Source of the DNA: a virus | Length of the DNA: 44,902 nt | Virus record (IMG/VR): IMGVR_UViG_3300048839_000566 | Location: 1-44,902 of that record | Direction: 5' to 3' (one strand) | Part shown: positions 1 through 44,902 of the stretch, piece after piece | How the letters are laid out: each line of letters opens with the position of its first letter | Position numbering within the stretch: position 1 is the first letter of the stretch | The notes under the pieces: model-generated | The model's database searches: none | What the model saw: only the letters and a program-made list of their open reading frames with translations | Told to the model about the DNA's origin: nothing | Position numbers and translations under genes: made by a program

Positions 1-138
1 GAGTTTTTTCGCGTCGCTCCCTTCGCCGAATTCGATGATTTCGGTGCCGTCGGACAGGCTGGCCATGAACTCGATCAGCCCGGTTTTGTTTGCCGGGAGC
101 ACTTTCCCGGCTGCGATCAGCGCATCAACCTCGATACC
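1..138. repeat. Left copy of terminal repeat (circle overlap)
   Basis: Bases 1-126 are identical to 44765-44890. Positions 127, 129 and 136 then differ from their counterparts while the rest of the 138 bases match. The repeat lies inside one continuous reading frame (the gpI-like protease), so the two ends overlap and the molecule is circular or circularly permuted, with a unit length of 44,764 bp. The clustered mismatches at one end suggest sequence variation in the source population or poor read support at the contig tip rather than a true fixed terminal repeat. Confidence 0.85.
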
Positions 139-903
139 GATCTCCTTTCGCGCCAGTGCCGCTTCGCGCTTGGTGATATCTGCCGCTTTTTCGGCGAAGT
201 CTGCTGCCTTGGATGCCTCGACTTTCAACCGCTCGTTTTCCGCTTTCATTGCGGCAATTTCCGCTTCGTTCATGCTGTTGCTCTCCGGTTCGTTAAATAA
301 TGCTGGCGACGGTGCCGCCGGTTGCTCGATGGGGCGACGCGATTCCGCCTCGAGGTCGGATACCACCCACGGCGGGACAACCTGGTCAGCCGCCTCGATA
401 CCTTTGTCGCTGATGATCCACTCGCGGATCCGCCGCATCGCTCCGGCGAGGATTCCGGCGACCATGCCGGAATCGGCGAACTCGACCACGCCCTCCTCAT
501 GGTCCGAAAACGATACGTCTCGGAGTCCCTTGATCGCGGGCGGTTGCGCGCCGAGAAAGCCAACGTGGCGCAGATATAGCGTCCCTGGCTTCGGGTTCGA
601 CGGGCTGTCGGGGAGGTACCACGATGCAGAGCGCTTTTTGTAGGCGCCCGACGCTACGATCTCGGCAAAATCTGCGTTGACCTCGCCGGGAGTGGCGGTG
701 ACCTTTCCGTTTGAGTAGTCGAGCGACTTGATCCAGCCGAACGCCGGGTGATTGTCCTTCGGGTGGCCGACTACGATCGGCGCCTCATGTAGATCCGGGT
801 CATATGCGGACGCCGCAGCGAGCAACATCTCGTCGGAAAACTCCATCAGCTTTCCGCTCGATGCCGTGTGTGCGCCGGTTTTGAATATCTCAAACGCTTT
901 CAT
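1..903 (-). CDS. Mu gpI-like prohead protease/scaffold, N-terminal 301 codons
   Basis: The frame is open from ATG 903 to the left edge, exactly 301 codons, and continues at the right edge of the window (44609-44764), giving a 352-residue protein on the circular genome, close to the size of Mu gpI. It starts MKAFEIFKTG, has the protease-like segment with APIVVGHPKDNHPAFGW near residues 40-56 and YLRHVGFLGAQPPAIKGL near 107-124, and then a charged coiled-coil scaffold half starting near residue 195 (MNEAEIAAMKAENERLK). This is the usual plan of phage I proteins: a head maturation protease whose C-terminal part acts as internal scaffold. An internal ATG at the start of the scaffold half could yield a separate scaffold product, as Mu gpZ does. 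An AAGGGGAG ribosome site precedes the start. Neighbours are the minor head protein upstream and decoration and capsid genes downstream. Confidence 0.9.
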   Translation of the reverse strand, partial: MKAFEIFKTGAHTASSGKLMEFSDEMLLAAASAYDPDLHEAPIVVGHPKDNHPAFGWIKSLDYSNGKVTATPGEVNADFAEIVASGAYKKRSASWYLPDSPSNPKPGTLYLRHVGFLGAQPPAIKGLRDVSFSDHEEGVVEFADSGMVAGILAGAMRRIREWIISDKGIEAADQVVPPWVVSDLEAESRRPIEQPAAPSPALFNEPESNSMNEAEIAAMKAENERLKVEASKAADFAEKAADITKREAALARKEIGIEVDALIAAGKVLPANKTGLIEFMASLSDGTEIIEFGEGSDAKKL

Positions 904-1181
904 GGGGCTCCCCTTGCTGCTATTGCGGGGAGGTATATCACGAAATCGGGAGGCGTCACCCTGCGACTAAATTGGGTGATGAGAGGTGGCGATAACGGGC
1001 GCAGACCATCGTGAGGATCGTCTATTGACTTACGTGCGCCAATTGCGAGCACTATCCAATTAGCAGGGGAGGTGGTGAGCGGCTGCGGTAGTCGCTGCCG
1101 CGCATGGAAAAAGCCTCAACCAATGGGCCGTTGACGTGATGCGTGAGGCGGCTGGAAGAATATGAGGAGGTCAATGGATCT
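904..1181. other. 278-bp interval between head genes
   Basis: This gap interrupts an otherwise tightly packed leftward operon. Read on the minus strand it holds a stem GCCTCA/TGAGGC followed by five T, which could weakly terminate or pause transcription around 1110-1150. On the plus strand there is a TTGACT hexamer at 1024-1029, a strong ribosome-site-like AGGGGAGGTGG at 1065-1075, and a reading frame resembling the end of a HicB/RHH antitoxin, listed separately. I see no complete gene. Confidence 0.5.
1079..1165 (+). pseudogene. Possible HicB/RHH-type antitoxin C-terminal relic, antisense to head operon
   Basis: Following an in-frame TGA (1076-1078), the plus strand encodes 28 residues ending in HGKSLNQWAVDVMREAAGRI and a stop. 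The pattern G-K-S-L-N-Q-W-x-x-x-x-x-x-E-A-A is the hallmark of the ribbon-helix-helix C-terminus of HicB-family antitoxins. No start codon exists in this frame and the HicB N-terminal domain is absent, so it would be a dead fragment left by an old insertion. It lies opposite the leftward head operon between two small gaps. Chance resemblance is possible given the short length. Confidence 0.4.
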
Positions 1182-1349
1182 CTACCGCTCCGCATCTCGC
1201 TTTTCTGCTAATGCCAGCCAGTCGCGTAGCATTTTGAGCGCGTCTTGCTTGTCCTCGCATTCTGGCCATGTCTCAACCCTAACAATCTCTGCGCGAATAT
1301 CATCCGCCTTTGAATATGGGCCGACTTCTGGATCATATGGAATTTTCAT
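1182..1349 (-). CDS. Small acidic protein (55 aa) after minor head protein
   Basis: ATG 1349 lies inside the end of the upstream head gene (stop at 1333) and is preceded by GAGGGG seven bases upstream; the frame ends at TAG 1182. The product begins MKIPYDPEVGPYSKADDIRA and is charged, rich in Glu, Asp and Lys, with a WPECEDKQDALKMLRDWLAL amphipathic segment. I do not recognise a family. Translational coupling to the minor head protein suggests linked expression. Because that protein carries an extra enzymatic-looking C-terminal domain, a partner or inhibitor role is conceivable, but this is only a guess from position. Confidence 0.6.
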   Translation of the reverse strand: MKIPYDPEVGPYSKADDIRAEIVRVETWPECEDKQDALKMLRDWLALAEKRDAER

Positions 1350-2766
1350 TTGCAAACCCCTCTATCCATTTCGTGAACGTCTTGGTCCCAATCTCTGTTA
1401 ACGCATTTTTGCCGTCATTGTGCAGATCGGTGAACGTGTAACGAATCGATCCAGTTGCGTCGAGCAGAGAATTAACAAGGTGATGATGAATCGCGTTAGC
1501 ATTGACTATCGACAATTTGCCGGACGCAATGAGCGGCCTGATAACGCTTTCCGCAAACCGATCCGCCTTTGCTATTGCTTTCAACAAGTCGTCATATGTT
1601 TTCGACAAGACTGACGCTTCATATATTCCACCGGACGCGCCAGACGATACGGCTACGATCTTTTCGCTTGCTGTCGCCTTGCAAAAGGTTAGATCAGCTT
1701 TCGAAAGCGTATTTCCGCCAGGGTGGTTGTGATATATCACGGACCGCTTTGACGCGATGATTTTGTTGGCCTCGGCGTCGGTGAAACTAACCTCGCTTCT
1801 TGTGCCCATTTTGCGAATGATCGTTTCCCCGCTATCCGCGTCGAACGCTTCGAAAATTTCAACGCCGTGCTTTTTGCCGTTTTTCAAAACATAATCGGCC
1901 GCGTCGATTTCCGCTTTTCTAGCTTTATCCTCAACCTCCACCAACGCCTTTTTCGCCGCCGCTTGCAAATCCACGTCCTCTATGGCGCCGATCTTCTCTT
2001 TCGCCAGCGCCTTGAGCTTCTCTCTCCGAAGCACCCCCGGATTGTAATCAAACCCCGGGTCGATCCCCTCCGGAATATATTCGATTTTGCCGGTGCGAGG
2101 GTTTTGCCACGGCTCGGTTTTGATTTTCGGCGAGCGTGACACTTTGAGTCCGAATTCTTTCAGGTCGTCATCGGATAGTTGTATCGTCGAGCATCGGCAA
2201 TTATATCCATTCGGTGGGAAATGAGTTTTCCAGAATTTATCCGTAACCGGCAGAACCGTCCCGTCCCATTTGGCATGTTGTTCACGCGTCCGGTAATCGT
2301 CGACTGCGTCATACATGAGATAAGGCGCGTCCACCGCTTGCGCCTCGATCTGCTGCCACTTGCCGACCGAATAGGCGGACAGTAGATTGGTGCGGAATAT
2401 CGTCTCCAGCCGGTGCGCGCTCCCGAGTTGTGCTTCCATCGGAAGCCCAGAAAGTGGATCAAGCATCGTTTTGACCCCCCACCAGCCTTTTGCTTCGAGG
2501 GTTGGCATCAGGTTATCGGCCCACTCCTTGAACGGCACCCCCTGCGACAATGCAACGTCGAGGCTGTTTTTCACGTCCTTGAGTAGATCAACATCCATCA
2601 TCTTCGCCACGGTGAAGGCGTTGACGTGCTCATCCCGCAGCATGTCGGCGTAAGAAAACGACTGCTTCAACCCTTTCGCAGTGAAGAACTCAATGGCGTC
2701 GGTGGGCTCCAGATTGAACGAGGAGCCCACCTCCAGAAAGCTTGCGATCGTTGCCCCTGCGTTCAT
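1333..2766 (-). CDS. Mu gp30/SPP1 gp7-type minor head protein with JAB-like C-terminal domain
   Basis: Of 477 residues, positions about 100-195 form the Phage_Mu_F head-morphogenesis domain: YRTREQHAKWDGT, then FWKTHFPPNGYNCRC, the R-x-x-H ... PP-x-G-x-N-C-R-C signature of minor head proteins that act with the portal in packaging and DNA ejection. A linker follows, and residues about 300-400 carry a separate domain with SVIYHNHPGGNTLSKADL. The H-x-H-P ... S-x-x-D arrangement (H346, H348, S355, D358) resembles the zinc site of JAB/MPN (JAMM) metalloproteases such as RadC, but with six rather than seven residues between the second His and Ser. A candidate Glu lies at 302, 305 or 314. The start ATG overlaps the portal stop. 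The C-terminal domain function is inferred, not known. Confidence 0.88.
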   Translation of the reverse strand: MNAGATIASFLEVGSSFNLEPTDAIEFFTAKGLKQSFSYADMLRDEHVNAFTVAKMMDVDLLKDVKNSLDVALSQGVPFKEWADNLMPTLEAKGWWGVKTMLDPLSGLPMEAQLGSAHRLETIFRTNLLSAYSVGKWQQIEAQAVDAPYLMYDAVDDYRTREQHAKWDGTVLPVTDKFWKTHFPPNGYNCRCSTIQLSDDDLKEFGLKVSRSPKIKTEPWQNPRTGKIEYIPEGIDPGFDYNPGVLRREKLKALAKEKIGAIEDVDLQAAAKKALVEVEDKARKAEIDAADYVLKNGKKHGVEIFEAFDADSGETIIRKMGTRSEVSFTDAEANKIIASKRSVIYHNHPGGNTLSKADLTFCKATASEKIVAVSSGASGGIYEASVLSKTYDDLLKAIAKADRFAESVIRPLIASGKLSIVNANAIHHHLVNSLLDATGSIRYTFTDLHNDGKNALTEIGTKTFTKWIEGFANENSI

Positions 2767-4256
2767 CGTTGCGCCCGCAGCGCGCCCATGAGGCGCGAGA
2801 ATACGTTGGCTCGCTCGATTGGCGTGGTCATCTCTGTGCCTGGCTTTTCTCCCAGCATCTCGGCAAGTCGCTTTTGGAACGTATCGTAATCACCGGACGC
2901 CTCGGCGTAGTTGAGGAGCTGATTCACTCGTTTTCCGATGATCCCGTCGTATTTCGATGCGAACCGCTGCGCCGCTTCAGCGATTGCCGCATGGTCTCGC
3001 CGGTTGCCCGCCTTCATCGCATCGATGAGCGCCAGTTCTGCAAACTCATCTGTTGGTGGGATATTGCTGGGATCGACTGGGATCGGAGCGAGCTTTTTCA
3101 CCCAGCCATCGCCATAGACCTCCTTGATGTATTGCTCGGTCGGCTCGAACCCCAGCGAGAAAATCACCTGATCCCGCTTCGCCCGCTCTCCCAAGTTTTC
3201 CTCTGGATCGGTTTTGCGGTACACGCGAGGTGGAATCGCTCCGGGGAAATTGTATTCGGTCCACCAGATCACCGGCCCCTTGTTGAACGACTCGCAGACC
3301 AGATCGGCATCGGCCTTGACCACCTTGTCCCGCACCCCGCCCTGAATATCTGCTTTGTACTGCCCCCCAACCGCCTCGGTGGTCATTACCTGCGAAAGCA
3401 CGATCTTGGCGATCGCCGCATCCATCGCGGTCTTCATGTCCTCGTATGAGGCGGTTCCGCTGCGCGTTGCTTCGAGCAACTGCACCTCCGCCCCCTCCGG
3501 TATTACGACAGCCGAATCGGTGCTGATCGATCGCAGTGCGGCGAGCATTTTCGCCCGCTGTGCTGGATCGCTCGCAGCACCAGCCGGGAGGGTTCCGATT
3601 GCCGTCGGCATCCCGAATTTTTCGAGGAACACCAGCCAGAACTTGATATCGGTGCGTTTGAAATAGACCGGCCAATAGAGCCAGTGCGCGAGTCCCAGCC
3701 CGTAAGGGTTGTCGCCGTGATCGGCTCCCGTCGTCAGGGTCCAGAATTTCCGATCAGGCATCGCTTTGTAATTGCCCATCTCGTCGCGGAGGTAGAGCGC
3801 TTTCGACAGCCCGAACCGAAACCGCGCACGATCGCGCACCTTGATCGAATCGAACGCCACCCTGCCGTTACGCACCCCCCACATAATCTCGGCCACTGCG
3901 TAGCCGTAGAAGACGCCGTATAGCATCTGGTCGGTAATATCGTCCCACCGAATTTCCCCAAGATCCTCGTTGAGCGCTTCCGCTGCCGCCATGCTTGCTG
4001 AATCATCACCCCCCGGCTCGACGGTCCAATCGGCCCCAACGACCGCGAGTCGCCGCTGCTGGAGCGTTGCCTTGACCGTATCGTCCCGCATTACCTCGCG
4101 ATAAATCGTGAAATCACCCCCCCCTTTGCCGCTCAGGATCGTGTCAGGGTTGGCCATGACGCTGAGGTATGGGTCGGACATAATAACCGCCGAATCGGTT
4201 ACCGGTGCCAGCTCCTCGGCGATAGGTGGGAGCTTTTGAACGTCGCTTTTTTTCAT
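2763..4256 (-). CDS. Portal protein, Mu gp29-like (DUF935)
   Basis: 497 residues from ATG 4256, one base after the terminase stop, with AAGGG just upstream; an in-frame ATG at 4316 lies inside the terminase gene and is less likely. The sequence reads as a DUF935 portal: an N-terminal region with DDTVKATLQQRRLAVVGADW, then LYGVFYGYAVAEIMW near 140, WLYWPVYFKRTDIKFWLVFLEKFGMP near 225-250, and ILSQVMTTEA-like KIVLSQVMTTEAVGG near 330. Portals form the dodecameric ring at the capsid vertex through which DNA is packaged and to which the neck binds. It sits between terminase and minor head protein exactly as in Mu. Confidence 0.93.
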   Translation of the reverse strand: MKKSDVQKLPPIAEELAPVTDSAVIMSDPYLSVMANPDTILSGKGGGDFTIYREVMRDDTVKATLQQRRLAVVGADWTVEPGGDDSASMAAAEALNEDLGEIRWDDITDQMLYGVFYGYAVAEIMWGVRNGRVAFDSIKVRDRARFRFGLSKALYLRDEMGNYKAMPDRKFWTLTTGADHGDNPYGLGLAHWLYWPVYFKRTDIKFWLVFLEKFGMPTAIGTLPAGAASDPAQRAKMLAALRSISTDSAVVIPEGAEVQLLEATRSGTASYEDMKTAMDAAIAKIVLSQVMTTEAVGGQYKADIQGGVRDKVVKADADLVCESFNKGPVIWWTEYNFPGAIPPRVYRKTDPEENLGERAKRDQVIFSLGFEPTEQYIKEVYGDGWVKKLAPIPVDPSNIPPTDEFAELALIDAMKAGNRRDHAAIAEAAQRFASKYDGIIGKRVNQLLNYAEASGDYDTFQKRLAEMLGEKPGTEMTTPIERANVFSRLMGALRAQR

Positions 4257-4257
4257 G

Positions 4258-5892
4258 TCAAAACCCTTCCGTGTTGGTGCCTGATCTGATGACCCCGTAA
4301 CCGACCGACTCGTCAACCGTCGACGAGTCCCCCATCGCGGCGATCCCCTCGCTGAGCTTCCCTGATCCCCACGCTGTGAGCGCTACTGTATGCCTGTGCG
4401 CCCACTTCAAAAACTGCGACAACATATCCACCTGGTCCTTGGTCGCTGATACCGGGAACGCGAATATCTCGGCCTCGAACTCCAGCAGCCACGGGGCCGA
4501 CTCTGGGAGAAACACGCGCCCCGATTCAACCGTCGGTGATACGTCGTTGGCCCGCATGATCTTGTCACCGTGTGGCGACGGATCGAAGGGGATAACGGAG
4601 AACTGAAACGCTGGATCCGCCCGCAGCTCCTGAATCAACTGCGTGCCAGATGCCTTGTCCTCGATGATGATCCCGGACGGCTGCCACTGCATCGCCGCGC
4701 TTTTCGCCGACCGCTTGAGCGTCGGGAAGTCCACCCTGTCCCGCCATACGTGAAGAAGCTGGTAACCATCTCGCGAGATCCGCCACGTGCCAATCACCGA
4801 CGGGTCGTTCAGCTCGCCTGGCTTGTTCCCGGTGTCGATCGACTGGATGATAATCCCATCCTCCGCCGGGGAGCCGTAGCGTTGGAACCAATGCCGCTTG
4901 AATATCCCGCCCTCGGTCGGCGTCGGGCGCTGTTGATATAGCGCGCTCCAGTTTCGCTCCCCCTGCGTCCGCTTTTCCTGCTCCCAGTGCGCCACGGAAA
5001 ACCAATCTGTCCAAAGCCACTCGCCGATCTTTCGGCCCAGCGGGTCGTCGTGCCGATTGCACTCGGCAGGGAGTGATATTACATACCACTGCTCACCGTC
5101 CTGCGCCGTGACCCATCCGCTTTCCCCTTGCCAATTTTTCGGGAGGATGCGGCCCGATAGATCGTCTTCGTGCCAGCGGGTTTGTATGATCGTAATAAAT
5201 CCGCCAGGCTTTAGTCGTGTCCTTAAATCGGTTTTGTACGCCTCCCAAACCTTGTCCCGTATCGTTACACTGTCGGAATCGGCTCGCCCCTTGATCGGGT
5301 CATCGATGATCAGCCCGTCAGCCCGGTTGCCGGTGATCCCCGCGAGAATCCCCGCAGCCATGTAGGTGCTGCTGTTCTGGAGCGCCCAGTTATCTGCCGC
5401 CCGATTGTCAGATACCAGCTCGGTATCAAATATCTCGCGGAACTGCTTCGATCGCGTGATCTGGCGACACTTCCGGCCAAACCGCTGCGCCAACGTGCTG
5501 CCGTAGCTGGTGCAGATTACGTTGCGGCCCGGCTTTCGGCCCATGAACCACGTCGGGAAAACGACGGTGCCATATGAGCTCTTGGCGGAGCCGGGCGGCA
5601 TGAAGATCATCAGCCGCTTGATATCCCCCGCCTCCACCCGCATCAACGTATTGTTGATCAATACGTGGTGCTTGGCTGGCGTAACGTTGTCCGGGTAGAA
5701 CTGCTCACAATCGGGATCATCGTTGACCGGTACACCGGGGATTTCGATATGCTGGCAATAAGCGTTTAGATCGTTGTGTGCTTTGCTCCTATGGATTTTT
5801 TCGTATCCGCGCAACACTGCGGACAATTCAGATCGATCCAAGAGGTCCCACCTTGGCCGACAATTCGATGATTCTTGCTGCGATCTCTGCAT
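4258..5892 (-). CDS. Terminase large subunit
   Basis: A 544-residue ATPase/nuclease that pumps DNA into proheads. Walker A is MPPGSAKSS near residue 100, Walker B LIIDDP near 195, followed by the coupling motif FITIIQTRWHEDDLSG near 235-250. The C-terminal RNase H-fold nuclease shows QSIDTGNKPGE (first acidic residue), GIIIEDKASG and TKDQVDMLSQF (late acidic pair). The first 17 residues from ATG 5892 overlap the small-subunit frame; a TTG at 5841 with GGTGGGA upstream is an equally possible start. The size fits Mu gp28-like and related large terminases. Confidence 0.94.
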   Translation of the reverse strand: MQRSQQESSNCRPRWDLLDRSELSAVLRGYEKIHRSKAHNDLNAYCQHIEIPGVPVNDDPDCEQFYPDNVTPAKHHVLINNTLMRVEAGDIKRLMIFMPPGSAKSSYGTVVFPTWFMGRKPGRNVICTSYGSTLAQRFGRKCRQITRSKQFREIFDTELVSDNRAADNWALQNSSTYMAAGILAGITGNRADGLIIDDPIKGRADSDSVTIRDKVWEAYKTDLRTRLKPGGFITIIQTRWHEDDLSGRILPKNWQGESGWVTAQDGEQWYVISLPAECNRHDDPLGRKIGEWLWTDWFSVAHWEQEKRTQGERNWSALYQQRPTPTEGGIFKRHWFQRYGSPAEDGIIIQSIDTGNKPGELNDPSVIGTWRISRDGYQLLHVWRDRVDFPTLKRSAKSAAMQWQPSGIIIEDKASGTQLIQELRADPAFQFSVIPFDPSPHGDKIMRANDVSPTVESGRVFLPESAPWLLEFEAEIFAFPVSATKDQVDMLSQFLKWAHRHTVALTAWGSGKLSEGIAAMGDSSTVDESVGYGVIRSGTNTEGF

Positions 5893-6376
5893 CGCTCATT
5901 CCATCATAAGGATCGTCACCGGATGGCGTGGTCGGCGCCACTTTGTGCGGCTTATCAGTCCCGAGCAGCTTGGCGCGGCGATCTTGTATTCCTAACAACG
6001 ATTGAATATATCTCGGATCGCCGCACTGCCCGCCTGACTCAATGCGCGCCGATTTGCCGCTCTGTCCGCCGCCTCGAGGTTTATCCTCGACCACCTTTTT
6101 TTGCCAATCTCTTTTCGACCGTTCCCACTCGGTCAAAACTTCGATTTCCAAAGCATCCAGCTTTTGCAGTTCGCGAGCTATTACGTCGTTTATATCCTGT
6201 ACTGCCGACTTCCTCCACTCGTCTCTTACTGCCTTTAATTCCCGACTAATAGTCGCCTGATTTAGTCCAACCTTTTCCGCAATTTCCTGTTGCGTAATAT
6301 TGCCGAATAAAGCGAGTCGTGCTATCTCCGCTCGATCCTTTGCCCTCTTCTCCCGCGTTCTTCGAACCCCTGTCAT
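5828..6376 (-). CDS. Terminase small subunit (HTH DNA-binding)
   Basis: 182 residues directly upstream of and overlapping the large terminase. Residues about 15-50 form a helix-turn-helix, ARLALFGNITQQEIAEKVGL followed by NQATISRELKAVRDEW, then a helical middle region with ELQKLDALEIEVLTEWERSK and a C-terminal segment with DDPYDGMSDAEIAARIIEL. This layout (HTH, oligomerising coiled region, acidic tail that meets the large subunit) is typical of small terminases that choose the packaging start. The identification rests on fold pattern and position; a regulator is the alternative. Confidence 0.75.
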   Translation of the reverse strand: MTGVRRTREKRAKDRAEIARLALFGNITQQEIAEKVGLNQATISRELKAVRDEWRKSAVQDINDVIARELQKLDALEIEVLTEWERSKRDWQKKVVEDKPRGGGQSGKSARIESGGQCGDPRYIQSLLGIQDRRAKLLGTDKPHKVAPTTPSGDDPYDGMSDAEIAARIIELSAKVGPLGSI

Positions 6377-6456
6377 TTATGCGTTCTCTTGGTTATGCAT
6401 ATACGGTTTGCCGTTCTGTCGTCCGTCATCCTTTGTTGGTGCGCCGCGTGAGCCAT
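6373..6456 (-). CDS. Possible 27-aa leader ORF before terminase small subunit
   Basis: ATG 6456 lies two bases after the stop of the ABC-GNAT gene, and the frame closes with a TGA that overlaps the terminase small-subunit ATG (ATGA). The peptide starts MAHAAHQQRMTDD and has no recognisable family. There is no clear ribosome site, so if translated it would be by re-initiation. It may only serve to couple translation, or may not be real. Confidence 0.25.
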   Translation of the reverse strand: MAHAAHQQRMTDDRTANRICITKRTHK

Positions 6457-6458
6457 AG

Positions 6459-7565
6459 CTATTCGCCAACATACTTAAATGAATACGTTTTAACCTTGAC
6501 CCTAAATCCGCTATCCCTTGCCATGTTTCCCTTTTTCTTGCATGTTATATTCCGTTCAACTGCAATTAATCTCCATTTATCACTATGACGACATAGCGCT
6601 TTGTACATCGGGATGGATGAGAACTTAGCGCGAACTTCGTAATTGTTTGCCGTCATTATTTTGCTAGTTTCATTCACTAATTTAACTCCGAGCCCGAGCC
6701 CGACATAGTCGGGATGCACTACTGTCCGATTAAAATGCATTATCTTTTTTGTTTTTTTGTCGACCCACGGCATATAGTTTGCGAAACACTGGAAACCTAT
6801 TTGCTCATCATTCAAAAACAACCCGAAAGTTTCGATATGCCCTCCTGGCAATGAGTCGCTCAAATAATGATATTTGCTAAACATGCTCCACGTTCTTCTG
6901 TCGACGTTTCTGATTTGGAATACAAGCTGCTCGCTTCTTTTGAAGTCTCGCCAAAGTGACCTCCGATCGGTGTATGTTTGTTTATTGCAGTCAATAATCC
7001 AACACGGATTTAACCACTCTATCACGTCGTAATGGCACGAAAGCAATACTATCTTTTTATTATTGTTTCGTGCCATTTTTTGCACGCAATTGCTCATTGC
7101 TTTTGCCACAGTTCTATCTACAACCGATGTCCATTCGTCGACAGCGAACATTTCGTTATTTTCTTTTGTTAATAAAAGTGCGATTTCGGCCCTGGCCTTT
7201 TGGCCGTTGCTTAACGTATAAAATGGCCTAATCCAGCATGGCACTGACGTTAACCCCGCGCCGTTTAACACGGTAGCTCTGTCATCGTATGACATGCCGT
7301 CATGGAATTGTTCTATGATAGGCACGTCTTCTTTTACGACGCTGACGAATACGTCATCCCCGAATATTTTTTTCGCGAGGGTTGTTTTTCCGGACCCGGA
7401 CGCGCCTATTATTAGGCCAACATTAAAATCGGTTTCCAAGTCGGCCGTTATTGTTAAATGGTGAATTGATTTTTTTTCAACATCTATGTCTAATGAATTG
7501 GCCGCTTTTTGTGCCATAAACGACTTGCTGACCGGTGACTGTAATAGCACATCGTATTTTTTCAT
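6459..7565 (-). CDS. ABC-type ATPase fused to GNAT acyltransferase (COG2401-like; possible Mom-type role)
   Basis: 368 residues from ATG 7565 with AAGGAT six bases upstream. Residues about 30-200 are an ABC ATPase: Walker A GASGSGKT (54-61), a signature-like TLSNGQKARAEIA (118-130), Walker B MFAVDEW (139-145) and an H-loop SCHYD (176-180). There is no transmembrane domain. Residues about 225-350 form a GNAT fold with FSKYHYLSDSLPGG, FGLFLNDEQIGF and the acyl-CoA loop VVHPDYVGLGLGVKLV. ABC ATPases fused to a predicted acetyltransferase are a described but uncharacterised class (COG2401). Mu Mom, which modifies adenines in phage DNA, is itself a GNAT-fold enzyme, so a DNA-modifying role is plausible but inferred. 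The base composition is clearly more AT-rich than the flanks, suggesting recent acquisition together with the ParB-like gene it overlaps. Confidence 0.85.
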   Translation of the reverse strand: MKKYDVLLQSPVSKSFMAQKAANSLDIDVEKKSIHHLTITADLETDFNVGLIIGASGSGKTTLAKKIFGDDVFVSVVKEDVPIIEQFHDGMSYDDRATVLNGAGLTSVPCWIRPFYTLSNGQKARAEIALLLTKENNEMFAVDEWTSVVDRTVAKAMSNCVQKMARNNNKKIVLLSCHYDVIEWLNPCWIIDCNKQTYTDRRSLWRDFKRSEQLVFQIRNVDRRTWSMFSKYHYLSDSLPGGHIETFGLFLNDEQIGFQCFANYMPWVDKKTKKIMHFNRTVVHPDYVGLGLGVKLVNETSKIMTANNYEVRAKFSSIPMYKALCRHSDKWRLIAVERNITCKKKGNMARDSGFRVKVKTYSFKYVGE

Positions 7566-8101
7566 TCGGTTATCCTTACGCAATATCCTCTTGATATAAG
7601 CTCGCCGTATAAAACGTTTTGCTCCATTTCGTTTTTGCACGTAACGATAAGGTTGTATTCTATTGAGTCTTCACGTTCAATCATTTTCTTATCGTCTTGG
7701 TCTAATTTATCGTCAAGTAATTTCCCAACGCTTTTGTCGTCAAAACCAAGCAGGAAAATATCGAAATCAACTTCTTTTAAATGTTCTATTTCAATCCTTA
7801 ACTTATCTAAATCCCAATCGGCGTTTAATGCTATCTGGTTGTCTGCGATAATGTACGCGCTCTTTTGAGCTTCATTTAAATGATCGATAATAACTACAGG
7901 CACTTCTTCAATGCCCAGTTTTTTCGCCGCCATGACTCGGCCATGCCCTGCCATGATCTGTTTTTTGCTGTCGATTAAAACGGGATTTAGGAATCCGAAT
8001 TCGTTAATGCTCGCCGCGATCTGATTTACCTGGTCATCTGAGTGCGAGCGAGCGTTGTTGGGATAAGGCGTCAGTTCGATCACTTTGATTTTATTTATCA
8101 C
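7562..8101 (-). CDS. ParB/Srx-fold protein, partner of ABC-GNAT
   Basis: 179 residues from GTG 8101 (AAGGGG nine bases upstream). The N-terminal 90 residues are a ParB-like domain: LTPYPNNARSHSDDQVNQIA, then IMAGHGRVMAAKKLG (the G-H-G-R box that binds a nucleotide in ParB/sulfiredoxin folds) and AYIIADNQIALNADWD. There is no HTH of chromosome-partition ParB. The C-terminal 35 residues (EYNLIVTCKNEMEQNVLYGE, ending GYCVRITE) look like a small separate domain. ParB domains of this type in phages usually accompany DNA methyltransferases or DNA-modifying enzymes. The gene overlaps the ABC-GNAT gene by four bases, implying joint function. AT-rich like its partner. Confidence 0.85.
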   Translation of the reverse strand: MINKIKVIELTPYPNNARSHSDDQVNQIAASINEFGFLNPVLIDSKKQIMAGHGRVMAAKKLGIEEVPVVIIDHLNEAQKSAYIIADNQIALNADWDLDKLRIEIEHLKEVDFDIFLLGFDDKSVGKLLDDKLDQDDKKMIEREDSIEYNLIVTCKNEMEQNVLYGELISRGYCVRITE

Positions 8102-8107
8102 GATACG

Positions 8108-8491
8108 TTACCCCTTGATCGGCGAATGTAAAACCATGGCAATCAACGCGATGAAAACAATAGCTATTGTCCCGATCATCCCCGACGCCAGCCATTTTCG
8201 CATTTCAATCAGCGGTGGCATGGCTATTTTGATTTCGTGGATTGCTGCATCGTGCTTTTCGATCTCGGTGAATGCGCGACTTAATGCCTCGCGGCTTTCT
8301 GCGTGGCGCTCTTCGAGGCGCACCAGCTTTTCGAGGCTGTCGGCCTGCCGCGATGATATATCGCGGATCTCCCGGACAACCTGTCTGAACTCTGCCTGGT
8401 CTTTTTCGACCGCTGTCAATCTCGCCTCCATCGTCTGGGTCATCTCGCCGCTTCTCTCGTGGGTTGTGTCGCCGTTGGTTGATTCATCCAC
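8108..8491 (-). CDS. XhlA-like coiled-coil membrane protein
   Basis: 127 residues. GTG 8491 overlaps the holin stop. Residues about 15-90 form a heptad-rich coiled coil (ARLTAVEKDQAEFRQVVREI and LEKLVRLEERHAESREALSR), followed by a C-terminal hydrophobic helix GMIGTIAIVFIALIAMVLHS. A coil plus C-terminal anchor is the plan of haemolysin XhlA-type proteins, which work with holins in host lysis. Position next to holin and endolysin supports a lysis role. A spanin-like function is a less likely alternative because the topology is reversed. Confidence 0.65.
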   Translation of the reverse strand: MDESTNGDTTHERSGEMTQTMEARLTAVEKDQAEFRQVVREIRDISSRQADSLEKLVRLEERHAESREALSRAFTEIEKHDAAIHEIKIAMPPLIEMRKWLASGMIGTIAIVFIALIAMVLHSPIKG

Positions 8492-8684
8492 CTGCCTGAT
8501 CCTTGATCGTTGGGGCTTTCACTTTTTGGACTACGTTTCCGGCGATATATGCGGCGACGGTTGAGATTATTATGTCGCGGAATATCTCCGGTGATATTTT
8601 GGTGAACCATACCAGAGCGGTGCAGGCGATCCCGCATCCCATTGTCATGATGAAACGGCGCCCGCCGTAGGCTTCGAGGTTCAC
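8484..8684 (-). CDS. Holin
   Basis: 66 residues from GTG 8684, which overlaps the endolysin stop (GTGA). Two hydrophobic segments, FIMTMGCGIACTALVWF and IFRDIIISTVAAYIAGNVV, flank a short loop, and the C-terminus is polar (QKVKAPTIKDQAGG). Size, two-helix layout and coupling to an endolysin fit a small holin that permeabilises the inner membrane at lysis time. Assignment is by topology and context. Confidence 0.75.
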   Translation of the reverse strand: MNLEAYGGRRFIMTMGCGIACTALVWFTKISPEIFRDIIISTVAAYIAGNVVQKVKAPTIKDQAGG

Positions 8685-9124
8685 AATTTGAGCTCGAAGT
8701 GCGGGAATTCGCGGAAGGACGCGCCCGGCGATCCGTACCAGATGAGCCCGAGATCGGTCCCGATCTTGCCGACGCGCTGCCAGATCTCGAGATCGTCTGT
8801 GAGATCGTCCTCGGGGTTATCGTCGAGCCCGTTGCCTGTTGTCCCCCAGATACATTTGCCGCATCGCAGCGGAACCACGTCAAACGCGAGGGAGGCGGGT
8901 TTGCCCGAGAGGGTGTTGTTATGTCGGGATCTACCTGGGGGGGCGTTGGTGACGATCTTGCCGGGCTTGGTGCGGCCCCTCGCGTAGAGTTCGTGTTGCT
9001 CCGAGATGCTCCGATAGGTGCACGTGATGATCACAGCTATCCCGTCGCTCTCGCATCGGGCGATGAACGCTCTCGCGAGCGGCTGGAGTTTCGGGTGTAG
9101 ATCCTCAATTTTTCTGGACGGCAT
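8681..9124 (-). CDS. M15-family endolysin (L-alanyl-D-glutamate or D,D-peptidase)
   Basis: 147 residues beginning MPSRKIEDLHPKLQPLARAF, from ATG 9124 with AGGAGG eleven bases upstream. Zinc peptidase M15/VanY motifs are visible: TYRSISEQHELYARGRTKPG, NAPPGRSRHNN (first His with downstream Asp in LAFDVVP) and the closing REFPHFEL (H-x-E-type ligand and base). It cleaves peptidoglycan peptides at lysis, as in ChiX/T5-type lysins. No signal peptide is seen, consistent with release by the neighbouring holin. Confidence 0.9.
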   Translation of the reverse strand: MPSRKIEDLHPKLQPLARAFIARCESDGIAVIITCTYRSISEQHELYARGRTKPGKIVTNAPPGRSRHNNTLSGKPASLAFDVVPLRCGKCIWGTTGNGLDDNPEDDLTDDLEIWQRVGKIGTDLGLIWYGSPGASFREFPHFELKL

Positions 9125-9158
9125 TCCGCAATGATCCTCCTGTTGATCTGCGATCAGT

Positions 9159-9560
9159 CTACCTCCCGCCCTGCGATCGATCACCCTGCGACCGCCCATT
9201 ATCATCGACTGTTTCGCGCACCCCCATATCGGCCAGGATGTTTTGCACCGCCTTCCGGTCGAGCTGTAGCGCCCGTGATATCTCGCTGATCGATACCCCG
9301 GAGCAGTATTGCTCGCGGATATGATCGTCGCGCATTTGCCTCGCCGCGTTGACCTCCAGCGGGATATAGATCCGGTCGAACGTATGGCACATTTTGGCCG
9401 CCGACACGAAACCGATCTCGATGACGAGCGGGTGCAGGTCGTGGAGATCGCAATACGACGGGGTCGTATACGTGGAGCCGCCGTATTTGCGCGCCAGCCG
9501 TACCGCCGATTGGTGCCCAACTACCTCAATCAACTTTCGGAATTGCTCGCTGTCGCGCAT
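9159..9560 (-). CDS. Mor-family transcription activator
   Basis: 133 residues from ATG 9560, overlapping the preceding stop (TGATG). The N-terminal half has the Mor/C pattern RKLIEVVGHQSAVRLARKYGG, then HPLVIEIGFVSAAKM and IYIPLEVNAARQMRDDHIRE. The C-terminal HTH is CSGVSISEISRALQLDRKAVQNIL. In Mu, Mor and C switch on middle and late promoters. Here the gene lies at the early/late border, immediately before the lysis-packaging-structural block, so it probably activates that block. Its binding site was not identified. Confidence 0.9.
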   Translation of the reverse strand: MRDSEQFRKLIEVVGHQSAVRLARKYGGSTYTTPSYCDLHDLHPLVIEIGFVSAAKMCHTFDRIYIPLEVNAARQMRDDHIREQYCSGVSISEISRALQLDRKAVQNILADMGVRETVDDNGRSQGDRSQGGR

Positions 9561-9796
9561 CAGGCGCCCTCCTCGGTGGTCTCGGCCAGAAACAGACGCT
9601 CGCCGAAACAGTTTGACGGTATCCCATGATCGGAGACCTCTTGAATCGTCTCGCGAGCCCCGTTTGACCACCGCACCACGAAAACATGCCTCGCCTCACC
9701 GAACGGGTGATACGTGAATTTATACTCTGCCTTGTCGCCGTCCGAAGTGCGAGATATCGCGCCCGCCTTGGCCTTTTCGATATCGAACTTTTTCAT
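9560..9796 (-). CDS. Small protein with MKKFDIEKAKAG N-terminus
   Basis: 78 residues from ATG 9796 with GGGTGAAGGG just upstream. It opens MKKFDIEKAKAGAI, matching the MKPF(D/N)LE-A-x-x-G opening seen twice on the rightward arm (17703 and 20621). The family is frequent in phages but has no known function. The rest (KFTYHPFGEARHVFVVRWSN) looks like a small beta-rich fold. Tightly packed between the zinc-ribbon gene and the Mor gene. Confidence 0.7.
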   Translation of the reverse strand: MKKFDIEKAKAGAISRTSDGDKAEYKFTYHPFGEARHVFVVRWSNGARETIQEVSDHGIPSNCFGERLFLAETTEEGA

Positions 9797-9800
9797 CCCT

Positions 9801-10064
9801 TCACCCCCGCCCAATGTGTTTCTCGACGTCGTCTGTTCCGCCCCACGAATCATCGCACTCGCCGCACATATCGCCAACGTCCGGCCCATACCAGACCTCA
9901 CCACACCGCTTGCACGTCGATTTTTTTGCGGCCTTGCAGCCCATCCCGATTTCGTCGCACGGCGCAAGCGCATCGATGCCGCATCCGCAGTCGCGGCAAT
10001 AGAGCCCTTGGAATCCGGTTTCTGCAAGCCTTGTTTTGATCATATCTCTGACCGTCGCGCTCAT
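9801..10064 (-). CDS. Cysteine-rich zinc-ribbon protein
   Basis: 87 residues from ATG 10064. It has YCRDCGCGID, then C-K-x-x-x-x-x-T-C-K-R-C-G and DMCGECDDSW, i.e. several C-x-x-C knuckles able to bind two zinc ions. No enzymatic motif. Such small zinc proteins in phage early operons are often DNA- or polymerase-binding, but the role here is unknown. Confidence 0.7.
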   Translation of the reverse strand: MSATVRDMIKTRLAETGFQGLYCRDCGCGIDALAPCDEIGMGCKAAKKSTCKRCGEVWYGPDVGDMCGECDDSWGGTDDVEKHIGRG

Positions 10065-10078
10065 TCCCGCCCCTCCAA

Positions 10079-10456
10079 TTATAGTAATGTTTTCGTTAAT
10101 TCCCTGATTTCGTCACGCCCGTTTTGATATATGGGGTCCGTTGTGTACAAGATCGCCAGCGCTTCGAGCGCTTTTTTTACCGCAGCCTCCCGCGCCTGTA
10201 CGTATGTTTTGAACTCTGGCGACTTGAAAACCGGCCTGCATTCGCCGCCGAATCGATGCTTGTATCCGTAGGCGCTGCACCATCCGCTATCGGTTTTGCC
10301 GAATCCCAATTCGACCTGCAACCCCGATTTTGTTTTGTGCTCCTCCCAGAGACAGTCATCTTGGTGCAAACACCGGTCGTTATGCTCGTGGGTGCGCGCA
10401 ATCTGCAACTCGGGCTCGACCGATCGGAATAAATCGGGTTGCAGCGCATCGATCAT
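10079..10456 (-). CDS. Conserved-looking small protein, unknown function
   Basis: 125 residues from ATG 10456, whose first bases overlap the stop of the upstream gene (ATGA). It has a Cys/His-containing segment (HEHNDRCLHQDDCLWEEH), an aromatic middle (DSGWCSAYGYKHRFGGECRP) and an alpha-helical C-terminus (YVQAREAAVKKALEALAILY). I do not recognise the family. The Cys/His spacing could bind a metal. Confidence 0.65.
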   Translation of the reverse strand: MIDALQPDLFRSVEPELQIARTHEHNDRCLHQDDCLWEEHKTKSGLQVELGFGKTDSGWCSAYGYKHRFGGECRPVFKSPEFKTYVQAREAAVKKALEALAILYTTDPIYQNGRDEIRELTKTLL

Positions 10457-10644
10457 GCTTCAACCCTCCCGGCGTTTTGTATTTTGTCCCGGAGATCAAC
10501 TTTCGCCTCCGCCCTTGAGCGACCGGCCCCGACATAATTCCCGACGCGGTACCGGTGTGGTCTATCTTCGTCGAGGTGGTAGGTATACTCGATTTCGAAT
10601 GACATTCGGATATTATCCGTTGTTGGTTTTGATACCATTTTCAT
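10453..10644 (-). CDS. Small protein (63 aa), unknown
   Basis: From ATG 10644 with GGGGAA eight bases upstream. A longer frame upstream runs into the GGCNN repeat array and is not a credible coding extension. The product begins MKMVSKPTTDNIRMSFEIEY and has a beta-strand then a helix RSRAEAKVDLRDKIQNA. Function unknown. It is the first gene downstream of repeat array C. Confidence 0.6.
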   Translation of the reverse strand: MKMVSKPTTDNIRMSFEIEYTYHLDEDRPHRYRVGNYVGAGRSRAEAKVDLRDKIQNAGRVEA

Positions 10645-10691
10645 AATTGTGTTCCCCGACTGCGTCCGTGTTGTTGCTGAATAAATAACCC

Positions 10692-10746
10692 TCGCCTCGC
10701 CTCGCCATGCCCTGCCGAGCCCCGCCGCGCCCAGCCATGCCCCGCC
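10692..10746 (-). repeat. GGCNN pentamer array C (11 units)
   Basis: On the minus (transcribed) strand, eleven contiguous 5-base units of the form GGCNN occupy this stretch; on the plus strand they read NNGCC. The array ends, in the direction of transcription, with GGCGA repeated three times and then GGGTTAT. It lies between the stop of the RAMP-like gene (10753) and the next gene start (10644). The first and second bases after GGC vary freely while GGC is fixed, unlike a simple microsatellite. No stem-loop or protein-coding role is evident. Confidence 0.85.
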
Positions 10747-10752
10747 AAACAT

Positions 10753-11364
10753 TTACACCCATTCGTCTATTTCAAATTTCCCAAACACCCCCCTAAATGT
10801 CCCGAGACCAATAGCCAAGCCGCCCTCGGTAAATAAATTCCGAATTTCCTGTTCCTTGATTTCTTGGTTTGGATATATCGACAACTCAAAACATATCGCC
10901 CACGGTAGCGGTAACACCGGGCGCTCTTTTGGGTTCGGGATGCCCTTGTCCAGTCTCGCAACACTTCGATGCAGATATAACCCCGACTCGGGGTCCCTTG
11001 TCTCCCCGAAATTACCTACCGTAATGGGCTTACCGTCCCGCATAAACGGGATATATTGCTGGTGCGCACTTGGCCCTCTCGTCTGGACGAATGACAAACA
11101 TGCGTTACAGATGTCTTTGTACGCCCTCTTGTCTCGCAAGCGCTTCGGCGCGCTATTTGTGTTGTGCGCAGACAAGAACGAACTGATGTTGGTCGTGGGC
11201 ATAGCAAGCACATTTGTTTCTGGCACAAGATATATTTTTTGCGTCCATTGCAATTGTGTCTTGTTGTCCCCGGCGTACCTGTCGAACATTATTTCCGTTA
11301 TCCCCTTCAGGACAACTTTCCGCGTTACTATTTCGGTTCTTGTATCTGATTTTTTGCTTATCAT
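10753..11364 (-). CDS. Phage protein of unknown function with RAMP-like glycine-rich C-terminus
   Basis: 203 residues from ATG 11364 (GGAGAAAGCGGGAA upstream). The N-terminal part contains LKGITEIMFDRYAGDN, the middle LPTTNISSFLSA-like MPTTNISSFLSAHNT and a helical stretch, then RLDKGIPNPKERPVLPLPWA, and the end reads EGGLAIGLGTFRGVFGKFEI. A beta-alpha segment followed by this G-rich loop and a final strand resembles the second half of RAMP (RRM-like) RNA-binding domains, though no catalytic His is apparent. Similar proteins occur in other phages to my recollection, without known function. The gene is bracketed by GGCNN arrays on both sides and has richer A/T use than its neighbours, suggesting it moves together with the arrays. 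Confidence 0.75.
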   Translation of the reverse strand: MISKKSDTRTEIVTRKVVLKGITEIMFDRYAGDNKTQLQWTQKIYLVPETNVLAMPTTNISSFLSAHNTNSAPKRLRDKRAYKDICNACLSFVQTRGPSAHQQYIPFMRDGKPITVGNFGETRDPESGLYLHRSVARLDKGIPNPKERPVLPLPWAICFELSIYPNQEIKEQEIRNLFTEGGLAIGLGTFRGVFGKFEIDEWV

Positions 11365-11392
11365 TTCCCGCTTTCTCCATTGTTGTTAACCC

Positions 11393-11462
11393 TCGATTTG
11401 CGTTGCCTTGCCCAACCGCGCCACGCCAACCCAAGCCATGACCTGCCGCGCCTTGCCGAGCA
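11393..11462 (-). repeat. GGCNN pentamer array B (degenerate)
   Basis: About 14 units in 5-base phase. Eight of eleven between 11403 and 11457 fit GGCNN exactly on the minus strand, the rest differ at one base. In transcription direction it ends CGAGGGTTAAC just before the ribosome site of the RAMP-like gene. It is separated from array A by a 15-base AT-rich spacer. Confidence 0.75.
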
Positions 11463-11477
11463 AATTTGTTATTACCC

Positions 11478-11542
11478 TCGCCTCGCCTCGCCTCGCCATG
11501 CCGTGCCTTGCCGAGCCTGGCCACGCCCGGCCCTGCCACGCC
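11478..11542 (-). repeat. GGCNN pentamer array A (13 units)
   Basis: Thirteen perfect contiguous GGCNN units on the minus strand, starting directly after the stop region of the DUF1064-like nuclease gene (11547) and ending with GGCGA four times and GGGTAATAAC. The shared end signature CGAGGGT(T/A)A in arrays A, B and C argues that these are copies of one element type rather than random GC-rich sequence. Confidence 0.85.
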
Positions 11543-11546
11543 CGTT

Positions 11547-11894
11547 TTATATCTCCCGAATAACCTCCCACTTTTTCCCTTTGTATTGCGCCATCACAAA
11601 ACGGTAATACGGGAACAGCTCCGCAGCCGCCTTGAATTTAACCATCGCGTCATCGCGAATAAGCCCGCCCTTGACCTCGTGGATCTCGAAGTGCCCCGGC
11701 ATGACGACAACGTAGTCCGGTGTGTACCAGCAATTATCACCTATTTTGAATTTCGTTTTCTCGAATGAATACGAAATTATTTCACCGGCCAGCATTCGCG
11801 GTTTTAGTATTTCTCGCTCGTAGCGGGCTTCCGTCCCGTTCATTTCCCCCGGTCGGTGCCGTGGCGCTGGCCTTTTTTTCGCGAATCGCAGCAT
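11547..11894 (-). CDS. DUF1064-like PD-(D/E)XK nuclease
   Basis: 115 residues from ATG 11894. Key stretch: MNGTEARYEREI, SYSFEKTKFKIG, then WYTPDYVVVMPGHFEIHEVK, followed by RDDAMVKFKAAAELFPYYRF. The D (in TPDYVV), E-x-K (in HEVKG) and the preceding E in TEARYE form the PD-(D/E)XK nuclease pattern typical of DUF1064 phage proteins, thought to process recombination or replication intermediates. It overlaps the upstream gene by 113 bases in another frame. A shorter start at the MNGTEAR methionine (residue 18) is possible. Confidence 0.85.
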   Translation of the reverse strand: MLRFAKKRPAPRHRPGEMNGTEARYEREILKPRMLAGEIISYSFEKTKFKIGDNCWYTPDYVVVMPGHFEIHEVKGGLIRDDAMVKFKAAAELFPYYRFVMAQYKGKKWEVIREI

Positions 11895-12021
11895 TGAGTT
11901 TTTCTCTCAGATATTTTTCGCTTGCCGGACGTTTGCGTAAAAACGCTTCGATCCGCTCTCGCCTCCAGTTTTCCAAAACATATCTCGCCCAGCACTCCCA
12001 TTTGAATTCCTGCGTGCTCAT
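11782..12021 (-). CDS. Small basic helical protein, unknown
   Basis: 79 residues from ATG 12021, overlapping the stop of the 25-aa gene before it (ATGA). It starts MSTQEFKWECWARYVLENWR and is rich in Arg, Lys and Glu, with KRPASEKYLREKLNAAIREK. The C-terminal third overlaps the nuclease gene in another frame and is low complexity. It could be a small nucleic-acid-binding protein; no family is recognised. Confidence 0.6.
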   Translation of the reverse strand: MSTQEFKWECWARYVLENWRRERIEAFLRKRPASEKYLREKLNAAIREKKASATAPTGGNERDGSPLRARNTKTANAGR

Positions 12022-12095
12022 TCCCAAAATATTCCGATCATATATCCGACTATCAAGCACGTCATGCTAAGCGCCAGCACCGCATCGAGATTCAT
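12018..12095 (-). CDS. 25-aa single-pass membrane peptide
   Basis: ATG 12095 with GAGG eleven bases upstream; stop overlaps the next start (ATGA). The peptide begins MNLDAVLALSMTCLIVGYMI and is almost entirely one hydrophobic helix. Translational overlaps on both sides support expression. Role unknown. Confidence 0.55.
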   Translation of the reverse strand: MNLDAVLALSMTCLIVGYMIGIFWE

Positions 12096-12337
12096 TTTTT
12101 CGGCCTCACTCGTTTTGCTTTTGTCTCCTCGGTCGTGATCGAGAACGACCGCTTTGCGGCATCGCGTAGTGCGTCTGAACTGACGCACGGAGGGAGCACG
12201 GTAATCTGCCCGCCCCTTGCCAGATACGCGGCTATATCGGCCTCCATTGCGGCCCTGTCGCCATCCTTCGAGTTCATCGTTCGGAAGGATGTTTCGTCCA
12301 GCGATGATTCCGGTTCGCGATCGATCAGAACTGTCAT
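12092..12337 (-). CDS. Small regulator-like protein (81 aa)
   Basis: From ATG 12337, overlapping the previous stop (TAATG) and preceded by GAGGTC. It begins MTVLIDREPESSLDETSF and contains MEADIAAYLARGGQITVLPP, a motif (I-x-x-Y-L-x-x-G-G-x-I-x-V-x-P-P) frequent in short phage early proteins, then a basic C-terminus KAKRVRPKK that could contact nucleic acid. Function unknown; transcription-associated roles have been suggested for similar proteins. Confidence 0.6.
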   Translation of the reverse strand: MTVLIDREPESSLDETSFRTMNSKDGDRAAMEADIAAYLARGGQITVLPPCVSSDALRDAAKRSFSITTEETKAKRVRPKK

Positions 12338-12468
12338 TATTTCGACCTCGCCCGATATAGCGCCGCTGCATTGTGCAGGCACATAATCAGCAAGTCTCGA
12401 TTGCCGACGGTCGCCGCGTATGCTGCATCGCTTAAATATATCTTGAGTAAGAATTCCCTTTCGGTCAT
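12337..12468 (-). CDS. Small helical protein (43 aa)
   Basis: ATG 12468 follows a strong GGAGGGAG ribosome site at a good distance, and the stop overlaps the next gene. It begins MTEREFLLKIYLSDAAYAAT and looks entirely helical. No family is recognised. Confidence 0.55.
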   Translation of the reverse strand: MTEREFLLKIYLSDAAYAATVGNRDLLIMCLHNAAALYRARSK

Positions 12469-12482
12469 CGCGCTCCCTCCGG

Positions 12483-12812
12483 TTACCGTTTTTTGCCGAT
12501 CGTTGGTTTTGTCGCGTACCAATCGGCGAGCGTATCGGCTGCGTTCTGCATCGCTATCTCGAGCTCAACGCAATCCTGCGCAGTGATTTTCAGGTGCTCG
12601 ACTCGCCGCTGTGTTTGCCTCGTCGGGGTTCGCCTGTTCTCTGCCAGGCGGATTTTCAGGAATTCCACCGCCTCGAATCGCGGGTCCGATATCGCTACGC
12701 TCGCCCGATTCCGGACAGGGCAACAATCCGCCGCGAGATATTTCAGCACCCGATGGAGTTGTTTCTGCCCCACGTTCGCAGCCAGATATTTTTCGAGTTT
12801 CGTAATAATCAT
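12483..12812 (-). CDS. Small protein overlapping the P-like gene
   Basis: 109 residues from ATG 12812 (GAGGCG eight bases upstream), ending 15 bases before the next gene. It includes DPRFEAVEFLKIRLAENRRT and a C-terminal helix VELEIAMQNAADTLADWYA, with a basic middle. For 248 bases it shares DNA with the end of the P-like gene in another frame. This frame has the more protein-like composition of the two there. Unknown function; the placement hints at replication. Confidence 0.6.
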   Translation of the reverse strand: MIITKLEKYLAANVGQKQLHRVLKYLAADCCPVRNRASVAISDPRFEAVEFLKIRLAENRRTPTRQTQRRVEHLKITAQDCVELEIAMQNAADTLADWYATKPTIGKKR

Positions 12813-13272
12813 TTTTCATCGCCTCGTCTAAAATCCGTTTCGCAACGGCAATTCCGATTTTCGCGTGGGCTCGTCGCTCTGCCCACGTAGTTTTTTCGAG
12901 CGCTGGCAGTATCGGTTTATACATCTCCGCATTTTCGTATTTCGGTTTGCACATCGACAAAAACTGCGGCGCCGTCGGTGGCCATTCGAGATTCCGCTCT
13001 ACGCAAGCACGCAGACCGTTTTTTATTTGCTCGTCGGTCACCGCCGACAAAGCAGCCTCCCAGACTCTCGCCGGATCGACCTCAGTTCCGTAGCTTGACG
13101 ACCATCGGTGACCGTACATCGCAGCCATCACGGTCCACAAATTCAGGATTGATTTCCGTTTCTCGCAGCGAGTATTCGGTTGCGCGTTCTCGGTCGACAG
13201 CCGCCTTGACTCGACCATAGGCGGAGTTGTCGGCGGCAGGCGCTCGATTATTTTGGATATGTTTTCCAGCAT
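12565..13272 (-). CDS. Replication protein P-like (putative helicase loader)
   Basis: 235 residues from ATG 13272, with GAGGAAA nine bases upstream. Residues about 40-130 match the lambda P/replication-protein-P pattern: LNLWTVMAAMYGHRWSSSYG, WEAALSAVTDEQIKNGLRAC and EWPPTAPQFLSMCKP. P-type proteins deliver the host replicative helicase to an origin bound by O protein. The N-terminus overlaps the O-like gene by 191 bases, and the last 80 residues overlap the next small gene and are of low complexity, so the functional part is probably residues 1-155. Confidence 0.8.
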   Translation of the reverse strand: MLENISKIIERLPPTTPPMVESRRLSTENAQPNTRCEKRKSILNLWTVMAAMYGHRWSSSYGTEVDPARVWEAALSAVTDEQIKNGLRACVERNLEWPPTAPQFLSMCKPKYENAEMYKPILPALEKTTWAERRAHAKIGIAVAKRILDEAMKNDYYETRKISGCERGAETTPSGAEISRGGLLPCPESGERSDIGPAIRGGGIPENPPGREQANPDEANTAASRAPENHCAGLR

Positions 13273-14146
13273 TTTCGTATTTCCTCGCTGTTCTGACCCG
13301 GTTGCGCCACGTAGCGAACCAGTCGAGTTTCCGCCCCTTGGCCCCTGGTATCGCCACCCAGTAATCGATGAACTCCCGAAATAATTTATCGGCGAGCAGG
13401 TCCGGGCGCTCGATCTCGCAGAATATTTTCCAATCGTCGGGAAGTCGCATCTCGCCGTCCAGCCTTGTCCCCCTCGCCTCCGGTTTTTTCCGGGCAGGGG
13501 AATCCGCGATACGACGCGGGTCGGCTGTGCGTGGCGTGACTCCTGGCGGGCAACCGATCGGGTTGGGAGAGTTATCCACAGGGGGGGGCGGATCGCCGAC
13601 AGGCTGATCCGCGCTCTCTTTTTTTTGTTCCTGTTCTTGCTCTTGTTCCTGCTCTTGTTCCTGCTCTTGTTCCTGCTCTTGGCTTCGTAGGGGCTTCGAA
13701 GGGGCTTCGAAGGGGCTTGCGCTTCCCCTCCGTTCCGACATGTGGAACGCGGCACTGTATTTGTCAAAAAAGTCCGATAAAAATAGGTTTTCCGGGAGTG
13801 CGTCGTACTCGTTTTGAACCCCCTTTACCCGGAGATCCGACGCCTTCAGCGAGCCGCCGACCTGGTACGACGCCATTTCGATCACCCAAACCACCTCCGA
13901 CTCCTCGTCGAAGTGGCAAAACCCCGCTTCGATGGCCCCTCGAAGCCCCTTCGAAGCCCCTTCTAATGGGAGCCCGGTTTCGTGTGCAATGAACATAAGG
14001 GGGCAGTAATACAGCCCCAACATGTTCGCGTGAGGCGATGTCATCAGGTACATACTGACGACCTGCGCCTCAAGTCCCGCCTTTCGGATTCTTTTGCCAG
14101 TTTGCCCGATCCAGAATTTCGGGCTGACTTTTGAGTATTCGCGCAT
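13082..14146 (-). CDS. Replication initiator, lambda O-like
   Basis: 354 residues if started at the MREYSKVSPKFWIGQTGKRI methionine (ATG 14146, GGGGTG upstream); the frame is open 20 codons further to ATG 14206. The N-terminal 120 residues form a winged-helix DNA-binding region (YYCPLMFIAHETGLPLEGAS then KGLRGAIEAGFC). Residues about 155-175 are an alternating Glu-Gln tract acting as a linker, followed by a proline-rich spacer and a C-terminal DUF-like domain DDWKIFCEIERPDLLADKLF with WFATWRNRVRTARKYE. An O-type initiator binds iterons in its own gene and recruits P. Candidate iterons lie in this gene near 13.69 and 13.95 kb. P-like gene immediately follows. Confidence 0.8.
   Translation of the reverse strand: MREYSKVSPKFWIGQTGKRIRKAGLEAQVVSMYLMTSPHANMLGLYYCPLMFIAHETGLPLEGASKGLRGAIEAGFCHFDEESEVVWVIEMASYQVGGSLKASDLRVKGVQNEYDALPENLFLSDFFDKYSAAFHMSERRGSASPFEAPSKPLRSQEQEQEQEQEQEQEQEQEQKKESADQPVGDPPPPVDNSPNPIGCPPGVTPRTADPRRIADSPARKKPEARGTRLDGEMRLPDDWKIFCEIERPDLLADKLFREFIDYWVAIPGAKGRKLDWFATWRNRVRTARKYENAGKHIQNNRAPAADNSAYGRVKAAVDRERATEYSLRETEINPEFVDRDGCDVRSPMVVKLRN
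13624..13680 (-). repeat. 12-bp tandem repeat coding for a Glu-Gln tract
   Basis: A microsatellite of about five CAAGAGCAGGAA-type units on the minus strand codes for an uninterrupted E-Q alternation in the O-like protein. Because the unit is a multiple of three, gain or loss of copies changes linker length without breaking the frame. Confidence 0.85.
13679..13960. other. Candidate replication origin: inverted 11-bp iterons in O-like gene
   Basis: GGGGCTTCGAA repeats head to tail at 13690-13700 and 13701-13711, with partial copies on either side (13679-13689 and 13712-13718). Its reverse complement TTCGAAGCCCC occurs at 13950-13960 with a one-mismatch copy at 13939-13949. So two clusters of directly repeated 11-mers face each other about 230 bases apart within the initiator gene. 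In lambda the origin iterons bound by O lie in the O gene. The period of 11 bases equals one DNA turn, placing bound protein on one helix face. Confidence 0.5.
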
Positions 14147-14250
14147 CCCCGCACCCCAGCCCTGATCCGCGCCACCTCGACCCGGATCATAATTTTTACC
14201 CACCACGTAACTATGTCGTTTTTCAACGCGACTAAATTGGCGTTAGCCAT
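14044..14250 (-). CDS. Possible small ORF between regulator and O-like gene
   Basis: ATG 14250 lies three bases after the regulator stop, and the frame runs 68 codons, starting MANANLVALKNDIVTWWVKI. The first 35 codons lie before the O-like start; the rest overlaps it in another frame and is Arg/Ser-rich, looking like a shadow. It might be a short coupled peptide. Weakly supported. Confidence 0.3.
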   Translation of the reverse strand: MANANLVALKNDIVTWWVKIMIRVEVARIRAGVRGCANTQKSARNSGSGKLAKESERRDLRRRSSVCT

Positions 14251-14253
14251 ATG

Positions 14254-14475
14254 TCAACGTTGTTTTTTCGTCCTGACGATATATTCGGACTGGTAGAGTA
14301 TTTCATCTCTGGTCATCTCGCCGCCGGATGCGTCCGACAGCCGTTTTGCGAGGTGTCGCGACACTGATCCACCAAAAACGATTTGCTTGAAATTTGCCAG
14401 ATTTGTTCCGGCCTTTCGCGAAACCTCTTCGACGCGATCTTTTGTGTTTTTTTTGTAGAACTCTATCGGAGTCAT
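14254..14475 (-). CDS. Cro/YdaS-like HTH regulator
   Basis: 73 residues from ATG 14475 (GAGGTG nine bases upstream), the first gene leftward from the control region. It reads as a single HTH domain: VEEVSRKAGTNLANFKQIVF, then GGSVSRHLAKRLSDASGGEM and TRDEILY, matching the YdaS/Cro type with its G-x-x-V-S-x-x-x-A-K-R-L recognition helix. It probably represses one or both divergent promoters next to it. Confidence 0.8.
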   Translation of the reverse strand: MTPIEFYKKNTKDRVEEVSRKAGTNLANFKQIVFGGSVSRHLAKRLSDASGGEMTRDEILYQSEYIVRTKKQR

Positions 14476-14508
14476 GCGGCACCTCGGAATTTTTGTTGCA
14501 ATTTTATT

Positions 14509-14536
14509 AGTGTAACGCTAAACGAAAAAAGATCAA
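14509..14536 (-). promoter_or_regulatory. Leftward early promoter (putative)
   Basis: On the minus strand TTGATC (14536-14531), a 16-base spacer and TACACT (14514-14509) lie about 35 bases upstream of the regulator start. An alternative -35 TTGACG sits at 14543-14538. Related short words such as GCTAAACG and GTCAAACG recur around it and could be operators. Confidence 0.4.
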
Positions 14537-14567
14537 GCGTCAAACGAAGGCGTTGAGCGGATCGCTA

Positions 14568-14596
14568 TTGACATTCGATTAGTAATGTCCTAGTTT
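14568..14596 (+). promoter_or_regulatory. Rightward early promoter (putative)
   Basis: A consensus -35 TTGACA at 14568-14573, a 17-base spacer and TAGTTT at 14591-14596, reading into the recombination operon. The -10 is poor (three of six), implying repression or help from an activator. Confidence 0.5.
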
Positions 14597-14627
14597 TTCC
14601 TTGCGTCAACTTTCTGCGAGGAAGGTG

Positions 14628-14680
14628 TTTTTAGGCGCATAATATTGGCGAAGGATTTTAGGTGCATAAAATTACGAAGG
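14628..14680 (+). repeat. Tandem 26/27-bp leader repeat
   Basis: Two imperfect head-to-tail copies (14628-14654 and 14655-14680) share TTTTAGG(C/T)GCATAA and end in CGAAGG. They lie in the untranslated leader between the rightward promoter and the first start. They may be operators or RNA sites for an antiterminator. Confidence 0.55.
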
Positions 14681-14693
14681 TGGGAGGGCGAAA

Positions 14694-14822
14694 ATGACAC
14701 GAAAAAACAATTTGGCGATCGGCAAGATCGCCAAGGACGTGGCGGGGGCGGTTGGCACGCTGGTGCTGGTCGCGGTCTGGGGAGTGCTCCTCGCGGAGCT
14801 TTGGTGGGGGTGGTTCGCATGA
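14694..14822 (+). CDS. Small membrane protein (42 aa)
   Basis: ATG 14694 follows GGGAGGG, and the TGA overlaps the RecT-like start (ATGA). It has a basic start MTRKNNLAIGKIAKDV and one hydrophobic helix GTLVLVAVWGVLLAELWWGW. First gene of the rightward operon. Function unknown; the longer overlapping frame upstream of RecT is its shadow. Confidence 0.65.
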   Translation: MTRKNNLAIGKIAKDVAGAVGTLVLVAVWGVLLAELWWGWFA

Positions 14823-15691
14823 GTGAATTAACAGTGGTCAAACCGGCGTTCTGTTTGACGCCGACCAGCCTCGGTGAGGCGCAGCAGTTTGCGCTCATCC
14901 TGAGCAAAACGGAGTTGGTCCCCAAATCGTACCAGGGCAAGCCGGACGCCATTGTGGTAGCGATGGCGTGGGGCGCGGAGATCGGCCTGTCCGGGCTCCA
15001 AGCGGTGCAGAACATCGCCAGCATCAACGGCAGGCCCTCGCTCTGGGGCGATGCCGCGTTGGCGGTCGTGATGGCCCACCCCTCATACGAGGACCACGAG
15101 GAGCGGATCGAGGGGACCGGCGATCAGATGCGCGCGATCTGCGCCATGAAGCGCAAGGGGAAAAGCGACAAGACCGCCGAATTCTCGGTTGCAGACGCGA
15201 AAAAGGCCGGTCTCTGGGGCAAGCAAGGCCCTTGGACCCAGTACCCACAGCGGATGCTCCAGATGCGGGCGAGGGGTTTCGCGATGCGCGATCAGTTTCC
15301 CGACGCGCTACGGGGGATCTCGCTAGCAGAGGAGTCTCAGGATATCCCGGAGCGAGATATCACCGAGCGCGCCGAGGTGGTGATGCCGACTCCAAAGCGC
15401 AAGTCGGCTCCGACTCCGGTCGTTGAGGCGTCGCCCGAGCCTGAGCCCGCAAACGATCCAGCGCCCGCCACAGTCACCGAGGAAATCATCCCGGAAACCG
15501 GGGAGATCATCGAGCGCCCCGCCGTGGTCACGCTCTCGGAAAACCAGCTCCGCGTAATCCGCGCACAGCTCGCAGCCGCGAGCATCGAGGAGGCTTCAGC
15601 GGCCCAGCAATTCAGCCAGTCGCGCCTCGAAGCGATCCCGGCGAGCGATTGCAACGCGCTCCTCAAGTGGATTAAGGAGCAGCGCGCATGA
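14819..15691 (+). CDS. recT-like: RecT-family single-strand annealing protein
   Basis: 290 residues beginning MSELTVVKPAFCLTPTSLGE. The RecT core shows KTELVPKSYQGKPDAIVVAM, AWGAEIGLSGLQAVQNIASI, NGRPSLWGDAALAVVMAHPS and WTQYPQRMLQMRARGFAMRD. RecT anneals complementary single strands during phage recombination. A Pro/Glu-rich linker (about 230-265) precedes a C-terminal helical domain. The next gene encodes its exonuclease partner, as in redalpha/beta and recE/T pairs. Confidence 0.93.
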   Translation: MSELTVVKPAFCLTPTSLGEAQQFALILSKTELVPKSYQGKPDAIVVAMAWGAEIGLSGLQAVQNIASINGRPSLWGDAALAVVMAHPSYEDHEERIEGTGDQMRAICAMKRKGKSDKTAEFSVADAKKAGLWGKQGPWTQYPQRMLQMRARGFAMRDQFPDALRGISLAEESQDIPERDITERAEVVMPTPKRKSAPTPVVEASPEPEPANDPAPATVTEEIIPETGEIIERPAVVTLSENQLRVIRAQLAAASIEEASAAQQFSQSRLEAIPASDCNALLKWIKEQRA

Positions 15692-16320
15692 GCGACGTAA
15701 TATTCAAACCCGAGGATCACACCTACTGGCTGGGGCGGCATCGTCTCCCGTCGGTGACTGAGATACTCCAGCCGCTCACCGATTTCCGATTCGTCCGCGA
15801 GGACGTGCTGCAGTGGAAGTCGGATCTCGGTCGCGCAGTACACCGCGCGATCGAATTGCACCTGCTCGACGATCTGGAATACGACAGCCTGGGTGGGGAG
15901 GTCGCGCAATATTTCGCCCAGTTTTTGGAGTTTCAACGCGACTCCAATTTCCGCGCGATCGCGACAGAGTTGGTTGTGTCGCACCCGCTCGGATATGCCG
16001 GGACGCTCGATGCGGTTGGGGTTATCAATCGCAAAGTCGCGGTGATCGACTGGAAAACTACGACAGCACTATCTCCGACTGTCGGTCTCCAAACCGCAGC
16101 ATACGCCAACGCGGTCGACAAGACCCCCGGCGACATCCCGTCGGTAGAGGGCCGCAGATATGTGCTGCGACTCTCGACAGATAACTACAAGCTCCACCAA
16201 ATCCCAACGTCAAAATACGCGGGCGACCTGCTGACATTCGCGTCTCTTTTGCGAGTGCATCAATGGTGCGCCGAAAATTCCAAAACCATTAATCTGGAGA
16301 TCCCCGAAAATGTTGGATGA
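15688..16320 (+). CDS. PD-(D/E)XK exonuclease, RecT partner
   Basis: 210 residues, start overlapping the RecT stop (ATGA). Motifs: RAVHRAIELHLL (helix with the first conserved acid), HPLGYAGTLDAVGV (the D), VAVIDWKTTTAL (D-x-K) and GLQTAAYANAV (Q-x-x-x-Y). This is the RecB/lambda-exo nuclease pattern of phage exonucleases that resect ends for RecT. Confidence 0.88.
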   Translation: MSDVIFKPEDHTYWLGRHRLPSVTEILQPLTDFRFVREDVLQWKSDLGRAVHRAIELHLLDDLEYDSLGGEVAQYFAQFLEFQRDSNFRAIATELVVSHPLGYAGTLDAVGVINRKVAVIDWKTTTALSPTVGLQTAAYANAVDKTPGDIPSVEGRRYVLRLSTDNYKLHQIPTSKYAGDLLTFASLLRVHQWCAENSKTINLEIPENVG

Positions 16321-17020
16321 AATCACAATCAATAATCTCGCCAAATCATCTGAGCAACACGCGTTTTCCGCTTTGGAAATCGCGAAAACATATCAGATCG
16401 ATAACCAGGAGATGGCGGAGATGGCCGCCGATGAACTGGTGTCGATCAAGTCCAAGCAAAAGGAGCTGGACGAGCAGCGCAAGGCGTTCACGCGCCCGCT
16501 CGATGAGAAAAAGAAGGAAATTATGGCGCTGTTCGAACCGGCGGTCACGCTGCTGAAAGATGCCGAAACGGTGCTCAAGGGGGCGATCAATGCATGGGGC
16601 GAGGCGGAACGTAATCGCCTCGCGATCGAGCGCAAGGCGCAACAGGAAATATTGTTACGCCAGCAAATGGAGGCGGAGCAGGCCGCGCAGAAAGCACGCG
16701 ACGAGGCCGCAGCGGCGTCAAAAGCAGGCGACGAGGCGAAGGCTGGAGAGCTGATCCTCGCTGCATCCGCGAAAGAATCCGAAGCGGAGGCGGTCCAGTA
16801 TGCCGCGCTCGCAAGAGTCGAGCCAGCGAAATTGTCCGGGATCAGCGAGCGCATGGATTGGGATTTCGAAGTGATCGATCCTGCATCGATCCCGCGTGAG
16901 TATCTCGTGGTCGACGAGAGCAAGATCCGCCGCGTCGTGAAAGCGTTGGGCGCGGCGTCGAATATTGCTGGGGTTCGGGTTTTCCAAAAGCCGGTGGTGA
17001 GCGTCCGCGCTCGCCGATAA
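16310..17020 (+). CDS. Coiled-coil protein next to recombination genes
   Basis: 236 residues, overlapping the exonuclease end. The N-terminal 170 residues are a long Lys/Glu/Ala-rich coiled coil (QKELDEQRKAFTRPLDEKKK and QMEAEQAAQKARDEAAAASK). The C-terminus reads DPASIPREYLVVDESKIRRV then VKALGAASNIAGVRVFQ, a conserved ending of phage proteins found beside RecT/exonuclease. The role is unproven; some relatives are called host-nuclease inhibitors, but I see no Gam signature. Confidence 0.7.
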   Translation: MLDEITINNLAKSSEQHAFSALEIAKTYQIDNQEMAEMAADELVSIKSKQKELDEQRKAFTRPLDEKKKEIMALFEPAVTLLKDAETVLKGAINAWGEAERNRLAIERKAQQEILLRQQMEAEQAAQKARDEAAAASKAGDEAKAGELILAASAKESEAEAVQYAALARVEPAKLSGISERMDWDFEVIDPASIPREYLVVDESKIRRVVKALGAASNIAGVRVFQKPVVSVRARR

Positions 17021-17033
17021 ATGGAGGCACGAA

Positions 17034-17138
17034 ATGGATTTCATAACTGGATTTTTAACCGGAATATTCATCGGCCAGGGCGCGCTAATGATCGCCCTGA
17101 TGCTGGTATCTAATGCTCGACGCGAAGGGGGTGAGTGA
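17034..17138 (+). CDS. 34-aa membrane peptide
   Basis: ATG 17034 with GGAGGC nine bases before it; stop overlaps the next ATG (TGATG). One hydrophobic helix, starting MDFITGFLTGIFIGQGALMI, with a charged end. Unknown role. Confidence 0.55.
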   Translation: MDFITGFLTGIFIGQGALMIALMLVSNARREGGE

Positions 17139-17464
17139 TGGCTGTAGCAAAACAACGGGCTCCAACGAAACTCGAAGTCGAACCGCTGCGCGCCGGGGAG
17201 CGGCGTTGCTGGCGGTGCAACAAAGTGAAGCGCACCGATCACGACTACGACGTGAAGGGGAACGGTCGGCGATATACGGTCTGCCGGGTGTGCCGAGACG
17301 CCTTGCAGGCCGATTTTAAGGCGCGGCGAATCAAGGCAAAAGAGGCGCGAGATAACTCCCCGAAGGTATCGTGCTGGCTGCGTGCGCCTGATTCGCCGAT
17401 GCTGTCGGTTACGCTCGGGGAGTTCTATTCGACGTATCAACGGATGGTTTCGACGAGGTGGTAA
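17138..17464 (+). CDS. Four-cysteine zinc-finger protein
   Basis: 108 residues. RRCWRCNKVKRTDHDY and RYTVCRVCRDALQADF give two C-x-x-C knuckles 29 residues apart, likely one zinc. A basic helix (FKARRIKAKEARD) follows, suggesting DNA or RNA binding. The ATG overlaps the preceding stop; a GTG one codon earlier is possible. Confidence 0.7.
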   Translation: MAVAKQRAPTKLEVEPLRAGERRCWRCNKVKRTDHDYDVKGNGRRYTVCRVCRDALQADFKARRIKAKEARDNSPKVSCWLRAPDSPMLSVTLGEFYSTYQRMVSTRW

Positions 17465-17716
17465 ATGGCAAAATATTATTACGTTTCGGAAGCCGGAGAC
17501 TTTGACAACGCCGAAAGGATTTTGGCAGACGATGCCGAAGACGCTGCAAGAGCGCTGGCGGAATTGCAGTTTTGCTCGGAACCTCGCTTATATGGGGGAG
17601 ATGTCAGGTTCGTCGTGTCGATAGACGCCGATGGCGCATGCGCGGAGACGTACGATGTATCAGTTGAGTGCTGGCCGTATTTTGTAGCGATGAGGGTAAA
17701 AAATGAAACCATTTGA
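17465..17716 (+). CDS. Small acidic protein (83 aa), unknown
   Basis: Immediately follows the zinc-finger gene (ATG directly after TAA). It starts MAKYYYVSEAGDFDNAERIL, is acidic (DDAEDAARALAEL) and ends in a beta-like stretch. Its last 14 bases overlap the helicase start. No family recognised. Confidence 0.6.
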   Translation: MAKYYYVSEAGDFDNAERILADDAEDAARALAELQFCSEPRLYGGDVRFVVSIDADGACAETYDVSVECWPYFVAMRVKNETI

Positions 17717-19106
17717 TTTAGAAGCGGCGAAAGCGAGGGAGGCAAATATGACATATAAACAATTTATTGACCGGAAAAAGTTTATTGATCGATCGTGCGG
17801 ATTCGATCCGCAGGAGATGCGCTACCAGCTCAAGGATTTTCAGCGCGACATAACCGCATGGGCTTGCAGAAAGGGCAAATCGGCTATCTTTGCTGATACC
17901 GGTTTGGGTAAAACGTGGATGCAGCTAGCGTGGGCGGATCTCGTTTCCGCGCACGCTGGCCCTGTGCTGATCCTCGCGCCACTTGCGGTGAGCGAGCAAA
18001 CTATTGGCGAGGGCAAAAAATGCGGGGTGTACGTCGAGAAAATAACGCCATCCACTGTTATCGAACGCGGGGTGTATATCACAAACTACGAACAATTAGG
18101 GAATATCGACACGACTAAATTCGCCGGGATAGTTTTGGATGAATCGTCAATACTGAAAGGTTTCGACGGGAAAACTCGAAAGCTGATCACGGAGTTGTTT
18201 TCCAAAACCTTTTACCGCCTATCCTGCACCGCCACACCATCCCCTAACGATCTGATGGAGTTTGGCACACAGGCGGAATTTCTCGGCATTATGAGTGTTA
18301 CCGAGATGCTTGCGACATTCTTCACTCACGACGGATCAGATACCTCCAAATGGCGATTGAAGGGGCATGGCAGAACAAAATTTTGGGAATGGTTATCAAC
18401 ATGGGCTGTTTTTATCAGATCCCCGTCTGATTACGGGTACGACTCCACAGGCTACGATCTCCCGCCGCTGATTTATCACGAGCACGTTGTCGACAGCGGC
18501 GTTAAAGATGGATTGTTGCCGTGGATCGCTCAAAGTCTATCTGATCGCCAAAAGGCTCGACGCGACACGATTAATCAGCGCGTAGAAAAAGCTGCTGAGA
18601 TCGCTAATTCTATCGATGGACAGTGCCTGATTTGGTGTCACCTGAATGAGGAGTCTGAAAAGCTCGAAAACCGAATCAATAATTCTGTGCAGGTATTCGG
18701 ATCTCAGAAAGCAGAAACAAAAGCGAATTATTTGTTAGGATTTGCAAGTGGTGACGTTCACAGACTAATAACCAAACCATCAATCGCCGGATTCGGAATG
18801 AACTGGCAAAACTGCAGAGATATGGTTTTCGTTGGTTTGAGCGATTCATTCGAGCAGTATTATCAAGCGGTTCGCCGATGCTGGCGATTCGGACAAACGA
18901 TGCATGTTAACGTGCATATTGTTTCGAGCGATTCCGAAGGTGCAGTCGTAGCAAACATTAAATCAAAAGAGGCAAATCATAATTTGGTTGCGGCGGAAAT
19001 GCTTCGAACCGTTAAGCAGTTTCGAACGGATCTCAAGTCAACAGTAACCGAAAAGAATATTTATATTCCGAATAAACAAATGGAGGTTCCAAAATGGATG
19101 TGCTGA
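17703..19106 (+). CDS. SNF2-type DEXD helicase
   Basis: 467 residues. Motif I SAIFADTGLGKTWMQLAWAD, Ia LILAPLAV, II GIVLDESSIL (D-E-S-S), III LSCTATPSPND, and V/VI IAGFGMNWQNCRDMVFVGLS then QYYQAVRRCWRFGQT. This is the superfamily-2 SNF2 class common in phage replication or recombination regions. The first 15 residues are MKPFDLEAAKAREAN, an opening shared with unrelated phage proteins; a second ATG at 17748 with GAGGGAGG five bases upstream is an alternative start that would remove it. It overlaps a DNA methyltransferase gene, a frequent pair. Likely acts in DNA remodelling or strand separation. Confidence 0.88.
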   Translation: MKPFDLEAAKAREANMTYKQFIDRKKFIDRSCGFDPQEMRYQLKDFQRDITAWACRKGKSAIFADTGLGKTWMQLAWADLVSAHAGPVLILAPLAVSEQTIGEGKKCGVYVEKITPSTVIERGVYITNYEQLGNIDTTKFAGIVLDESSILKGFDGKTRKLITELFSKTFYRLSCTATPSPNDLMEFGTQAEFLGIMSVTEMLATFFTHDGSDTSKWRLKGHGRTKFWEWLSTWAVFIRSPSDYGYDSTGYDLPPLIYHEHVVDSGVKDGLLPWIAQSLSDRQKARRDTINQRVEKAAEIANSIDGQCLIWCHLNEESEKLENRINNSVQVFGSQKAETKANYLLGFASGDVHRLITKPSIAGFGMNWQNCRDMVFVGLSDSFEQYYQAVRRCWRFGQTMHVNVHIVSSDSEGAVVANIKSKEANHNLVAAEMLRTVKQFRTDLKSTVTEKNIYIPNKQMEVPKWMC

Positions 19107-20071
19107 ATCAGGTCATCACAGATAAATACGCGCTTTATAATGGCGATTGCGTAGAAGTGGTTTCATCATTGAAAGATGACAGTGTTGATTTTTCTATATT
19201 CTCGCCGCCTTTTGCATCTCTTTACACATATTCAAATTCAGATCGTGATATGGGTAATTGCACCGATAACGATGATTTTTTTGCCCACTTTTCATTTTTA
19301 GTCGAACAGCTTTACCGCGTAATTAGACCGGGCAGACTGGTCGCAATACACTGCATGAATCTACCATCCTCAAAACAGAATGACGGATTCATTGGTTTAA
19401 AAGACTTTCGAGGCGAACTTATTCGCAAATTTCAGGAATATGGATTTATATTCCATTCCGAGGTTTGTATTTGGAAGGATCCCGTGGTCGCAATGCAGCG
19501 GACAAAAGCGATCGGGCTGCTGCATAAACAGCTAAAAAAGGATAGCGCTCTATCTCGCCAAGGTATTCCCGATTATCTTGTTGTGATGCGCAAACCTGGA
19601 GAGAATACCAAACCGATCGCTGGTGAGCTTAAGTATTTTGTTGGCGATGAGTTGATGCGCAATTTTCGCGAAATTGTTCGCCATGACGGAAGGGTTGCGC
19701 AGATACCAAATGGCAACGGATCATCAGTGATTGATATTTGGCAGCGATACGCATCGCCGGTTTGGCATGACATCAACCAGAGCAACACGCTCAATTTCAG
19801 AGAGGGGAGAGAATCGGACGACGAACGACACATTTGCCCGCTACAGCTCGATGTGATTGAGCGGGCTTTGCAGCTTTGGAGCAACCCTGGCGATGTGGTG
19901 TTGACTCCATTTTTGGGGATTGGCTCTGAAGCATATTGCGCGATTTCATGCGGTCGACGCGCTATTGGCGTTGAATTAAAGGAGTCGTATTTTAATCTAG
20001 CTGTTCGTAACCTTAAAAGCGCTGAGACGCAACAGTACGATCTATTTGGTTCCGACGAGGTGGTGAGATGA
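19094..20071 (+). CDS. DNA N4-cytosine/N6-adenine methyltransferase, beta class
   Basis: 325 residues. Catalytic motif IV is FSIFSPPFASLYTYSN (S-P-P-F); the AdoMet-binding motif I follows later, at DVVLTPFLGIGSEAYCAISC then GRRAIGVELKESYF, i.e. the beta-class order. S-P-P-F occurs in N4-cytosine enzymes, but adenine specificity cannot be excluded. No restriction endonuclease is adjacent, so it is an orphan that may protect phage DNA from host restriction. Confidence 0.88.
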   Translation: MDVLNQVITDKYALYNGDCVEVVSSLKDDSVDFSIFSPPFASLYTYSNSDRDMGNCTDNDDFFAHFSFLVEQLYRVIRPGRLVAIHCMNLPSSKQNDGFIGLKDFRGELIRKFQEYGFIFHSEVCIWKDPVVAMQRTKAIGLLHKQLKKDSALSRQGIPDYLVVMRKPGENTKPIAGELKYFVGDELMRNFREIVRHDGRVAQIPNGNGSSVIDIWQRYASPVWHDINQSNTLNFREGRESDDERHICPLQLDVIERALQLWSNPGDVVLTPFLGIGSEAYCAISCGRRAIGVELKESYFNLAVRNLKSAETQQYDLFGSDEVVR

Positions 20072-20358
20072 GTTCAAAAGAACAACAATTTATCGATGCC
20101 ATGTACCGATACCGAGGCATCGAATTTGCTCGGCTGGGGATGCTGGTCGAGGTTGATGGAGATGTCGGAACGATCGTTGGCTTCAATGGCTCGGCTAATC
20201 TGGACGTTCAATTCTTTGATGGGAGAAAGCATGGTATTCGTCCGGTCGGCTGTCATCCGTGCTGGAACATCAAATATTTTGACGCCGACGGGTCGTTGCT
20301 GGCGCATCATGGCGAGTGTATTTGGGTTTTGCGACCAGAGAGGGGTGATAAATGCTAA
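20068..20358 (+). CDS. Small protein (96 aa), possible SH3-like fold
   Basis: ATG overlaps the methyltransferase stop. GMLVEVDGDVGTIVGFNGSA and LDVQFFDGRKHGIRP read like a small beta-barrel, followed by HPCWNIKYFD. Unknown function. Confidence 0.6.
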   Translation: MSSKEQQFIDAMYRYRGIEFARLGMLVEVDGDVGTIVGFNGSANLDVQFFDGRKHGIRPVGCHPCWNIKYFDADGSLLAHHGECIWVLRPERGDKC

Positions 20359-20621
20359 TACCAATAAATGCGCAAATAACCGCCGCCGAGATACCTCCAG
20401 AAACTATCGGAGCCATTATCGTCGGCCTATCTAGCACAGAACAGGCTGAATTGTTCTGCGCACTTGGATACCAAGCTACGATCGTATCTTGGTGGCCGCA
20501 ACAGTGCCATGCAATGGCGAGATGCATATCTGATAAGCAGGATGTAACGCAATTAATTCACGTGCTTGAAACTATGCTGGAAGCGCTAAAATCACGACTA
20601 AGCGAATTTGAGAAGAGATGA
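20352..20621 (+). CDS. Small helical protein (89 aa), unknown
   Basis: Starts MLIPINAQITAAEIPPETIG and ends with a helix TQLIHVLETMLEALKSRLSE. Overlaps both neighbours by a few bases, as expected for a coupled early operon. No family recognised. Confidence 0.55.
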   Translation: MLIPINAQITAAEIPPETIGAIIVGLSSTEQAELFCALGYQATIVSWWPQQCHAMARCISDKQDVTQLIHVLETMLEALKSRLSEFEKR

Positions 20622-20983
20622 TGAAACCATTTAATTTAGAAAGAGCAACTACAGGAGATTCTGTAGTTACAAGAGGTGGGCAGCTGGTGAGGATATTGTG
20701 CTTTGACAGACCAAGCACAGATTATCCCATTGTTTTTCTGGCTGGCGCTCGCATCCTTACAAGCACGCTAGCTGGCGCTGAAACTCACGACTCCGAGTCT
20801 CCAGATGATCTATTTATGGCCCCAGTAAAGAAAGAGGGGTGGGTTGGCATTTTTGAAAATGGTGCCGGAAAGCACATACCAAACACGTTTGTCTACGGAT
20901 CAAAAGATGCTTGCGAGAGATGGGGCACACAGTATCGCGGTGGCGCTTTTGTTGCAGCAGCAAAGATCGAGTGGGAGGAGTGA
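20618..20983 (+). CDS. Phage protein with MKPFNLE opening
   Basis: 121 residues (120 from the second ATG at 20621, the more likely start). It begins MKPFNLERATTGDSVVTRGG and continues LVRILCFDRPSTDYPIVFLA, the layout of a widespread phage family of unknown function with an R-x-I-x-x-F-D-R-x-x-x-x-Y-P-I-V core. The same opening precedes the helicase (17703) and the 9560-9796 gene. Confidence 0.7.
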   Translation: MMKPFNLERATTGDSVVTRGGQLVRILCFDRPSTDYPIVFLAGARILTSTLAGAETHDSESPDDLFMAPVKKEGWVGIFENGAGKHIPNTFVYGSKDACERWGTQYRGGAFVAAAKIEWEE

Positions 20984-21207
20984 TGGAACTCTATTACCGA
21001 ATCGATTCATGCCCAAAGTCAACGCTCGTAATTATTGGATTGTGGGAGGATCGAGACATCGGGCGCGGAGTGGCTGGTGGGACTGGCGGAAAGGCGCCGC
21101 TATATATGGCGTTCCTGCAAACCCTCGGTTTGGCTGCCAAATATATTTATGAAATGGAAAACGCGAACCGGATGATGGAAGGAGAATTTCATGAGCGCAA
21201 ATTTTGA
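20983..21207 (+). CDS. Small protein (74 aa), unknown
   Basis: ATG 20983 overlaps the previous TGA. MELYYRIDSCPKSTLVIIGL then GGTGGKAPLYMAFLQTLGLA. A longer upstream extension in this frame is a shadow. No recognised family. Confidence 0.55.
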   Translation: MELYYRIDSCPKSTLVIIGLWEDRDIGRGVAGGTGGKAPLYMAFLQTLGLAAKYIYEMENANRMMEGEFHERKF

Positions 21208-21460
21208 GTTTGTCACCACACAGGTTGCAAGGAAGGGTTATTGGTGCGATGCATCAAGGATCGTCCTTGAGGCCGGTGATTTTGGCGCTATGACAAGGGC
21301 CGATCTTCGACTACTCGCAAAAGCAAGGCGTGACGGGTGGAAAATAAAGAAAGGTCAGATATATGTTAAGTGCTCTGGAATTGTGGATGGCGAATGGACC
21401 ACTTTTCGCGCAAGACCGGAGATCAACTCACTATGTGAGTGTTATGGGCTTTATGAATAA
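21191..21460 (+). CDS. Small protein (89 aa), unknown
   Basis: ATG 21191 follows GGAGAA. MSANFEFVTTQVARKGYWCD, a central AMTRADLRLLAKARRDGWKI and a cysteine-containing end. It could bind nucleic acid through the basic middle. No family recognised. Confidence 0.55.
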   Translation: MSANFEFVTTQVARKGYWCDASRIVLEAGDFGAMTRADLRLLAKARRDGWKIKKGQIYVKCSGIVDGEWTTFRARPEINSLCECYGLYE

Positions 21461-21472
21461 ACTGGAGGAAAC

Positions 21473-21733
21473 ATGAATAAACACACCGAAGGCCCGTGGT
21501 ACGTGGGCGAAGAAAAAGACGGAGCGACGAGTATCGATTCTCAAGGGTGGGATTCGCTCGCCCTCGTTTATACACATCTCGACGGCGAGCCGAACCCGGA
21601 GGGAAAGTGGAATGCGGCGATTATTGCCCACGCGCCGGAAATGTATCGTCTCTTGTCTGCGCTGAGGGGTATCAACGCGATCGCCGCCGCAGTGGAACAT
21701 TTGCTATCTGAAATCGAGGAGGCTGCAAAATGA
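21473..21733 (+). CDS. Conserved phage protein (HTEGPW type)
   Basis: 86 residues after [23 protein letters not shown], then [20 protein letters not shown] and a helical end. The opening HT-x-G-P-W and the later NA-x-x-I-A-x-A-P-E-M are typical of a common small phage family of unknown function. Confidence 0.7.
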
Positions 21734-22194
21734 GCGGAGTTAATAAGGTTATCATCCTGGGCAATCTCGGGCGCGATCCGGAGACGCGCTACATGCCAAG
21801 CGGCGATGCGGTGACGACATTTTCGGTCGCCACGTCCGAAAGCTGGAAAGACAAAAACACCGGCGAAAAAAGGGAATCGACGGAATGGCACAACTGCGTG
21901 GCGTTTCGCCGACTCGGGGAGATCGCCGGGACATATCTCAAAAAAGGATCGAAAATATATCTCGAGGGGAAATTGAAAACAGAGACGTATGAAAAAGACG
22001 GGGCAAAAAGATACTCAACGAAAATCATCGTCGATCAGCTCCAGATGCTCGGGTCGAGAGACGGATCGGCAGATAGCTCCGCCTCAGATGATGGGGCGGT
22101 CGCGCACTACGACGAGCGAGCAGCAAGGACCCCGGCTCCGAGTCGGGATCAGACGTCGGAGCCGCCGATGATGGATGATGAGATTCCTTTTTGA
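21730..22194 (+). CDS. ssb: Single-stranded DNA-binding protein
   Basis: 154 residues with the OB-fold of [23 protein letters not shown], then [20 protein letters not shown] and [21 protein letters not shown] flexible linker leads to the acidic tip MMDDEIPF, the usual docking site for host replication and repair proteins. It coats single strands during phage replication and RecT-mediated annealing. Last gene of the compact early operon. Confidence 0.95.
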
Positions 22195-22269
22195 CGAGGC
22201 GAGGCACCCGTACTTTGGGATGGGTTATCCCCCATTTGGGTGACCCCTCAAAAAATCTCAAAAAAGGTG

Positions 22270-22298
22270 TTGACGTGTGACTAGTCACGATGTAATCT
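22270..22298 (+). promoter_or_regulatory. Promoter for the accessory zone (putative)
   Basis: TTGACG (22270-22275), 17 bases, TAATCT (22293-22298), 49 bases upstream of the 22347 start. The spacer contains a perfect palindrome, so the promoter is probably controlled by a dimeric repressor. Confidence 0.5.
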
Positions 22299-22307
22299 AC
22301 TTACATC
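22277..22307 (+). promoter_or_regulatory. Two tandem palindromic operators
   Basis: GTGACTAGTCAC (22277-22288) is a perfect 12-bp palindrome in the promoter spacer. GATGTAA-TCTAC-TTACATC (22289-22307) is a 7-5-7 inverted repeat over the -10 and start. The RHH protein at 24587 is one candidate binder. Confidence 0.5.
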
Positions 22308-22346
22308 GGGAGGCCAAAGGGGCTGACCAAATAGGGGGATAGGGGC

Positions 22347-22586
22347 ATGAGGACAGACAGATTCGAAGCAGCGTTTTTGGCCGTATGGGAAAAGATCACC
22401 AAGAACGGCCTGCGGGAAATCAGTGAGGAAGCCTCAAATCTGCTTGAGGCAGTGATCGCAGACGCCGAAACCGGCGATCTTGGCACGATCAAGCTGGCGC
22501 TTGAGGATGGAGCCTATCTTGGCTCCATCGATGCTCATCAAGTTGATGTTGAGGAGCTGCACGATCTCATCAAACGGGCTGCATGA
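22347..22586 (+). CDS. Small acidic helical protein (79 aa)
   Basis: ATG after GGGGGATAGGGGC. MRTDRFEAAFLAVWEKITKN, then helices with many Glu/Asp (EVELHDLIKR-like VEELHDLIKRAA at the end). The stop overlaps the next ATG (ATGA). No family recognised. Confidence 0.6.
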   Translation: MRTDRFEAAFLAVWEKITKNGLREISEEASNLLEAVIADAETGDLGTIKLALEDGAYLGSIDAHQVDVEELHDLIKRAA

Positions 22587-22765
22587 ACGACACGCCCGCC
22601 CAGCGCAAGGCCCGAGAGCGCGCCGCAAAGCGCTCTGCTGGTCTGGTACCGCTAGAGGTGTGGGTGCCCCGGTCCGGGGTGCCCGCCGTGCGGAAACTCG
22701 AGGCCCGCCTAGTGCGGGCAGCTAAGCCGCAAGCTTGCGGCGGCGAAAACCAACCGCCCCGCTGA
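22583..22765 (+). CDS. Small basic protein, intact copy of a duplicated gene
   Basis: 60 residues: MNDTPAQRKARERAAKRSAG, then LVPLEVWVPRSGVPAVRKLE and ARLVRAAKP. A basic helix, a beta strand (PLEVWVP) and a second helix resemble short RHH-type or antitoxin-like DNA binders. A second copy at 24285 has a one-base deletion. The last 13 residues differ from that copy because a 70-base insertion carrying a GC-rich hairpin replaced the original end. Confidence 0.6.
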   Translation: MNDTPAQRKARERAAKRSAGLVPLEVWVPRSGVPAVRKLEARLVRAAKPQACGGENQPPR

Positions 22766-22777
22766 TACAGTGGGGCA
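22748..22777 (+). repeat. 30-bp hairpin repeat, copy 1
   Basis: AACCAACCGCCCCGCTGATA followed by two variable bases and GTGGGGCA, which recurs at 23664-23693 with 28 of 30 bases identical. It can fold CCCCGCTG/CAGTGGGG with one G-T pair. It covers the stop of the 22583 gene. Confidence 0.65.
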
Positions 22778-22852
22778 ACAAGCCGAAACGGTGATCGGAG
22801 TCGAATTCGACAAAATCGGAGTCGAATTCGCCGCCTTAAGTTAAAAGCCGCC

Positions 22853-22943
22853 TCACACCACCCCCACGATCAGTGAGATCGCCGACACTTGGTTTGCGCT
22901 CACGGTCGTGATCACCACGTTCCCCGCCGTCGTCTGGCCGCTA
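22853..22943 (-). pseudogene. Relic of tail-hub gene 3' end
   Basis: Positions 22866-22943 match 24786-24863 with two mismatches, exactly 1,920 bases apart. Read on the minus strand it codes for SGQTTAGNVVITTVSANQVS then AISLIVGVV and a stop; the intact hub gene ends in the same way except P for A and VL for VV. The 3' end is thus a separate allele with its own stop codon, stranded by recombination. Upstream homology stops abruptly at 22943. Confidence 0.85.
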
Positions 22944-22998
22944 ATAGCGCGTTACTAATCAAACACTTACAAGTTGTTGAAAAAACTGCTCAAACCGC

Positions 22999-23027
22999 TT
23001 GACGCGCTGGTATTGTGCGCATACTAT
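22999..23027 (+). promoter_or_regulatory. Sigma70-type promoter
   Basis: TTGACG (22999-23004), 17 bases, TACTAT (23022-23027). A GCGC-9-GCGC inverted repeat (23004-23020) fills the spacer and may be an operator. It drives the 23095 gene. Confidence 0.65.
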
Positions 23028-23094
23028 TAGTTTGCGGCAACGATGTTGCCCCCCCACCCACCCAACGCGCCCTAATGGGCGCAAGGAGAAGAAC

Positions 23095-23457
23095 ATGTAC
23101 ACAATAACCATTCGCACCGGGCGCGGTGCGGACAGGCGTACAGCCCTGCGCCTGACAGGGCACAATGATTGGATGCGTCAGTCGATGGCCGTAGCCATCG
23201 AACTGACGCTGGGTGACGGCGCCCGCCCGGTGTTTGTTCGGGCCTGCAGGGGTGGATCACCGGGGGTCACCGGGACGCTGGACCTATGGTCCAGCGCAAG
23301 CCAAGCGTGGATCGACGCGCTTGGTGAGCTACTCACCAACGCGAGTTGGGACCCCGATACCCGTAAAGGGTACGGGGTCTTCATCGAGCGCCTATTGGCG
23401 CTCAAGGCCGACTGGCGGCTGGCGCAAGGGTGGAGTGACCCACCACCCCACCCCTGA
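23095..23457 (+). CDS. Accessory-zone protein (120 aa), unknown
   Basis: ATG 23095 follows AAGGAGAAG. MYTITIRTGRGADRRTALRL, then a beta-rich middle (MAVAIELTLGDGARPVFVRA) and a helical end with KGYGVFIERLLALKADWRLA. It has its own promoter and its stop lies within a rho-independent terminator, so it is a single-gene unit, typical of phage morons. No family recognised. Confidence 0.65.
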   Translation: MYTITIRTGRGADRRTALRLTGHNDWMRQSMAVAIELTLGDGARPVFVRACRGGSPGVTGTLDLWSSASQAWIDALGELLTNASWDPDTRKGYGVFIERLLALKADWRLAQGWSDPPPHP

Positions 23458-23474
23458 GCAATCAGGGGGTTTTT
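23451..23474 (+). terminator. Rho-independent terminator 1
   Basis: Stem CCCCTGA / TCAGGGG closed by a GCAA tetraloop, then GTTTTT. It includes the stop codon of the 23095 gene. An almost identical copy lies at 24498-24521. Confidence 0.85.
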
Positions 23475-23477
23475 CAC

Positions 23478-23564
23478 ATGCCCATCCTAACGGATGGGTT
23501 AAGGCGCAATGCGCGCAAACAAAAGGAGACTGGTATGTTCGGCTTGCTGCTAAAAAGCCACTGA
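23478..23564 (+). CDS. Possible leader peptide sharing MPILTDGLRRN
   Basis: A 28-codon frame directly after the terminator; the 3' arm AGGGGG of the hairpin lies eight bases before the ATG and could act as ribosome site. Its first 11 residues MPILTDGLRRN are kept in the second copy (24525, GTG start) although the DNA differs only at silent or start positions. Translation is unproven. Confidence 0.3.
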   Translation: MPILTDGLRRNARKQKETGMFGLLLKSH

Positions 23565-23628
23565 TAGTTCAGGGGCTCACACACCTGCACACCAACCAAG
23601 GTTGGTGGCGCGAGTGGAGGGTCGCCGA

Positions 23629-23700
23629 ATGATATTCGGCTTAGCGCTCTTGTGGGCGCTAACAACCAACCGCCCCGCTGATATGGTGGGGCACAATTAG
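23629..23700 (+). CDS. Possible 23-aa hydrophobic peptide
   Basis: ATG after GGAGGG, reading MIFGLALLWALTTNRPADMV and a stop at 23700, in the leader of the next gene. The second half overlaps the 30-bp hairpin repeat. Could be a small membrane peptide; weakly supported. Confidence 0.25.
   Translation: MIFGLALLWALTTNRPADMVGHN
23664..23693 (+). repeat. 30-bp hairpin repeat, copy 2
   Basis: Second copy of the element at 22748-22777, here about 30 bases before the 23725 start. Confidence 0.65.
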
Positions 23701-23724
23701 AGGCCGGAAGGCCGGAGGATCAAA

Positions 23725-24162
23725 ATGAAAAACCTGTATCTAGTGGAGCAACACAGCTCCACTTTTGGTCAAACCGAAGCAGGCTGTCACCACAGCCAGA
23801 GCGCAAAAAGAGTGGTGGCTCAGGTCACCATGACAGACATGGTCATGGGGATCTACCCCGACAAGGGGGAGGTCTCGGAGTTTTTCGAGCAGGCCCACCC
23901 GGAAGTGGTGATTTACACTCCAAAAGGGGATATTCGTATCCCCGTGGAAGCCTCATATACGGGGATCAGAACGATCCTCGCGTTGCGGCATGCGCGCAAG
24001 GGGGATCCATCTCTCCCTTACGTGTCCTGTCGGTCCTGGGCAGTACACGAGATCGTGTACTGCACGCAGGAAGAAATGGACGCAGCGATTGCTGCGTCCA
24101 AACCGGAGGTTTTCCTCGACGGGGGAAACCTCAATTACCAACGCGCCCTGTTGGGGCGATAG
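23725..24162 (+). CDS. Accessory-zone protein (145 aa), unknown
   Basis: ATG after GGAGGATCAAA. MKNLYLVEQHSSTFGQTEAG, then TMTDMVMGIYPDKGEVSEFF, VVIYTPKGDIRIPVEASYTG and a C-terminal TQEEMDAAIAASKPEVF. Globular and mixed alpha/beta in appearance; no motif recognised. Part of the cassette bounded by the duplicated hub 3' ends. Confidence 0.6.
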   Translation: MKNLYLVEQHSSTFGQTEAGCHHSQSAKRVVAQVTMTDMVMGIYPDKGEVSEFFEQAHPEVVIYTPKGDIRIPVEASYTGIRTILALRHARKGDPSLPYVSCRSWAVHEIVYCTQEEMDAAIAASKPEVFLDGGNLNYQRALLGR

Positions 24163-24176
24163 GGGGAGTTGTGGGG

Positions 24177-24288
24177 ATGATAGAGGAGAGATGCCCAGTG
24201 GGCGGAGTGGCGGGTCTATCTCGCCCATTATGATCGGCTGGTGAGGGACACTTGCCCGCCTGTTGGCGAGGTTGATGAGGTCGAATGA
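24177..24288 (+). pseudogene. Probable frameshifted small gene
   Basis: ATG 24177 (GGGGAG upstream) starts MIEERC... but stops after 18 codons. Removing one A around 24189 would join it to a frame reading DAQWAEWRVYLAHYDRLVRD and ending GEVDEVE, whose TGA overlaps the next ATG in the same ATGA manner as the equivalent pair at 22583. The repaired product looks like a short acidic protein. Either a decayed gene or a sequence error. Confidence 0.4.
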
Positions 24289-24475
24289 GCGACACGCCAG
24301 CTCAAAGAAAAGCCCGAGAGCGCGCCGCAAAGCGCTCTGCTGGTCTGGTACCGCTAGAGGTGTGGGTGCCCCGGTCCGGGGGCCCACCGTGCGGAAACTC
24401 GAGGCCCGCCTGGTGCGGGCAGCCAAGCCGATCGGACAGTCGAATTCGACAAAATCGGAGTCGAATTCGCCTTAA
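24285..24475 (+). pseudogene. Second, frameshifted copy of the small basic protein gene
   Basis: Starts MSDTPAQRKARERAAKRSAG and is nearly identical in DNA to 22583 onward, but a one-base deletion near 24380 (GGGGGCCCACC versus GGGGTGCCCGCC) shifts the frame. With the base restored it continues TVRKLEARLVRAAKPIGQSN and stops at 24475, probably the original ending of this family. As it stands the reading frame runs on aberrantly through the terminator. Confidence 0.7.
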
Positions 24476-24497
24476 GTTAAAACCCACCACACCAACA

Positions 24498-24521
24498 CCC
24501 CTGAGCAATCAGGGGGTTTTT
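24498..24521 (+). terminator. Rho-independent terminator 2
   Basis: Same stem CCCCTGA/TCAGGGG, GCAA loop and GTTTTT as terminator 1. The two 61-base blocks 23450-23510 and 24497-24557, including the following CCATCC-TAAC-GGATGG stem, differ at three positions. Confidence 0.85.
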
Positions 24522-24524
24522 CGC

Positions 24525-24575
24525 GTGCCGATCCTAACGGATGGGTTAAGGCGCAATTGCGCAATCAAAAAATGA
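24525..24575 (+). CDS. Possible leader peptide, second copy
   Basis: GTG start, 16 codons, opening (M)PILTDGLRRN as in the 23478 frame, and ending just before the RHH gene ribosome site. Function unknown; listed because of the conserved opening. Confidence 0.25.
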   Translation: MPILTDGLRRNCAIKK

Positions 24576-24586
24576 GGAGAAACATT

Positions 24587-24796
24587 ATGAATGACAACAA
24601 CGCATCACAAAAACGCCACCCTGGACGCCCGCAGCTAATGAGCGGGGGGCGGCGCATTGCAGTATATTTAGACGCGAAAACGATCGACGCTGCGAGGAAG
24701 ATCGGAAAAGGCAGCGTCAGCGATGGGATACGCACCGCGATACGCACCGCGATAGGTGACGAGACAATCGCGTCACAAAACGCCAACGATCAGTGA
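24587..24796 (+). CDS. Ribbon-helix-helix regulator (69 aa)
   Basis: ATG 24587, GAGGAGA seven bases upstream. GGRRIAVYLDAKTIDAARKI and GKGSVSDGIRTAIRTAIGDE give a beta strand followed by two helices with the G-x-x-S-D-x-I-R turn of RHH (CopG/Arc) DNA-binding proteins. A basic N-terminal arm (KRHPGRPQ) resembles an AT-hook. It likely controls the accessory promoters. Its last 24 bases overlap the end of the tail-hub gene on the opposite strand. Confidence 0.75.
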   Translation: MNDNNASQKRHPGRPQLMSGGRRIAVYLDAKTIDAARKIGKGSVSDGIRTAIRTAIGDETIASQNANDQ

Positions 24797-27550
24797 GATC
24801 GCCGACACTTGGTTCGGGCTCACGGTCGTGATCACCACGTTCCCCGCCGTCGTCTGGCCGCTATCACGCACGCGGCGGGCTACCCCAAGCCGATTGTTAT
24901 TGACGCTCGCCGGAGTCGACAGGAGCCAGCTCGCAGGCGGTGTGACGCCAGTCGGCGACCCAGCCACATCCCAAGTCATCGCAATGATTCCGAGCTGCCC
25001 CGCCGCGTTGGCGGTGGCGACTGCCGCCGCGAGCGTCCCGGTCTCGCCGTCCGTCCCAGTTTTTGCGGTGAGCGCGGTTTTAACCTCGCACGTGCCGCCG
25101 TTCAGGTGCCGGCACGTGATTATATGGATACCGATCACGGTGGACGCCGCTTGCGTGACATATAGCAACGCTCCAGCGTCCCCGCTCTGCGCGACCCGGC
25201 TCAGCACCGATATCGAGTGGTCGTATGGTCCGGTCGGGTTGCCCTGACTGTCGACCAGCGTCCACCCCGCCGGGGTGGTGAGCGCGGATCGGTGCATCAC
25301 GAACGCGAGGATCAGATCACCCACCGCCGTGGCCGCCGGTATCGTTTGGCTCGTCGATGTTGCGGTGGTGTACGTGGTGCCGCTCTGACCTATCGAGACG
25401 ACGTAATTCAGCACGCGCGCGAACGATACGTCGTGCTGTTGCCAGCTCGTAATCCCTCCTCGCACCGCCTCGACCCTGACCCGCAGCGGATCGAAAGGTC
25501 CACCGTCCGCTATCTCGTCGTCGATGGTATAGGCGTAGCTGGTGCCGGATATCCCGGTCACGGTGCGTACCGTCGTGGCGTCATCGATCAGCCGCACGGT
25601 GTACGTGGTCCCCGCCTCCGGTCCGATATTTCCGCTTGACTGCGGCGTGATTGATGCGGTCTGTGTCAGCCGATTCCGGTGAGCCCAAGCGATCGTGACT
25701 GCACCGGTTACGGTGGCCGGATATGCTGATCCGTTGATACGTAGCTGGCCAGGAGGGTATGGGCGATCTTGCCGCCGATTCATCGCGTAGTTGTCGGCAG
25801 ATATCGACGTAATATCCAGCTCACCTCGTGATGTTTTCGTCTGGACCTTCGCATAGACAATATCGCTCTGCACATAATCAACGCCGTCCTGCCCAGCGGT
25901 GTCGCCAGCGAACCAAAGCACACCGCCCGCATTGTGCGCCTTCGGCACGGTATCTAGCACGCCGCGCTGCACGTTGATCGTTTGCGCGCTCGTGTTGTAG
26001 GCGTCGATCCGCATGTATTCGCCGTTAAGTATTACATACGACCCTAGAGCAATCGGTCGGATATTAAGATCGGCGATATTATCGAGCGTTATTACGGTCG
26101 TCTCCTGCTGAGCGAGAGCGTAGACCGTGGACGCAGTGACCGGGTGCGTTCCGCTTGCGCGCTCCTCAAGCGATCCAGAGCTGAGCCCGGTCCATAGATC
26201 ATAGTCGAGCGCGTCGCTACTCGGTCGCCTCGCGTATACGTCAAGGCGACAATATGTCGGGTCAAGGTAGGCGAGTTCCGATTCGGATAGCGTCCTCGCG
26301 AGATCGTAATAGGGGGTTTCGGTTAATATCCGAGTCGGCGATTGCGCCGGGAGGTTTGACGGCTCAGTCCAGCCAACGGGCTGTTGCCCGGTGTAGGACG
26401 ACTGCGGCATCCCGAATATATCCTCGACCATATCGATCTGGATCTCGCCGCTTTGCAGCGTCCCCCAATTTATCGAGACTATACGATAGGCCGCATCGAT
26501 CCCGAGCGGCGTCCACTGCAACCGCACAACGTCCCCCGGCAGATAATCCCACGCTGAGCGGTTCATCTTGATCCGCGCCTTGGTCAGTGCGGCGCTTGCC
26601 GCCTTCAGGTCACGTACAGCGACGCGTTGCGCGAGCGTGTCGCTCGTGATCCCCTGATAGTTCGCCTTCCGGTTCACCACCGCGCCCTGGATCTCGATGT
26701 TTGCGAGATCCTGCACCGAACATACCTTCGCTTTTCCGGTCGTGGAGTCGGTATATACAACGGTAATTTCGTTCGCAGTTTCTCCCCATGCCGACCTGGA
26801 CAGACTTTCGAGCACCGCGTTTGACTGATTGATTATCGGCAATGTTCCGATCGAATAGTCGAGACGTAATAATTTGATTTTGAACTGGCCGCTTTTTCGA
26901 TCGACCTGTAGCACGCCGCCAATGTGATCCATTATCATCCTGATGAACGATTTAATCTGCTCCGTATTATTCCAAAGCATCGAAAGCCCGAAGTTCTCGG
27001 AGTAGAGCGTGTCGGCGACTGCCGCAAAGTTGGTTCCGTCGATTGCGCTGGTGGGATATCCCATCCCCCATTGTGGGTTCGTGAGGCACTCATAAACGAT
27101 GTGGGCCGGGTTCATGTCGTTCCCGATTGAAGCTTTACCGCTGTACCAGACCGACCCGTTCCAGCCGGTGGTGATGCGTTTGACGCGGAACGCCCACGGC
27201 TTGATATATGGGTTCATCGCCGAAACCATTCCATTAAAAACCGCTGTCAATATCCCGCGACACGCCGGGATCGATGCTCCGAGCTGCGATTGCAAATAGG
27301 TGTTTGGCGCCTGCCCGGAGTCGCCCATCGCGACGTATAAATCACCCTGAATTCCCCCCTCCTTTTTCTCACCACCGAAAAGCTCAGGTGCGTTTATCGT
27401 GACGGTCCCGCTCGCCGCCTGGTTGCCGGTCCACGCCTGTCGATCTCCCACCTGGATTTCGGTCAGTGCGTTAACCGGTCCATAACAGATCGCATATTGG
27501 ATGCCTAGATAATATTTATACCCGATCGTTATCGCCTTACCCTTGCTCAT
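24773..27550 (-). CDS. Tail-tip hub / host-specificity protein (J-like)
   Basis: 925 residues from the MSKGKAITIGYKYYLGIQYA methionine (ATG 27550, overlapping the preceding stop). The first 480 residues read as a phage tail hub (AICYGPVNALTEIQVGDRQA; WNNTEQIKSFIRMIMDHIGG; LPGDVVRLQWTPLGIDAAYR). The rest contains beta-sandwich repeats (RINGSAYPATVTGAVTIAWA) and an Ala/Thr-rich C-terminal domain ending AISLIVGVL. Such proteins form the tail-tip ring and often set host range. The 3' end is duplicated at 22853-22943. Last gene of the leftward late operon. Confidence 0.88.
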   Translation of the reverse strand: MSKGKAITIGYKYYLGIQYAICYGPVNALTEIQVGDRQAWTGNQAASGTVTINAPELFGGEKKEGGIQGDLYVAMGDSGQAPNTYLQSQLGASIPACRGILTAVFNGMVSAMNPYIKPWAFRVKRITTGWNGSVWYSGKASIGNDMNPAHIVYECLTNPQWGMGYPTSAIDGTNFAAVADTLYSENFGLSMLWNNTEQIKSFIRMIMDHIGGVLQVDRKSGQFKIKLLRLDYSIGTLPIINQSNAVLESLSRSAWGETANEITVVYTDSTTGKAKVCSVQDLANIEIQGAVVNRKANYQGITSDTLAQRVAVRDLKAASAALTKARIKMNRSAWDYLPGDVVRLQWTPLGIDAAYRIVSINWGTLQSGEIQIDMVEDIFGMPQSSYTGQQPVGWTEPSNLPAQSPTRILTETPYYDLARTLSESELAYLDPTYCRLDVYARRPSSDALDYDLWTGLSSGSLEERASGTHPVTASTVYALAQQETTVITLDNIADLNIRPIALGSYVILNGEYMRIDAYNTSAQTINVQRGVLDTVPKAHNAGGVLWFAGDTAGQDGVDYVQSDIVYAKVQTKTSRGELDITSISADNYAMNRRQDRPYPPGQLRINGSAYPATVTGAVTIAWAHRNRLTQTASITPQSSGNIGPEAGTTYTVRLIDDATTVRTVTGISGTSYAYTIDDEIADGGPFDPLRVRVEAVRGGITSWQQHDVSFARVLNYVVSIGQSGTTYTTATSTSQTIPAATAVGDLILAFVMHRSALTTPAGWTLVDSQGNPTGPYDHSISVLSRVAQSGDAGALLYVTQAASTVIGIHIITCRHLNGGTCEVKTALTAKTGTDGETGTLAAAVATANAAGQLGIIAMTWDVAGSPTGVTPPASWLLSTPASVNNNRLGVARRVRDSGQTTAGNVVITTVSPNQVSAISLIVGVL

Positions 27551-27753
27551 CTCGCCCCCGATTCCCTGCTTTTTGCAGCCGCGACAACTGCGTCGGCCAT
27601 AGCGTCGCCGAGCGCCAATAATATTTCGGCTTGGATACCGCTCGCCACAAACTGCCCCCAGTCGAGACCGTAGCGCTTCGCGAAATCGCGAGATCCACGC
27701 GAGCAATATCCGCAGGATCGCATATCGGCGACGGTAACGATCGTCATGATCAT
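27547..27753 (-). CDS. Small tail-region protein (68 aa)
   Basis: Overlaps both neighbours by four bases. TIVTVADMRSCGYCSRGSRD, then FAKRYGLDWGQFVASGIQAE and LLALGDAMADAVV. This family regularly sits just before the hub gene in related siphophages; assembly role assumed, not shown. The C-x-x-C could bind metal. Confidence 0.75.
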   Translation of the reverse strand: MIMTIVTVADMRSCGYCSRGSRDFAKRYGLDWGQFVASGIQAEILLALGDAMADAVVAAAKSRESGAR

Positions 27754-27974
27754 TTCCCCGATTTTGTCTTGATCGGCGAGGTGCGCAGATCGCCGTACCA
27801 GATGACATTGGCCCCCGTAATGAGCACGGTCCCAAACACAACCGGGATCGGCCTCCCCTCCTCCGCCGTCGGAACGTCGAAGTCCTGAATGGATGCTGGC
27901 GCTGGCTTCGGGGGTTTCGGTGCGAGCGCTATCGACAGGATCATGGAGATAACAAAAATCGCGAGCAATTCCAT
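27750..27974 (-). CDS. Tail-tip assembly protein with N-terminal membrane segment
   Basis: 74 residues. A hydrophobic helix MELLAIFVISMILSIALAPK is followed by PPKPAPASIQDFDVPTAEEG and RPIPVVFGTVLITGANVIWY. The last motif (P-V-V-F-G-T) is the typical beginning of tail-hub proteins, here as a separate small gene. Position between BR0599-like and hub genes supports a tail-tip function. Confidence 0.75.
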   Translation of the reverse strand: MELLAIFVISMILSIALAPKPPKPAPASIQDFDVPTAEEGRPIPVVFGTVLITGANVIWYGDLRTSPIKTKSGK

Positions 27975-27990
27975 TTTTGGACCCTCGATC

Positions 27991-28806
27991 TCAGTACAGC
28001 GGCCCGCCGCCGTGTGGGTTTTTGGATGGGATGTAGGGGAAACCGCCGAAATTTACAACGTTGCTGAATTTACCGCACCCCGCCGCACCGGTCGTGTGAT
28101 CGCAGCCAGGCGCGACCGTTACCAAAGCGTTCGAAGGCATTCCGGGGATCGAGCTACCGATCGTAATGTTATTGCCTGAGTGTGTGACGATCATTCGCCG
28201 CTCAACCATGCCGCTACCGTCTGTCCACTCAAGTATCCCACCGGCAAGGTGCCCCGCCGACATCGCGCCGAACGCGTTGCTCGATACCGCATCGCCGGAT
28301 ACTGATGATAACGTCACCGTCGTGTTATACGTCGCACGCGATAACTCGCACCCAGGACCGTATAATCGGTGCGGACACTGCCGGGAATAAAGTCTCCGCA
28401 GCCCCGGACGTAATAGCGAGGTGTTCGCTGGCTCGCACGTCAGCACGGCTTCAGACCCTTTCCAGTCGACCGCGAGCACGCGCCCCACCCAAATTGCGCG
28501 CTCGTCTGTATCGCCAACGTGGAGGCGGTAAACCGTAACGCCGATCACGTCGGCGGGGGTGGCCGCGAGGAACATTGCTGGGATTGCATTATCACGTTTC
28601 AACGTAATTTTCAGCTCGCCGCGCTCCTCCCCAGCATTCGATTCAAGTCCTGTGCGGGTGATCGGTTCCGCAAGCCACGTGCGCGCGTCGTGAACGATAT
28701 CTGTGGCCGCGCTGGTGAAATACCACATAAACATCTGCCGGTTGAATCTGTACAACTCGACCGGCGCCCCGAGCTGAATGGTCTCCTCGTATGCCTCAAA
28801 CGTCAT
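27991..28806 (-). CDS. Tail-tip protein, DUF2163/BR0599 family
   Basis: 271 residues. The C-terminal half has SRQCPHRLYGPGCELSRATY, the cysteine-containing signature of phage BR0599 proteins, and CDHTTGAAGCGKFSNVVNFG then FPYIPSKNPHGGG near the end. The N-terminal half (ELYRFNRQMFMWYFTSAATD; GRVLAVDWKGSEAVLTCEP) is DUF2163-like. In gene-transfer agents and siphophages relatives form part of the tail-tip. Cysteines may hold an iron-sulfur cluster, as in the lambda L protein. Confidence 0.85.
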   Translation of the reverse strand: MTFEAYEETIQLGAPVELYRFNRQMFMWYFTSAATDIVHDARTWLAEPITRTGLESNAGEERGELKITLKRDNAIPAMFLAATPADVIGVTVYRLHVGDTDERAIWVGRVLAVDWKGSEAVLTCEPANTSLLRPGLRRLYSRQCPHRLYGPGCELSRATYNTTVTLSSVSGDAVSSNAFGAMSAGHLAGGILEWTDGSGMVERRMIVTHSGNNITIGSSIPGMPSNALVTVAPGCDHTTGAAGCGKFSNVVNFGGFPYIPSKNPHGGGPLY

Positions 28807-30499
28807 CCCGCACCGCCCTGATATTCACCGATGATTCCGCCCAATCGTACCACCGCCACGCGAACTCGACCGCGTCGGTCTCCAGTCTCGCCGGTACCAT
28901 CCAGCTAATGCGCCGAACGTCGGACGGCTGAACCGTCTGCGGGACAGAGCTGTCGATCGATAACCGCTCCACCGTCGACGATAGTTCGCTAACGCCAGTT
29001 ACTCGCCGATACCATATCGTCCCGTTCAAAAGCTGGATCTGGATATCTCGCCGCCCAGGTTTGCCGGCCAAATGCTGCTCGATGTAGTTGTGCTCGACGT
29101 CGATATATGTCGATCCAGATGATATCTGCGCGACCGGCACAACGTCCTCCAGCCAGGTAGGCCACCACGCCATTTTCTGCCGACCTTTGAGCGCGTAGAA
29201 CAACCCCCTGAGCGCGTCGATCTGCGGTAGCCCGTCCTTGGTGAAGTGGTGCTGTGTCACGATAAAAGGCATCGCCGCGTGGTCGTCTCGCGCAAATTTC
29301 CCGGTGCCGTAATCGAGCACCTGCAAGCGCCGCTGATACTCCGCAGATATGTCCCGGCTCCAATCGGATATCTCGGTAATGACCGGCTGCGAGCGGTAAT
29401 TCGTTGGGGTGTAGCTTGGGGTGTTGCCGTCGGTATCCAGGAGGAAACGGCAGATCGAAATTATTTGATCTCCGGTGAATCGATCTATCGACAGATCCCC
29501 CTCAATATATCCGGCGATCGCCGGGAAGATCCTCGCCGTATTCTGATCCCATGATTGTTCCGTCGGTCGCGTGAAAGTGATTGTGGTGCCGCTGATACCC
29601 TGAATCTCGACAATCTCGAACGTATAATTGCCGGAGCGGATGATCGCGTTACCACCCACAAACCAATCGCTCGACACCCTCGCCAGGGTAACGCCGCTCG
29701 CCCCAGCGGACAGATTAGACGGTAGTCTCTGCCCCTCCCACCAGATCGGCACAAGGAACGTTCTCGCGCCCCACCCGAAAACAATATTTTCGAATTTACG
29801 CCGCTCCTGCCCGCCAGTGATTCCGAATTGGTACTCCAAATAACGCTTTGGCTCCGATCGAAGCGCTATCCGCTGCTCCGTCCCGTCGTAGCTCTCGATG
29901 ACGTTGGTGGACCACTGTAGCCGCTCCAGTAACGGCCTGCTCCAGTCTGGAGCGAACGCCCACGCAAATATCCGCTGCCCATATACCTCAATAATCTCGT
30001 CGCCTGTGTCGAAGTGCAGCGTATAGACGGCATCGACGATCGGCGGACCGTTGATCGTAACCTCAACTTCCCAGGTCTGCTCCTCAAGCGGGAGAATCGT
30101 TGCCGGTGGTGAGTCGGTCGGCGTGATCGTGATCCCATCTGTGCCGCTCTCGCCGATGCTCGACAGGGTGCGATTGACGAAGTAGCCGTTCCAGACGGAA
30201 ACGGCTGTGGTCTGCGCGGTGATGATATTCCCGGCGTTGATCGCGGTTGGGTTGATAATTATTCGGTTGTAGAATTCATCGTTTCCGCCGAGTGACAAGC
30301 CCCGCACTGATGAACCGAAGGTCTGCGGGATAGCTGAAATCGGCGTGTTGTTCGTAATGACCTGATCAACACCGGCGAAGGTAGGCAACCACCCGTCGAA
30401 GGTGACATAATCATCGGCCACGCGAATATTCGACGATATTACCTCGTCATATTCATCACGGATGATGCTCGTCGCGAGAATTGCGCTGAATGTCGCCAT
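28796..30499 (-). CDS. Distal tail / tail-tip protein (567 aa)
   Basis: Starts at ATG 30499 (MATFSAILATSIIRDEYDEV). Beta-rich throughout, with QRIFAWAFAPDWSRPLLERL, RRKFENIVFGWGARTFLVPI and MAWWPTWLEDVVPVAQISSG. This layout is typical of the long gene before BR0599 in Mu-like siphophages of the D3112/B3 sort. A longer frame upstream is not needed. Confidence 0.75.
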   Translation of the reverse strand: MATFSAILATSIIRDEYDEVISSNIRVADDYVTFDGWLPTFAGVDQVITNNTPISAIPQTFGSSVRGLSLGGNDEFYNRIIINPTAINAGNIITAQTTAVSVWNGYFVNRTLSSIGESGTDGITITPTDSPPATILPLEEQTWEVEVTINGPPIVDAVYTLHFDTGDEIIEVYGQRIFAWAFAPDWSRPLLERLQWSTNVIESYDGTEQRIALRSEPKRYLEYQFGITGGQERRKFENIVFGWGARTFLVPIWWEGQRLPSNLSAGASGVTLARVSSDWFVGGNAIIRSGNYTFEIVEIQGISGTTITFTRPTEQSWDQNTARIFPAIAGYIEGDLSIDRFTGDQIISICRFLLDTDGNTPSYTPTNYRSQPVITEISDWSRDISAEYQRRLQVLDYGTGKFARDDHAAMPFIVTQHHFTKDGLPQIDALRGLFYALKGRQKMAWWPTWLEDVVPVAQISSGSTYIDVEHNYIEQHLAGKPGRRDIQIQLLNGTIWYRRVTGVSELSSTVERLSIDSSVPQTVQPSDVRRISWMVPARLETDAVEFAWRWYDWAESSVNIRAVRDDV

Positions 30500-30501
30500 A
30501 A

Positions 30502-31431
30502 TTATTTCTTGTATGCTATGCCGTAGTTTTCGCTGTTCACATATCCCTCCGCAGTGGTCCCGCCCGAGTTTTTCGCGGACCACGGAAACGCCATCCAGTC
30601 AGTTAGTATCGTATCGCCCGGGTTGATATTGGCGATGTTGATTAGAGCGCAATTGCTAATTCGGCCAATGGGGCGCAGCTGATAGCCGCTCAAGTTTTCC
30701 GAATACGACAACTCTATTGGCGTCAGCACTGCCCGACCGTTGTATGTATTTGGTTGGCTGCCGTAGATTATTCCAAAACTGTGCAGGAGCCCTGAGCCAA
30801 TATCGCCTGCCACAAAACTAAAAGTCTTAACCGTTCCACCACCATACGTTATTTGCAGGCTCCCGCGAATGGTAAACACTTGCGGATATCCGAAAGGGCT
30901 GTAGTGATATCCGTTTAATATGCTGTACAAGTTACCGCTGCCATATTGGGAGTTCGAGTCGTTATAGATGCCGCTCGCATATACACCACCAACCCACGAT
31001 CCATACTTCTCGACATATCCAGCATGGATGTGCTGGTATGCGCCGCCCTTCCATTCAGCGACGCAATGGGCTGAATAGCCGTTTGCAAACATCCAGTATC
31101 GCGAAGGCGCGGTGCCAAGCAGAATAAGCATGTTTGACGCCGTATAGCATCCGGTCTGCGCGTTTAGCCGCCCTGTTGTCGGGTTAACCGTTCCGGTATT
31201 GAGTGTAAGCCTGTCCGGGTTTGTTGTCGGCCACGCAAGATATATATATTGAGAGTCGCGCAATAGTGCGCGACCTGTCCAGTTTGTTGATCCGGAGCCG
31301 TTCGCCGCTCCGCTATCTGCCGTAAACGTCCAAGTATTCCCCAGCGAAAAGCCGCACTGAGCGACAATCCAGTTGATATAGGTATCGATGAGCGCTGTAG
31401 TGCTTGCCGGTACTCCGGTTTGATATGCCAT
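30502..31431 (-). CDS. Virion structural protein (tail), paralogue of the next gene
   Basis: 309 residues, start two bases after the preceding stop. LLLLGTA-type core: SNMLILLGTAPSRYWMFANG, AYQHIHAGYVEKYGSW and ASGIYNDSNSQYGS. The order helix, strand, Y/W-x-x-A-N-G, I/C-x-A-G-(Y/F), then aromatic-rich end is shared with 31434-32618, indicating duplication. Likely decorates the tail tip. Confidence 0.75.
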   Translation of the reverse strand: MAYQTGVPASTTALIDTYINWIVAQCGFSLGNTWTFTADSGAANGSGSTNWTGRALLRDSQYIYLAWPTTNPDRLTLNTGTVNPTTGRLNAQTGCYTASNMLILLGTAPSRYWMFANGYSAHCVAEWKGGAYQHIHAGYVEKYGSWVGGVYASGIYNDSNSQYGSGNLYSILNGYHYSPFGYPQVFTIRGSLQITYGGGTVKTFSFVAGDIGSGLLHSFGIIYGSQPNTYNGRAVLTPIELSYSENLSGYQLRPIGRISNCALINIANINPGDTILTDWMAFPWSAKNSGGTTAEGYVNSENYGIAYKK

Positions 31432-31433
31432 CT

Positions 31434-32618
31434 TTACTCCAATTTAAATGCTGCGAAATGATCGATAGCGGTTCGAAATGTGTTCTGCACCACAAGATAA
31501 TCAACGCCGGAAATCTGCGCGATATTTTCGCTCGCGTTTGCCTCTCCGCTTATTGCGTAGACGCCGTCGAGATCGCCGAACACGTCTTTGGTAGGCGTTG
31601 ATCGAGTCAGCGTTGTCGGAAACGTTACATAAGTCCCGTCAACTCCTCGCAAAATAATTGGTGCGGTTCCGCTATATCCACCTGCGCCAAAAGGGGAGAC
31701 GCTGGCGCCGGGATTGATTTTGTTCCCATTGCCATCAATAATGTCGAAGCTTAGCCAGCTTCCGTTTTTTTCTCTCAGTTTCAGCGTATCGTCAGGGCAA
31801 AAAAATGCGGAGTGATCATATCCGGTGTCGCTATATCTTATGGACGAATCCTCGCACCCGCCCACCGCCAGCGGATAAGGATATTCACTAGGCGTTCCGG
31901 TCGGGAGGATGAAACCGGCATACATGCACTCGTAGACTGTTGTGACTTTCGCCACAGCCATGAATCGACGCCCGTTGGCGATGAACCAATAGGGGATGCT
32001 CGATCCAGAAAGCAGCAGCATATATACCGGGCTGCTCGTTCCAGGCTGTAGCGTCGTGGTGTTATCCCCCAGCAGGTGCCCGGTTGCGCCGACTATCCCG
32101 ATGTTATATATGTCTGATCCGGCGTTGTCTGAGATGAACAGGTTTACGAAAATCTGATCGGTCCCCGCCGTTCCGTGCCCTCGAAAAAAATGGCGTTTGA
32201 TCCCGGTGGCCGTGTAGATCCTGATCAGGTCCCAGCTTTGCCCAGCCGTCGCGAGAGCATTTGCCGCCTGCACCTGCACGGTGTATTGATCGTTGAGCGC
32301 ATTGGCGCCCGAAACATCTGTCAGTTCGAATGCGATTCGCCCGTTATCGTAAGGGGTGCCGACGGTTGCGTTTGCGGTGGCGCCGGTTACCGATCCAACC
32401 ACGCTCCACGTGTTCGTTCCTGCGTTGGTGCAGGTGACCGTCCACGTCTCCGCCACTGCGCTGGCCCTGCCTCGCATATAGACAAGGCGCACACCGCCGA
32501 CAAGGGTGGGTGAAGCGTAAGTAACCACGCCGGTGATAAACGCGCTGAGTTTGTCCAGCATGTCGGTGCTGCTCGTTGCGTGCGGGACCGATGTTCCGTT
32601 TGAAATAAGTACCGCCAT
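31434..32618 (-). CDS. Virion structural protein (tail)
   Basis: 394 residues, start overlapping the tape-measure stop. An extra N-terminal jelly-roll-like domain (SWDLIRIYTATGIKRHFFRG; NDQYTVQVQAANALATAG) precedes the part shared with the 309-aa neighbour: YMLLLSGSSIPYWFIANGRR and YECMYAGFILPTGTPSEYPY. Located between tape measure and tail tip, so a minor tail protein. Confidence 0.75.
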   Translation of the reverse strand: MAVLISNGTSVPHATSSTDMLDKLSAFITGVVTYASPTLVGGVRLVYMRGRASAVAETWTVTCTNAGTNTWSVVGSVTGATANATVGTPYDNGRIAFELTDVSGANALNDQYTVQVQAANALATAGQSWDLIRIYTATGIKRHFFRGHGTAGTDQIFVNLFISDNAGSDIYNIGIVGATGHLLGDNTTTLQPGTSSPVYMLLLSGSSIPYWFIANGRRFMAVAKVTTVYECMYAGFILPTGTPSEYPYPLAVGGCEDSSIRYSDTGYDHSAFFCPDDTLKLREKNGSWLSFDIIDGNGNKINPGASVSPFGAGGYSGTAPIILRGVDGTYVTFPTTLTRSTPTKDVFGDLDGVYAISGEANASENIAQISGVDYLVVQNTFRTAIDHFAAFKLE

Positions 32619-35600
32619 TATATAAGCACCTGTTTGATTAGCCCCGAATTCCGCTGAATGACGTTCAGGAATGTCTGCTCTCCCGAACTGCTCGACATAT
32701 AGTCCGCGACCATGTTCGGATCGATCACGTTGATGATGCGGGTTCCTGCGCCTTGAGCGGTTGATTGATTCGCCGCGTGGCGTGGATCGGATCTTGTCAG
32801 CACCTCTTCCCCTCGCTGTAATATTGCGGGCACCTCGCCGGGTTGCAGTCCTGCGATCCCGCCAGCGTGATAACGTGGCGCTGCGGCAAATACGAACGCC
32901 GGGACGGTGCGAATTTGCCCGCCCCCTCCTGCAATCCCGCCCCGGTGTTTGACGCCTGCTCCAACCAGGCTCGCCACCGCAGCTCCGCCGGGAATCATAT
33001 TAAGCACTGCCAAAACCGCTTGAAGCGCAATCGCTTTGGCGATCATCTGCGCGATCGAGCGCACAAAATCGCGGGCGAAATCTTTTATCCCATCCTTCGC
33101 CGACTTGCTGCCGTCGGCGATCGCCATCAGGTTTTCTGCCAGACCGTCCACCGCAGACGACGCGATATTAGATACAAGCATCCGCTGGAGTTCATCCAGT
33201 TGCGCGGTAAGGTTCTTTATTGCGAGACCGGCACCGCTACCGCCCTGGTTCGACAAGTCTTCTATTTCAGCATCAAGTTCGGCCAGCGCAGCAGCCGCGC
33301 CGGGTGCGCCTTGATTGGCGAGCTCGGCCAGTTCGATCCGCAGCTCCCTGAGTTGTTCGATCGCCTTTGCTCTCGCCGCCTCGATCTCCTGGTTCCCCGC
33401 CTCTTTTGGCGTATCGCCAGTGGTGACGCGAGCGTCGACGCTTTGTTCCTTCGTCGATAGATCGGTGAGCGCGGCAGATATTTTCTCTTTTACCGCGTCG
33501 AGCTGCGACTCGGTTTTTTCAAGGTTAATGAGTTTCTCGACAATTTCAATTCCAGCCTGCTTGCTTTTCGCTTTCAGCTGTTCAATGATCGGATCATATT
33601 GCGCAGACAATTCAGCGGCACGCGCTCCCTCGATATCTCCCGATGACCGCATCAGCCGAATTCGAATGTCGAGCATATCCGCCGCAAGCTTTTCTTCTTC
33701 GCGTTTGCGCTCCTCGATGAGCCGCTTTGATTCCGCAGCCGACTCTTTTTCGGTCTCGGTTGCGCGCTCCATCGCTTCGATACGCCCCGCGATTGCGGCG
33801 ACCCGGTTTTGTTCCTCCACACTCGCGCCAAGCTGCGCAGCATTGTATCGCGCAATATCCGCCGCAGATTTGCCGTATGTCTCCGCCTCCTGCTTGAGAC
33901 TTTCTGTCATATCGGCGAGCTGTTTTTTCCGCTGCTCCGCAAGCTTGGCCGATTCCTCGTCCGCTTTTTTCTTGGTGGCCTTTTTTCGCTCCGCCTCAAG
34001 CGCCGCATCGCCTTCTGCCTTTATCTGCTCGAGCGTTTTTTTGCTATCCGCTCCAGCCGCTCCAGCCTTCGCCTCGTCCGGGATATCCTTGAGCCCTCGT
34101 ATCTGCCGGATGCGCGCTTCGATGCGCGCCTCCTCCGCTTTTGCAGCATCCTCGGTGTAGAAGAGCGCCGCTCGCAAAGCGGTCCCGCCAGCCGTTCCGC
34201 TCGTCATGGATTTGAAGATCTTCAGCTTGATCCCCAGTTCGTCGAGTTCCGTTGCGTAGCCGGTCATATCCGCCGCCGCAAATGCGAGCACCTCGCCAAA
34301 TTTAGCGATGCCCGCCCCCGCCTCCGCAGCGAGGCCGACAATACGAACCAGGCCGCCCGCAAGGGTGGATAGCCCCTCGGCTATGCCCGGATCAGTGAGC
34401 GTCTTGCGTAGATCCTCGATCGCTCCGGTGAGCGGCGATACGTCGATCTGGCCGAATGTTTTCACTACGTCGTTCTGTAGCTGCGTCATCGCGCCGGAAA
34501 CGGTAAGGGGAATCAACTTGAATTTTTCGTCAACCTGGGTCGCCATTTTTTGGAGCGCCGCGAAGACCAGACCGGCGGACAGTTCGCCCTGCTCCCCCAT
34601 TTTTTTCAGGTCGGCAGTGGCAACGCCAAGCCCGTCGGCGATCGCGATCGCAAGACCCGGCGTCTGCTCCAGAATAGAATTTAATTCCTGCGAACCGTTT
34701 TTGAAGTCCCCCGACAGCGCTTGACCGAACTGGGTCAGCGCCGCCGCTGCCGAGTCCGCCGATGGAGATGTGAGCGCGATCGACTTATTAACGGTTTCCA
34801 GTACACCGGTAATTTCGCTTTGCGATTTCCCGAGTTTTTCTGTCGAGCGTTGCAATGTCGCATAAGTGCCAGCAACCGTCGCCATCGGTGAACGTGTCGC
34901 CTGCGCGATCCGGTAGACCTCTTCCTGGGCGGTTTTAAAATCCTCCTGGGATTTAGTTGTGATCTTTAATTGCGCCGATAATTGCGAATATTCGTCGGTG
35001 ACATTTGCTATCCCCTTGAGCGCAGCTATCGCCGAATAGGCCGTCAGGAATCCGGTAACAGCGGTAGCCGCTTTGCCCATCGCCCCAGCCATCGCGCCTG
35101 ATGCTTTCGACTGCTCTTTTTCCGCTTGCTTCGCTTTTCGGATCAGCTCGTCATATGCGGCAGATACCGATCGGCGTTCCGCGTCGGTTTTGATTTTTGA
35201 TATGTCGCGCTTTTTGTTCAGTTCGAGGAGCGACGATCCAGCGAGTCCGTAGGCTTTCGCCTGGTGTTGCAGATCGTCCGCAAGCGCCTGAGCCGATGCG
35301 CGCTCGCGCTCCTGTGCTCGCGCCAGCTTTTCGGCTTCGGAAGCTTTTTGTCTTGCGGCTTGCGCCGCAGCTTTTTGCGCTGCCGCTTCCTCCTTTGCTG
35401 CCGATGCCGTCGCCTTTCCGTCTGCGCCGCCGGTGATCTTCGCGGACGTATCGTCAGCGCCTTTCGATTTTCGTCGCGCCGCCGATACTTTGTTTTCCGC
35501 CTCGACGACTTTATCAAGCGCCTTGCCGGTCTTCTCCGCGCTCGCCCCGACCCCATCGAGTTCCCGTTGTAAAGCGTCGAGACCCTTCGCCGCATCCGCT

Positions 35601-35707
35601 GCGTCGTCGTCGGTCTGTCCGAGCGCATCGCTTACGCTGTCGAGCTGCTTGCGGAACTGGTCGAGTTCCGCCCGAATCCTGATTTTTAATTCGAGATCAT
35701 TCGCCAT
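32618..35707 (-). CDS. Tape measure protein
   Basis: 1029 residues. Long Ala/Glu/Lys coiled coils at the N-terminus, then a hydrophobic stretch (AAIAALKGIANV-like FLTAYSAIAALKGIANVTDE) and the tape-measure N-domain YSQLSAQLKITTKSQEDFKT ... YRIAQATRSPMATVAGTYAT. The C-terminal region reads LMAIADGSKSAKDGIKDFAR then FVRSIAQMIAKAIALQAVLA, the lambda-type tape C-terminus. At about 0.15 nm per residue a tail near 150 nm is expected. ATG lies within the end of the GT frame. Confidence 0.93.
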   Translation of the reverse strand: MANDLELKIRIRAELDQFRKQLDSVSDALGQTDDDAADAAKGLDALQRELDGVGASAEKTGKALDKVVEAENKVSAARRKSKGADDTSAKITGGADGKATASAAKEEAAAQKAAAQAARQKASEAEKLARAQERERASAQALADDLQHQAKAYGLAGSSLLELNKKRDISKIKTDAERRSVSAAYDELIRKAKQAEKEQSKASGAMAGAMGKAATAVTGFLTAYSAIAALKGIANVTDEYSQLSAQLKITTKSQEDFKTAQEEVYRIAQATRSPMATVAGTYATLQRSTEKLGKSQSEITGVLETVNKSIALTSPSADSAAAALTQFGQALSGDFKNGSQELNSILEQTPGLAIAIADGLGVATADLKKMGEQGELSAGLVFAALQKMATQVDEKFKLIPLTVSGAMTQLQNDVVKTFGQIDVSPLTGAIEDLRKTLTDPGIAEGLSTLAGGLVRIVGLAAEAGAGIAKFGEVLAFAAADMTGYATELDELGIKLKIFKSMTSGTAGGTALRAALFYTEDAAKAEEARIEARIRQIRGLKDIPDEAKAGAAGADSKKTLEQIKAEGDAALEAERKKATKKKADEESAKLAEQRKKQLADMTESLKQEAETYGKSAADIARYNAAQLGASVEEQNRVAAIAGRIEAMERATETEKESAAESKRLIEERKREEEKLAADMLDIRIRLMRSSGDIEGARAAELSAQYDPIIEQLKAKSKQAGIEIVEKLINLEKTESQLDAVKEKISAALTDLSTKEQSVDARVTTGDTPKEAGNQEIEAARAKAIEQLRELRIELAELANQGAPGAAAALAELDAEIEDLSNQGGSGAGLAIKNLTAQLDELQRMLVSNIASSAVDGLAENLMAIADGSKSAKDGIKDFARDFVRSIAQMIAKAIALQAVLAVLNMIPGGAAVASLVGAGVKHRGGIAGGGGQIRTVPAFVFAAAPRYHAGGIAGLQPGEVPAILQRGEEVLTRSDPRHAANQSTAQGAGTRIINVIDPNMVADYMSSSSGEQTFLNVIQRNSGLIKQVLI

Positions 35708-36283
35708 CGTCGATCGCCTTCAGAAACTTTTTCCAGTCGTTCGATTCGTATTGCGCAGCTCGCGCCGCGATCGCCAGCCATTTCGATCTCTGCCGCTCTT
35801 GCCGGGTGACCGATGACAGGAACCCCAGGAACTGCGCGAACGTAAAATTCATTATCTCGCCGTATTGGTGGCCGCCCGAGACAAGCGCCTGGATTGCGTC
35901 AAACCACCCGCCAGACTTGCCAGCGCAGCCAGTTGGGCCGTCATTTTTAGCAGGCTCGGCCCCAGCCTTTGAACAAAAAAATCGCTATTTTTATTGAATA
36001 TCGCAGCGCAAACGTTCAGGAACTCATCCACCTCCGCGCCGTCAATATCTTTTCGCGGAACTCCGAGCGCAATCTCGACCACCCGAATCATTTCCTCCGG
36101 CAATATGTCGATCATATCTATTAGATCAGCGTCAGCCGCAACCTGCTCCAGCTTTCCGCCAGCGAATAGTTTTTTGATGCTGAGGAGTTGTCCGACTTTG
36201 AGCGCGTGGATTTCTATATCGCGCCCGAGGAACCGAACAACGTCGGGAGAAGGTGGAACAATATCGTTGTCATGCACCGCCAC
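35697..36283 (-). CDS. Tail assembly chaperone GT (frameshift product)
   Basis: Joining the G frame to the -1 frame at the T7 slippery site gives 195 residues. After the slip it continues CSKAGAEPAKNDGPTGCAGK, SGGWFDAIQALVSGGHQYGE, then MNFTFAQFLGFLSSVTRQER and ends KKFLKAIDDGE at TGA 35697-35699. The aromatic W-F-D and the conserved end match the T domain of G/GT chaperones that hold the tape measure during tail-tube assembly. The segment from MNFTFAQF could also be translated alone (51 aa) from an ATG overlapping the G stop. Confidence 0.8.
35852..36283 (-). CDS. Tail assembly chaperone G
   Basis: 143 residues from GTG 36283 (AGGAGCG eight bases upstream), beginning (M)AVHDNDIVPPSPDVVRFLG. 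The helical core EIHALKVGQLLSIKKLFAGG and EEMIRVVEIALGVPRKDIDG is typical of the first tail chaperone gene, located between tail tube and tape measure. The frame after the slippery site (QRLGPSLLKMTAQLAALASL) is low complexity. Confidence 0.82.
   Translation of the reverse strand: MAVHDNDIVPPSPDVVRFLGRDIEIHALKVGQLLSIKKLFAGGKLEQVAADADLIDMIDILPEEMIRVVEIALGVPRKDIDGAEVDEFLNVCAAIFNKNSDFFVQRLGPSLLKMTAQLAALASLAGGLTQSRRLSRAATNTAR
35975..35981 (-). other. Slippery heptamer for -1 programmed frameshift
   Basis: Minus-strand T TTT TTT in the G frame (GAT TTT TTT GTT), fitting X-XXY-YYZ. Slipping back one base opens the 92-codon T frame that ends next to the tape-measure start. The position, 43 codons before the G stop, is normal for G/GT. 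Confidence 0.75.
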
Positions 36284-36346
36284 AGATTGCGCTCCTGCAA
36301 TTGTGAAAAAAAGGGGCGCGAACGCCCCCAACCCACACACATTTCT

Positions 36347-37270
36347 TTAGTCGACGATATCCGCCTTGAAATATTGCGAAACGGTGGTGCCGTTTTTGGT
36401 CGAGTCTTTTGATACCTTGCCGGACAGTTCGAGCGCCAAATAATCCTCGCCGATGAAACTCAGGTTCTGCGCCGGACCGAACGTTACCTTGTGCGCCCTC
36501 ACTCTCACCGACTTGCCGCTGCGCGCCTCGTTCAATCCGGCAAAAAACAGCTCGTATGTTTGAGCCGAATTTAACAGCGCCTCCACCGCGTTCCCCGCCG
36601 CTTTGGTGTAGGACACCTGCGCCGGTTCGCCGCTCGATATCCCAGCAGCCAGGAACGTAATGCCCGCAGCCGAAACGGTGTAGTCGGTATTGACCACCAT
36701 CGTTGTTTTTCCGACGCACGTCCACGTCACCGTACCGTCAACGACGGTATCTCCGACAACTGTCGGATATGTTGGAGGAGATCCTGCGCTTGTCCCTGCG
36801 GCTGTCGCTTTGTAAATATATCCGTTTGCCGCAGCCGGGAGAATGTAATCGCCGAGAGCATAGGCGGTTGTGTTCGCCCGCGCTGCCGCTGCGGACTGCG
36901 TATGCGTCACGGTAACGGTCTGTGTGGTGTTGATCGGGAAGGCGGTCGGACCGATCGCGCCCGGATATACGTTGCCGAGCGCCTCGTTAGATACCGATCC
37001 GGCTGCGATTGCGGAGGACGTTCCGAAGGTCGCGACCGCAAGGTTGTCGTCGTTCAGATCGTGGAGCGTCATCGCCACTTCCACGCCGCTGATACGTCGA
37101 ACCGAGTTATATAATCCGCCGCCGCCCTGCGTGTAGTCCTTCAACTCCTTGGCCTCTTCCGAGATCGAGAAGTTAAGGTTCGAGCAGTTGCCCACCTCGA
37201 CCAAGCCAGCGCTTGCGCCAGCCACCCGCATATATACCTTGCCCGATCCGATATAGGAATAGTCAGCCAT
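36347..37270 (-). CDS. Major tail tube protein with inserted beta domain
   Basis: 307 residues. N-terminal MADYSYIGSGKVYMRVAGAS, VGNCSNLNFSISEEAKELKD and C-terminal FIGEDYLALELSGKVSKDST fit a siphophage tube protein. Residues about 130-190 (TTAYALGDYILPAAANGYIY; VVGDTVVDGTVTWTCVGKTT) form an extra Ig- or carbohydrate-binding-like domain with the Y-A-x-G-D ... D-G-T-V-T-W pattern, which would stud the tail surface. Confidence 0.88.
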   Translation of the reverse strand: MADYSYIGSGKVYMRVAGASAGLVEVGNCSNLNFSISEEAKELKDYTQGGGGLYNSVRRISGVEVAMTLHDLNDDNLAVATFGTSSAIAAGSVSNEALGNVYPGAIGPTAFPINTTQTVTVTHTQSAAAARANTTAYALGDYILPAAANGYIYKATAAGTSAGSPPTYPTVVGDTVVDGTVTWTCVGKTTMVVNTDYTVSAAGITFLAAGISSGEPAQVSYTKAAGNAVEALLNSAQTYELFFAGLNEARSGKSVRVRAHKVTFGPAQNLSFIGEDYLALELSGKVSKDSTKNGTTVSQYFKADIVD

Positions 37271-37284
37271 TGTTTGTCACCTCG

Positions 37285-37734
37285 TCATGGATTGCCGCGA
37301 ACTTGCGTCCGAAATTGAAATATCAACGGGAAATACCCAAACCCGTCCTCGTATGCTGGCCCCGGTGTTTCGGCCAGCTCCAGCATTGATTTCCCCGCCG
37401 CATATCTCCATCCACACAAAGCCTCTAGCACTACCACCATGATCGGATCAGCGATTTCCCTTGTCCCCTCTTGCGTTGCGTGTCGACTCGATCCCCTCGC
37501 CACGGTCCAGATAATGAATTGCTGCATCACGGTAACGATCGCCGGGTTGCCGGTTAACGGCTGGATGCCCGCCAGTCCGTTGTATGCCACAAAAACGCTG
37601 GCCTCGCCCTGCGACTGATCCCGTATCGATGCGAGGTTTGCCATCGTGGTCACTCGCGGCTTTGCCGGGAGCGTTGCTACTCCGATCCGCGCCTCCAGCC
37701 TCGCAACAATGGCGTCTTCAACTTCGACAAACAT
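37285..37734 (-). CDS. Mu gp37-like head-tail joining protein
   Basis: 149 residues from ATG 37734, overlapping the preceding stop. FVEVEDAIVARLEARIGVAT, ASVFVAYNGLAGIQPLTGNP, ADPIMVVVLEALCGWRYAAG and FGYFPLIFQFRTQVRG fit the Gp37/DUF1834 family placed after virion morphogenesis protein in Mu-like phages. Neck or tail-terminator role. Confidence 0.8.
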   Translation of the reverse strand: MFVEVEDAIVARLEARIGVATLPAKPRVTTMANLASIRDQSQGEASVFVAYNGLAGIQPLTGNPAIVTVMQQFIIWTVARGSSRHATQEGTREIADPIMVVVLEALCGWRYAAGKSMLELAETPGPAYEDGFGYFPLIFQFRTQVRGNP

Positions 37735-38321
37735 CACGCACCCCCGCCCATCGCGTTCTTAAAGTGGTTTTTCACCTCTCGCAGCGCCGCCTCGCTCCAC
37801 GTTTTGGGGAGGTCGACTTGATCGCCTTTGATCGGCAAAAATGGACGCGCCGGGATGGTTATCTTGTGAGCCGGGACCGCGTGGGTGCTCGCAAAATTCG
37901 ACTTGGCTTTTTTGACAAACTTCCCGCCGTGCGCGAAGTCGCCTGATTTTTTCAGGCTCCGATATATGTCGATCGATTTCGCTTTGACGTCGATCGTTGC
38001 GCCGAACTGGTGATAGGGTGCATATTCGACGTTCGTTCCAACCTCAACGTATTGCCCGCCAGGATCGCCGCTTACCTGCGTCGATATCGACGACTTGAGC
38101 CTCCCGGTATCGACCAGCGGCCTTCCATCTCTCGACTTCAGGTCCGCCCATGCGTCGCCCCACGGAGAGACTGAATTTCGAAAACCCATGCCGATTCGCG
38201 TCTCCATCGTCCGCCCGATCGCGCCGAGCGGCCCTTTCATGTCCGCGCCAGCGGATTTAATAGCTGAAATGGCGGCTTGAACCGCTTTGTCGTCCACCGA
38301 GATTTCGATTTTGTTGCTCAT
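37734..38321 (-). CDS. Phage virion morphogenesis protein (Mu gpG-like, tail completion)
   Basis: 195 residues from ATG 38321, overlapping the preceding stop. MSNKIEISVDDKAVQAAISA, a helix, then SVSPWGDAWADLKSRDGRPL and VDTGRLKSSISTQVSG, EVGTNVEYAPYHQFGA and HKITIPARPFLPI. The D-T-G-x-L-x-x-S-I and Y-A-x-x-H-Q-x-G motifs are diagnostic for this family, which completes tail or head-tail joining. Confidence 0.9.
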   Translation of the reverse strand: MSNKIEISVDDKAVQAAISAIKSAGADMKGPLGAIGRTMETRIGMGFRNSVSPWGDAWADLKSRDGRPLVDTGRLKSSISTQVSGDPGGQYVEVGTNVEYAPYHQFGATIDVKAKSIDIYRSLKKSGDFAHGGKFVKKAKSNFASTHAVPAHKITIPARPFLPIKGDQVDLPKTWSEAALREVKNHFKNAMGGGA

Positions 38322-39547
38322 CAAAAATCCGCCAGCGTGGCGAGCGTGAAAAGATTGTCGACGTCGTAGTATTCGATCCCGCCGTCCCCGCCCGTGGTGC
38401 TCGGCACGGTGTCGACCGGCAGTGATATTTTCCCGGACGATATATCTTTGAGCTGCGCAACGCGCTCCTCGTATCTTTTCCGGATCTGTTCGGGCGCGCT
38501 GTCGTCCCACAGGTAATAGCGCGCAACGTCCGCCGATATCGCAACTATCAGTTGCGGCACGGTGGCGATCGGCACCTCGTAGCGCCCGCCGATATATCCA
38601 TCGATCAGCCGGTCCGCGTTGGCGATCGCGACCGCCAGGACGTCCACGTCGTCGAACCCGTCGTTGTCTCGATCGACGAGACCGAGGATTTCGGAAGCCC
38701 CGAACATCGCGACCAGATTATTGCGCGTGATATACGGCACGATCCCTCCAATTCCGGCCTCGCCGGATGAGCAAGCGTCCCCCAGACTGAGGGGTTCGGT
38801 GATTCCAGCGCCCATCGTTGCGAGCCCGGAGAGAAGATCAGCGAGCGAAATGGCTTCGGTAATCGCCGCTCCGTTGCTCTGGATTCCGTCCGACGATTCA
38901 GCCGCTGTCGCCGTCTCGGTGACCTCGCCGGTTGCTATCGCGCCCTGTACTGACGCCTCCCCGGTCGTGATCGTCTCGGTCAGCGCTGCGGGCTGCGTGA
39001 GCGATGCCGCCTCCGATCCGCCCGCCGTAACCGGTTCTGTCAGCTGCGCGAGTAACGAGGTCATCACGGTCTGGATGTCGGACGATGTGGCCGTCTCGGT
39101 GAGAGCCGCACCCATCGTCATAATGCTGCCCGACGACTCCGCAGCCGATACGCTCTCGGTCCGGTCGTCAGATATCAGCGCCCCGGTTGTCGACTGCTCG
39201 CCGCTCGTGATCGTCTCGGTGATCTCTGGCGCATACGCCACCGAATTCGTCGACGTTTCGCCAGCGGTGATAGTCTCCGACAACCCGACCGGGAAAATCG
39301 CTACAGCGATCTCTGATGCGGCTGCGGTGGCCGTCTCGGTAACGTCCGCCGTGATCGCTCCCTCTGTGCTCGACGATTCGCCAGATGTAACCGACTCCGT
39401 AACCGCCGACTCGAATACGGCGAGCACCGTCTGCGCGTCGCCAGCCGTAGCCGCCTCAGTGATCTCTGCGGTGATCGTCGTTGCGAAATCGAAGGCGTCG
39501 CCATCGAAAGCACCGGTATCAAACGCCTGGGTATCGAATGCCGTCAT
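38321..39547 (-). CDS. Head-tail adaptor (Mu gp36/DUF1320) fused to twelve 20-residue repeats
   Basis: 408 residues. The start MTAFDTQAFDTGAFDGDAFD is a short A-F-D repeat. Residues about 28-270 are twelve successive 20-residue units beginning (I/V/L)TE and carrying T(A/S)(G/A)E or D at unit positions 7-10, e.g. EITETITSGEQSTTGALISD and ALTETITTGEASVQGAIATG. The C-terminal 130 residues are DUF1320: VPYITRNNLVAMFGASEILG, ANADRLIDGYIGGRYEVPI and ADVARYYLWDDSAPEQIRKR. Usual DUF1320 proteins lack the repeats, so this is a fusion. The repeats probably form an elongated beta solenoid or fibre at the neck. Confidence 0.85.
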   Translation of the reverse strand: MTAFDTQAFDTGAFDGDAFDFATTITAEITEAATAGDAQTVLAVFESAVTESVTSGESSSTEGAITADVTETATAAASEIAVAIFPVGLSETITAGETSTNSVAYAPEITETITSGEQSTTGALISDDRTESVSAAESSGSIMTMGAALTETATSSDIQTVMTSLLAQLTEPVTAGGSEAASLTQPAALTETITTGEASVQGAIATGEVTETATAAESSDGIQSNGAAITEAISLADLLSGLATMGAGITEPLSLGDACSSGEAGIGGIVPYITRNNLVAMFGASEILGLVDRDNDGFDDVDVLAVAIANADRLIDGYIGGRYEVPIATVPQLIVAISADVARYYLWDDSAPEQIRKRYEERVAQLKDISSGKISLPVDTVPSTTGGDGGIEYYDVDNLFTLATLADF

Positions 39548-39553
39548 GGGTTA

Positions 39554-40381
39554 TCACGCTCGCCATTTATCGCCGGATGTCCCTGCGCCGATTACGGTAG
39601 CCCCGTTGATCTTTTTCACGTCCACGGCAGCGAGAAGCGCTGTCGATGCCTGCGGTGTAGCAAACACGGCCCACACATCCCCGTTGGTGAGTGATGCTCC
39701 AGTTGTTGCAAAAGTTGCAACACCTGTTCCGGTGTTATACGAATCGACAATACGAACCAGCCCGCGAGACGGAATGTAGATCGTCATCCCGGAGATGTCG
39801 GTTGATGGAGCGTTGGTGCCGAGATCCGCCGTTGTTGCAGAGTGCGTTCCGCTCAGCGTACCGCTTGCGTGGATCGCAAAAGCGGAGCTTGCGTTGGTGA
39901 GCGTCACGTTGTCGAGATCGATCCCGGCATTGCCGCCCGCCGTAACATCGAGCGTTCGTCCTGCTGTGGTCGGAGCCAACAACCCGGTCGTGTTCGTGTC
40001 GCACAGCGAATCATTTATCGCCGCCGCACGGAATCCGATGATCGGCCCACGCCACGGAAGGACGCCAGTTGCTACGCCCGTGAACCAGCCGTAGCCCTCG
40101 GTATCGTTATTGATCGACGCCCCGCCAGTCGCCGGGATTTCGATCGAATACATACCGTCGCCCTGATGGGTCCAGTCGTAATCGCCTGCGGTTGTCGGAG
40201 TTACGCCTGTTTGCGTGTATGCGCCCGCCGATGTGACAAAATTCCACACGAGATCGAGCCCCGCCGCGTTATACGCGACGCCTGTTTCGCGGGTTTTGAA
40301 ATCGGTGTCGTCGGTGAGCGGGAAAATATTTACCGGCACCTCCGCAAGCGCCGCGTCAACGTCAAAATAGATATCCGGCAT
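39554..40381 (-). CDS. Virion structural protein (275 aa), beta-rich
   Basis: Starts MPDIYFDVDAALAEVPVNIF at ATG 40381 with GAGGG upstream. GVAYNAAGLDLVWNFVTSAG and DWTHQGDGMYSIEIPATGGA are characteristic of a common phage structural family, followed by Asp/Thr/Gly-rich strands. No enzymatic motif. In the block between neck and capsid genes, perhaps a head or neck fibre. Confidence 0.7.
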   Translation of the reverse strand: MPDIYFDVDAALAEVPVNIFPLTDDTDFKTRETGVAYNAAGLDLVWNFVTSAGAYTQTGVTPTTAGDYDWTHQGDGMYSIEIPATGGASINNDTEGYGWFTGVATGVLPWRGPIIGFRAAAINDSLCDTNTTGLLAPTTAGRTLDVTAGGNAGIDLDNVTLTNASSAFAIHASGTLSGTHSATTADLGTNAPSTDISGMTIYIPSRGLVRIVDSYNTGTGVATFATTGASLTNGDVWAVFATPQASTALLAAVDVKKINGATVIGAGTSGDKWRA

Positions 40382-40391
40382 GTTCAAACCC

Positions 40392-41078
40392 TCATTGTTG
40401 CGCGTGATAATACATTCCGTTGGAGCCGCCACCCCCACCGCCACCGGCCAGATAAAAAACGGCGATTGCTCCAATCATTTGGTCGCCCGCGCCGGTCGTG
40501 CTAAAAGTTGTTTCCTGTGTACCTGTAGCGCTCAGAACTTTTTCGGCGGAGTAGAGTCCGGAGGTTCCTGTATTTATGCTGCCCGGTTCGGTATAGGTAT
40601 AGGTAGAGGTGAAGCCGTTCGTAAATGCGACCCCTGCATCGGTATTACCTTTCGAGTCAGACGAGAAAAGAGCAAAAGCGTGCGCCGACGATTGCGCCGT
40701 CGTTCCCGTAGTGCCTGATGTCTGCGACGTTACGTTACTCGTCCCGGAGTTCGCCTCAGCATAGACGTCCAGCGTATCGAGGCCGGAGTATTCGAGGTAT
40801 TGAGTTTGTTTGTACGATCGCGCTGCAGCGAAATTCCACGTGATCGTGGTTTCCGATCCATCTGAAATTTTGTACGCCATCGCCAACGCGCAATCGGCGT
40901 TGACCTGATCAAGGACCAGAGTAAATCCGGTCGGCACAGTGATCGCACCGCTCGATTTGTCGACCGTCAGGTATGTGATCAATAGATTCCCGGACGTAGG
41001 CGCGCTATCAAGCGTTACGCTGATCGTAGTGTTGCTTGTTGCGCTAAACGCTATTTTCTGCTGTACCTGCGTCCCCAT
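40392..41078 (-). CDS. Virion surface protein (228 aa) with glycine tail
   Basis: Beta-sandwich-like, Ser/Thr-rich sequence (NTTISVTLDSAPTSGNLLIT; GFTLVLDQVNADCALAMAYK) ending in seven Gly and SNGMYYHAQQ. The poly-Gly stretch links a short aromatic tip. Similar domains occur in phage fibres and bacterial surface proteins; binding role assumed. Confidence 0.65.
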   Translation of the reverse strand: MGTQVQQKIAFSATSNTTISVTLDSAPTSGNLLITYLTVDKSSGAITVPTGFTLVLDQVNADCALAMAYKISDGSETTITWNFAAARSYKQTQYLEYSGLDTLDVYAEANSGTSNVTSQTSGTTGTTAQSSAHAFALFSSDSKGNTDAGVAFTNGFTSTYTYTEPGSINTGTSGLYSAEKVLSATGTQETTFSTTGAGDQMIGAIAVFYLAGGGGGGGSNGMYYHAQQ

Positions 41079-41087
41079 TATCCGCCC

Positions 41088-41843
41088 TCAAAACAACCCG
41101 ACCGCTGTCGATTTGTGCGTGGAATTCAAATTGATTCCGCTGTGATCCAACGCCGAAACGTCATAGCCGAAAGCGTGGAACATCGCGAGCGCTATCATAA
41201 AATTCCCGATCCCCTGGTAGTGGTAGGCGTTCGCGTCGCCGTCGGCAAAACAGACGGTGTTATATCCAAGCTCCGCGACCAGCGCGAGAATCCACTGCTC
41301 TGACTCCACGAGGTGCACGGTAACCCCGACGCCAGCAAGCGCCGCTATCTGCGCACGTAGCTCGGTGTTATATGTGTCCCAGTTGCGATACGGTTCGGCT
41401 TTTCTCGCGTCGGAAAACGAATAGGCTGTCTCATACGAAATAAAACACCCCGGCCATTGGTCGTTGATATCAACCATCCCGTCGTAAAACGTAGTCCCGA
41501 ACGCTCCTGCCGTTGTCTGCCCGGTGGTGTTCTGGTTGCCCGACTCCTGAACATGAATCCATGGCGTCCCGGCAAAACTCCTGCTTAGCAGGTGAGTTAT
41601 CGTTGCGGCGAGACCTCGCCCGCTCTCCCCGTTCAGCGAATGGCTGTCGATTGATGCTGCGGAATATGACGCCTCCCACATGATCTTGAAGCACGTCCAG
41701 TGGTTGATCGCCGTCGTTTCCGTCTCGCGCCCGTCGGTCTGCGAATCACCAAAAAAACCCCAATACGCCGGGAGCTGCAACGGTCCGGCCCACGTTCTCC
41801 CGGCCAGTCTGCGCATAGCGTTTCCGAATACCATTACCGACAT
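41088..41843 (-). CDS. SGNH/GDSL-type esterase, virion associated
   Basis: 251 residues. GFFGDSQTDGRE holds the catalytic Ser block I, NGESGRGL supplies block II Gly, ESGNQN block III Asn and DGDANAYHY near the C-terminus the Asp-x-x-His pair. Such enzymes on phage particles deacetylate or de-esterify capsule or O-antigen sugars during adsorption. No signal peptide. Confidence 0.8.
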   Translation of the reverse strand: MSVMVFGNAMRRLAGRTWAGPLQLPAYWGFFGDSQTDGRETETTAINHWTCFKIMWEASYSAASIDSHSLNGESGRGLAATITHLLSRSFAGTPWIHVQESGNQNTTGQTTAGAFGTTFYDGMVDINDQWPGCFISYETAYSFSDARKAEPYRNWDTYNTELRAQIAALAGVGVTVHLVESEQWILALVAELGYNTVCFADGDANAYHYQGIGNFMIALAMFHAFGYDVSALDHSGINLNSTHKSTAVGLF

Positions 41844-41852
41844 ATAATTCCT

Positions 41853-42323
41853 TTACCGGGTCACTGAAACAGAGCCGCTTAGGTCGGAGACCATATTGTT
41901 TTTGTCAATTGTTTGAATCTGGAAAATATGAACTCCGGGATCGATGTTGTTTATTACGTGCTCCGTTTTCACCGGCAGAACCATTTTGTTGCCGTCGACA
42001 AAAAGGTTATATCCTGCGATTTCATCGAGTCGTAGATCGGCTCCATCTTTCCGCTTTGTCGGATGAGACCATCGGAGCGTAATCGGCTTCGGCTGCTGCG
42101 CCTGCGCAACGCAAACAATAAGCAGTTCGTTACCGATTATTCGATATCCCTGCGGATCATCGACCAGCCTGAACCGCTCAGGCATCGACCACGAGAACGA
42201 TCCGCCCCTGCCGATACATAGATCGAGCGCCTTCTGAATCGCCATATCCTGCCGATCGTGCTCAGATATAGGGGCGCATAATACTGATGGCGCATAAAGC
42301 GCCACCAGCAACAACCCGATCAA
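41853..42323 (-). CDS. Exported protein with fibronectin-III-like domain
   Basis: TTG 42323 is the preferred start: it gives 156 residues opening with a signal-like helix IGLLLVALYAPSVLCAPISE. An ATG at 42392 in the same frame overlaps the upstream gene and would add a basic arm. The C-terminal 90 residues (PKPITLRWSHPTKRKDGADL; EIAGYNLFVDGNKMVLPVKT; HIFQIQTIDKNNMVSDL) fit a fibronectin type III fold. Relatives in phages are secreted or virion proteins that may bind the host surface. Confidence 0.65.
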   Translation of the reverse strand: MIGLLLVALYAPSVLCAPISEHDRQDMAIQKALDLCIGRGGSFSWSMPERFRLVDDPQGYRIIGNELLIVCVAQAQQPKPITLRWSHPTKRKDGADLRLDEIAGYNLFVDGNKMVLPVKTEHVINNIDPGVHIFQIQTIDKNNMVSDLSGSVSVTR

Positions 42324-42336
42324 AGCGTTTCCGGCA

Positions 42337-42516
42337 TTACTCGCAGCGGACAAGCTCGGCTTCTTTGAAATATCTCTGATGCGTTTCGCCATCTTTGCTT
42401 TTGTACTCGATAAGAACCTCGATATTGAGATCATCGTCAAGCCTCGCGCCTTTGACCGTCCCGATAATGTCCGGCACAACGTATTTCACTGAGTCGCCAT
42501 TTTTGAATTCGGCCAT
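42337..42516 (-). CDS. Small SH3/KOW-like protein (59 aa)
   Basis: ATG 42516 follows AGAGGGAACC. MAEFKNGDSVKYVVPDIIGT, then VKGARLDDDLNIEVLIEYKS and a short helix. The pattern G-D-x-V ... G-x-V-x-G-x-x-x-D is a small beta-barrel typical of phage accessory proteins. Function unknown. Confidence 0.65.
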   Translation of the reverse strand: MAEFKNGDSVKYVVPDIIGTVKGARLDDDLNIEVLIEYKSKDGETHQRYFKEAELVRCE

Positions 42517-42548
42517 TTTGGTTCCCTCTATGCGCTGCTATGCGCCTG

Positions 42549-43103
42549 TTATGCGCTCGCCGTATAGGTAACGTTGAGAGTGTCACCGTTGGTAACGGAT
42601 TTATTTCCGCCAGAGAATGATCCGCAGCTGTACAGGGTCCCGGTAGTGCCGCCCTTGGTGCTGTTCGAGATCAGGAAGCATCCAGCGATAGTGCCGGTCG
42701 CGTTGACGTTGAACGCGGTCGCGGTGGTCGCCTTGCTGCCAGCGGATGCGCTCGACCAGCTCGGAGCGGGTCGCGTGCCGTTGCTGTAGCCGACGTTTTC
42801 GGTCCAGCCCGCGTGACTTGCAGACGTATCAGCCGCGTTGTATGTCGGTGCGCTGCCGCCGTCGACGAGGCCGAGATACCATGCTGCGGTATAGGATGAC
42901 CCCGCCATATAGGTATCAAGCAGGTTGTTTTTCCCGGCGGTTGTCACTAGGTTTTCAATCTGATCGCGCCACTTCAGTTCCCCATCGGCACCGCGACACT
43001 CGACCATGTATCGGCCACGAGCGGCAACCTCCTCGGAGATATTGATACCGCGCCCGATTCCAGCGGATGACGCGGTGGTTGGCATTACGTTTTCACTGTG
43101 CAT
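42549..43103 (-). CDS. Head-fibre-like virion protein (184 aa)
   Basis: ATG 43103 after GAGGGA. Residues 28-80 contain ECRGADGELKWRDQIENLVT and TAGKNNLLDTYMAGSSYTAA, followed by WYLGLVDGGSAPTYNAADTS and ASHAGWTENVGYSN, a conserved domain found in many phage structural proteins beside the capsid gene. The C-terminus is Ser/Thr/Gly-rich. It likely decorates the capsid. Confidence 0.75.
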   Translation of the reverse strand: MHSENVMPTTASSAGIGRGINISEEVAARGRYMVECRGADGELKWRDQIENLVTTAGKNNLLDTYMAGSSYTAAWYLGLVDGGSAPTYNAADTSASHAGWTENVGYSNGTRPAPSWSSASAGSKATTATAFNVNATGTIAGCFLISNSTKGGTTGTLYSCGSFSGGNKSVTNGDTLNVTYTASA

Positions 43104-43132
43104 TGTCTTTCCCTCTGCGAGATATGTTCGGC

Positions 43133-43207
43133 GCCCCCTTTCGGGGGCCGTCCCTGGCCTGCGGGGTATTCTGAAATAGTTGCGGCGCCAACTCCTGTCA
43201 GCGCCGC
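43133..43207 (-). terminator. Two hairpins after the capsid gene
   Basis: GCCCCC-TTTC-GGGGGC (43133-43148, GAAA loop on the transcribed strand) and GCGGCGC-12-GCGCCGC (43182-43207). Neither is followed by a T-run, so they are more likely to stabilise the capsid mRNA or tune read-through than to end transcription. Confidence 0.45.
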
Positions 43208-43212
43208 CGATA

Positions 43213-44178
43213 TTACGCCTTGGTAATGCGCTGCACCGCTCCGGGGAGACCGCAAACGAACTTCGGATGCGACTGGATGGAAACCTCCATCGCTTTGGTT
43301 CCTTGGCTGTCCTTGATCGGCATCGCCCCGAGATAGTAGGGCTGTCCGAGAGCGCCATCGCCAGCGGATTCCATCGTATCGTTCGGGGCGAACGCTTGCA
43401 GGAACATCCCGTTGACTCCGGTAGGAACCGCAATTGCTTCGTCGTCGGTGATTTTGCAGGTGCTCGTTCCGCGATACCGTTCCCAAGTGACGCCGCCAAA
43501 AACGAACGACTGCGTTACCAAGCCGCGCAGCTCTGCCGCTGCCTGGTAGTTGAGATAGGTTTCCTTGATCGCGGTTGCCTCGATCAGATCGGACCAGTAA
43601 CCCGGCGAGCAGAACACGGTGATCCCGGCGTAGGGAATTCCGTCAAGCGCAGCCTCGATCGTGCTGATCACCTTGTTATGGATCTCCTGCCGCATTTTCG
43701 TATTTGCGGTTTGTGCCGCAATTACAACCGATGCCGCAGCGTTCCCGAACTCGGTGCTTCCCGGATTGACGAGGGTATAAACGCGCTGCGACTCGTGCGT
43801 GTAATCGGCGTCACGTCGGAGTCTTGCGAGCAGACGATTACGTCGATCCAAAATCACTTCAGCGGCTCCGTTCGTTCCAGCGCCACGACCGTTCAAAGCT
43901 TCGTCGGCGTAGACGTAACCTTGATCGCCGTAGGAGCTGGTGCTGAACGTGACCACCTTTCGCTTGTCGAGATCGCGAGATTGACGAGGCGCCCCGCGAT
44001 TGATCGCGGTCATTACGCGCCCAGCGTCCTTCGCTCCCACTTCAACGGCAAGCGTCGTGGACGTGAGAGGCACGGTCTCAAACAACCCTGTCGCTCCCAA
44101 CCGTCCGGGGGTGTAGGGGGTGTTGGCCAGCGCAACTACCAGATTTTCCCTTGTGAAATAATCGCGGAAGATATCCAT
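43213..44178 (-). CDS. Major capsid protein (lambda E family)
   Basis: 321 residues, MDIFRDYFTRENLVVALANT, then VVTFSTSSYGDQGYVYADEA, LLARLRRDADYTHESQRVYT, VFCSPGYWSDLIEATAIKET and a C-terminal PNDTMESAGDGALGQPYYLG. The order and length fit the HK97-fold E family. Directly downstream of the decoration protein, as in lambda. Confidence 0.93.
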   Translation of the reverse strand: MDIFRDYFTRENLVVALANTPYTPGRLGATGLFETVPLTSTTLAVEVGAKDAGRVMTAINRGAPRQSRDLDKRKVVTFSTSSYGDQGYVYADEALNGRGAGTNGAAEVILDRRNRLLARLRRDADYTHESQRVYTLVNPGSTEFGNAAASVVIAAQTANTKMRQEIHNKVISTIEAALDGIPYAGITVFCSPGYWSDLIEATAIKETYLNYQAAAELRGLVTQSFVFGGVTWERYRGTSTCKITDDEAIAVPTGVNGMFLQAFAPNDTMESAGDGALGQPYYLGAMPIKDSQGTKAMEVSIQSHPKFVCGLPGAVQRITKA

Positions 44179-44207
44179 GGTTTTTCCTCTTCAATGGTGG
44201 CCGGTTA

Positions 44208-44579
44208 TTACGACCGAACTTTGATATTTTTCGCCAAAAGATCGGCCTTTCCGGCAGTAATACCGGTCCCGTCGTTCGACCCCCACCCAAGCAGATCAGC
44301 GTTCACCTCGGCCAACCGCTCGATCACGGTAACCGTTTGGGTGGATCCGCTGTTGGCTGCGTCGTAACACAGGATCGCGTCGGCGACGTTTATCCCTGCG
44401 GTGCCGCTGCCGTTGTCATAGACAACGTATTGGCTGTTACTGGTTGTTTTTGCGAGCACTGCGCCAGGCACCAAAGCGCCTTGCGATGCTGCGAGCGTTA
44501 CTTGCTCTCGCGAGACCTGTCCGTTCCCCTCGGAGAGAAGGAAATCTAGCGGCCTGCCTGGTTCGTTATACGTTGCCAT
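44208..44579 (-). CDS. Head decoration protein (lambda D-like)
   Basis: 123 residues, PLDFLLSEGNGQVSREQVTL then LVPGAVLAKTTSNSQYVVYD and ILCYDAANSGSTQTVTVIER. The family trimerises on the capsid surface and stiffens it. Lies between protease and capsid genes. Confidence 0.88.
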   Translation of the reverse strand: MATYNEPGRPLDFLLSEGNGQVSREQVTLAASQGALVPGAVLAKTTSNSQYVVYDNGSGTAGINVADAILCYDAANSGSTQTVTVIERLAEVNADLLGWGSNDGTGITAGKADLLAKNIKVRS

Positions 44580-44608
44580 TTTTCATTACCTCGATTGGTA
44601 GTTGATGA

Positions 44609-44902
44609 TTATGCGTTCCCGCCAGAAACTTGGTCGGCCAGCTTTTTCCGCGCAGCGATAATGTCGACCATATCGTCGGCATCGCCGCTTGATTTGCTGT
44701 GCTCGCCGAAGTCGATTACCTTCGGTGCAGCGCTGAGATAGTCCCGGATGAACTGGCGGGGGGTGAGTTTTTTCGCGTCGCTCCCTTCGCCGAATTCGAT
44801 GATTTCGGTGCCGTCGGACAGGCTGGCCATGAACTCGATCAGCCCGGTTTTGTTTGCCGGGAGCACTTTCCCGGCTGCGATCAGCGCATCGATCTCGATG
44901 CC
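44609..44902 (-). CDS. Mu gpI-like protease/scaffold, C-terminal part
   Basis: Frame entering from the right edge and ending at 44609. It continues the 1-903 gene across the circle closure; bases 44765-44902 duplicate the left end. The unique part (51 codons) reads KLTPRQFIRDYLSAAPKVID, then DDMVDIIAARKKLADQVSGG. It is the C-terminus that in I proteins contacts the capsid protein as scaffold. Confidence 0.88.
   Translation of the reverse strand, partial: GIEIDALIAAGKVLPANKTGLIEFMASLSDGTEIIEFGEGSDAKKLTPRQFIRDYLSAAPKVIDFGEHSKSSGDADDMVDIIAARKKLADQVSGGNA
44765..44902. repeat. Right copy of terminal repeat
   Basis: Matches 1-138 with three mismatches, all in the last 12 bases. Confidence 0.85.

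Follow-up and report, generated by a model that had tools for sequence, protein, structure and literature searches.

The window analysed, all 44,902 nucleotides of the IMG/VR phage contig IMGVR_UViG_3300048839_000566, carries on its minus strand (6459-8101) a pair of genes encoding a ParB/Srx-fold protein and an ABC ATPase fused to a GNAT acyltransferase. The features of the locus are as follows:

9159..9671, minus strand: Mor-type late transcription activator, upstream (Pfam Mor, E 1.9e-5; phrog_836)
8681..9139, minus strand: VanY-type endolysin of the lysis cassette, upstream neighbour (Pfam VanY, E 1.4e-8)
7562..8101, minus strand: ParB/Srx-fold protein of 179 aa (Pfam ParB_N, E 1.2e-8; phrog_620, E 1e-53; tail profile, E 1.1e-12)
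7562..7684, minus strand: C-terminal mini-domain of ParB, about residues 140-179 (co-occurrence with ABC-GNAT)
6459..7565, minus strand: ABC ATPase fused to a GNAT acyltransferase, 368 aa, start ATG 7565 (Pfam, PHROG, alignment and two AlphaFold models)
6939..7565, minus strand: ABC nucleotide-binding half (alignment; model pLDDT 94.8; PDB matches)
6459..6956, minus strand: GNAT half (alignment; model pLDDT 90.8; GNAT fold)
5828..6376, minus strand: HTH protein, probable terminase small subunit, downstream neighbour (phrog_645 and HTH matches; directly before TerL)
4258..5892, minus strand: terminase large subunit, downstream neighbour (Pfam Terminase_6N and 6C)

Read along the minus strand, the Mor-type activator is followed by the endolysin, two small genes, parB and the ABC-GNAT gene, and then by the probable small terminase, the large terminase, a Mu-type portal and a Mu F-like head protein. 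The parB stop and the ABC-GNAT start share 4 bases (ATGA, 7562-7565). GC content was 39.8% in the ParB gene and 41.6% in the ABC-GNAT gene, compared to 51.7-60.1% in the three genes on each side, which agrees with the AT-rich pair between lysis and terminase genes described in the original prediction. That description of the genes was accurate except for the start codon of the second one: a start at GTG 7640 was ruled out since homologues begin at the position of ATG 7565, the likely start, where those of Pasteurella phage Pmp13 and Leptospira phage LE4 align.

The rest of the window is that of a mosaic phage, in which RecT-like, PD-(D/E)XK nuclease and SSB genes (14645-17020 and 21730-22194) are combined with the Mu-type portal gene, the Mu F-like gene and the Mor gene; the contig genes checked included no transposase. 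The other AT-rich stretch (17703-20071, plus strand, GC 45-47%) is a second DNA-modification module, composed of a helicase-type ATPase (SNF2/Helicase_C) and then an N6/N4 DNA methyltransferase (PF01555, E 1.2e-16). At 10690-10747 and 11415-11545, small genes are interspersed with short, imperfect repeats that are rich in GC (units CCTCG and GCCNNGCC).

The N-terminus of the ABC-GNAT protein matched ABC_tran and its C-terminus matched GNAT families in Pfam, while phrog_11143, of unknown function, covered residues 10-368 (E 2e-78), so that the two parts lie in one chain as had been proposed. Full-length homologues of 50-65% identity, far beyond chance, were found in unrelated phages; phage pT24 was recovered as a relative, and the contig protein was aligned with 12 phage members including QAX98348.1. 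Judged by this full-length, single-chain homology, it is a member of the ABC-ATPase/GNAT family (phrog_11143, pT24-type). Fusion of the two parts is not essential, since nine related loci (L003, L006, L009, L011, L012, L014, L046, L049 and L019, the last with the ABC part alone recognised) encode ABC and GNAT in separate ORFs. Searches of ncbifam and padloc returned generic ABC, ParB or methyltransferase-type matches alone, and no named system for the pair.

In the ABC half, the motifs of the ABC ATPase superfamily were complete (Walker A GASGSGKT, signature LSNGQK, Walker B/D-loop VDEWTSVVDR and H-loop SCHYD), with key residues invariant in 80 aligned relatives. The best PDB matches of its AlphaFold model were transporter-type nucleotide-binding domains, and no membrane domain was detected in the ABC-GNAT protein. 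The GNAT half begins with an almost invariant F-x-x-H-H-Y-L-S-type motif (FSKYHYLS in the contig protein) and has a conserved CoA-pyrophosphate loop, R-x-V-x-x-P-D-Y-x-G-x-G-x-G, which is intact in the contig protein; its model adopted a GNAT fold, with PDB matches at E ~1e-6.

The core of the ParB protein (about residues 1-125) matched ParB_N above the cutoff and carries the phosphate-binding GxxR box of the ParB/Srx fold as GHGR ('MAGHGRVMAAKKLG'), as originally predicted. It is a putative nucleotide-binding module, and nucleotide binding by such folds is supported by the portions of Kaljevic et al. 2025 (PMC12704722) available to us, which report phage ParB-fold fusions to methyltransferases and one bacterial ParB-acetyltransferase fusion that bound GTP. 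No HTH domain was found in the contig ParB and its neighbours are lysis and terminase genes; judged by these features, it is not a canonical segregation ParB of a ParABS system.

The extra C-terminal mini-domain that had been noticed in ParB is real and conserved among relatives, as a segment of about 40 residues with a beta-alpha-beta look by sequence. It was found in 219 of 225 ParBs that adjoin ABC-GNAT or are fused to it, and all 11 ParBs beside Mom lacked it; it was also encoded without the ParB core, as a small standalone protein, at L018, L020, L169 and L177 (with a weak match in L155). Reading the matches to residues 139-178 in L018 and L020 as truncated ParBs was rejected, as they correspond to the standalone mini-domain. 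Since the mini-domain tracks ABC-GNAT and also occurs alone, the simplest reading is that it is probably a docking adaptor for ABC-GNAT.

Starting from an alignment of 13 relatives, 80 viral loci and 80 from bacteria or archaea were collected; the family comprises at least 600 viral matches and 469 relatives in bacterial and archaeal genomes. A ParB was encoded directly upstream of ABC-GNAT in 145/172 evaluable related loci, which have common ancestry and are not independent samples, and two loci (L132 and L158) encode ParB, ABC and GNAT in one protein of about 610 aa. Thus the co-occurrence of the two genes that the original prediction had left to a database search clearly recurs in other genomes. 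ParB is not essential everywhere, since about one sixth of evaluable loci have no adjacent ParB. ABC-GNATs with neither ParB nor mini-domain nearby (L007, L014, L015, L017, L051, L071, L085, L090, L111 and others) include several that bear a C-terminal extension. Genes for ASCH domains, which are PUA-like and possible readers of modified bases, lie beside or near ABC-GNAT at 18 loci, from Streptococcus phages and mostly actinobacterial (L009, L012, L055, L104, L113, L122, L132 and others).

The ParB core module matched 476 phage records and is carried by phage DNA methyltransferases; among the matches listed, most stop near residue 125 and many are annotated as methylase. Two cultured phages, Appa and LeeroyJ, as well as seven or eight viral contigs have the same core directly upstream of Mom, with a ParB tail that is either a putative zinc ribbon of CxxC type or another conserved segment. 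A third type of tail, distinct from the zinc-ribbon-like and beta-alpha-beta ones, is seen at L280, L281, L282, L283 and L296, where the Mom-adjacent ParBs share a conserved C-terminal segment resembling 'INENSNGNALYYICEVF'. The Arthrobacter phages EastWest, which has ABC-GNAT, and LeeroyJ, which has Mom, are syntenic around the locus (62% identity in the upstream neighbour, 83% in the downstream DNA-binding protein and 46% in the sliding clamp), and their orthologous ParB cores share 52% identity over 133 aa and are followed by different tails. The two loci represent a natural exchange of ABC-GNAT and Mom beside an orthologous ParB. In addition, a Mom gene is directly followed by an ABC-GNAT gene at L295:2501-4269.

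The Mom profile PF25680 did not match the contig ABC-GNAT. When the GNAT half was compared by hhalign with 34 non-redundant Mom proteins, a score of 30.8 was obtained (P 7e-4, probability 27%, 53 columns), compared to scores of at most 15.8 in 40 column-shuffled controls, and the alignment put the HY motifs in register; global hhalign gave meaningless output. In Foldseek searches against viral models one Mom ranked 14th; against PDB the best matches were generic GNATs, that is, protein and small-molecule acetyltransferases (RimI, Ard1/Naa50 and similar), and the Mom structure 8bv8 was absent from the best 50. A generic GNAT structure alone does not make this half a protein acetyltransferase. 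We conclude that the GNAT half and Mom would be linked by distant kinship and not by family membership.

Some ABC-GNAT loci also encode PanD (aspartate 1-decarboxylase, PF02261, E ~1e-30, with its G-S cleavage site) together with a short CoA-transferase family III protein, and others encode a formyltransferase-like protein (PF00551). In reverse scans of the viral collection, ABC-GNAT was adjacent in 34/34 evaluable CoA-transferase loci and, for the best 80 formyltransferase loci, in 76/76 evaluable ones; PanD was present in 30 of 35 CoA-transferase loci. Both accessory sets are therefore dedicated to ABC-GNAT. On a tree of 181 ABC-GNAT proteins, accessory type changed 10 times, compared to a mean of 52.7 with shuffled labels. 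Because PanD and CoA-transferase-like genes accompany ABC-GNAT, PanD is suggested to produce beta-alanine and the transferase beta-alanyl-CoA as donor for the GNAT, a reading to be taken with caution as the CoA-transferase-like protein is about half the usual length. In the formyltransferase family N-x-H is expected, and the phage protein has G-F-H or G-Y-H at that position, which calls for the same caution. In L316-L321 and L326, PanD and the CoA-transferase-like gene have an ABC-GNAT gene on either side, an arrangement suggestive of two acceptors, or two steps, with a common donor. No match to PanD, CoA-transferase or formyltransferase was found in the whole contig, which carries the minimal form of the system alone, ParB plus ABC-GNAT.

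We consider it reasonably probable, on the basis of genome context, that the pair is a late-expressed, ATP-dependent, GNAT-type system for acylation of phage DNA, and members of the family probably place a small acyl group on phage DNA in a way similar to Mom of phage Mu. This reading draws on the ParB linkage with its two fusions and on the ParB core common to DNA methyltransferases and Mom. The EastWest/LeeroyJ swap, the specificity of the mini-domain and the dedicated, tree-grouped accessory enzymes point the same way, as do the Mom profile similarity above that of shuffles, the intact CoA loop and ATPase motifs, the Mom/ABC-GNAT adjacency in L295 and an independent published prediction. 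The DNA modification that had been proposed for this locus gains from the shared ParB core and the Mom swap, and loses from the weak relationship of its GNAT half to Mom: the best PDB matches are protein or small-molecule acetyltransferases, and the Mom match extends over 53 columns at 27%. The other parts of the original prediction, in which the ABC unit would be a DNA-clamp motor, ParB would handle the substrate and anti-restriction would be the gain, found no support here.

In such a system, the ParB core would bind nucleotide and probably engage DNA, and its mini-domain would dock to ABC-GNAT, as their co-occurrence suggests. Paired ABC domains would bind ATP, by which the GNAT half could be positioned or licensed on DNA, and the GNAT half would then move the acyl group from acyl-CoA to a base before genome packaging. 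In relatives, the donor would be supplied by the aspartate decarboxylase and the CoA-transferase-like protein (predicted beta-alanyl-CoA) or by the formyltransferase-like protein; the contig phage, having no donor-making enzymes, would therefore draw on host acyl-CoA. Such a modification would probably shield the phage from host nucleases; going on from DNA modification to anti-restriction is our inference.

Acylation of a protein is the alternative that survives best, and we regard it as rather unlikely. ParB and ABC would in that case steer the GNAT to DNA-bound targets, for example a host polymerase, nuclease or nucleoid protein, or else the terminase complex. Genome context fits DNA or a DNA-bound protein alike as the target, the best structural matches of the GNAT model (RimI, Ard1/Naa50 and similar) would suit this explanation, and PMC7824862, in the part available to us, refers to phage GNATs acetylating RNA polymerase. 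However, the ParB core is common to DNA methyltransferases and Mom, Mom and ABC-GNAT exchange at one locus, and simple acetylation would not call for dedicated donor-making enzymes.

A role in packaging or partition is improbable. ParB and the ABC ATPase would then make up a DNA-loading complex at the site of packaging, with the GNAT as a regulatory part, as could be supposed from the terminase large-subunit-like gene found within 5 genes downstream of ABC-GNAT in 81/144 evaluable loci and from the familiarity of both ParB and ABC domains in chromosome segregation. Nevertheless, the remaining loci, including some in T4-like, jumbo and tail-end positions, are untied to terminase, and the GNAT motifs and the PanD, CoA-transferase and formyltransferase partners would be left unexplained.

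Equally small is the probability that we assign to an enzyme of host takeover or anti-defence whose substrates would be free nucleotides, tRNA or some other small molecule. Small molecules and aminoacyl-tRNA are common substrates of GNATs, and the formyltransferase and decarboxylase partners are themselves small-molecule enzymes, yet neither the ParB core common to DNA modifiers nor the Mom swap is explained in this way. Finally, a recently acquired, non-essential cassette benefiting mainly the lysogenic host by defence or epigenetic marking, and not the infecting phage, is very improbable: the low GC of the pair, chromosomal loci with no nearby terminase (e.g. L161) and the ASCH-domain gene near 18 loci would fit it, whereas the pair lies just before terminase genes in many phages and within the lysis-to-terminase run in the contig.

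Beyond DNA acylation as such, we tentatively put forward, as a possibility that we would not yet favour, that one interchangeable ParB targeting core serves methyltransferases, Mom and ABC-GNAT, each coupled to it by its own C-terminal tail or fusion, and that the ABC-GNATs install acyl groups new to DNA, including beta-alanyl (by phage PanD and CoA-transferase) and a second, formyltransferase-dependent group. DNA acylation, if true, would turn this widespread family into a class of ATP-dependent enzymes whose acylation of DNA can be tested, and would account for many phage ParBs with no partition partner. The accessory genes point to specific guesses at the chemical group, and each variant exists in cultured phages: the minimal type, nearest to that of the contig, in Leptospira phage LE4 and Pasteurella phage Pmp13, the type with PanD and CoA-transferase in Rhodococcus phage Jace, and the formyltransferase type in Gordonia phage NHagos and Pseudomonas phage Komp_PAO1_1.

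The core idea of DNA acylation is not new, because Iyer and Aravind had already predicted that an ABC ATPase-coupled GNAT puts an uncharacterised acyl modification on a DNA base (PMC7824862, citing Iyer et al. 2013); the part of that paper available to us names Tenacibaculum phage pT24 and protein QAX98348.1. Theirs is the same family, as pT24 and QAX98348.1 were recovered here as L014 and L017. The contig form adds the tail-bearing ParB, and that part of PMC7824862 mentions neither ParB, the mini-domain, PanD, CoA-transferase nor formyltransferase. New here are the ParB linkage, the ParB core common to methyltransferases and Mom, the specificity of the mini-domain and the dedicated accessory enzymes. 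The term COG2401 was not found in the literature searched, and the paper on Leptospira phages LE3/LE4 contains nothing on restriction or DNA modification.

The ParB-CTPase-fold fusions of PMC12704722 are, like the contig ParB, non-segregation ParB folds tied to enzymes; as far as its available portions go, that survey concerns fusions within the same protein and does not describe a ParB/ABC-GNAT operon. Phage DNA methyltransferases with a ParB core (phrog_498, PADLOC MTase_II) have the same ParB module (about residues 2-140), fused to an N6/N4 methyltransferase, whereas the contig ParB has instead the mini-domain and an ABC-GNAT partner. Unlike ABC-GNAT, Mom of phage Mu (PF25680; PDB 8bv8) has no ABC ATPase, aligns over only part of the fold, shows no canonical CoA loop of the ABC-GNAT kind in the Mom alignment, and is accompanied by ParBs with other tails. 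Like ABC-GNAT, it has a GNAT fold with the HY motif in register, and in Arthrobacter phages it can stand where ABC-GNAT is otherwise encoded, beside an orthologous ParB.
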